Source: Crocinitomicaceae bacterium
GTDB taxonomy: Bacteria; Bacteroidota; Bacteroidia; Flavobacteriales_D; Crocinitomicaceae
Length of the DNA stretch: 35,973 bases
Assembly: GCA_021740745.1 (NCBI GenBank)
Contig: JAIOZF010000026.1
Span: forward strand, 1 to 35,973
Direction of reading: 5' to 3'
Shown: piece by piece, positions 1 to 35,973 of the stretch
Layout: each line of letters starts with the position of its first letter
Position numbering within the stretch: the first letter of the stretch is position 1
The notes under the pieces: generated by a model
The model's input: the letters and a program-made list of their open reading frames with translations, nothing else
Told to the model about the DNA's origin: nothing
The model's database searches: none
Program-made: the position numbers and the translations under genes

Positions 1-1
1 T

Positions 2-427
2 ATTCCTTTCATGTCCATGTTTAGATTGGCAAAGTTTAACTTAGACACACGTCAATCAGATTCGTTTATTGGTGTTCCAACTCCATTGAACACCTTGTTT
101 TTTATGTTCTTCCCGCTCGTTTTACTTGTGGACTTTGACACTTGGAAAAACGGAGAATCATTTCATTTGATTATTTTTAATTCGTATTTTTTGGTAGGGT
201 TAATAATAATAATGTCCTTGCTTTTAGTAGCTGAATTGCCCCTACTTGCCTTAAAAATCAAAACATTTGCTTGGAAACAAAATCAGTTCCGCTACATTTT
301 TATTTTTTTATGTGCTGTTTTTATTCCAATTTTCCTTGTTTGGTCAATTCCTTTAATTGTATTTTTGTACCTAATTATTTCTCTTATCGAGAATTCGTTT
401 AAAAAAAAGAAACAACATGAAGTTTAA
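2..427 (+). CDS. pssA: CDP-diacylglycerol--serine O-phosphatidyltransferase (PssA), C-terminal part
   Basis: The gene enters from the left edge, and the reading frame is open from base 2, so the ATG at 11 is probably internal. The visible 141 residues start with a stretch reading RLAKFNLDTRQSDSFIGVPTP. From family knowledge this matches the cytoplasmic loop after the CDP-alcohol phosphotransferase core in PssA, which makes phosphatidylserine from CDP-diacylglycerol and serine as the precursor of phosphatidylethanolamine. Three hydrophobic membrane segments follow, then a lysine-rich tail on the cytoplasmic side. The catalytic DG..AR..G..D motif would lie upstream of the window and cannot be seen. 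The last 11 bases overlap purS, suggesting translational coupling. The call rests on the loop motif and topology only. Confidence 0.72.
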   Translation: MPFMSMFRLAKFNLDTRQSDSFIGVPTPLNTLFFMFFPLVLLVDFDTWKNGESFHLIIFNSYFLVGLIIIMSLLLVAELPLLALKIKTFAWKQNQFRYIFIFLCAVFIPIFLVWSIPLIVFLYLIISLIENSFKKKKQHEV

Positions 428-668
428 AGCCGAAATCGATGTAATGCCATTAGATGCATTGTTAGATCCTCAAGGAAAAGCAGTAACAAACAGTATGTCA
501 AATATTGGTTTGCCAGAAATTGAAGGAGTTCGTATTGGACGACATGTGCGCCTTTTTATAACCGCAAGTTCTAAAGAAGTTGCAGAACAAAAAGTAGAAG
601 AAGCTTGTAAGAAAATGTTAGCAAATCAAATCATGGAAAGCTACACATTTTCTGTTGTTGAAGCTTAA
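417..668 (+). CDS. purS: Phosphoribosylformylglycinamidine synthase subunit PurS
   Basis: An 83-residue protein, the normal PurS length. PurS is the small dimeric subunit that bridges PurQ (glutaminase) and small-type PurL in the FGAM synthase complex, step four of purine synthesis. The recognisable parts are LLDPQGKAVTNSM near residues 16-28, the following LPEIEGVRIGRHVRL strand region, and the C-terminal AEQKVEEACKKMLANQIMESY helix-strand, all in family order. The start codon lies 11 bases inside the end of pssA. No purQ or purL is next to it; an aldehyde dehydrogenase follows after 9 bases. Its presence implies that the organism uses the three-subunit enzyme and not the single large PurL. 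Confidence 0.85.
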   Translation: MKFKAEIDVMPLDALLDPQGKAVTNSMSNIGLPEIEGVRIGRHVRLFITASSKEVAEQKVEEACKKMLANQIMESYTFSVVEA

Positions 669-677
669 GTATTTGCA

Positions 678-2264
678 ATGACAGGAAAAAACACAATTGG
701 TTTCAACCTGTCTTCCGATAGCAAACGTACTTTTCAAACGTTCAATCCTGTAACCGGAAATTCTAATCCTACTGTCTTTTTTGAAGCTACCTTCGAAGAA
801 GTGAATGAGGCTGTTTCATTAGCTCAAAATGCATTCGTTCAATTAAAAAGTATTTCAATTGAAAAAAGGGCAAGTTTTCTCATTGAAATAGCCCAAGAAA
901 TCAACCAATTAGGGGATGAATTAATACAGATGTATTGTTTAGAATCTGGCCTGTCAGAACAACGAGCAATTACAGAAAGGTCTAGGACAATTTTTCAATT
1001 GAATTCATTCGCTAAAGAAATCCTTAATGGTGAATGGATTAAAGCTTCGATTGATGAAGCTGATTCAACCTCTACTCCAATAAAACCAGATTTACGTAAA
1101 ATGATGATTGGTCTTGGACCCGTTGTTGTTTTTGGAGCTAGTAATTTTCCATTGGCTTATTCAACGGCAGGAGGAGATACAGCTTCAGCACTTGCTGCCG
1201 GATGCCCAGTAATTGTGAAGTCACACCCTATGCATGCTGGCACGGGAGAATTAGTCGCTCAGGCAATTACACGTGCAGCTAAAAAAACGGAAATGCCCAA
1301 TGGCATTTTTTCAAACTTGAATGCTCAAGGCTATGAAATAGGACGGCATTTAGTGGAGCATGCAGGTGTAAGAGCAGTTGGTTTTACAGGAAGTTTGAAA
1401 GGTGGTCGAGCTTTGTTCGATTTGGCCAATCAACGAGAATTTCCAATTCCAGTTTTCGCTGAAATGGGAAGTGTCAATCCGATTGTAATCTTTCCTCAAA
1501 TTCTTTCAGAAAAATTAGCTAAAATCGCTTCTCACCTTGCAACATCCATAACTAACGATGCAGGTCAATTTTGTACAAAACCTGGAATAGTTATAACAAC
1601 AAACAGTGGGTTTGCGAATCAATTTGTAAATGAACTCAAACTAAAAGTTAATGAACAGGTTTCATTTTCTATGTTGAATCCTTCTATATTGCAGCGATTT
1701 GAGGAAAGGAAAAAAGAAATTCTTTCGTGCGATAATCTAAATTTCTTCGAAACAGAGAAGTTAAGCGGGAATAATATTGGTCGCCAAACAATCGTTGTGG
1801 TTGATGCAAAACAATTTTTGTCGCAACAAAAACTCCATGATGAAGCGTTTGGCCCCTTATCTATTGTTGTGCTTTGTGATGATTTAGGGCAATTGAACAG
1901 TGTTCTAAGTTCATTTGACGGACAATTAACGGTGTCCTTCTTTGGCACTGATTCAGAGATTTTTGCAAATCAACATTTGATTCAACAAGCAACAGAAAAA
2001 GCAGGGAGAGTTATTTTTAATGGTGTCCCAACAGGCGTAACGGTTAGCCCTTCAATGACTCATGGTGGACCTTTTCCAGCCACAACAGATGCACGTTTCA
2101 CAGCTGTCGGAATAGATGCTATGCAACGTTTTTTGAGACCTGTAACTTTTCAGAACTGTCCGCAGGAAATGTTGCCAGCTGAACTGAGGAATATAAATAG
2201 TTTAAGTATTCCGAGACGCATCAATGGCGAGTGGACAAGCAAAGATGTTCATAAAAAAGACTAA
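678..2264 (+). CDS. NADP-dependent aldehyde dehydrogenase, alpha-ketoglutarate-semialdehyde dehydrogenase-like
   Basis: A 528-residue aldehyde dehydrogenase. It should oxidise an aldehyde to the acid with NAD(P)+, in the cytoplasm. The catalytic cysteine is Cys299 in NDAGQFCTKPG and the general base is Glu262 in FAEMGSVNP. The cofactor-binding region GPVVVFGASNFPLAYSTAGGDTAS lies near residues 149-172, and VGFTGSLKGG follows as the Rossmann glycine turn. The FNPVTGN opening and the long C-terminal part with THGGPFPATTDARFTAVG fit the subfamily that includes 2,5-dioxovalerate (alpha-ketoglutarate semialdehyde) dehydrogenases. No sugar-acid or hydroxyproline genes lie beside it, so the physiological substrate stays open. 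It starts 9 bases after purS and is probably cotranscribed with it. Confidence 0.85.
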   Translation: MTGKNTIGFNLSSDSKRTFQTFNPVTGNSNPTVFFEATFEEVNEAVSLAQNAFVQLKSISIEKRASFLIEIAQEINQLGDELIQMYCLESGLSEQRAITERSRTIFQLNSFAKEILNGEWIKASIDEADSTSTPIKPDLRKMMIGLGPVVVFGASNFPLAYSTAGGDTASALAAGCPVIVKSHPMHAGTGELVAQAITRAAKKTEMPNGIFSNLNAQGYEIGRHLVEHAGVRAVGFTGSLKGGRALFDLANQREFPIPVFAEMGSVNPIVIFPQILSEKLAKIASHLATSITNDAGQFCTKPGIVITTNSGFANQFVNELKLKVNEQVSFSMLNPSILQRFEERKKEILSCDNLNFFETEKLSGNNIGRQTIVVVDAKQFLSQQKLHDEAFGPLSIVVLCDDLGQLNSVLSSFDGQLTVSFFGTDSEIFANQHLIQQATEKAGRVIFNGVPTGVTVSPSMTHGGPFPATTDARFTAVGIDAMQRFLRPVTFQNCPQEMLPAELRNINSLSIPRRINGEWTSKDVHKKD

Positions 2265-2302
2265 AATCCACACTTGTGTTTTATTAACTCCAAATCTATT
2301 TC

Positions 2303-2310
2303 TACTTTTG
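2303..2310 (+). promoter_or_regulatory. Predicted -7 box (TACTTTTG)
   Basis: This octamer matches the Bacteroidota -7 consensus TAnnTTTG and ends 26 bases before the ATG of the coiled-coil gene at 2337. No convincing -33 TTTG is found at the usual 17-20 base distance. It supports a transcript that starts after the aldehyde dehydrogenase gene. Confidence 0.45.
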
Positions 2311-2336
2311 TGTTTCATTCTTAAACTTATCGAATT

Positions 2337-3311
2337 ATGTCAGAATTTGTAGACGCACCCAAAAAATCGAACACTCCGTTTATCGTAATCATACTTGTAT
2401 TATTGATTGGAATGGCTGCCCTAGCTGTAATGTATGCGAAAAAGAATGGCGAATTAAATGCTGCTATGAATGAAAATAAATTGTTGTTGGCTGACATGGA
2501 GGGAATGAATGAAATGATGGCTCCGTTTTTAGGGAACAATGTTTCAAATAATTTATTGAAAGATTTCAACAATATGCTTTCTGATTATGACAAAATCAGA
2601 AAAGAAGGTCGTCCCGAAGATCAGGAAGGCATGGCTGAGCAACAAGAGAAAATCAAAGGTTTGATTACTGAGTTAGAAACAGCAAAGAAAAGTGGTCGAG
2701 TAAGTGCATCTTTAATTGCGAAACTAAACCGTGAGAATGAAACACTTCGAAACATCATGATTGGATATGTGAAACAAATCGATGAGTTGAATACAAAGAA
2801 TTTGCAATTGACTTCAGATTTAGATAAAACAACAACTGAATTAACCGATACAAAAACCGAAAGAGACCAATTTAAGGATGAAGCTGAGAAAAGTGCTGAG
2901 GAAGTAAGAAAAGGGTCTAAATTATCCGCTTTCAATATTAGTTCAGTTGGTTTAAGAATGAAAATCAACAACACGACTGAAGAGAGCAACAGAGCGAAAG
3001 GAATTGTGCAGTTTAAATCTACCTTCACGGTTTCTGAAAATCCAATTGCAAAATCAGGAAACAAAACGGTTTATATGCAAATTGTGAATCCAGATGGGAA
3101 AACATTGCAACAAAAATCAAGTAACATTATTCAAACAGAAACAGGAAGTGTTCCTTTCTCAGATTCAAAGGATATCAATTATAACAATCAGCGCGTAGAT
3201 GTTACAATTTATTATGATTTGAAAGGAGAATCGGCTGTTAAGGGGAATTATAAAGTGAAAATATACTGTGATGGGAACTTAATTGGTTCTGATAGCTTCA
3301 CATTGAAATAA
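2337..3311 (+). CDS. Membrane-anchored coiled-coil protein of unknown function
   Basis: I do not recognise a named family. The 324-residue product has a short polar N-terminus, one hydrophobic membrane helix at about residues 14-34, and no signal cleavage site. A long charged helical stretch follows (about 36-195) with repeated Glu/Lys/Leu heptads such as LITELETAKKSGR and TTELTDTKTERDQFKDEAEK, typical of a coiled coil. The C-terminal part (about 200-324) is richer in beta-type sequence (GIVQFKSTFTVSEN, KTVYMQIVNPDGKTLQQ, YKVKIYCDGNLIGSDSFTLK) and resembles a small immunoglobulin-like domain. This suggests an inner-membrane anchor with a periplasmic coiled-coil stalk and a terminal beta domain. 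Neighbours give no functional clue. Confidence 0.85.
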   Translation: MSEFVDAPKKSNTPFIVIILVLLIGMAALAVMYAKKNGELNAAMNENKLLLADMEGMNEMMAPFLGNNVSNNLLKDFNNMLSDYDKIRKEGRPEDQEGMAEQQEKIKGLITELETAKKSGRVSASLIAKLNRENETLRNIMIGYVKQIDELNTKNLQLTSDLDKTTTELTDTKTERDQFKDEAEKSAEEVRKGSKLSAFNISSVGLRMKINNTTEESNRAKGIVQFKSTFTVSENPIAKSGNKTVYMQIVNPDGKTLQQKSSNIIQTETGSVPFSDSKDINYNNQRVDVTIYYDLKGESAVKGNYKVKIYCDGNLIGSDSFTLK

Positions 3312-3331
3312 TTAAAAGCCAAAGCGATTAA

Positions 3332-3339
3332 TAGTTTAG
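3332..3339 (+). promoter_or_regulatory. Possible -7 box (TAGTTTAG) of the RRM gene
   Basis: One mismatch to TAnnTTTG, ending exactly 4 bases before the ATG at 3344. The spacing equals that of the nadC and rlmH boxes, which is the main reason to list it. Without a -33 element it stays weak. Confidence 0.3.
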
Positions 3340-3343
3340 GTAA

Positions 3344-3715
3344 ATGACAAATATATTTATAGCAAATTTAGATTGGGAAATCACTTCAGAGGACCTGAAA
3401 ACAACGTTTTCAGCTTTTGGAACAGTACTATACGCACATGTAGTTTATGAAAAGGACACAAAGCGTTCAAAGGGTTTTGGTTATATCGAAATGGAAACAG
3501 CTGATGGAGCAATAGCGGCGATTCAAGCTTTAAACGGTTTGGAAGTGAATGGTCGTAAATTAGATGTCAAAATTGCATCGCCAAAGGAGAATCGACCACC
3601 AAGAAAAGAGGTAGTTGAGAAGCCATATGTGAAAAAGACATTCGACAAAAAGCCAGGGAGTTTTTCAAGCAGAAGCAATCCAAGAAATTCAAACGACAAT
3701 AAAGAGAATAAGTAA
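3344..3715 (+). CDS. RRM-domain RNA-binding protein
   Basis: A 123-residue protein made of one RNA recognition motif (about residues 2-80) and a basic, Pro/Lys/Ser/Asn-rich tail (about 81-123). The RNP-2 strand is IFIANL (residues 4-9) and the RNP-1 strand is KGFGYIEM (about 43-50), with the aromatic positions used for stacking on RNA bases present in both. Such single-RRM proteins are known from Bacteroidota, cyanobacteria and others and are thought to bind single-stranded RNA in the cytoplasm; several are cold-induced, but no cold-shock element is visible here. The stop codon is one base from the ATG of the enoyl-CoA hydratase-like gene, so the two are likely cotranslated. The low-complexity tail could add nonspecific RNA affinity (inference). 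Confidence 0.93.
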   Translation: MTNIFIANLDWEITSEDLKTTFSAFGTVLYAHVVYEKDTKRSKGFGYIEMETADGAIAAIQALNGLEVNGRKLDVKIASPKENRPPRKEVVEKPYVKKTFDKKPGSFSSRSNPRNSNDNKENK

Positions 3716-3716
3716 G

Positions 3717-4490
3717 ATGTCAGAGGCAATTGATCAAGGGAATGTAACTTTTACAATCACAGAGAAAGGTATTGGAACGATTGAGTTTAGTCACCCGATG
3801 AGTAATTCACTTCCAGGCAAAATTCTTCAAAAATTAGCTGACACGGTAACTGAACTAGGGAAGAATGATCAAGTAAAGGTAATTGTACTTCGTTCGTCTG
3901 GTGAAAAGGCTTTTTGTGCCGGAGCAAGCTTCGATGAATTGATCTCTATTAACAATCTCGAAGTAGGTCAGAAATTTTTCTCAGGTTTTGCCAATGTTAT
4001 TAATGCTTGTCGAAAAGCGCCCAAATTTATTATTGGAAGAGTGCAAGGAAAAGCAGTTGGAGGAGGAGTAGGGCTTGCATCTGCCGTTGATTATTGTTTA
4101 GCGTCGAGATATGCTGATGTAAAACTATCTGAATTGGCTGTTGGTATCGGTCCTTTTGTGGTTGGTCCAGCAGTTGAGCGAAAAATAGGATTGTCAGCAA
4201 TGAGTGAGTTAGCCATTAATGCTACCGAGTGGCGCGGTGCTGAGTGGGCAAAGAAAAAAGGCTTATATGTCGATACTTTTGATTCTTTGGAGGAGTTGGA
4301 TGCAGAAATTGAGCGTTTAGCCTTGCAATTAGCAAAATCGAATCCGGAAGCCATGGCCATGTTAAAATCAATTTTTTGGCAAGGAACAGAAAATTGGGAC
4401 GAATTATTGGTTGAGCGTGCAGGAATGAGTGGACATCTCGTCTTGAGTGAATTTACAGTGAATGCAATTAATGCATTTAAAAAGAAATAA
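3717..4490 (+). CDS. Enoyl-CoA hydratase/isomerase family protein
   Basis: A 257-residue crotonase-fold protein. Visible family features are GEKAFCAGASFDEL (residues 62-75) and the oxyanion-hole loop RVQGKAVGGGVGL (108-120). In the classical hydratase two glutamates activate water (Glu144 and Glu164 in the rat enzyme). Here the second is kept as Glu139 in KLSELAVGIGP, whereas the first position is Gly119. With a single acid the protein may be an isomerase, or a hydratase-like enzyme with a different reaction, so I give no gene name. The C-terminal helices that complete the trimer contacts are present, so it is full length. It begins one base after the RRM gene. Confidence 0.85.
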   Translation: MSEAIDQGNVTFTITEKGIGTIEFSHPMSNSLPGKILQKLADTVTELGKNDQVKVIVLRSSGEKAFCAGASFDELISINNLEVGQKFFSGFANVINACRKAPKFIIGRVQGKAVGGGVGLASAVDYCLASRYADVKLSELAVGIGPFVVGPAVERKIGLSAMSELAINATEWRGAEWAKKKGLYVDTFDSLEELDAEIERLALQLAKSNPEAMAMLKSIFWQGTENWDELLVERAGMSGHLVLSEFTVNAINAFKKK

Positions 4491-4538
4491 ATTAGATAGC
4501 AACATCATCATTCCAGAGAGATTTTGTTCTTTTCTGGT

Positions 4539-4575
4539 TTCCTAATACAGCTATTTAGGAATACTTCTTATCTTT
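4539..4575 (+). terminator. Weak possible terminator after the enoyl-CoA hydratase gene
   Basis: TTCCTAA (4539-4545) can pair with TTAGGAA (4555-4561) over a 9-base loop, followed by a pyrimidine-rich stretch up to 4575. The stem is short and AT-rich, so this is only a candidate. Confidence 0.25.
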
Positions 4576-4610
4576 TTCAACGTGTCATCTAATTCTTTTT
4601 TGAAAATTCG

Positions 4611-4641
4611 TTTGTTAATAAATTTAGAAGTCATATCTTTG
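4611..4641 (+). promoter_or_regulatory. Promoter of the rplM-rpsI operon
   Basis: A -33 TTTG (4611-4614) and a -7 TATCTTTG (4634-4641) are separated by 19 bases, a full match to the Bacteroidota consensus. A CACCCCC run follows. The predicted transcript has a leader of about 40 bases before the GTG start of rplM. Confidence 0.8.
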
Positions 4642-4687
4642 CACCCCCAAATTAGGGATATTGTCTTATTTTATTAAAGTATAAATT

Positions 4688-5143
4688 GTGGATACATTAA
4701 GTTACAAAACCGTTTCCGGCAACAAGGAGACCGCTAATAAAAAGTGGTTAGTTGTGGATGCTGAAGGCCAAACTGTTGGTCGTTTAGCAAGCAAGGTGGC
4801 GAAGATCATCCGCGGCAAGCATAAGCCGAACTTCACGCCCCATGCTGACTGCGGTGACAACGTTATTGTCATCAATGCAGAGAAGGTATCTTTTTCAGGT
4901 GCCAAATTAGAGAACAAAGAGTATGTGCGTTACACTGGTTATCCGGGTGGACAACGTTTTACTTCTGCTTCTGAGATGTTGAGAAAACACCCAGAGCGTC
5001 TTATTGAAAAGGCGATCAAAGGAATGTTGCCAAAAAACACCTTAGGTAGAAATTTGTTTACAAACCTTAAGGTATACACTGGTACTGACCACAAGCATGA
5101 GGCTCAGAAACCAGAGGTATTTAATCTTGATACATTCAAATAA
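4688..5143 (+). CDS. rplM: 50S ribosomal protein L13
   Basis: A 151-residue L13, an early-assembly protein of the large subunit that binds 23S rRNA. The core WLVVDAEGQTVGRLASKVAK (about 25-44), the FTPHADCGDNVIVINAEKV block and the YPGGQRF segment are typical, as is the late KGMLPKNTLGR motif. The start is GTG at 4688, because the protein then opens with DTLSYKT, the conserved beginning of L13 in Bacteroidota, and no ATG lies nearby. No Shine-Dalgarno sequence is visible. It is first in the operon and rpsI begins 5 bases after its stop. The 5' part uses more GC-rich codons (GGC, AAG, CGC) than neighbouring genes, as expected for a highly expressed gene. Confidence 0.97.
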   Translation: MDTLSYKTVSGNKETANKKWLVVDAEGQTVGRLASKVAKIIRGKHKPNFTPHADCGDNVIVINAEKVSFSGAKLENKEYVRYTGYPGGQRFTSASEMLRKHPERLIEKAIKGMLPKNTLGRNLFTNLKVYTGTDHKHEAQKPEVFNLDTFK

Positions 5144-5148
5144 TTAGC

Positions 5149-5535
5149 ATGGAAGTAATTAACACACTTGGAAGAAGAAAAACATCAGTTGCTCGAGTAT
5201 ACCTTTCTAAAGGTTCGGGTAAAGTGACTGTTAACAATAGAGATTACAAGGTAGCATTTCCAATTTCGGTTCTTCAGTCTAAAATTGAACAACCTTTCGC
5301 TTTAACAAACACTGTAGGTCAATACGACGTTAAAGTGAATGTTGTTGGTGGAGGTATCAATGGTCAAGCTGAAGCTATCCGTTTAGGAATTTCTCGCGCA
5401 CTTGTAGTAATCGCTGAAGAAAACAAACCGTTATTGAAAGCAGAAGGACTTATGACACGTGATCCTAGAATGGTGGAGCGTAAGAAGCCTGGTCAACCGA
5501 AGGCTCGTAAGAAATTCCAATTCTCAAAACGTTAA
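5149..5535 (+). CDS. rpsI: 30S ribosomal protein S9
   Basis: A 128-residue S9. S9 sits in the head of the small subunit and its C-terminal tail reaches the P-site tRNA. The N-terminal LGRRKTSVARVYL, the central GGGINGQAEAIRLGISRAL and the C-terminal RDPRMVERKKPGQPKARKKFQFSKR with the terminal Lys-Arg are all characteristic. It follows rplM by 5 bases, the near-universal L13-S9 pair, and is cotranscribed with it. Confidence 0.98.
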   Translation: MEVINTLGRRKTSVARVYLSKGSGKVTVNNRDYKVAFPISVLQSKIEQPFALTNTVGQYDVKVNVVGGGINGQAEAIRLGISRALVVIAEENKPLLKAEGLMTRDPRMVERKKPGQPKARKKFQFSKR

Positions 5536-5542
5536 TATTCAA

Positions 5543-5656
5543 TTATTTTGGCGGTTGTTTAGTATCCAAGCTCAAGAGCACTTGTCTCAAATTTAATTCG
5601 AGATCCCTCTTCTGCTGAAATTACTAAGGAACGTAAACAATTAAAAAACTAAAAAA
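5543..5656 (+). promoter_or_regulatory. rpsI-rpsB spacer, possible structured leader of rpsB
   Basis: 121 bases separate rpsI from rpsB, unlike the tight spacing around them. TCTC (5585-5588) pairs with GAGA (5600-5603), extended inward after one mismatch. A second small hairpin is possible around CAAG (5567-5570) and CTTG (5581-5584). A near-consensus -7-like sequence TTATTTTG lies at 5543-5550. S2 represses rpsB through its leader in other bacteria; here such a role is inference only. Confidence 0.3.
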
Positions 5657-6505
5657 ATGTCAAAAGTAAATTTTGAAAGCTTATTAGAAGCTGGTGTTCA
5701 TTTCGGACACTTGAAAAGAAAATGGAACCCGGCAATGGCGCCGTACATCTTTGAAGAGAAGAAAGGTATCCACATAATCGACCTTAATAAGACAATAGCA
5801 CATCTTGACCAAGCATGTGCGGCGATGAAGCAAATTGCTAAATCGGGTAAAAAAGTTCTTTTCGTAGCAACTAAGAAACAAGCTAAAGAAATCGTAGCTC
5901 AACGAGTTACTGAAATCAATATGCCATTCGTAACAGAGCGTTGGACTGGTGGTATGTTAACAAATTTCCAAACTACACGTAAGTCAATCCGTAAAATGTC
6001 AACTATTGACAAAATGAGAACTGATGGTACTTGGGAAACATTAAATAAAAGAGAGCGTCTTTTCAAAACACGTCAACGTGAGAAATTAGAAAAGAACTTT
6101 GGATCAATTGCTGAAATGACTCGTCAACCAGCTGCAATTTTCTTGGTAGATATTTTAAAAGAACACATTGCTTTGAACGAAGCACGTCGTTTGAATATCC
6201 CGACTTTTGCAATGGTAGATACGAATTCAAACCCTAAGACGGTTGATTTCCCAATTCCAGCGAACGATGATGCTACAAAATCAATTACACTTATTCTTGA
6301 CGCAATTTGCGGAGCAATCAAGGAAGGACTAGAAGAGCGTAAAAACACGAAAGGTACTGACAAAGATGCTGATGAGGTAGTTGCTGAAACTCCTGCTGAA
6401 AAGAAGGAAAGAAAAGCATCTAAAGCAGTTGAGGTACCAGTTGCGGAAGCTCCTGTAGTGGAAGCACCAGCTGTTGAAGCTTCAACAGAAGAAACAAACG
6501 ATTAA
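5657..6505 (+). CDS. rpsB: 30S ribosomal protein S2
   Basis: A 282-residue S2, a late-assembly protein at the back of the 30S head-body junction. Typical segments are LLEAGVHFGHLKRKWNP (about 9-25), IHIIDLNKT, VLFVATKKQAKEIV and RWTGGMLTNFQT. After about residue 225 comes a tail of some 55 residues rich in Glu, Ala, Val and Pro (for example VAEAPVVEAPAVEASTEE). It is not part of the S2 fold but is common as an acidic extension in this phylum. tsf follows after 23 bases, the standard S2-EF-Ts pair. Confidence 0.98.
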   Translation: MSKVNFESLLEAGVHFGHLKRKWNPAMAPYIFEEKKGIHIIDLNKTIAHLDQACAAMKQIAKSGKKVLFVATKKQAKEIVAQRVTEINMPFVTERWTGGMLTNFQTTRKSIRKMSTIDKMRTDGTWETLNKRERLFKTRQREKLEKNFGSIAEMTRQPAAIFLVDILKEHIALNEARRLNIPTFAMVDTNSNPKTVDFPIPANDDATKSITLILDAICGAIKEGLEERKNTKGTDKDADEVVAETPAEKKERKASKAVEVPVAEAPVVEAPAVEASTEETND

Positions 6506-6528
6506 TTAACATTATAATTTTTATTCCG

Positions 6529-7359
6529 ATGGCAATTACAGCTGCAGAGGTAAATAAATTACGCCAACAAACTGGTGCAGGAATGATGGACTGCAAAAAT
6601 GCGTTGGTTGAAGCAAATGGAGATTTCGAAAATGCAATCGATATTTTGCGTAAAAAAGGTCAAAAAGTTGCTGCAAAGCGTGGTGAGAATGATGCAAGTG
6701 AAGGTTTAGTAATTGCTAAAGCTTCTTCAGATGGTAAATCTGGTGTTGTTCTAGCATTGAATTGTGAAACTGATTTCGTTGCGAAAAATGATGGTTACTA
6801 TAAATTAGTAGATTCATTAGTTGATATCGCGTTGAAAAATGATCCTGCTTCAATTGAAGACTTGAAATCATTAGCTTATGATGAAAAATTGTCAGTTGCT
6901 GACAAAATCACTGAGCAAATTGGTGTATTAGGTGAGAAATTAGATCTTTCATCTTATTCTACAATCAAAGCTGATAAAGTTGTTGCTTACAATCACCCTG
7001 GGAACCAATTGGCTACTTTGGTTGGTTTGAACAGCGGTTCAGATGTTGCTGAAGATGCAGGGAAACAAGTTGCAATGCAAGTTGCTGCTATGAATCCTAT
7101 CGCACTGGACAAAAATGGTGTTGATGCACGTACTATCGAACGTGAAATCGAAGTTGGTAAGGAATTAGCTATCCAAGAAGGAAAACCTGCTGATATGGCA
7201 GAGAAAATCGCTCAAGGACGTTTAAATAAATTCTTCCAAGAAAACACTTTGTTGTCTCAAGCATTCGTTCGTGATAATAAATTGACTGTTGAGCAATTCT
7301 TAGTAACAACTGAGAAAGGTTTAACTGTAACAGAATTTAAGCGCTTCTCTCTTAGCTAA
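6529..7359 (+). CDS. tsf: Translation elongation factor Ts
   Basis: A 276-residue EF-Ts, the nucleotide exchange factor that releases GDP from EF-Tu. The N-terminal UBA-like domain carries the family signature LRQQTGAGMMDCKNALVEANGDFE (about 11-34). The EF-Tu contact region CETDFVAKND follows at about 79-88. The core has the two-subdomain bacterial layout and ends at a usual length. The ATG lies 23 bases after rpsB and there is a strong intrinsic terminator directly downstream, so tsf is the last gene of the rplM/rpsB block. Confidence 0.98.
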   Translation: MAITAAEVNKLRQQTGAGMMDCKNALVEANGDFENAIDILRKKGQKVAAKRGENDASEGLVIAKASSDGKSGVVLALNCETDFVAKNDGYYKLVDSLVDIALKNDPASIEDLKSLAYDEKLSVADKITEQIGVLGEKLDLSSYSTIKADKVVAYNHPGNQLATLVGLNSGSDVAEDAGKQVAMQVAAMNPIALDKNGVDARTIEREIEVGKELAIQEGKPADMAEKIAQGRLNKFFQENTLLSQAFVRDNKLTVEQFLVTTEKGLTVTEFKRFSLS

Positions 7360-7377
7360 GAGAAAGTAAAAAATATG

Positions 7378-7408
7378 AAAGGCTATCGGTATCGATAGCC
7401 TTTTTTTT
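7378..7408 (+). terminator. Intrinsic terminator after tsf
   Basis: GGCTATCG (7381-7388) and CGATAGCC (7393-7400) form a perfect 8-bp stem with a GTAT loop, extended by AAA/TTT, followed by a run of eight T. Confidence 0.95.
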
Positions 7409-7459
7409 AAGTCTGATTTACCATTTAGGTAAGGATTACTTTCGAAAAAATCAATTTTG

Positions 7460-7467
7460 TATATTTG
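7460..7467 (+). promoter_or_regulatory. Predicted -7 box of pyrH (TATATTTG)
   Basis: Exact TAnnTTTG match 21 bases before the ATG of pyrH. The -33 element is poor. The box overlaps a TTG at 7465 that could be mistaken for an upstream start, which argues for the ATG at 7489. Confidence 0.55.
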
Positions 7468-7488
7468 TCCGACTTTATTAACGCCTTT

Positions 7489-8196
7489 ATGAAATTCAAA
7501 CGTATCCTTTTAAAATTGAGTGGTGAATCACTCATGGGAAACAAACAGTTCGGAATCGATAATGACCGACTAACTCAATATGCCAATCAAATTAAAGAAA
7601 TTCATGCAATGGGAATTGAAATTGCAATTGTCATTGGTGGTGGAAATATCTTTAGAGGTGTTCAGGCAGAGGAGGGAGGAATGGATCGAACGCATGGCGA
7701 TTACATGGGAATGCTGGCGACGATGATTAATTCAATGGCTTTGCAAGCTTCGTTGGAATCTGTAGGATTAAAAACACGTCTGCAATCGGCGATTGAAATG
7801 AAGGAAATTGCAGAACCTTATGTGCGAAGAAGAGCTGTACGTCACCTTGAAAAAGGTCGAGTGGTTATTTTTGGTGCAGGAACAGGAAATCCATTTTTCA
7901 CAACAGATTCGGCGGCATCTTTAAGAGCAATTGAAATAAATGCAGATGTGATTTTAAAAGGTACGCGTGTAGATGGTATTTATACGGCTGACCCAGAGAA
8001 AGATCCTTCAGCGACAAAATATGACGTAATTACCTTCGACGATGCTTACAGCAGAGGTTTGAAAGTGATGGATATGACGGCATTTACACTTTGTAAAGAA
8101 AATGATTTACCAATTATCGTTTTCGATATGGATACACCTGGAAATTTACAACGTCTGTTGCTAGGTGAACAAGTAGGAACAATTGTAAGAAATTAA
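7489..8196 (+). CDS. pyrH: UMP kinase
   Basis: A 235-residue UMP kinase of the amino-acid-kinase fold. It phosphorylates UMP to UDP with ATP and is a hexameric, regulated step of pyrimidine nucleotide synthesis. Clear motifs are the N-terminal [11 protein letters not shown] (about 5-15), [11 protein letters not shown], the [12 protein letters not shown] helix, [19 protein letters not shown] and the [14 protein letters not shown] nucleotide segment. I start at the ATG at 7489. A TTG at 7465 in the same frame would add eight residues but falls inside the predicted -7 promoter box, and 235 residues is the usual length. frr follows after 27 bases, the common pyrH-frr order. Confidence 0.97.
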
Positions 8197-8223
8197 CTTT
8201 TTTGACGCTATAAAACTCAAGTT

Positions 8224-8787
8224 ATGACGGAAGAATTGCAAATGATTTACGACGATTTGAAATCGTCTAATAACAAATCAATAACGCATTTAGATAATGA
8301 GTTATTAAAAATTAGAGCTGGAAAAGCAGCACCCTCAATGTTGAACGGCGTAATGGTTGAATATTATGGTACACCAACGCCTATTCAGCAAGTAGCGAAT
8401 ATCGCAACTCCTGATGCTCGTACGATTACAGTTCAACCATGGGAAAAGTCAATGATCAATGAGATTTCAAAAGGAATAATGAATTCAAATTTGGGATTGA
8501 ATCCTCAAAATAATGGTGAACAAATAATTATTTCTGTGCCACCTTTAACAGAAGAGCGCAGACGTGATTTAGTTAAAAAAGCGAAGGCAGAAGGAGAGCA
8601 CGCAAAAGTTGGAATTCGCAATAACCGCAAAGATGCGATTGACATGGTGAAAAGTCTCAAAAGTGATGGATTATCAGAAGATCTGCAAAAAGATGCGGAA
8701 GAATCTATTCAACAAATCACCAATGGTTTTATTAAGAAAGTCGATGATCAACTCGAAGTGAAGGAGAAAGATATAATGACGATTTAA
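8224..8787 (+). CDS. frr: Ribosome recycling factor
   Basis: A 187-residue RRF, which with EF-G splits the post-termination ribosome. The three-helix bundle and the small inserted domain are both recognisable: LLKIRAGKAAPSMLNGVMVEYYGTPTPI (about 27-54), DARTITVQPWEK (about 63-74), NLGLNPQNNGEQIIISVPPLTEERR (about 89-113). The KAKAEGEHAKVGIRNNRKDA segment with the conserved RN.R is intact. It ends close to a bidirectional-looking hairpin and is the last gene of this plus-strand block. Confidence 0.98.
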   Translation: MTEELQMIYDDLKSSNNKSITHLDNELLKIRAGKAAPSMLNGVMVEYYGTPTPIQQVANIATPDARTITVQPWEKSMINEISKGIMNSNLGLNPQNNGEQIIISVPPLTEERRRDLVKKAKAEGEHAKVGIRNNRKDAIDMVKSLKSDGLSEDLQKDAEESIQQITNGFIKKVDDQLEVKEKDIMTI

Positions 8788-8804
8788 GTTTTGTTAAAGC
8801 ATGT

Positions 8805-8836
8805 AAAGGCGTTTAGAAATAAACGCCTTTTTTATT
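8805..8836 (+). terminator. Intrinsic terminator between convergent frr and the OmpA-family gene
   Basis: AAAGGCGTTT (8805-8814) and AAACGCCTTT (8821-8830) form a perfect 10-bp stem with a 6-base loop, followed by TTTTATTTT on the plus strand. The stem borders the stop of the minus-strand gene at 8832 and, being symmetric, may serve both directions, although the minus-strand T-run is short. Confidence 0.9.
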
Positions 8837-10010
8837 TTACCTGAATTTCCACTCGCCTGTTCGCCTGTTCTTCATAAGCAAATTTTGGATTTGCATATAC
8901 TGGCTTCGTATTTCCATAACCAATAGCTGTCATTCGTGATTTATCAATTCCCTGGGCAATTAAATATTGCATCACTCTTTTAGCTCTTGCCTCCGAAATT
9001 TTTTGTGCGGCAATGCTATTGTCACCAGTCGCAAAAACGTGCCCTTGTATTTCAACGGAAACATCTGAATTTAATGCCATAAAGTCCCTTAGACGACGCA
9101 GTTTTGGCTCTGACCCTTCCAGGAATTCACTCGTTCCTGGCTTAAATTCTATTTCTTCAATCTGCATGCTTTTCCCTTTCGAAAGTGGCTCGAGATATAA
9201 ATTTATTTCTTGATTGCTCGTCGCGGAAATCACCTCTTCTTGATCAATAAAAAAATATCCTTCAGCATCACATTTTAAAAAGGCTTTGCCAGATCTTATA
9301 GGATTAAAATAGAATTCACTTCCTTTATAAAGTGCTGCCAAGTCTTTTAGTCCTTCGATCGATAAATTGGCAATAATTGGTTCTTTTGTTTCTGCATCAC
9401 GAATGTGTATAGATAGGCTTGGAGCAAATTCATCTTTTCTTAAATCTATTATTTTTGTTTCATTGTCTGCTTTCAGATTTTCATTATCAACTGTAAATGT
9501 TAAATCGAGCTGTAAAATTGATTTTGCTTTTTCAAGTGTAGAAAAACCTATCAATATTTTTTGTCCTGCAATGATTTTTAGAGGGTACAAATAACCTGAT
9601 TTGATTTCTTCTTGTAAACCAATCCGTTCAAGATTTTCATCTTTTTGTAAACGCTTAATTTCCGCAATTCCTCTACCTAAGTCTAGACAAATGTCATTCT
9701 TACCCTCAATAAACACGACCATCTTTAGGAAGTTTTGACTCACACTTGCGTCAAATGATAAAATTCCATCATATTCAGGTATGAAAGATACCCAAGCAGT
9801 ATTTAAATCGGAAACTGAAATTAAAGAAGGATAATTGCTAAATTCATTTTTCGCACCTGCAGTGCCTGTAAATTGAATTGAGTACTTACCAGATTTGAAA
9901 ATGTTCATTGCACCTTCACAATCAGCTATAGATGACATTTCAATTTTCTTTGCCTGAGCAAATAAACTAAAAGTGAGTAGAAAAGAGAATATAGAAAGTG
10001 TTAATTTCAT
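8832..10010 (-). CDS. OmpA-family outer-membrane/periplasmic protein
   Basis: A 392-residue exported protein. Residues 1-20 form a signal peptide (hydrophobic LTLSIFSFLLTFSLF, then AQA). The middle part, about 30-285, looks beta-rich, with a segment like a carboxypeptidase-regulatory repeat (LSIHIRDAETKEPIIANLSIEG). An OmpA-like C-terminal domain occupies about 285-392, with GHVFATGDNS, SEARAKRVMQYLIAQGI, IGYGNTKPV and NRRVEIQVK. In canonical OmpA domains an Asp in GHTD contacts peptidoglycan; here the matching residue is Phe326, while the Arg (R342) is kept. It probably links the outer membrane and cell wall, but wall binding may be altered. Confidence 0.88.
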   Translation of the reverse strand: MKLTLSIFSFLLTFSLFAQAKKIEMSSIADCEGAMNIFKSGKYSIQFTGTAGAKNEFSNYPSLISVSDLNTAWVSFIPEYDGILSFDASVSQNFLKMVVFIEGKNDICLDLGRGIAEIKRLQKDENLERIGLQEEIKSGYLYPLKIIAGQKILIGFSTLEKAKSILQLDLTFTVDNENLKADNETKIIDLRKDEFAPSLSIHIRDAETKEPIIANLSIEGLKDLAALYKGSEFYFNPIRSGKAFLKCDAEGYFFIDQEEVISATSNQEINLYLEPLSKGKSMQIEEIEFKPGTSEFLEGSEPKLRRLRDFMALNSDVSVEIQGHVFATGDNSIAAQKISEARAKRVMQYLIAQGIDKSRMTAIGYGNTKPVYANPKFAYEEQANRRVEIQVK

Positions 10011-10024
10011 TAATACGGTATTAT

Positions 10025-10032
10025 CAAACTTA
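10025..10032 (-). promoter_or_regulatory. Predicted -7 box of the OmpA-family gene (TAAGTTTG)
   Basis: Exact TAnnTTTG match on the minus strand, 14 bases upstream of the ATG at 10010. No clear -33 TTTG is seen at normal spacing. Confidence 0.5.
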
Positions 10033-10128
10033 CAAAAAATATTCTATTCTTCTTCTTAATCTTAACTTAACAGATAACCAAGGAGAATAGTCGAATATTC
10101 GCAGCAATGAAATAACCGAGCCACTTTT

Positions 10129-10150
10129 TAAAAAATGAGGTAGATTACCT
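10129..10150 (-). terminator. Weak possible terminator of the DUF4403 operon
   Basis: Read on the minus strand, AGGTA-ATC-TACCT (10150-10138) forms a 5-bp stem followed by CA and six T. It lies 11 bases after the stop at 10161. The short stem makes it only a candidate. Confidence 0.35.
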
Positions 10151-10160
10151 TAGAATTTCT

Positions 10161-11549
10161 TCACATTTTAACTGACATTTTACCATCTGCATGCACACGA
10201 ATAAGCAATTGAGAGTTATTCGGATAAATTTTCCCAACAGAAACATCTTTTATTGAGCCTTTCAAATGAATACCTATTGATATTTCTCGATTCAATTCTT
10301 TCTCAATGGATTTTTTCACCTCGATTAAATGCGGCTTCAAGTCAAAAACGGCAAATTCTTGCAGTTTATCAGTGATTTTAGAATTGAACAACCATTTTGC
10401 TGATTTTAACAAGGCATTTTTTGTATTTAAATCAAATGTTAAATCTGGAAACGTAATAATTTGTTGAACGCTATCAAAAACAGGTGTTCCAACTAAGAAC
10501 AAGATTCCTTTACGTTTTCCTGAAAATGCGACTTTTAAGTTCAATTTATTGTTTAGTGCACCTTGAACTTCCATACTATCAAAAATGACCAAGTTCTTTT
10601 TTATCATGACTTGTTTTCCATTTAATTCTTTATTTAGTATGGACGACAGCGAATCGTAGTTCGCTTGAATATCCAATGAAATATTAAAACCATTAGCTGC
10701 TTTATAATCGCTCAACTTTGGCAATTCACTCACTTTAGTTGTGGGTTTTTGGGATGTAATTTGTGGTTGAAAAAGCATGTTTACATTCAAGTAAGCCTTC
10801 TTTTGAACAAAATTGATATCACTTACAGAAATTTCTTTAGGTTGTAAACTTAAATATCCATAATTCCCAATTTGCTGAGGTGAAGCAAGTGTTTTCCATA
10901 CTTCTTTTATTTCTGAACGGATGTCTACCTCTGAAATCGTTTTGTCAATTTCCTCTTCTAATTTTTTTAATTCAGCCGAAACTTCTTTTTTTAATTTGTC
11001 TGTGGCGTCATAATTAAAAACAGTTATTTCGCAAGGATCAATCGTTTCAAAACTGCTTAATTTGGTGTCTGATTTCAATTGTAAATTTGAAGCAACTTGA
11101 ATTTTTGTAGTATAGGCAACATTTGCACGACGCATAGATTCACCAACACCACAACTTGCATAGATTCTTGGAATAACACAATTTCCACTCGAGTTTATCA
11201 GATAGGTGCATTCAGCGCAGTAATTTAAGTTTAAGGCATATTTTCCATTGACTTCGTATTCAAGAGAGTTACCTTTTCCATTGAATCGAATAGGATCACG
11301 TTCAAAACGATACGAATAGCTCACACCAGAACAATTATCTTCTTTTCCTTTGAATTGTTTTGGGATAGATTTTTCTATATCCTTAAAATATGGTTCTAAA
11401 TTTAATTCAATGGGTAAGGCTAGATTTGAAGTACGTTGCATTATAGTTGGAGCTGCTACAACTTCATTTTCTGGAGCAATCGGTTCAATTGTTTTACATG
11501 AAACAAGTAAAAGCAATATGAATGTGACGAAATTGATTTTTAATATCAT
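10161..11549 (-). CDS. DUF4403 family lipoprotein
   Basis: A 462-residue protein with a lipoprotein signal: a hydrophobic stretch ending in LLLLVSCKT, with the lipidation cysteine at about residue 18. The rest fits DUF4403 as I know it: a first repeat with LALPIELNLEPYFKDIEKSIPKQF and FERDPIRFNGKGN, and a C-terminus ending SIKDVSVGKIYPNNSQLLIRVHADGKMSV. Four cysteines cluster in the first third (NYCAECTYL, NCVIPRIYASCG) and may form disulfides in the periplasm. The fold is thought to be a lipid-binding (TULIP/BPI-like) type, which I state as an unverified recollection. The start codon overlaps the preceding gene by ATGA, so the two are translationally coupled. Confidence 0.85.
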   Translation of the reverse strand: MILKINFVTFILLLLVSCKTIEPIAPENEVVAAPTIMQRTSNLALPIELNLEPYFKDIEKSIPKQFKGKEDNCSGVSYSYRFERDPIRFNGKGNSLEYEVNGKYALNLNYCAECTYLINSSGNCVIPRIYASCGVGESMRRANVAYTTKIQVASNLQLKSDTKLSSFETIDPCEITVFNYDATDKLKKEVSAELKKLEEEIDKTISEVDIRSEIKEVWKTLASPQQIGNYGYLSLQPKEISVSDINFVQKKAYLNVNMLFQPQITSQKPTTKVSELPKLSDYKAANGFNISLDIQANYDSLSSILNKELNGKQVMIKKNLVIFDSMEVQGALNNKLNLKVAFSGKRKGILFLVGTPVFDSVQQIITFPDLTFDLNTKNALLKSAKWLFNSKITDKLQEFAVFDLKPHLIEVKKSIEKELNREISIGIHLKGSIKDVSVGKIYPNNSQLLIRVHADGKMSVKM

Positions 11550-12082
11550 TGAATGGGTTTAAGAAGTACTTTTTGTGCGAAAATTGGCTTATAACTTTTT
11601 ACTTCGAATTGAGTAAACTCCTCCTCATCTTGAGGAGCAGATAAGCTAGTTTTAGTCGCTTCATTTTGGGCACCTATAATTTCGAATTCAATGTTATTTT
11701 GTCGTTTTGATAAACGTGTAGAGTAAATCATGTTTGCAACTTCAAAGAATTCATAGAATGTATCGTCAAAAAAAGTCATTTCAATTATAATTCCATTTTT
11801 TTCATCCATCAAATAATCGGTCTTATTATCTTTTGATGATTTTAGAATTTCATAATCCTTTAGAATATTTCCGAATTTTTCGCTTTTATAGCCCATGGTG
11901 TAAGTCCATGATGAGTCTTTGATTAGTTCAACAATTTCAAGTGTAACTATAACAGAATCTTTGGGAGTCTCTAAACTATTTAAATACATAGTTCCACTGT
12001 ATTTTCCAATCCACGTTTCTGGAAATTGGGCATGAGTTAATTCACTAGATAAGAAAAATAAAACAATAATAATGAGTTTCAT
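11546..12082 (-). CDS. Small exported protein of unknown function
   Basis: I do not recognise this protein. From the ATG at 12082 it has 178 residues and opens with a clear signal peptide (MKLIIIVLFFLSSELTHAQ). A longer frame starting at 12121 would add 13 residues and bury the signal, so it is less likely. The mature part begins FPETWIGKYSGTMYLN and has alternating hydrophobic strands (VTLEIVELIKDSSWTYTMGYKSE, GIIIEMTFFDDTFYEFFEV), suggesting a small beta-barrel or lipocalin-like fold (inference). Its stop overlaps the DUF4403 start by four bases, so the pair probably acts in one envelope process. An icd terminator lies just upstream, so its promoter must be close to its start. Confidence 0.8.
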   Translation of the reverse strand: MKLIIIVLFFLSSELTHAQFPETWIGKYSGTMYLNSLETPKDSVIVTLEIVELIKDSSWTYTMGYKSEKFGNILKDYEILKSSKDNKTDYLMDEKNGIIIEMTFFDDTFYEFFEVANMIYSTRLSKRQNNIEFEIIGAQNEATKTSLSAPQDEEEFTQFEVKSYKPIFAQKVLLKPIQ

Positions 12083-12101
12083 AAAAGGAAAAATTGAACA
12101 T

Positions 12102-12132
12102 AAAAAAGCGGGCGTCAACAATTTGAGCCCGC
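12102..12132 (-). terminator. Intrinsic terminator after icd
   Basis: On the minus strand GCGGGC (12132-12127) pairs with GCCCGC (12113-12108), with an inner TCAA/TTGA stem, one unpaired base and a 4-base loop. It is followed by TTTTTTA and lies 17 bases after the icd stop. Confidence 0.9.
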
Positions 12133-12148
12133 ATTATTTAATCGTTTC

Positions 12149-14416
<2,268 letters not shown>

Positions 14417-14424
14417 TCACTAGA

Positions 14425-14432
14425 CAAAGTTA
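14425..14432 (-). promoter_or_regulatory. Predicted -7 box of icd (TAACTTTG)
   Basis: Exact TAnnTTTG match on the minus strand, 35 bases upstream of the icd ATG. No -33 element at the usual distance is convincing. The rest of the roughly 100-base gap to rdgB shows nothing else. Confidence 0.5.
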
Positions 14433-14489
14433 CTTTTTTAAGTGATAAAGAACTACTTATTTCAAATGGTTTTTTGCTTAAAATTAAGT

Positions 14490-15083
14490 TTACATGGTGT
14501 GTTTCAAATGGTCATTTTTTAAGAAGTGTATCATTTTTTCAAAAGCACGTGCACGATGACTCATCTTGTTTTTCTCATCCAAGGACAATTCTGCAAAAGT
14601 CTTGTTTTGTCCTTCTGGAACAAAAATTGGGTCATACCCAAACCCATCTTCACCTCGCTTTTCAGAAATAATTGAGCCTTTTACAATACCTTCAAAAATA
14701 TGTTCTTTTCCTTCTAGAATTAATGAAATTACTGTTCTGAATTGAGCGGTTCGATCACTTTTATCCGCAAGCTTTTCTAACACTTTATTCATGTTCTCGT
14801 CAGCATTTTTTGAAGGACCTGCATATCGAGCAGAATAAACGCCAGGTTCGTTGTTTATAGCTTTAATCTCTAGACCTGTATCGTCAGAAAAACAATCCAA
14901 AGAATAATGACGCAAAATATAATGCGATTTTTGACTAGCATTCCCCTCTAATGTGTCAGCTGTTTCTGGAATATCTTCAGAGATATTGATATCATTCAAT
15001 GTCAATACCTCAAATTCTGAAGGCAATAAAGCTTGAATTTCGGCTGCTTTGTGTTGGTTTTGTGTGGCAAAAACAAGTTTCAT
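14490..15083 (-). CDS. rdgB: Non-canonical purine NTP pyrophosphatase (RdgB/HAM1)
   Basis: A 197-residue house-cleaning enzyme that hydrolyses ITP, dITP and XTP to the monophosphate and pyrophosphate, keeping deaminated purines out of nucleic acids. Family motifs are the N-terminal [14 protein letters not shown] (3-16), the metal/base segment SDDTGLEI (66-73), [25 protein letters not shown] and the C-terminal [10 protein letters not shown]. All parts are present and the length is standard. It lies 31 bases downstream of the GxxExxY gene on the same strand and has no obvious promoter of its own, so cotranscription is likely. Confidence 0.96.
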
Positions 15084-15114
15084 GATTATCTTTTTTTAGT
15101 TGTAAAAATAATTC

Positions 15115-15501
15115 TTAATCTTGATTGAGCTTATTCACCTTCCGAATGATGTTGTCAAAAATTGAATCTGAATTGAAATTAACTAAAATCCCCAATTTAA
15201 TATCTGTTAATTTCAAATATGTTAATACTTGTTTATGATGCAGTTTAGTTAGTTTTTCGACTGATTTAATTTCAATTATAACTTTCTTATTAATTAATAA
15301 ATCCAATCGAAATGCAGATTCCATTTGTATATCTTCATAGATTATCGGAATTGCCACTTGTGATTCTACAGCTAGTCCACGTTTTTTTAATTCATAAATC
15401 AATGTGGCTTCATAGGCAGATTCTAAAAGTCCAGGACCTAGCTTTTCGTAGATATTGAAAATAGCACCACGTATTTGATAGGAAATTTCGTTTTCAGTCA
15501 T
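15115..15501 (-). CDS. GxxExxY protein, PD-(D/E)XK nuclease-like
   Basis: A 128-residue protein of the GxxExxY family, related to PD-(D/E)XK nucleases. The naming motif is G24-LL-E27-SA-Y30 within GPGLLESAYEATL. The nuclease-type core is visible: Asp67 in FRLDLLI, then Glu77 and Lys79 in VIIEIKSVE (a D...ExK pattern), followed by Gln91 and Tyr95 in KQVLTYLKLT. From these residues a metal-dependent nuclease activity is plausible, but the family function is not known to me. It lies upstream of rdgB, and 73 bases before its start begins a 1-kb array of hairpin repeats, a context discussed in the findings. It is intact. Confidence 0.9.
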   Translation of the reverse strand: MTENEISYQIRGAIFNIYEKLGPGLLESAYEATLIYELKKRGLAVESQVAIPIIYEDIQMESAFRLDLLINKKVIIEIKSVEKLTKLHHKQVLTYLKLTDIKLGILVNFNSDSIFDNIIRKVNKLNQD

Positions 15502-15574
15502 AGTATTATAATATAGGTTTATCTTTAAGTTATTAAAATGGAATATATTTTACAATTTTTTTTTAGTTTTTCTT

Positions 15575-16540
15575 TTCTGCGAAACTCTGCGAAATCAGCG
15601 GGAGAAAAAAAAGAAAGTGAATGTGCTATGGTTTCCCGCTGAGTGCGCAGAAAAACGCGGAGATTTATTTATTGGATGTTTGATTCTGCGAATCTCTGCG
15701 ATCTTAGTGGGAGATAAAAAAGGGAAGTGAATGTGCTATGGTTTCCCGCAGAGTGCGCAGAAGAACGCGGAGATTTATTTATTGGATGTTTGATTCTGCG
15801 AATCTCTGTGAAATCAGCGGGATAAAAAAAAGAAAGCGTTGCATGTTAGAGTTTCCCGCAGAGCGCTCAGAAAAACGCGGAGCTATGTTTATTGGGTGTT
15901 TGATTCTGCGAAACTCTGCGATCTTAGCGGGAGATAAAAAAGGGAAGTGAATGTGCTATGGTTTCCCGCAGAGGGCGCAGAAAAACGCGGAGATTTATTT
16001 ATTGGATGTTTGATTCTGCGAATCTCTGCGATCTTAGCGGGAGAATAAAAGAAAGTGTTGCATGCTAGAGTTTCCCGCAGAGTGCGCAGAAAAACGCGGA
16101 GCTATTTTTATTGGTTGTTTGATTCTGCGAATCTCTGCGATCTTAGCGGGAGAATAAAAGAAAGCGTTGAATGTTAGAGTTTCCCGCAGAGTGCGCAGAA
16201 AAACGCAGAGATTTGTTTGTTGGGTGCATGATTCTGCGAAACTCTGCGATCTTAGCGGGAGATAAAAAAGGGAAGTGAATGTGCTATGGTTTCCCGCAGA
16301 GTGCGCAGAAAAACGCGGAGGTTTATTTATTGGATGTTTGATTCTGCGAATCTCTGTGAAATCAGCGGGATAAAAAAAAGAAAGCGTTGCATGTTAGAGT
16401 TTCCCGCAGAGTGCGCAGAAAAACGCAGAGATTTGTTTGTTGGGTGAATGATTCTGCGAATCTCTGCGATCTCAGTGGGAGAAAAAAAGAAACAGTTGTT
16501 TGTTAAAGTTTCCAGCAGAAAACTCAGAAAAATGCGGAGG
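15575..16540. repeat. Tandem array of nine about 110-bp inverted-repeat units
   Basis: Units begin at 15575, 15684, 15794, 15904, 16014, 16123, 16232, 16342 and 16452, with a period of 109 or 110. Each has arm B (TTCTGCGAATCTCTGCG... ending GCGGGA), a 28-30 base AT-rich loop, arm A (TTTCCCGCAGAGTGCGCAG... ending CGCGGAG) and a linker of about 20 bases (often ATTTATTTATTGGATGTTTG). Arm A is an imperfect reverse complement of arm B, so every unit can fold into one long hairpin on either strand. Each arm is itself three 10-11 base subrepeats around CTCTGCG. The loop has two forms, one with GAATGTGCTATGG (units 1, 2, 4, 7) and one with GTTGCATGTTAGAG or variants (units 3, 5, 6, 8); unit 9 is degenerate. 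The array fills the gene-free stretch between the GxxExxY gene and the glycosyltransferase stop. I see no gene in it. Confidence 0.97.
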
Positions 16541-16565
16541 AAGGTTTTTTGAGTTATTCAGAATC

Positions 16566-17639
16566 CTAATCGCGAAATAAATTCAAATAGGCCGATTTCA
16601 GGGCATTGACAGAAAAACGCTCTTCTATGGTTTGTTTACCGGCTTTACCTAGACGAACACGTATTTCTTTGTTTTCGAGTAATAAACTCAGTTTTTCTTT
16701 CCATTCTTCTGGACTACCAGCTAAAAAACCATTGACACCATCGTGAATAATTGATGTATTCACACCAACCGGCGACATCACCGAAGCAATTTCCAAGGAC
16801 ATGTATTGCAATCCTTTGAAACCACATTTGCCTTCCGACCAGATATCATGATTCAAAGGCATAACACCAATGTTCATCTTTGCCAAATCTTCGATTTCAG
16901 TTTCCTTATTCCATTTAATGAACTGTAAGGATTTCAATTCAAAGCTCGGTGCTTCATTGGAAATCACTAGGAAGGTAAAATCATGTGTTTTCTCTAGTTC
17001 CTGCAAAACTGGAATTAATTCGTTCAAGTAATGCATTGTCGTATGCGTTCCTGTCCAACCAATCACCATATTGTCTTGCGCTTGGTCACACATTTCATTG
17101 TGATGATTCACAGTATCAATAGTTGTTGGAATGATGGAAACAGAAGCATTGTATTGACGTGCGTAACCAGCCAAATATTCATTTCCAGCAGTGACATGTG
17201 AAGCCCATTTCATACAATAATTGACTTTCCAATACGCTTTTAATCGTTGGAACTTTGCATTCGTTTCGCTGTAATTCGCTAACCAAATCGCATCATCAAA
17301 ATCGTAAATGAATTTTCTTCTCAAGACTTTGGCAACAATCCATTCAAATACGGGAGGTCCAAGCTGCGCCATTTCACGATGTACAAATATGTAATCAGCG
17401 CGATGAAGTTTAAACAGCAAGAAAAATCTACGCATAAAACTTCCTAAAATGCCAACCATCTTTTTGAATGTCTTTCCTTCGGCATACAAGGTTTTCCAAG
17501 TTTTTTCGTTCAGGAATGGATACAATTCAACCGTGTAACCATTTTCTTCCAAGTCGGGCAAATATTGCTCGAACCTAAAACGCTGTGATGGCGCTTCTCC
17601 TTTCGGATAGGGAACAAGAAAGAAAATTGTTTTTGACAT
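16566..17639 (-). CDS. Glycosyltransferase, GT-B fold (GT4-like)
   Basis: A 357-residue cytoplasmic glycosyltransferase. The N-terminal half begins IFFLVPYPKGEAPSQRFRFEQYLPDL (5-30), a start known from GT4-like enzymes of surface-glycan loci. DDAIW in KFIYDFDDAIWLANYSET follows near residue 117. The C-terminal donor domain carries IGWTGTHTTMHYLNELIPVL (about 193-212), the KCGFKGLQYMSLEIASVMSPVG region, where E-x7-E type enzymes bind the nucleotide sugar, and a closing helix GSPEEWKEKLSLLLENKEI...LGKAGKQTIEERFS. Sugar and acceptor cannot be read from the sequence. It is last in the asnB-glycosyltransferase run, 52 bases after its neighbour, and its stop is 26 bases from the repeat array. Confidence 0.88.
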   Translation of the reverse strand: MSKTIFFLVPYPKGEAPSQRFRFEQYLPDLEENGYTVELYPFLNEKTWKTLYAEGKTFKKMVGILGSFMRRFFLLFKLHRADYIFVHREMAQLGPPVFEWIVAKVLRRKFIYDFDDAIWLANYSETNAKFQRLKAYWKVNYCMKWASHVTAGNEYLAGYARQYNASVSIIPTTIDTVNHHNEMCDQAQDNMVIGWTGTHTTMHYLNELIPVLQELEKTHDFTFLVISNEAPSFELKSLQFIKWNKETEIEDLAKMNIGVMPLNHDIWSEGKCGFKGLQYMSLEIASVMSPVGVNTSIIHDGVNGFLAGSPEEWKEKLSLLLENKEIRVRLGKAGKQTIEERFSVNALKSAYLNLFRD

Positions 17640-17691
17640 GGATGATTATTTGAGAATTCGAAAAATTGATTGATTTGACAATTAGACTGTA

Positions 17692-18912
17692 TTAATTGAG
17701 TAATTTTTGATACACACTTAAATAACGTTCAACACCAACTTCCAACCCATAAAACTCATATGAACCTTTCATGGTTGATATTCGATCATAGCATGAATCA
17801 TTAATTAGTGATCTTTTGTAGGTTTCATTATTCATTTCGTCAATTACAATTCCAGCGTTGTATTGCTTTACCACCAAATCCGTATCACCAACGCCTGCAT
17901 TGCAAACCAATGGAATTCCCATCGCCATAATTTCACCTTGTTTTGTTGGTGATGAGGCTTTTTTGGAATAGCTCGGACGAATGAAAAAGATCGAAGCAGA
18001 AAATAAACTAATGTTCAAGGGAACTTCTGCATGACGACAAGAAGTAATAATAATCGATTCCGCATCAATTCCTTTTTCACTGGCTTTTGTCAAAATGGTC
18101 GATGGATTTTCACCTGTCACGAATAAAAATTTTGCGTTGGAATTTTCTGTTTTCAGTACTTTAAAATAGTCTAACATTTCTGGAAGCATGTACCATGTGC
18201 CAATCGAACCAACATAGCCCAGGATAAAATCGGATGCTTCTATGTTCATTTGTTGACGCAATTCGTTTTGTTTCGTTTCCGAAATTGTCGTTGGATCAAA
18301 TAAGTTTAAATCAACACAACATGGAATGACTTCTATTTTCGGAGGATTTGCTTTAAACGCAGGCCAACTTTCAATTTCATTTTTTCCATTGTGCGTCAAG
18401 GAAATGGTATAATCAGCTTGCGAAAAAAACTGCAATTCTTTCTTTTTAAAGAAATTGTAAACGGTTTTAAAAACAGGATTTCCCAAACTCCAAATGTTAC
18501 CATCAACACGTTCATTTGCCCAAAATCCGCGCATATCGAACAGAAATTTGGAACCAAAACGCTTTTTCATTCCTAGTCCAACTAATGCTGAAATATAACT
18601 TCTGCAATGAATAATTTTAAAAGAATGTTCTTTGTGCAAACGATGCGCCAAACGCTTCATGCGCTGGACATCGTAAATTGTCGAAAGTAATGGCGGTTTT
18701 TTGGTATAACTCAAAGGATGCCAACTAATTCCGTGTTGATCACAAATCGCTTGAATGTGTTCACGGTGCAACCCAAATTTCTCTTCCTTTTCAAAACTGA
18801 TCAAATGAAATTGAAATCCTTCTTTGGATAAACCACCCAAATACGGCAACACTTGCGATTGCCCTAGCGGATCTGTCATCCCATCGTATGATATGTATAG
18901 TATCTTATTCAA
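17692..18912 (-). CDS. Glycosyltransferase, GT-B fold (GT4-like)
   Basis: A glycosyltransferase of about 406 residues. Its start region reads LNKILYISYDGMTDPLGQSQVLPYL, the conserved opening of a GT4-like family in Bacteroidota, and later it has FHLISFEKEEKF, ILGYVGSIGTWYMLPEMLDYFKVLK and the donor-site segment SPTKQGEIMAMGIPLVCNAGVGD. I place the start at the TTG at 18912. An ATG at 18966 in the same frame adds 18 residues (REEQRAKSKEQRARNKE...), but these are encoded by a 7-bp repeat and look non-biological. It is downstream of asnB and upstream of a second glycosyltransferase, so it probably helps build a surface polysaccharide or glycolipid. Confidence 0.85.
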   Translation of the reverse strand: MNKILYISYDGMTDPLGQSQVLPYLGGLSKEGFQFHLISFEKEEKFGLHREHIQAICDQHGISWHPLSYTKKPPLLSTIYDVQRMKRLAHRLHKEHSFKIIHCRSYISALVGLGMKKRFGSKFLFDMRGFWANERVDGNIWSLGNPVFKTVYNFFKKKELQFFSQADYTISLTHNGKNEIESWPAFKANPPKIEVIPCCVDLNLFDPTTISETKQNELRQQMNIEASDFILGYVGSIGTWYMLPEMLDYFKVLKTENSNAKFLFVTGENPSTILTKASEKGIDAESIIITSCRHAEVPLNISLFSASIFFIRPSYSKKASSPTKQGEIMAMGIPLVCNAGVGDTDLVVKQYNAGIVIDEMNNETYKRSLINDSCYDRISTMKGSYEFYGLEVGVERYLSVYQKLLN

Positions 18913-18923
18913 TTCTTTATTCC

Positions 18924-19008
18924 TTGCTCTTTGCTCTTTGCTCTTTGCTCTTTGTTCCTCTCGCATCTCGCATCTCGTCTCTCGGTTCTCAGTTCTCGAC
19001 TCTCAATC
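18924..19008. repeat. 7-bp microsatellite-like tract at the asnB-glycosyltransferase junction
   Basis: On the plus strand four exact TTGCTCT units (18924-18951) and a degenerate one (18952-18958) are followed, one base later, by seven related heptamers: CTCGCAT twice, then CTCGTCT, CTCGGTT, CTCAGTT, CTCGACT and CTCAATC (18960-19008). The last contains the asnB stop codon. The tract covers the spacer and the possible early start of the next gene. Confidence 0.9.
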
Positions 19009-20910
19009 CATCCACTTCCCATACCACATCTGGAACATCAGTAAATACCACAACTTCACATCAAATTCCTTCTTACCTCCAAAGAAATCTGCTTTCAACT
19101 TCGCAACAAATTCCCATTTGAAAAGTCCTTGTTCTCGTATATTCTTTTCTGAAATGTGTTCTTCAACCAATTCACGCAAATCATTTTGTAACCAATGAGC
19201 AATTGGAATTGCAAAGCCCATTTTTGGTCGATCCATCATTTCTCTCGGAATGTAATCGTGAACTATTTCTTTCAAAATGTATTTCTTTTCACCATTGTGA
19301 TATTTGAAATCATCCGGTAAAGTGGCAGCCCATTCAATAACTCGATGATCCAAAAACGGTTCGCGTCCTTCCAAACTGGCTGTCATCGTTGCGCGATCGA
19401 CTTTTTGTAGAATATCGTCCAACAAATAGGTTTGATAATCAATCGCCATCATGTAAGCCAAAGGCGTTGAAAATTCAGCTTTCAGTTCTTTTGACTTGTA
19501 ATGTGTTGACAATGCATCGAAATTCGTGTTTGTCAATACGGCTTTCAATTGCTCGTCGGTGTATTGTTGACTTAAACTCAACATGATTTGTTCCGAAGAA
19601 GGATTGCGAAGAATGCCTTTTAATTTCTCGTATCGGTTATGAAAATTGTATTTGTTTTTGAGCACTGGAATTCTTTCAGAAGGAATCAACTCCATCATTC
19701 CAGCCATTGATTTGCGAACGAATCCTGGAAGCTGTTCCATTTTCTTTCCGTAGCGCATCAAATAATCGTAGCGATTGTATCCTGCAAAAACTTCATCTCC
19801 TGCATCCGCACTCAAAGCCACAGTTACATGTTTGCGCGCCATGATGCTCACCAAGGTTGTTGGAATGGCACTGCTATCAGCAAACGGCTCATCGTAATAA
19901 AACGGCAAATCCACAATTAAATCGGTCGCATCTTTTTGCGTGCATTCAATTTCTGTATGATCTGTTCCAAGGTGTTTCGCAACATCTTTTGCGTAAGGAG
20001 CTTCGTTCAGACCAATATCCGGAACAGCAATGGTAAATGTTTTTAGCTTCTCTGTTCGATTCTTTTGCAAGAGTGATGTGACACAAGCACTATCGTAGCC
20101 TCCGCTCAGGAATACACCAACGGGTACATCTGCAACCATTCGATATTCGCAGGCTGAAGTCAGAATTTTTTCTGTTTCTGTTTTAGCTTCATCAAATGAA
20201 ATTGATGTTTTAGCTTGATTGTAAGCGTCGTAAACATTCCAATATTGCTCAAGTTGAATGGAATGATCTTCCAAATTCAAGGTCAAGGCATGTCCGGGTT
20301 CTAACTTAAAGCAATCCTCGAAAATGCAATGTGGAGTTGGAACATTTCCATATTGCATGAAGGCGCCAACTGCAGCAAGATTAATTTTCTTTTGAAATCT
20401 AGGATGCTCATGAAAAGCTTTCAATTCAGATGCAAACAAGTATAAATCATCTTTCTTATAATAGAAAAATGGTTTCACACCTGCTCGGTCACGCACACAG
20501 AAGATTGTATTTGCTTTTATATCGTACAGCACAATTGCAAACATTCCAATGAATTTTTCAATACACGCTTTTCCCCATTGAGCAAAGGCATGAAGAATCA
20601 TTTCTGTATCAGAACCACCGACAAATGAATGTCCGAGAGCACTTAATTCATCTTTAATTTCTTGGTAATTGTAAATTTCACCATTGAAACAAATCCACAG
20701 ATGTTCGAACTGCATCGGTTGCGTTCCGTGTTCACTTAAATCGATGATGGAAAGTCGGCGGTGACCAAAGCCAATCTGGGCTTTTTCTTCGTTTAACAAT
20801 TGTATTCCATTTCCGTCTGGACCTCGATGAAACAAGGTATTTGTCATCTTCTCTAAAACTGTTTGAGAGGATGATTTGTTAAAATCTATAAACCCAGTGA
20901 TACCGCACAT
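19003..20910 (-). CDS. asnB: Asparagine synthase (glutamine-hydrolysing) family protein
   Basis: A 635-residue class II amidotransferase that makes asparagine, or amidates another carboxylate, with glutamine and ATP. The N-terminal glutaminase domain starts MCGITGF with the nucleophile Cys2, followed by HRGPDGNG (28-35), RLSIIDLSEHGTQPM (52-66) and FNGEIYNY (75-82). The C-terminal synthetase domain has the PP-loop SGGYDS (269-274) and ALSADAGDEVFAGYNRYDYL later on. Both active sites are intact. Genomes of this group often carry several copies, and those next to glycosyltransferases, like this one, are commonly tied to surface polysaccharide loci, so the acceptor may not be free aspartate. The gene follows the rsmF-like gene after 39 bases. 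Confidence 0.93.
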   Translation of the reverse strand: MCGITGFIDFNKSSSQTVLEKMTNTLFHRGPDGNGIQLLNEEKAQIGFGHRRLSIIDLSEHGTQPMQFEHLWICFNGEIYNYQEIKDELSALGHSFVGGSDTEMILHAFAQWGKACIEKFIGMFAIVLYDIKANTIFCVRDRAGVKPFFYYKKDDLYLFASELKAFHEHPRFQKKINLAAVGAFMQYGNVPTPHCIFEDCFKLEPGHALTLNLEDHSIQLEQYWNVYDAYNQAKTSISFDEAKTETEKILTSACEYRMVADVPVGVFLSGGYDSACVTSLLQKNRTEKLKTFTIAVPDIGLNEAPYAKDVAKHLGTDHTEIECTQKDATDLIVDLPFYYDEPFADSSAIPTTLVSIMARKHVTVALSADAGDEVFAGYNRYDYLMRYGKKMEQLPGFVRKSMAGMMELIPSERIPVLKNKYNFHNRYEKLKGILRNPSSEQIMLSLSQQYTDEQLKAVLTNTNFDALSTHYKSKELKAEFSTPLAYMMAIDYQTYLLDDILQKVDRATMTASLEGREPFLDHRVIEWAATLPDDFKYHNGEKKYILKEIVHDYIPREMMDRPKMGFAIPIAHWLQNDLRELVEEHISEKNIREQGLFKWEFVAKLKADFFGGKKEFDVKLWYLLMFQMWYGKWMD

Positions 20911-20914
20911 GTGA

Positions 20915-20922
20915 CGAAGATA
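20915..20922 (-). promoter_or_regulatory. Possible -7 box of asnB (TATCTTCG)
   Basis: One mismatch to TAnnTTTG, ending 4 bases before the asnB ATG on the minus strand. It may allow asnB and the two glycosyltransferase genes to be transcribed apart from the upstream genes. Weak on its own. Confidence 0.25.
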
Positions 20923-20949
20923 GTTACTCTTTGGAAAAATCGATGAAAT

Positions 20950-22272
20950 TTATGGACGCATTCTAATTCTCCAATCTTTTGGATACAAATTATTGAATCG
21001 ATTCCCTAAATGTTTAATCCAACCCAAGGCTTGTCCTTTGTGCGTAATAATAGTATAACCAACCTCTCCTAGAAGTGTAAAAGTATCACCTCGAAGAAAA
21101 TTTAAAGCCGCATCTTTATCTAATTCAATTGTTTGATCGTAATTTAAAAGAAAGGGATTTAAAGCTAATTCTTCATGTGGCTGGATTCCTTTGCGTTGCA
21201 TTTCGCCAATTAATGTTCCGAATTTTACAATTCTAAGTTGGGAAAGCACATGCATCATGGCAGTAGCTTCAACATAAGGAAGCGCAAGAATTTTTTCATT
21301 CCATTGGTAAAAATCAATTCCCTCGCTGAATGAAAAACGCTCAATTTCTTCATTTGATTTCATCGGACGAACATCTTTCTTAGTTGTCCATTTGCTATTT
21401 TTTTCTTTGCCATCTGCTTTTTTCAGAACGGCAATATAAAATCCTTCACTTTCTGTTTTTCCTGGAATACAATAATTCCCAATTTCATTTCGTCCTGGTT
21501 GAATCGGGGAGGGGAGATCAATATCTACAATTTCAGCACCCAATTCTTCTTTCATAAACAATACGTTCTGCTCGTTTTCTTGTTCATTAAATGTACAAGT
21601 CGAATAAATGAAAAATCCTCCAGGTCTTAACGCTTCCCATACATCTGATACAATTCGCTTTTGACGAGCAGCGCAAATTTGTACATTGTCGGTCGACCAT
21701 TCATCACGGCTTGCAAGATCCTTGCGAAACATTCCTTCCCCAGAACAAGGCGCATCAGCAACGATTACATCAAAAAAGTGAGGTAAACGATCAAAATCGC
21801 GTGGGTCATTGTTGCTTACAACAGTATTGCTGTAGCCCCATTTTGTTAGATTTTCTTTTAAAACTCTTGCTCGGGACTGAATAACTTCATTACTTACTAG
21901 CAATCCTTTGTTTCCCAAAAAAGAAGCAATTAAGGTACTTTTTCCGCCAGGAGCAGCACATAAATCAAGAATTTTCGGTGCATCAGTCAAATCCAATTGA
22001 CGCAAAACACTATCTAGAACCATCGAACCTGCTTCTTGAGGATAATAGCACCCAGCATGAAATAAAGGATCGAGTGTAAATTGTGGTCGCGCTTCGAGAT
22101 ACCAAGCATTTAAGCACCATTTGATAGAATCGCTAAATGCCAAAACTGGTTTCGTTTTGTGTGGATTCAAGCGAATTGAAACAGGTGGTTCCGTATTTAA
22201 AGCAGTTAAAAGTTCTGCTCCCAGAAAACCATCTGCACTTACTCGATCAATAAAATCCTTAGGGAAATTCAT
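20950..22272 (-). CDS. rsmF: rRNA cytosine-C5-methyltransferase, RsmF/RsmB family
   Basis: A 440-residue SAM-dependent RNA m5C methyltransferase. The SAM site is DLCAAPGGKS (103-112). The two catalytic cysteines are in DAPCSGEGMFRKD (173-185; Cys176, which releases the product) and STCTFN (224-229; Cys226, the nucleophile). The C-terminal part (about 300-440) looks like the PUA-like tail of RsmF, with HEELALNPFLLNYDQTIELD and LGWIKHLGNRFNNLYPKDWRI. The lack of a NusB-like N-terminus favours RsmF, which modifies 16S rRNA C1407 in E. coli; the exact target here is not proven. It lies 20 bases after tilS, with the same orientation. Confidence 0.88.
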   Translation of the reverse strand: MNFPKDFIDRVSADGFLGAELLTALNTEPPVSIRLNPHKTKPVLAFSDSIKWCLNAWYLEARPQFTLDPLFHAGCYYPQEAGSMVLDSVLRQLDLTDAPKILDLCAAPGGKSTLIASFLGNKGLLVSNEVIQSRARVLKENLTKWGYSNTVVSNNDPRDFDRLPHFFDVIVADAPCSGEGMFRKDLASRDEWSTDNVQICAARQKRIVSDVWEALRPGGFFIYSTCTFNEQENEQNVLFMKEELGAEIVDIDLPSPIQPGRNEIGNYCIPGKTESEGFYIAVLKKADGKEKNSKWTTKKDVRPMKSNEEIERFSFSEGIDFYQWNEKILALPYVEATAMMHVLSQLRIVKFGTLIGEMQRKGIQPHEELALNPFLLNYDQTIELDKDAALNFLRGDTFTLLGEVGYTIITHKGQALGWIKHLGNRFNNLYPKDWRIRMRP

Positions 22273-22292
22273 GGTTTAAATGTACAGTATTT

Positions 22293-23555
22293 TCAAGTAG
22301 TTTTCGTTAACTCAACGTGAATAATATCATCACCAAATTTAGCAATTGCATTTTTGCCAATGCACAGACCCACACACCAATGAATTGTTGCGTCATCGCA
22401 TAAAACAAGCTGATGATTTCGTTGGTGATGAGGAACTTTTGCATCTGTAATAACGTCAGAAATAAGTTTAGAACCATTTATTCCGATTGGATCTATGCGA
22501 TCACCAATTTTCCAATAACGTAGAACTAAATTACCTTTGAGTTTGGTTTTACTTAAGAAAATAGATTCTTTGTTGAAGGTTGAAGGAAGTTCTGAAATTG
22601 ACTTGAGTTTAAGTGTTGGAAGGGTATTTAATTCGACTTTTTTGAAGAAAAAGTAGCTGTCTTCGCAAATGATTTCAATGAAATTGTTTTGTTGAAGCGT
22701 CAATTTCTTTCCTTTTTCGGAAATACGCAATTTTTTGAGCTCGCTAAGATTTCCTGTTGTTCCAAGATTCAGCTGGCGCAAGAGTTCGAACAGCTCTTCA
22801 TCACTAAGTTTGTCAAAGTCCAGATAATTCAGAACACCTGTTTCGGAAATTTGAAGGTTCAAATCAGCTACTTTTTTTTCTAGAATTACCTGTGTTTCCT
22901 GAAATTTCTCAATGAGAAGGAGCACACTTTCTTTGATAGCTGAATTTTCTTTTTCAATCAATGGTAGAAAGACATTTCTCCATTTATTACGTTGATAAGT
23001 GTTTTCTAAATTCGATCTATCTTCCCTCCAGTTTATGCCTTTTACAAGTGCGTATTGGTTAATATCAGCTCTGGAAATTGAAAGTAGAGGACGCAATATG
23101 TTATTATGAAAAGGCAGCATTGCTGAGAGACCCATAATCCCAGATTTTCGGGAAATATTGATGAAAAATGTCTCAATTTGATCATCTTGGTGGTGAGCAA
23201 CTACTATTTTCGATGGCTTTTCTGACAACTGCTTTTCAAAGAAATCATACCTTACTTTGCGCGCTTTGTCTTGCAGATTGCCATTGTTAATATTCAGCTC
23301 TGATATCAAATCAATCTCCAAAACAGTAAACGGAATATTTCTCTTATTGCATTCATTTTCAATAAGCTGTTGGTCTTGATTCGAATCTTCTCCTCTTAAA
23401 TGGTAATTTACGTGCAATACATGAATATGCTGGTGAACTGATGAAAGTAGGTCGAGCAAAACCATAGAATCTATTCCTCCACTGCACGCAACGAATAGGG
23501 TTTCATCTTTAAAAGGTTGAATGAATTGTTTGATATGTTGTTGTAAGCTATTCAT
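22293..23555 (-). CDS. tilS: tRNA(Ile)-lysidine synthetase
   Basis: A 420-residue TilS, which attaches lysine to C34 of the CAU-anticodon isoleucine tRNA so that it reads AUA, an essential step. The ATP-binding PP-loop is SGGIDS (25-30), followed by HVLHVNYHLRGEDSNQDQQLIE (46-67) and VAHHQDDQIETFFINISRKSG, the family signature with the HxxDDxxET pattern. LLSISRADINQYA and the NTYQRNKWRNVFLPLIE segment continue the catalytic domain, and the C-terminal TilS domain (about 330-415) is present. Its ATG overlaps the pabB stop by 8 bases, giving tight translational coupling. Confidence 0.96.
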   Translation of the reverse strand: MNSLQQHIKQFIQPFKDETLFVACSGGIDSMVLLDLLSSVHQHIHVLHVNYHLRGEDSNQDQQLIENECNKRNIPFTVLEIDLISELNINNGNLQDKARKVRYDFFEKQLSEKPSKIVVAHHQDDQIETFFINISRKSGIMGLSAMLPFHNNILRPLLSISRADINQYALVKGINWREDRSNLENTYQRNKWRNVFLPLIEKENSAIKESVLLLIEKFQETQVILEKKVADLNLQISETGVLNYLDFDKLSDEELFELLRQLNLGTTGNLSELKKLRISEKGKKLTLQQNNFIEIICEDSYFFFKKVELNTLPTLKLKSISELPSTFNKESIFLSKTKLKGNLVLRYWKIGDRIDPIGINGSKLISDVITDAKVPHHQRNHQLVLCDDATIHWCVGLCIGKNAIAKFGDDIIHVELTKTT

Positions 23556-24747
23556 TCATTCCTTTGAGAATTCGATTTACTTTTAGGATGCATTCTTCGT
23601 ATTCTTTTTCTGGATCTGAACCGATTGTAATTGCGCTTCCCACAGCACAAGAAAGGTATTTATTTTCCTTGTTGTATGTTAATGATCGAATCACGACATT
23701 GAAGTCAAAATTCCCATTTGGTTCGATGTAACCTACCGATCCAGAATAAATTCCACGTTTGAAATTTTCGTTTTCTTCAATTAACTCCATTGCTCTAAGT
23801 TTAGGTGCACCTGTCATTGAACCCATTGGAAACGTCGCTCTTAGTACATCTATCAAACGCGTTTCTGTTTTGACTTGACAACTAATGGTCGAAATCATTT
23901 GATGTACAGTTTCAAACGAATAAATTCCACAAAGTTCATCAACAACAACAGAATTTTTTTCGGCAATTTTCGATAAATCATTGCGCACCAAGTCAACAAT
24001 CATCACATTTTCAGCACGTTCTTTCGGGTCATTTTTTAATGCGAGAATCAATGCAGCATCTTCTAATTCAGTTTTTCCACGACCTGCGGTTCCTTTAATA
24101 GGTTGAGAGATCAATTTGTTACCTTCTCGTTTTATAAAACGTTCTGGACTGCCGCATAAAATGATGTGATTATCGATAGATAAAAAGGACGAAAAAGGAG
24201 CTTTGGTAAGTTGATTTAATTTGAAATAGGCGTCAAAAGGATATTGAATAGTGCTATTTTCCGCATAAAATTCTTGACAATAATTTATTTCATAGATATT
24301 TCCGCGTTGAATCTCATCCTTTAATTTCAATACTGTTTTCAAGTATTCTTCCTTACTTGTTCTTTGTTTGAATTCAAATGGAAAATGGTGATAGTTTTGG
24401 TCAGTTTCTTCTTCAATGAAAAAATTGAGGAATTCCAAGTTTTCAGGAGTTTGTTTTCCTTGAACAAATTCAAAATGTTCTTGATTTAATTTCACGACTA
24501 CCTCTGGAACCCAAAAGAAGGCATCCGGAAAGGTACTATGGTCAGTATTGGACGATTTTAAATCCTCTATATCGTTCTTTAAATCATAAGAAAGAAATCC
24601 AAAAATGTAGTTGTTAGAATTAAGTTGAATGAATTCTTGAAGTTTGGCTAAAGTACCTTTTCCACTCATTTGAAAACGCTCCCCTTCACCAAAGGCAAGA
24701 ATTCCAGAACCATCATTGCTATTGAGATATTGGATTGGAAATTTCAT
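23548..24747 (-). CDS. pabB: Aminodeoxychorismate synthase component I (PabB)
   Basis: A 399-residue chorismate-utilising enzyme that makes 4-amino-4-deoxychorismate for folate, together with a glutaminase subunit not seen here. The decisive motif is SQPIKGTAGRG (215-225): Lys218 in PIKGT marks PabB, whereas anthranilate synthase TrpE has alanine there. Other core motifs are VMIVDLVRNDLSKIA, the signature FPMGSMTGAPKLRAMELIEE (306-325) and the GSVGYIEPNGNFDFNVVIR segment. No aminotransferase domain is fused. I use the ATG at 24747; a TTG two codons upstream lies inside the predicted promoter box. It heads the minus-strand run pabB-tilS-rsmF-asnB. Confidence 0.92.
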   Translation of the reverse strand: MKFPIQYLNSNDGSGILAFGEGERFQMSGKGTLAKLQEFIQLNSNNYIFGFLSYDLKNDIEDLKSSNTDHSTFPDAFFWVPEVVVKLNQEHFEFVQGKQTPENLEFLNFFIEEETDQNYHHFPFEFKQRTSKEEYLKTVLKLKDEIQRGNIYEINYCQEFYAENSTIQYPFDAYFKLNQLTKAPFSSFLSIDNHIILCGSPERFIKREGNKLISQPIKGTAGRGKTELEDAALILALKNDPKERAENVMIVDLVRNDLSKIAEKNSVVVDELCGIYSFETVHQMISTISCQVKTETRLIDVLRATFPMGSMTGAPKLRAMELIEENENFKRGIYSGSVGYIEPNGNFDFNVVIRSLTYNKENKYLSCAVGSAITIGSDPEKEYEECILKVNRILKGMNE

Positions 24748-24750
24748 AAT

Positions 24751-24758
24751 CAAAGTTA
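24751..24758 (-). promoter_or_regulatory. Predicted -7 box of pabB (TAACTTTG)
   Basis: Exact TAnnTTTG match on the minus strand, ending only 3 bases before the pabB ATG, which predicts an essentially leaderless transcript. It sits in a 62-base spacer shared with the divergent acyltransferase gene. No -33 TTTG is obvious. Confidence 0.5.
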
Positions 24759-24809
24759 GTCAATTTTAATTTCGAATCATCGGAAGGGTTATGTTCTTTG
24801 CAAAGATAT

Positions 24810-26192
24810 ATGGACAGACGTTTAATAGGCTGGTATGTTCTCAACTTTTTTCTATCTTCGTTCTTCTATTCGGGAAAGATGCTGTATCGACTTTTAAAAC
24901 TATTGATTGGAATTGGTGTTCGCTTATATTATCGACAGATAAAAGTGAAGAATGTCCAGTTTTTAGAGCACAGCGGACCGATGATTATCATTGCAAATCA
25001 CCCAAATACGTTAATGGATGCGTGGATAATTGGACAAGTTTGTTCCCAACCAATTCATTTTCTCGCCAAAGGTACATTTTTTAATTCGCCAATTAAGCGA
25101 TGGTTTTTAAGTAGTTTGAACATGATTCCAATTAACCGGCAAGTTGATGGAAATACGGCTGGAGTGAATAATAATCTTTCGTTTGAAGCATGTTATAAGG
25201 TTTTAGAGGCTGGTAAAACACTTGTAATTTTTCCAGAAGGGAATAGCATCATGGAGCGACAATTACGCGAGTTAAAAACGGGAACTGCCCGAATTGCCTT
25301 GGAAGCTCAAAAACGAAATAGCGGAAATTTAAATTTATTGATTGTCCCAGCTGGTATTTTTTATTCCCAAGCTGAAAAATTTAGAAGCTCTGTTTTCGTA
25401 AATTTTGGCAAGGGAGAGTTGGTGAAAGAAACAATTGATGAAGACGGGAGTATTTCTGTTTCTTCAAAGAAATTAACAGCGCGTTTAAGGTTGCTTTTGG
25501 AACAGGTGCTTGTTTCTACAGAATCTAAAGAGCAAGAAACATTAATTGAAGTCCTTTCAACCATTTTATCACCAATAAAAAAAGTAAAAGACGTTGAAGG
25601 AAGTGCAGAGCTGATGAAGGAAATCAAGGCAAAGATGGAAGAGATTCAATTGATTCAACCTTATCTTTTAGATGAAATACAGCAGCTTGCAAGCAGTATA
25701 AAATGGAAGCAATCACAATTAAAAATGAAGTCTGATTTCACTAAAAACAGATTTAGATCGAAAGGTTTAATAGCAAAATTGACCGCGTCTGTTTTCTTTG
25801 TTTTAATTGGCTTACCGGTATTTGTTTTTGGTTTAATACATAGTATTCTACCTTTTAAATTAACCGAATTTTTGATGACTAAACTAATTAAGAATATTGA
25901 GTATTATGCACCTATTGCCGTTTTATTAGGATTGGTTTTGTATCCTTTGAATTACATCATATTTTTACAATTAACCAATTACTTTTTGGAGTTAAGTTTA
26001 TTCTTTAAAATTGCTTATTTCATTTCCATGCCTCTTACAGGTATGTTTGCCTATTATTTCGTTCGGTTTTTGCAATCCTTCTCCTTCCAATGGAAGTATT
26101 TCTTTTTGGTGGTAAATCAAATAGAGGCAATGAATCAAGTTGAAAAACAGCGAAAACGTTTGAGTGAAATACTTTTTGAAAATCGCATTTAG
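24810..26192 (+). CDS. Lysophospholipid/glycerol-phosphate acyltransferase, PlsC family
   Basis: A 460-residue membrane-bound acyltransferase that should transfer a fatty acyl chain to (lyso)phosphatidic acid or glycerol 3-phosphate. The catalytic block is ANHPNTLMDAW (62-72), with His64 and Asp70 (one residue more between them than the usual HX4D, as in GPAT-like and eukaryotic members). Next comes MIPINR and the phosphate-binding FPEGNS (141-146). Three or four hydrophobic helices follow in the last 140 residues (for example FVLIGLPVFVFGLIHSILPF, IAVLLGLVLYPLNYIIF), much longer than E. coli PlsC (245). I start at the ATG at 24810; a TTG at 24798 is possible. It is divergent from pabB. Confidence 0.87.
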   Translation: MDRRLIGWYVLNFFLSSFFYSGKMLYRLLKLLIGIGVRLYYRQIKVKNVQFLEHSGPMIIIANHPNTLMDAWIIGQVCSQPIHFLAKGTFFNSPIKRWFLSSLNMIPINRQVDGNTAGVNNNLSFEACYKVLEAGKTLVIFPEGNSIMERQLRELKTGTARIALEAQKRNSGNLNLLIVPAGIFYSQAEKFRSSVFVNFGKGELVKETIDEDGSISVSSKKLTARLRLLLEQVLVSTESKEQETLIEVLSTILSPIKKVKDVEGSAELMKEIKAKMEEIQLIQPYLLDEIQQLASSIKWKQSQLKMKSDFTKNRFRSKGLIAKLTASVFFVLIGLPVFVFGLIHSILPFKLTEFLMTKLIKNIEYYAPIAVLLGLVLYPLNYIIFLQLTNYFLELSLFFKIAYFISMPLTGMFAYYFVRFLQSFSFQWKYFFLVVNQIEAMNQVEKQRKRLSEILFENRI

Positions 26193-26232
26193 ACAACTTA
26201 AATTATTTTTCAACCTTTTATCCTTTTTTTGA

Positions 26233-26261
26233 TTTGCATACCATGGTAAATGGTAGTTTTG
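26233..26261 (+). promoter_or_regulatory. Promoter of the RND efflux operon
   Basis: A -33 TTTG (26233-26236) and a -7 TAGTTTTG (26254-26261) are separated by 17 bases, a full consensus match. The box ends 23 bases before the ATG at 26285. A TTG at 26234 that extends the reading frame falls inside the -33 element, so translation cannot start there on this transcript. Confidence 0.8.
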
Positions 26262-26284
26262 TAGTCGCAATTTTATCATGCTTT

Positions 26285-27403
26285 ATGAAAAGAAATCAAA
26301 TCATCCTCATTGCCATTTTCGTTTTACTAACTGCACTCGTATTTATCCGTGTTAAATCAAACAAAAAGGAGGTAGTAAAAGAATCTAAAGAAGCCCTAAC
26401 AACCTTGTATATTCCAACAAGTATTGTGAAAAATGAAATGCACTTATTGCAAATGGTTTCCTACGGACAAATTTCTCCGACGATGGAGATTGATGTTTCC
26501 TTTGAAGTTCAAGGAAAACTTGAAAAAGGAGATTTCATGCTTAAACCCGGAATGAAGTTCAAAGCCAATCAATTGTTATACAAAGTGAATCAAGAAGAGG
26601 CTTTTTATACCTTAAACTCGCGAAAATCACAATTGGCCAATTTGGTAATAGGTGCCATGGCTGATATTGAGTTGGATTTCAATTCAGAAAAGAACAAATG
26701 GCTCAATTTTATGGAAGATTTAAAACCTGAAATGAGATTGCCAGCATTACCTGCAATCAAATCGTCGAAGGAAAGAATGTTCATTACCTCGAAAGGAATT
26801 TTAACAGAATATTATTCGATTAAAAGTCAAGAATCTAGAATGGAGAAATATTTTTATTTAGCTCCATTTAGCGGAACAGTTCTAGATGTTTATGCTGAGC
26901 CGGGTTCAATTGCAAATCCGGGCGGTAAAATTGCACGAATAGCGAAAACAGGTGATTTTGAAGTGAAAGTGCCAATTTCAATGACAAGTATTAAAAGTTT
27001 CCAAAAACAAGGCGGTGCAAGATTCACAGATCCAAATGGTATTGAAATCGGAACGGGTAAAATAATTCGTATTTCGGATGTCATTAATCAAAAAACCCAA
27101 TCAATCGATGTATATTATTCAATACGTTCATCAAGTGCTGAAAATGTTTACAATGGTCAGTATGTGAATGTTGAAATTAACCAACAAGCCTCTCAAGAGA
27201 GTTTTGCCATTCCAAGAAATGCTGCGAAAGGGAATAAAGTGAATGTCTTGGCAGACAATAAACTCGTTCAGCGCGAGATAATTGTGGTTGGTGCTAAACC
27301 TGATTCACTTTACATCAGTGGACTTAATGACGGTGATGAGGTGGTTTTGGAGCAAATAGAGCCATCTGCTTCGATTAAGGAATATAAAGGGATTAAACGT
27401 TAA
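26285..27403 (+). CDS. RND efflux periplasmic adaptor subunit (membrane fusion protein)
   Basis: A 372-residue HlyD/AcrA-type adaptor that joins the inner-membrane pump to the outer-membrane channel. From the ATG at 26285 it opens with an uncleaved membrane anchor (QIILIAIFVLLTALVFI, about 4-20). The lipoyl/barrel-sandwich half (ISPTMEIDVSFEVQGKLEKGD, about 60-80) and its partner (APFSGTVLDVYAEPGSIANPGGKIARIA, about 196-222) flank a helical hairpin that looks short for the family. A beta-barrel and membrane-proximal domain follow (VYNGQYVNVEINQ, then KLVQREIIVVGAKPDSLYISGLNDGDEVV). There is no lipobox. The pump gene begins 5 bases later. Confidence 0.92.
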   Translation: MKRNQIILIAIFVLLTALVFIRVKSNKKEVVKESKEALTTLYIPTSIVKNEMHLLQMVSYGQISPTMEIDVSFEVQGKLEKGDFMLKPGMKFKANQLLYKVNQEEAFYTLNSRKSQLANLVIGAMADIELDFNSEKNKWLNFMEDLKPEMRLPALPAIKSSKERMFITSKGILTEYYSIKSQESRMEKYFYLAPFSGTVLDVYAEPGSIANPGGKIARIAKTGDFEVKVPISMTSIKSFQKQGGARFTDPNGIEIGTGKIIRISDVINQKTQSIDVYYSIRSSSAENVYNGQYVNVEINQQASQESFAIPRNAAKGNKVNVLADNKLVQREIIVVGAKPDSLYISGLNDGDEVVLEQIEPSASIKEYKGIKR

Positions 27404-27408
27404 AACTC

Positions 27409-30400
27409 ATGAGAAGATTAATAGAGTTTTTTGTTAAAAGACCTGTTTGGGGGAATGCATTTATTGCAATCATTGTACTTTTTGGTCTGTTTTCAATCTT
27501 TACAATGAAGCGATCTTTTTTCCCTGAATTAGATCCAAATACCATTATCGTTTCTGTTTTCTATCCCGGAGCTTCTCCTGCAGAGATGGAAGAAGGCGTC
27601 ACTATCAAGGTTGAGCAGGCTGTTAAAGGTTTCGCAGAAATTGAAGACATCAATTCGACATCGAATGAGAATATGGCAACAGTCACAATTAAAGCTTATG
27701 CCGACGCGGATATGGATGAATTGCTGAGCGATGTTGAGAACTCAATCAATTCAATTAATTCCTTTCCACAAGGTGCTGAGCGACCAATTATCACTCGATT
27801 AAAATCAGGTGGAATGGGAAGTATGGCGGCTTTCGTTGGGATCTCTGCTAAATCGAATGGGACTAGTGATGTCGAACTCATCGATATTGCAACAAAGGTG
27901 GAACGTGATTTATTGAATACCAAAGAAATTACTCAAATTGCAAAAAATGGTTTTCCTACGAAGGAAATTTCCATTAATGTAAACGAAGAAAGTCTTTTGC
28001 GTTTTGGAATAACCATGCAAGAAATTTCAGCTGCCGTTAGTTCTAAAAACATTGATATTACTGCTGGTTTGATTCGAGGGGGTGTGCAAGAGATGAGCAT
28101 TCGTGCCAATGATCGTGGTACAACGGAGGAGGAAATAGAAGCAATTGCTATACGCTCAACGAGCGAAGGTCAAAAAATACGTATTGGTGATGTTGCAGAT
28201 GTTGTTTTAGGATATGCAGAAGATTCGCAAGAATCGCGTTTTAATGATAAGCCTGCGGTTTCTTTTCGAATTGAGAAAACACTGGAAGAGGATATCGCAA
28301 AGATCACAGATGCCTTGCACGATTACCAAGATAAATTCAATAAAGAAAACAGTAAGTTTCAATTCGATATTTACTACGAATTCAATAGTATGTTGAATGA
28401 TCGTATTGATTTGTTGACATCAAATGGTCTGCAGGGATTGGTTTTGGTCTTGATATTTCTTGGACTATTCTTGAATGTTAAACTCTCTGCCTGGGTGGCA
28501 TTTGGAATTCCATTTTCATTCCTTGGAATGTTCATTTTGGGAATGGCTTATGGTATGACCATAAATATGATTTCCCTATTCGGAATGATTCTCGTGGTCG
28601 GAATCTTGGTGGATGATGGAATTGTTATAGCAGAAAATATCTATTCTCACTTTGAAAGGGGCAAAACTCCGCACAAGGCGGCGATTGATGGAGTAATGGA
28701 AGTTTTACCTTCGGTATTTTCTTCCATTGTTACGACGGTAGTGGCGTTTTCAGTGCTTTTCTTTGTTGAGGGCTTGGAAATGATGCGCGAGATGGCTTTT
28801 GTTGCCATTGCATGTTTGATTTTCTCACTTTTTGAAGCATTTTTCTTACTTCCTGCTCACCTTGCGCACAAGAATATGCTGGAAGAAAACACTAATCCAT
28901 CTTTTACTACTTTGAAAGGTTTGTTAATAATGGTTATAGGGGTTGTGGTCGTTCTAATTGGTGGATGGATATTCCCAGATTCAAATTTCAGTTTAGGTTC
29001 AGTATTGTTTCCTTTTGTATTGTTTTTATTAGGCGCGGTGCTATGTTACAAAGGATTTACCGATTCTCCAATTGAAATAATTATTCGTGGTGGAGCGGAT
29101 AAAGGGATTAAACATGTAAGAGATAAATGGTTTAAAGAGAGTGTGGAAATGATAATTGGAACAAAACGGAAGTGGTATCGAGCTACTTTTTTCTTCCCGA
29201 TGATTTTTACCATTGTAACAATAGGAATGCTTGCTGGAGGAACCATTTCTGCTACTTTTTTTCCAAATATTCAACCTGATTTCTTCAGTATTGAAGCAGC
29301 TTATAATCCTGGAGATAATAAAAAGCAAACACAGAAGTTTGTGGAGACTGCCACGCGCATTATGTTGGAAGAAAACAATCGGATTAAACGTGAAAACGGT
29401 GATAATTTGATGACATATTTTAGCAGTAACATTGGATTTTCTCAAAATCTTGGTCAAGCTGGAAATCATACTGGTTCAGTTAGTGTTTTTATAGATGCTG
29501 AGCGTTCTAAAACACCATTGGACACCTTGATGAATCGAATAATTCGACGATTAAATTCAATTCCTGAAGGACAATTAGCACAAGATATTTATGTTGGAGG
29601 ATTTAATCGTTTTGGTAAAGAGATTGAATTGGGTTTGACATCTACAAATGAGAATAATTTGTTGGAAGCGCGATCTAAAATGAAAAAAATGATGTCTGAG
29701 TTGGATGGACCAATCAATATCAAAGACAACATGCCTCCAGGCAGAAACGAAATAACTATCAAAATGAAAGACCAAGCAGAAATGTATGGGATTTCAAAAG
29801 GGGAAGTGTTGAGTCAAATTCGTCAAGGGTTTTTCGGACAAGAAGCACAAAGAGTCATCATAGGAACAGATGAGGTTAAAATCTGGGTACGATATCCGCA
29901 AGAAGATCGAAATTCTTTGATGGATTTGGAGAATATGAAGATAAAGAATGCATTAGGAACTGCCATACCCCTGAATGAGATTTGTGATTTTTCTTTTGGT
30001 AGAGCGCCAGAAAGTTTAAAGCGAAGAAACGGTCAACGAATTATTAAAATTGATGCGGAATCAAGTGATCCTGATCGAGTAAGCATTGTGAATACGACAA
30101 TATTCGACTCTTTAGTCCCACAATTAACAGCAAGATATCCAGACGTTCAAGCAGTGAAACTTGGTCAATTTGAACGAAGCCAAAAAACGGGTAATTCTAT
30201 GCAATATGTTTTGGTTATTTGTCTTGTTTTAATGTTTATAGTTTTGACATTACACTTTAATAGTCTTTCTCAAGCCTTTTTAATTATGTTGGTTATTCCA
30301 GCTGGATTGGCAGGAGCTATTCTCGGTCATGGACTAGTTGGTATACCAGTATCGCTGTTATCCGCTTTTGGTATGATTGCATTAATTGGTGTCTTGGTAA

Positions 30401-30783
30401 ATGATGCTATCGTCTTTCTTGATCGCTATAATGATTTACTCTTGGAAGGATATCAACCAAAAGAGGCAATTATCGAATCAGCTACGTCACGATTTAGACC
30501 GATTTTATTGACATCATTAACCACAGTGGCGGGATTGTTACCTATGATTGCTGAAAAAAGTATGCAAGCCCAATTCTTGATTCCAATGGCCACATCTATT
30601 GCTTTTGGGGTGTTGTTTGGAACCATTTTCATCTTGTTTTTCTACCCAGCTGCCATTTTGTTTTGGAACGAAACAAGATGCTTTATTAAGCGCGTTTGGC
30701 TTTGGGAAAAGGTAAATCCTCTTTCGGTTGAACCTATATTAAAATTACAAAAAAAGTCGAATGAAGTTGCAGAGAACGATTAG
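27409..30783 (+). CDS. RND-family efflux pump, inner-membrane permease subunit
   Basis: A 1124-residue AcrB-type permease driven by the proton gradient. The N-terminus RRLIEFFVKRPVWGNAF (2-18) is followed by the large periplasmic loop with FFPELDPNTIIVSVFYPGASP. TM4 carries the proton-relay pair Asp402-Asp403 in GILVDDGIVIAENI. The second half repeats the fold (GLVGIPVSLLSAFGMIALIGVLVNDAIVFLDRYN). Two points are unusual: an insertion at about 500-590 with two extra hydrophobic helices between TM6 and TM7, and no lysine in TM10 where AcrB has Lys940. The drug-efflux-like subfamily fits better than metal pumps, but the substrate is unknown. The TolC-like gene overlaps its end by 23 bases. Confidence 0.93.
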   Translation: MRRLIEFFVKRPVWGNAFIAIIVLFGLFSIFTMKRSFFPELDPNTIIVSVFYPGASPAEMEEGVTIKVEQAVKGFAEIEDINSTSNENMATVTIKAYADADMDELLSDVENSINSINSFPQGAERPIITRLKSGGMGSMAAFVGISAKSNGTSDVELIDIATKVERDLLNTKEITQIAKNGFPTKEISINVNEESLLRFGITMQEISAAVSSKNIDITAGLIRGGVQEMSIRANDRGTTEEEIEAIAIRSTSEGQKIRIGDVADVVLGYAEDSQESRFNDKPAVSFRIEKTLEEDIAKITDALHDYQDKFNKENSKFQFDIYYEFNSMLNDRIDLLTSNGLQGLVLVLIFLGLFLNVKLSAWVAFGIPFSFLGMFILGMAYGMTINMISLFGMILVVGILVDDGIVIAENIYSHFERGKTPHKAAIDGVMEVLPSVFSSIVTTVVAFSVLFFVEGLEMMREMAFVAIACLIFSLFEAFFLLPAHLAHKNMLEENTNPSFTTLKGLLIMVIGVVVVLIGGWIFPDSNFSLGSVLFPFVLFLLGAVLCYKGFTDSPIEIIIRGGADKGIKHVRDKWFKESVEMIIGTKRKWYRATFFFPMIFTIVTIGMLAGGTISATFFPNIQPDFFSIEAAYNPGDNKKQTQKFVETATRIMLEENNRIKRENGDNLMTYFSSNIGFSQNLGQAGNHTGSVSVFIDAERSKTPLDTLMNRIIRRLNSIPEGQLAQDIYVGGFNRFGKEIELGLTSTNENNLLEARSKMKKMMSELDGPINIKDNMPPGRNEITIKMKDQAEMYGISKGEVLSQIRQGFFGQEAQRVIIGTDEVKIWVRYPQEDRNSLMDLENMKIKNALGTAIPLNEICDFSFGRAPESLKRRNGQRIIKIDAESSDPDRVSIVNTTIFDSLVPQLTARYPDVQAVKLGQFERSQKTGNSMQYVLVICLVLMFIVLTLHFNSLSQAFLIMLVIPAGLAGAILGHGLVGIPVSLLSAFGMIALIGVLVNDAIVFLDRYNDLLLEGYQPKEAIIESATSRFRPILLTSLTTVAGLLPMIAEKSMQAQFLIPMATSIAFGVLFGTIFILFFYPAAILFWNETRCFIKRVWLWEKVNPLSVEPILKLQKKSNEVAEND

Positions 30784-32092
30784 TACAATCTTATTGATTA
30801 GTGGTATATTGCCAGTTTTTGCTCAACAAACTTTGTCAGCCAAAGAGGCTGTTGCGCTTGCTTTAGAGAATAATTTTAAAGTGAGAATTGCTGAGAAACA
30901 AGTCGAAATTGCTGACAAAAACAACAATTGGATGGAAGCAGGTATGTTTCCGACGATTACAATTGGTGCTTCTTTAAATAATACGATTCAAGACAATACG
31001 AATAACCCGTTTACATTTACGCCAGGGATTATTCTTTCTCAAGGAATTACACCAAGTTTAACGGCAAATTGGAACTTGTTTTCTGGACTTTCAATGTTTA
31101 TAACCAAAGATAGGTTAGAATTATTGGAACAACAAAGCAATGGTAATTCTCTTGCAGTTATTGAAACAACTGTACAAGACGTATTGAAAGCATATTATAC
31201 TGCTGGTTTGCAGAAGGAGCGAATGTTGCTATTTTCAACGTTGAAGGATTACTCTAGAAAACGAATGGCGTATTATGAGTTAAAAGAGAAGTATTCTAAA
31301 TCATCTTCATTGGAGTTGCTTCAATTCAGAAATCAGTATCTTACAGATAGTACAAATTATTTAGTGCAGGAGATTTCCTATCAAAACGCTATGCGGAATT
31401 TGTTACTTATTATGAATAATTCAGCAGATTCCATTCCAGTTAGTTTTCCCGAATTGACAGATAAACTTGAAATTTCCTTTCCATTAGTTGATTTCGATAA
31501 GGCCTTGGAGGACATGAAAAGTAACAATCAAAACTTGAAAAATCAGTATATCAGTCTTGAATTACAGAAAACAGCGACAAATTATCAGCGAACTTTTTTG
31601 TATCCAACGTTGAGTTTTCAGGCAGGAATAACACCATCTTATTTTTGGTTTCGAGAAATTAAGGATGATTTGCTAGAGGCTCAAACTCAGACGCTTCAGT
31701 ACTATGGTAATTTTAATTTAAGGTATAATTTATTCAATAATTGGAAAGCAAAAAGGTCATATGATGTCGCAAAAATTCAAGAAGAAATTGCTACTTTAAA
31801 TACTGAAAGCATTGAGCAATCATTAGCAACAACTTTGCGAAATGTTATAGAACTATACAAAGTTAGAAGTAAGTTGGTTGACATTTCTGCTGAAAATTTG
31901 AATTATGCATCAAAAGCATGGGATTTAGCTCAAAAGAGATTCGAGTTGGGCACACTAACTTCAATTGAACTGGCAACTTTTCAAAATAATTACCAAAATA
32001 CCTTGATTCAACATTATGAGAATCAATTTAATAAAATGGATACTTTTTTAGAGATCTATAAATTAACAGGTAAAATGGGATTAAGTTTTTGA
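30761..32092 (+). CDS. TolC-family outer-membrane efflux protein
   Basis: A 443-residue outer-membrane channel protein. A signal peptide is clear (ISTILLISGILPVFAQQ, cleaved at about residue 22). Then come two OEP repeats of long amphipathic helices: the first begins LSAKEAVALALENNFKVRIAEKQVEIADKN, the second VDFDKALEDMKSNNQNLKNQYISLELQKTA. Each repeat has a strand pair for the barrel (FPTITIGASLNNTIQ and YPTLSFQAGITPSYFW). The ending WDLAQKRFELGTLTSIELATFQNNYQNTLIQHYENQFNKMD is typical. The ATG lies 23 bases inside the pump gene in another frame, which suggests translational coupling. It is the last gene of the efflux operon and ends 5 bases from a convergent gene. Confidence 0.93.
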   Translation: MKLQRTISTILLISGILPVFAQQTLSAKEAVALALENNFKVRIAEKQVEIADKNNNWMEAGMFPTITIGASLNNTIQDNTNNPFTFTPGIILSQGITPSLTANWNLFSGLSMFITKDRLELLEQQSNGNSLAVIETTVQDVLKAYYTAGLQKERMLLFSTLKDYSRKRMAYYELKEKYSKSSSLELLQFRNQYLTDSTNYLVQEISYQNAMRNLLLIMNNSADSIPVSFPELTDKLEISFPLVDFDKALEDMKSNNQNLKNQYISLELQKTATNYQRTFLYPTLSFQAGITPSYFWFREIKDDLLEAQTQTLQYYGNFNLRYNLFNNWKAKRSYDVAKIQEEIATLNTESIEQSLATTLRNVIELYKVRSKLVDISAENLNYASKAWDLAQKRFELGTLTSIELATFQNNYQNTLIQHYENQFNKMDTFLEIYKLTGKMGLSF

Positions 32093-32097
32093 AGGAA

Positions 32098-33480
32098 TTA
32101 GAGCTTCGCTTTTTTCTTGAGCTCTTTTTGTACCTTTTCGTTCAGATAATAGGAGGTAAGAATAATTACTAAGAAAGGCAATACTGGCGCTTTAAATCTT
32201 ACAAGCACTCCAAAAAGAATGGATGTAAATCCAGCAAAATAGGCTAAAATAAAAGCAAAGAAAAATCCAAAAATCAAGAATTCATGCTTTCGAATGAGTT
32301 GTATGCGCTGCCTAATTTTGGTGCTCACAAGAAACCTAAAAGTGAAGTAAAGTAAAACTATACTTTCAATTCCATTTAAAAAGAGTGAAACACTGAGCGA
32401 TTCCCAAATGAAAGGACGATAAAAACCTGCAATTACTGCCGGAGGAATGGCACTTAGCATTCCCGTTGGTGAGTAATCTGTAATATTTAAGTTATAACGA
32501 TTTGTTCCATATGTTTTGTTTGTTGACATGTCTTGATTAATAACAGCTGCTTCGTTTAAAAATTTTTCAGCTTCTGGAGTTTGAAAGAAGATTATGACGA
32601 CAGAAATCCCCAGAGATATCAAGAAAAAACGAATGAAATTCAGTTCAAATTTGCGATTTTGAAATTTTTTGGTCAACCGCACTGTATAAGCAAAAAGAAG
32701 TGGTACTAATACAGTTATAATCATAAATGAACGCACTTGAAGCATTACATATAGGCAAATAAAAATAACAATCCAGTTGATGAAAGACGCTTTTTTATCA
32801 ATAGAAATAATTTGGTATAGGTGATGTAAGAAATAACAAAGTGCAACCCAAATAACTGTGTCTTTTGAAATGCCTCCACACCAAAAACTGAGAGATGGAA
32901 TGAAAAAAATCGCAAGAGCTAAATGCCAATCCTTATGAAGTTTATAACCTCTGACTAATTCAAACAGTTTCCAAGAGGCATTGGTTGTAATGAACGCAAA
33001 AATCAGGGACATTAAAATATATCCCTTAAAAGTAAAAAATGTAAAGAATGATGCTATTTTACTAATAAAAAAACTTTCACGTTCGCCATAAATATGACTA
33101 TCTGGATAGCCGGTTTGGATACTGAAATTGTTATAAATAGTGCGGACCTCTGAAGAATCGAATATTTCCTGAAAATAAGCCATTGGATCAACCCAAAATA
33201 GGTTGTTTAACTTCACTGCACCGTCCCAGTATCCAATTGAATCACCACCTACTTTATAAACGATGATATAAAAAAGAGCATTGGCAACAACAAAAATTGC
33301 TTTAAAAAAATAAGCAGGAATCAGGTATTTAAAATGCTCTTGGTCCTTATTTCGTTGTTTTCTTAGATACAATAAAATAAATATGGCAATGATACCCAGA
33401 ATTGTTGCCGCAATATCTAAAGGAGTAAAAAATAAATAATTACGGTCAACAATGAACGATGCTGCTTCAGGGGTATTCAC
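32098..33480 (-). CDS. Multi-spanning membrane protein of unknown function
   Basis: I cannot name this family. The 460-residue product has about ten hydrophobic segments (for example DIAATILGIIAIFILLYL, YFFKAIFVVANALFYIIVY, WIVIFICLYVMLQV, ILAYFAGFTSILFGVLV). After the second helix comes KVGGDSIGYWDGAVKLNNLFW, with an acidic pair (Asp80, Asp86) on a loop, and later IFFIPSLSFWCGGISKDTVIWVALCYF. An acidic loop after an early helix, with Ser/Lys/Asp near another membrane edge, recalls GT-C glycosyltransferases or O-antigen polymerases, which is a guess. The C-terminus is lysine-rich. It is transcribed towards the TolC-like gene and has its own -7 box. Confidence 0.8.
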   Translation of the reverse strand: MNTPEAASFIVDRNYLFFTPLDIAATILGIIAIFILLYLRKQRNKDQEHFKYLIPAYFFKAIFVVANALFYIIVYKVGGDSIGYWDGAVKLNNLFWVDPMAYFQEIFDSSEVRTIYNNFSIQTGYPDSHIYGERESFFISKIASFFTFFTFKGYILMSLIFAFITTNASWKLFELVRGYKLHKDWHLALAIFFIPSLSFWCGGISKDTVIWVALCYFLHHLYQIISIDKKASFINWIVIFICLYVMLQVRSFMIITVLVPLLFAYTVRLTKKFQNRKFELNFIRFFLISLGISVVIIFFQTPEAEKFLNEAAVINQDMSTNKTYGTNRYNLNITDYSPTGMLSAIPPAVIAGFYRPFIWESLSVSLFLNGIESIVLLYFTFRFLVSTKIRQRIQLIRKHEFLIFGFFFAFILAYFAGFTSILFGVLVRFKAPVLPFLVIILTSYYLNEKVQKELKKKAKL

Positions 33481-33493
33481 AATCTCTTTTTTT

Positions 33494-33501
33494 CAAAAGT
33501 A
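33494..33501 (-). promoter_or_regulatory. Predicted -7 box of the multi-spanning membrane protein gene (TACTTTTG)
   Basis: Exact TAnnTTTG match on the minus strand, 13 bases before the ATG at 33480. A TTGG at 33525-33528 could act as a distant -33 element, with a spacer of about 23 bases. Confidence 0.45.
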
Positions 33502-33577
33502 CATTTTTTCTTGGAAAAACATTTCCAATGATGAATGAATGGAGTTTACAATATGCTAATCCATTCTTATATTATTG

Positions 33578-33606
33578 TTTGGAGTAATAAACACTCCTTA
33601 TATTTG
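33578..33606 (+). promoter_or_regulatory. Promoter of nadC
   Basis: A -33 TTTG (33578-33581), 17 bases, then -7 TATATTTG (33599-33606): a full consensus promoter. The box ends 4 bases before the ATG at 33611, so transcription should begin at or next to the start codon. Confidence 0.8.
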
Positions 33607-33610
33607 CAGT

Positions 33611-34444
33611 ATGATTGATATGATAATTGATAATGCCTTACAAGAAGATATTGGTGAAGGCGATCACTCAACATTAGCATGTGTTCCTAAAGAAGCTCAA
33701 GGAAGTGCGCAGTTAATTGTGAAAGAAAATGGAATTTTAGCAGGTGTTGAATTAGCAGAAAGAATCTTCAAGCGTTTCGACGAAAAGTTAGAAATTGAGG
33801 TCCTTATAAAGGATGGGTCAGAAGTTAATTCAGGTGATATTGCTTTTATTGTCAAAGGAAGTTCTCGCTCAATTCTTTCAACGGAACGTTTGGTGTTAAA
33901 CTTTATGCAGCGAATGAGTGGCATAGCTACACAAACTAATCGCATTGTTAAATTGATTGAAGGAACCAATGCTAAATTGTTGGACACTCGTAAAACAACA
34001 CCGGGAATTCGTTACCTAGAAAAATGGGCCGTGCGTATTGGTGGAGGGCACAATCATCGCTATGCATTATACGACATGATTATGCTCAAAGATAATCACA
34101 TAGATTATGCTGGTGGAATTAAGTCAGCCATTGAACGCACCCATGAATATTTAAAATCAACGGGAAAAAAACTTAAAATAGAAATAGAGGTAAGAAATGA
34201 ATCAGAATTGGATGAAGTTCTCCAGATTGGAAGAGTTGATCGAATTATGTTAGATAATTTTACGCCGAATGAAATTAAACGTGTGATAAACAAAATACCG
34301 GTTAATTTTGAAACAGAAGCATCAGGTGGAATAACTGAAGAAACAATTCGATCTTTTGCAGAAACTGGAGTAAATTATATTTCAGTTGGAGCACTGACCC
34401 ATAGCGTTAAATCACTTGACATGAGTTTGAAGGCAAGTTTTTGA
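33611..34444 (+). CDS. nadC: Nicotinate-nucleotide pyrophosphorylase (carboxylating)
   Basis: A 277-residue quinolinate phosphoribosyltransferase, which makes nicotinate mononucleotide from quinolinate and PRPP in NAD synthesis. The family motifs are complete: LQEDIGEGDHSTLACVP (10-26), RLVLNFMQRMSGIAT (93-107), DTRKTTPGIR (125-134), RIGGGHNHRYALYDMIMLKDNHI (142-164) and the C-terminal EASGGITEETI with ISVGALTHS. A longer frame from the TTG at 33575 would run through the promoter, so I use the ATG at 33611; this makes the N-terminus a few residues shorter than usual. nadA and nadB are not adjacent. Its stop is one base from the convergent DUF4783 gene. Confidence 0.95.
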   Translation: MIDMIIDNALQEDIGEGDHSTLACVPKEAQGSAQLIVKENGILAGVELAERIFKRFDEKLEIEVLIKDGSEVNSGDIAFIVKGSSRSILSTERLVLNFMQRMSGIATQTNRIVKLIEGTNAKLLDTRKTTPGIRYLEKWAVRIGGGHNHRYALYDMIMLKDNHIDYAGGIKSAIERTHEYLKSTGKKLKIEIEVRNESELDEVLQIGRVDRIMLDNFTPNEIKRVINKIPVNFETEASGGITEETIRSFAETGVNYISVGALTHSVKSLDMSLKASF

Positions 34445-34445
34445 G

Positions 34446-34826
34446 CTATTTTTCAATAGTTAGACTTTCTATTTTGAAATCAGAACCTTCCTTAATGAAA
34501 TGTATCGTAACACGGAAACTTTCTCCTTTACTCTCATAAGTACCAATCGCAAAAGAACCTTCAGAAGACTCCTTTCCTTTGAAAATGAATTTGAAAGTGT
34601 TCCCTGGTTTTTTAGTGAAGAAATCTTTAATAACTAAGCCGGCTTGAGATTTACTGTAGGCACCTTCTTTACCCAAAATATTAAGTAAAATTTTATCCTT
34701 ACCTACAGCAACAATTGCACTGGCATCATTTGAACTGAAAGCCTTTTCTAAGCTAGAATATGGAATTTCACCTTGAATTGTAAGGGAAATTATAAGTGAG
34801 GTTAAAAAAGAATAAATCAGTCCCAT
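34446..34826 (-). CDS. DUF4783 domain-containing exported protein
   Basis: A 126-residue protein with an N-terminal signal peptide (IYSFLTSLIISLTIQGEI). The mature part fits DUF4783, which I know from Bacteroidota as a small NTF2/SnoaL-like fold: LEKAFSSNDASAIVAVGKDKILLNILGKEGAYSKSQAGLVIKDFF, then FKFIFKGKESSEGSFAIGTYESKGESFRVTIHF and a last strand FKIESLTIEK. No catalytic residues are evident, so it is likely periplasmic and possibly ligand-binding. It converges on nadC, an association also seen elsewhere in the phylum by my recollection, and diverges from rlmH across a 156-base spacer. Confidence 0.85.
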   Translation of the reverse strand: MGLIYSFLTSLIISLTIQGEIPYSSLEKAFSSNDASAIVAVGKDKILLNILGKEGAYSKSQAGLVIKDFFTKKPGNTFKFIFKGKESSEGSFAIGTYESKGESFRVTIHFIKEGSDFKIESLTIEK

Positions 34827-34970
34827 AAATTGAATTTAATGTCGGCCAATTATCAACAATTGTGCCTTTAATTTTCAAAATGAAATAATTGCTTTAGGCA
34901 ACGAATTTAGTTAAATTGTTGGTTTAACGACTGAAGTATTAAGTTTAAACATCAGATGAGATACATTTAT

Positions 34971-34978
34971 TATTTTTG
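34971..34978 (+). promoter_or_regulatory. Predicted -7 box of rlmH (TATTTTTG)
   Basis: Exact TAnnTTTG match ending 4 bases before the rlmH ATG, the same spacing as for nadC. No clear -33 element is present. The rest of the 156-base spacer shows no other element I can support. Confidence 0.55.
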
Positions 34979-34982
34979 AAGC

Positions 34983-35456
34983 ATGAAAGTGAGGCTTATT
35001 TGTATTGGGAAGACAGGGAAGAAATTCCTTGAAGATGGTGAAAATGAATACATGCAACGAGTTAAGCACTATGTTCAAATAGAACGGATTGAAATTCCAG
35101 ACTTGAAAAATGCACGCAAATTAACATTTGAGCAAATCAAGCAAATGGAAGGAAAAGAAATACTCTCAAAATTAGGAAGTGGGGAACAATTAATATTACT
35201 CGATGAAAGAGGTAGCGTATTGTCATCTGTAGAGTTTTCCAATTTTATTCAACAACGCTTCAATACTGGAGGTAAGGCACTTGTTTTTGTGATTGGAGGA
35301 GCATATGGTTTCTCATCTGACGTTTATGAGGCTGCACAAGGAAAGATTAGCTTATCTAAAATGACTTTTTCTCACCAAATGATACGAATGATTTTCTTTG
35401 AACAATTATATCGTGCAATGACCATTTTAAAAGGGGAACCTTATCACCACGAATAA
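34983..35456 (+). CDS. rlmH: 23S rRNA (pseudouridine1915-N3)-methyltransferase
   Basis: A 157-residue RlmH of the SPOUT class, which methylates pseudouridine 1915 in helix 69 of 23S rRNA at the 70S stage. The trefoil-knot core and SAM site are visible as LILLDERGSVLSSVEFS (about 73-89) and VFVIGGAYGFSSDVYEAA (about 101-118). The C-terminal signature KMTFSHQMIRMIFFEQLYRAMTILKGEPYHHE is complete up to the end, which carries residues for catalysis. Length and start are standard. It appears monocistronic, with the convergent small membrane protein gene ending 6 bases after its stop. Confidence 0.97.
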   Translation: MKVRLICIGKTGKKFLEDGENEYMQRVKHYVQIERIEIPDLKNARKLTFEQIKQMEGKEILSKLGSGEQLILLDERGSVLSSVEFSNFIQQRFNTGGKALVFVIGGAYGFSSDVYEAAQGKISLSKMTFSHQMIRMIFFEQLYRAMTILKGEPYHHE

Positions 35457-35462
35457 TCAATC

Positions 35463-35837
35463 TTACAGACTGTCATCAAGAATATCATCTTTCGACGATT
35501 TCTCTTGGAATAGTTTTGGATTTATGAAAAATGAAATTCCTACAGTAAGCATGCCAGCCATGAAAATATAATAGGCGTAGGGCCAATGCATGATAAAAAA
35601 GATCAATCCAATAAAAAGGATAATACTCCCTAACCAAAACACAAAATTAAATCCAGGATCGCTTTTCCCTGATTTGAATGTCAAAAGATTAAAAAGTAAA
35701 GCAATTGCCCCACTGCTTAGAAAAATAATTTTGGCTGTACCAACTGTTATGTAAGAACGACCAACACCCGCAAATAAAACAAGTCCCATTAGAAAGGCAA
35801 TAGCGAAGAAGATGGAAGCAAATCGTTTTAGTATCAT
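35463..35837 (-). CDS. Small four-helix membrane protein, GldL-like C-terminal half
   Basis: A 124-residue inner-membrane protein from the ATG at 35837; a longer frame would start at 35870 with a TTG and no better signal. Four hydrophobic helices are visible: FASIFFAIAFLMGLVLFAG, TAKIIFLSSGAIALLFNLL, FNFVFWLGSIILFIGLIFFI and YYIFMAGMLTVGISFFI. The sequence FFIMHWPYAYYIFMAGM resembles the conserved xxHWPgA segment of the gliding protein GldL and related Bacteroidota membrane proteins, so it may belong to that wider group; it lacks the rest of GldL. The C-terminus is charged (EKSSKDDILDDSL) and cytoplasmic. Function unknown. Confidence 0.78.
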   Translation of the reverse strand: MILKRFASIFFAIAFLMGLVLFAGVGRSYITVGTAKIIFLSSGAIALLFNLLTFKSGKSDPGFNFVFWLGSIILFIGLIFFIMHWPYAYYIFMAGMLTVGISFFINPKLFQEKSSKDDILDDSL

Positions 35838-35841
35838 TGTA

Positions 35842-35849
35842 TAAATATA
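35842..35849 (-). promoter_or_regulatory. Possible -7 box (TATATTTA) of the small membrane protein gene
   Basis: One mismatch to TAnnTTTG on the minus strand, ending 4 bases before the ATG at 35837. It repeats the spacing seen at nadC and rlmH and supports that ATG as the start. Confidence 0.3.
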
Positions 35850-35973
35850 GGAAATCTGCTCAAGAAACAATGATATGAAAAACGCTTTATTGCAACTCAG
35901 TTTGGAAATTTAATTGCACAAATACGATTTGTAATTGTTGATGACAAGAAGAAAATCAATTTCATCTTCGATT

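Follow-up and report, generated by a model that had tools for sequence, protein, structure and literature searches.

Do the palindromic repeats beside a GxxExxY gene belong to that gene, and what might the protein do with them? The question is raised by contig C123 of a 3.03-Mb Crocinitomicaceae draft genome, analysed here over its whole length of 35,973 nucleotides (the window). A sequence-only reading of the window had proposed that the protein, a putative nuclease, recognises, processes or mobilises the hairpins next to its gene. Comparison across genomes suggests that, in several phyla, GxxExxY genes and palindromes form a nuclease-and-mobile-repeat pairing for which no earlier description was found.

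The window locus

The repeat array upstream of the GxxExxY gene is not a chance feature (Table 1). A sliding consensus match across the 36-kb window finds nine right ends (REs, 15575 to 16480) alternating with nine left ends (LEs, 15632 to 16539), which bears out the nine repeat units reported earlier, and it finds no further RE or LE copies outside the array. As a tandem repeat the array has a period of 110, 8.4 copies, 82% matches over that period and a score of 1196. It is better read as a series of 81-bp modules, each made of an LE (31 bp, TTTCCCGCAGAGTGCGCAGAAAAACGCGGAG), a 21-bp spacer and an RE (29 bp, TTCTGCGAATCTCTGCGATCTTAGCGGGA), with about 29 bp between successive modules. Read outward from the gene, the array starts with a lone RE, at the distance of 73 bp that the sequence-only reading gave, and continues with eight LE-RE modules before a final LE. 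The lone RE matches an RE of the gene-less C85 array (L036:8518-8546) at every base and has one mismatch to the REs on contig C7. The 3' side of the window gene is without any LE or RE end.

Table 1. Features of the window locus
Feature	Position	Strand	Remarks
GxxExxY gene (TIGR04256 / PF13366), small PD-(D/E)XK nuclease (predicted), 128 aa	15115..15501	-	profile scores, residues, model
Right end (RE) adjoining gene	15575..15603	+	73 bp upstream of gene start
Tandem palindrome array, period about 110	15575..16539	.	RE + 8 x (LE-spacer-RE) + LE
Palindromic module 1	15632..15712	+	LE 15632-15662, RE 15684-15712
Palindromic module 2	15742..15822	+	LE 15742-15772, RE 15794-15822
Palindromic module 3	15852..15932	+	LE 15852-15882, RE 15904-15932
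Palindromic module 4	15962..16042	+	LE 15962-15992, RE 16014-16042
Palindromic module 5	16071..16151	+	LE 16071-16101, RE 16123-16151
Palindromic module 6	16180..16260	+	LE 16180-16210, RE 16232-16260
Palindromic module 7	16290..16370	+	LE 16290-16320, RE 16342-16370
Palindromic module 8	16400..16480	+	LE 16400-16430, RE 16452-16480
Final degenerate LE	16509..16539	+	6 mismatches vs consensus
Ham1-family neighbour gene	14490..15083	-	one anchor in within-genus locus comparison
Group 1 glycosyltransferase neighbour gene	16566..17639	-	other anchor in within-genus locus comparison

Folding with DNA parameters shows that two window units (83 and 81 nt; z -3.3 and -3.7) and a module from genome G302 (z -7.4) are more stable than dinucleotide shuffles, while an 81-nt stretch of the C7 array, cut 2-3 bases short of the module end, is not (z -0.7). 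The inverted repeats might thus be terminators or mRNA-stability hairpins of this gene and of other operons, with no part for the protein. Three of the four folded units are more stable than their shuffles, and the C85 array immediately follows the stop codon of an adjacent gene. This explanation is nevertheless very improbable, since in the comparisons below repeats flank the gene on both sides, similar palindromes lie in frame inside sbcD, and repeat number goes with the gene.

Two other classes of element were considered for the array and rejected. No Rfam model exceeds its gathering score in window positions 15000-16700 (the only match is mir-1954, 21.3 bits against a gathering score of 99), which rejects a structured RNA family. 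The array is not a CRISPR array, because its spacers recur: a 300-nt reference spanning repeats and spacers is found again at 60-92% identity. Elsewhere in the window, the 5' end of a glycosyltransferase ORF (17692-18966, minus strand) contains a perfect heptanucleotide repeat, TTGCTCT, with 4.4 copies at 18924-18954. Repeats of this type can cause phase variation.

The window's genome alone would make a weak case for a link between gene and repeats. Arrays of the window type are also found on contigs C7, C59 and C85, and no GxxExxY-family gene is present on these three contigs. The genome has three GxxExxY genes, only one of which adjoins a CTCTGCG array; the remaining two lie, as read by eye, amid degenerate words of the CACAAAG/CACATAG type. 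Gene-less arrays of this kind are what would be expected if another factor moved or amplified the palindromes and GxxExxY genes sat in hot spots of insertion and recombination. Contigs C54 (L037:8820-9370) and C1 (L038:8600-9450) of the same genome also carry tandem arrays; their palindromes are of the CGCAGAT type, their units are separated by AT-rich repeats, and a GxxExxY gene was not found on either contig.

The GxxExxY protein

The GxxExxY protein is predicted to be a metal-dependent nuclease. The window gene scores 142.4 bits with TIGR04256 (GxxExxY, cut-off 35) and 142.9 bits with PF13366 (cut-off 22), and its product has the GxxExxY motif as well as D67, E77 and K79. Across 97 relatives G22, G24, E27, Y30, D67, E77, K79, N108 and F109 are invariant, and Q91 and Y95 are at least 90% conserved, so the active-site residues named in the sequence-only reading (Asp67, Glu77, Lys79 and Gln91) hold up across the family. 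The structure model has a pLDDT of 94.9. Its first Foldseek match is SSO0001 (4ic1), a Cas4, at E 3.7e-4 and with a TM-score of only 0.49 over the query. Realignment with VIA-align gives Z 9.4 for SSO0001, followed by a restriction-fold protein of Spirosoma at Z 8.3; the remaining matches, among them Hjc at Z 6.8, have Z below 8 and are not trustworthy singly. The protein is therefore modelled as a Cas4/RecB-like PD-(D/E)XK core. By sequence, Cas4 is a weak match (E up to 1) in 56 of the 97 members, the window protein falls below the Cas4 cut-off (PF01930, 14.6 bits against 22.7), and no solved relative is convincing (best E 0.26). PMC8934634 notes a single gene that two programs annotated differently, one as cas4 and the other as GxxExxY. 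The conserved residues, the fold match and the weak Cas4 similarity together make a metal-dependent nuclease likely.

A tyrosine transposase of the HUH/Y1 type was not matched: only PDDEXK_3 / GxxExxY models exceed their cut-offs, and the leading folds are PD-(D/E)XK nucleases. No transposase model in NCBIfam or Pfam matches the window gene at E <= 0.001. GxxExxY genes are found in 151 of 296 Bacteroidota genomes. With the query used, the family is found in 7 of 72,556 plasmid records and in none of 50,697 phage records, so it is mostly chromosomal, and the possibility of a phage gene was rejected. The window array has no match on plasmids.

These properties would also suit a host nuclease that trims or resolves hairpins and cruciforms, in the manner of SbcCD or Holliday-junction resolvases, and that is kept near the repeats to limit their harm. 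The PD-(D/E)XK core, the presence of Hjc among the structural matches (at a Z below the trust level), the strictly kept active site and the mostly chromosomal location all agree with such a role. However, it more simply predicts fewer repeats in genomes with the gene, and the opposite is seen; it also leaves unexplained why different genes of one genome (G316, below) have different words. We regard this role as quite unlikely.

Repeat words near GxxExxY genes

Repeat words are concentrated beside GxxExxY genes in many genomes. GTDB species genomes were scanned with the protein profile only, and the best 80 of 565 confirmed relatives were taken as loci, without regard to repeats. Most are from Bacteroidota; the others include Acidobacteria, Planctomycetes, Verrucomicrobia (Akkermansia and others), Nostoc, Desulfobacteraceae, Ignavibacteria and one Methanosarcinales MAG. 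Many of these loci are MAG contigs, whose taxon labels can be wrong. In the best 80 of 565 loci, CTTTGCG occurs 282 times in the 79.7 kb within 500 bp of the gene (3.54/kb) and 59 times in the 534.3 kb at a distance of 5-10 kb (0.11/kb), a 32-fold difference in density. The corresponding counts for CTCTGCG are 109 (1.37/kb) and 33 (0.06/kb). When only non-coding DNA is considered, CTTTGCG has a density of 8.57/kb near the gene versus 0.25/kb distally. The degenerate word [AC]T[CT]TG[CT]G is found within 500 bp of the gene in 77 of these 80 loci.

Control words behave differently in the same best 80 of 565 loci. GTGTTTC and CTCGTCG are flat with distance, and a degenerate reversed word rises less than 2-fold near the gene (1.12 vs 0.60/kb). 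A third control, GCGTCTC, does rise (0.30 vs 0.04/kb), because it is part of CTCTGCGTCTC. Unbiased searches return the same kind of word: among 7-mers CGCAAAG is best (48 of the 80 proximal blocks vs 9 of 95 control blocks) and CGCAGAG is found in 31 of 80 vs 4 of 95, and the best 8-mer is CGCAAAGA (36 of 80 vs 3 of 95). The earlier reading had mentioned CTCTGCG-type repeats near GxxExxY genes of unrelated genomes, and the word is indeed present within 500 bp in 34 of the best 80 of 565 loci; the enrichment of adjacency across genomes, on which that reading depended, is thus found in several phyla.

Inverted bracketing of the gene

The repeats bracket the gene in inverted orientation. Flanks were compared at 76 of the best 80 of 565 loci, those with full 250-bp flanks on both sides. 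With the 99th percentile of 148 distal controls as the threshold, which 1% of these controls exceed, 56 of the 76 loci score higher for inverted similarity between their own two flanks, and flanks taken from mismatched loci do so in 38 of 375 comparisons. The other 20 of the 76 have no inverted pair above threshold. Similarity in direct orientation is also over the threshold in 33 of the 76, because arrays hold both orientations. Outside Bacteroidota, 14 of 18 loci pass the inverted test, four of them narrowly (scores of 17-18, threshold 16.5), and two are without a score. In the Hymenobacter locus L106, 52 of 52 bases are identical between the two inverted flanks, with a span of 495 bp. Bracketing is also clear in Saprospiraceae L164 (span 495), Nostoc L150 and Desulfobacteraceae L117.

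The words have a preferred orientation, pointing toward the gene on both sides. Within 120 bp of the gene in 130 loci, CRCARAK outnumbers MTYTGYG upstream (158 vs 63), and the reverse is found downstream (60 vs 218; Fisher p 9e-30). L306 and L307 have a tandem duplication that takes in both the gene and its ends, and L044 has two gene copies in tandem. The seven plasmid-borne genes were read by eye: words are present on both sides in L394, L395 and L398 and on one side in L397, a CACGGAT-like pair flanks the gene in L400, and L399 has none that are clear. The seventh, L396:1050-1720 from a plasmid of a Fusobacteria bacterium, is flanked by similar repeats that are direct, not inverted.

Word type and protein

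The type of word follows the protein tree beyond what host group accounts for. Of 142 loci, 130 were kept for labelling, 16 of them with fewer than three words. Word ending (AAAG, AGAG or AGAT, the three commonest) was tested in 88 loci, with 16 mixed and 10 rare loci left out, and the second letter (G or A) in 96 loci, with 18 mixed loci left out. The endings require 17 changes on the protein tree, versus 31.1 +- 2.3 when they are shuffled within host groups (lowest of 300 shuffles, 26); the second letter requires 19 changes versus 25.1 (lowest 20).

Within a single genome the words can differ from gene to gene. Seven paralogue regions of G316 were fetched and six genes were readable (L299 likewise gave no readable gene). 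In five of the six, words flank the gene on either side and fall into five kinds (CACGGAG/CTCTGTG, CGCAGAG/CGCAAAG, CACAGAT, CACAAAG/CACGAAG and CGCAATG/CGCAAAG), and the sixth has a single ATCTGTG. The covariation of word and protein and the differing words of G316 are what cognate recognition would predict, and co-inheritance of the gene with its flanks also contributes to the pairing. With two words and a single gene sampled in each of 30 genomes, dispersed words show no significant match to the word at the gene (p=0.19 and 0.12). The sampling may be the reason, since a genome can have as many as 12 genes of the family.

Repeat number and gene presence

Paired repeats are commoner in genomes that have a GxxExxY gene. 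The sample comprises the 151 Bacteroidota genomes with the gene and 145 without it, and pairs were counted with the pattern CTTTGCGN(1-4)CTTTGCG. At least one pair is present in 92 of 151 gene-plus and 28 of 145 gene-minus genomes, at least three in 58 of 151 and 1 of 145, and at least ten in 23 of 151 and 0 of 145; the total is 972 copies in gene-plus and 41 in gene-minus genomes. Stratified by family the association is kept (11 informative families, p=1.4e-5). It is absent in family f17 taken alone (at least three pairs in 0 of 6 gene-plus vs 1 of 58 gene-minus genomes), and relatedness is only partly controlled. A second word, ATCTGCG, repeats the result, with at least two pairs in 30 of 151 vs 1 of 145 genomes, and more weakly at five or more (12 of 151 vs 1 of 145, p=0.003). 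The repeats are therefore not equally common in relatives that lack the gene, and their copy number goes with its presence, as the sequence-only reading implied.

Most of the dispersed repeats inspected have no family gene nearby. G302 has 101 pattern places, and a GxxExxY gene lies within 1.5 kb of one of the 27 first-listed pattern places, taken one per genome. Some gene-minus genomes also have several copies: G105 has eight CTTTGCG pairs and G109 five ATCTGCG pairs, and others have one or two pairs (27 genomes for CTTTGCG, 23 for ATCTGCG). No GxxExxY relative is seen in the five loci of G105 and G109 examined (best E 0.04).

Modules present or absent in relatives

Whole modules are present in some genomes and absent at the same place in relatives. 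In genus g30, solo palindromes of about 125 bp, TTTAACCGC ... GCGGTTAAA, lie between genes; by eye, the ends of modules can be read as TCCCGC/GCGGGA or TTTAACCGC/GCGGTTAAA. At one such place both anchors were found in 17 of 30 loci, with the module present in 4 (including the query) and absent in 12, and with one interval too long to be shown. The module-less intervals differ in other ways too, several containing another open frame, and are therefore not clean empty sites. A solo TTTAACCGC-GCGGTTAAA module is a tandem dimer in L348 (G454:C36), and three relatives have one copy; the dimer is a possible first step toward arrays like that of the window.

In the genus of the window, the gap between the Ham1 and glycosyltransferase genes contains the GxxExxY gene and repeats in G000, G065, G037 and G075. 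In G061, G068, G073, G064 and G071 the Ham1 and glycosyltransferase matches are at most 20 bp apart, with neither gene nor repeats. G051 has degenerate repeats without the gene, the gap in G067 is 0.8 kb without a match to the gene, and three further loci have one anchor only. In G037 and G075 the gene has repeat ends on either side, which makes it probable that the window gene once had an outer end and lost it. At the ffh locus an array is present in G000, repeats of other families are found in G051 and G065, and the 13 other relatives among the 15 loci shown have no array; only G071, G060 and G080 of these also keep the neighbour on the other side.

Palindromes can also enter genes. Three CGCAGAT-type palindromes lie in frame inside an sbcD-like gene of G109 (L411:300-1250, contig C7), and the first insert, of 23-24 codons, is missing from all 18 of the orthologues aligned, further weak matches having been left out. 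SbcD is a nuclease that cuts hairpins in E. coli. No GxxExxY gene is detectable in the genome of G109, and the case therefore indicates that such palindromes insert, not which enzyme acted. At the g30, Ham1-glycosyltransferase and ffh places, filled and empty sites have diverged at their borders, which are not clean enough for target-site duplications to be read.

Window positions 15083-16566 were also compared with G051:C70. Identity changes from 66% on the Ham1 side to 93% on the glycosyltransferase side across the element, as if it were the border of a recombined block.

The idea of another factor acting at hot spots can draw on this change in identity, by which the repeats may be recombination borders, as well as on the gene-less arrays of the window's genome and on the persistence of repeats in gene-minus genomes, with several copies in two. 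It leaves unexplained why, in several phyla, inverted copies bracket the gene and favour one orientation, and why word type and protein covary within host groups, and all genomes with at least ten pairs carry the gene. It is an unlikely explanation. All three alternatives (movement by another factor, a host nuclease that limits harm, and regulatory hairpins) are made less likely by the inverted bracketing and by the direction that the association takes at the level of genomes.

A possible mechanism

The best reading, to which we give a probability of roughly 0.6, is that this is an analogue of REPIN-RAYT systems built on an unrelated PD-(D/E)XK nuclease, which would spread palindromes in trans. 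It would be a two-part selfish or domesticated repeat system. The autonomous form would be a unit of about 0.5 kb with the nuclease gene between inverted ends, each end consisting of about two to four 7-base words (CGCAAAG, CGCAGAG, CGCAGAT, CACAAAG and others) at a spacing of 8-10 bp. The gene-less form would be a palindrome of about 80-130 bp that has the same left and right ends around a short spacer; such palindromes would be scattered between genes and in some places multiplied into tandem arrays like that of the window. Most likely the nuclease would recognise the words of its own family, either as duplex or as an extruded hairpin or cruciform, and it may cut or nick at the word-bearing ends or at the target, perhaps within the extruded hairpin. 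A nuclease without a strand-transfer domain cannot integrate DNA alone, so host repair must be invoked. The module would be copied during this repair, and palindromes could spread in trans as REPINs do with RAYTs.

Comparison with known systems

The closest parallel is with REPIN-RAYT systems (REPtrons; TnpA-REP). Here too an enzyme gene lies between inverted palindromic repeats, and paired repeats without the gene are dispersed, mostly in intergenic DNA. In both cases there are clusters near the gene, several families can occupy one genome, each with its own gene, and the enzyme gene is chromosomal and behaves like a housekeeping gene. On the REP side, PMC3116915, PMC8266576 and PMC3733652 describe genes flanked by inverted repeats, dispersed pairs, clusters, several families and a housekeeping-like enzyme gene, and the second of these reports tnpA-REP as mostly chromosomal. 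In contrast, RAYTs are HUH/Y1 tyrosine transposases acting on single strands, whereas GxxExxY is a predicted PD-(D/E)XK nuclease, and the GxxExxY repeats are 80-130 bp long and built of several 7-base words. GxxExxY is unrelated to RAYTs and is therefore an analogue, not a member. By this comparison the system would be new in kind, not in its way of life.

Other mobile elements share some of these features. TIRYTs, the RAYT-like genes of TIRtrons, lie between long terminal inverted repeats that form dispersed TIR families, according to PMC3733652. As in the GxxExxY unit, inverted repeats enclose a small gene, and its ends belong to a repeat family scattered through the genome, but TIRYTs are tyrosine transposases of the IS200/IS605 type. 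Insertion sequences and their MITEs likewise consist of an autonomous unit with inverted ends and gene-less derivatives, although the window gene has an end on one side only. The GxxExxY unit has no known transposase, and units of about 0.5 kb have no room for another gene such as a transposase.

Cas4 and RecB-type nucleases share the D...ExK...QxxxY core and the fold with GxxExxY. They differ in size (128 aa for GxxExxY, 202-206 in the 4ic1 chains), and the window protein has no cysteine and therefore no Fe-S cluster, unlike Cas4. In addition, no cas gene lies beside the window gene, and the spacers of the array recur and are not unique.

Rickettsia palindromic elements are palindromic modules of less than 100 bp inserted in frame in genes. 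By description they are like the palindromes in sbcD of G109, and we know of no nuclease that has been assigned to them. These elements are named in PMC3733652. In the literature searched, which lacks the bulk of subscription titles and the wording of the NCBIfam entry, GxxExxY is named and no more; no link between GxxExxY and repeats is drawn there, and the repeat strings do not occur.

Implications

These results provide a candidate function, which can be tested, for a widespread uncharacterised family, and they suggest an owner for repeat families with up to about 100 pattern places in a single genome. There is an even chance that GxxExxY proteins are a class of repeat-mobilising enzymes, minimal Cas4/RecB-like nucleases without a transposase domain that spread palindrome families in bacterial, perhaps also archaeal, chromosomes, each lineage being specific for its words. 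The pairing of word and protein would then provide a ready natural collection of nucleases, each specific for a sequence or a structure. If the proposed reading is true, the way of life of REPINs and RAYTs arose a second time with an unrelated enzyme, a lone PD-(D/E)XK nuclease is able to drive the spread of repeats, and a system of this kind has gone unnoticed in half of the Bacteroidota genomes sampled.
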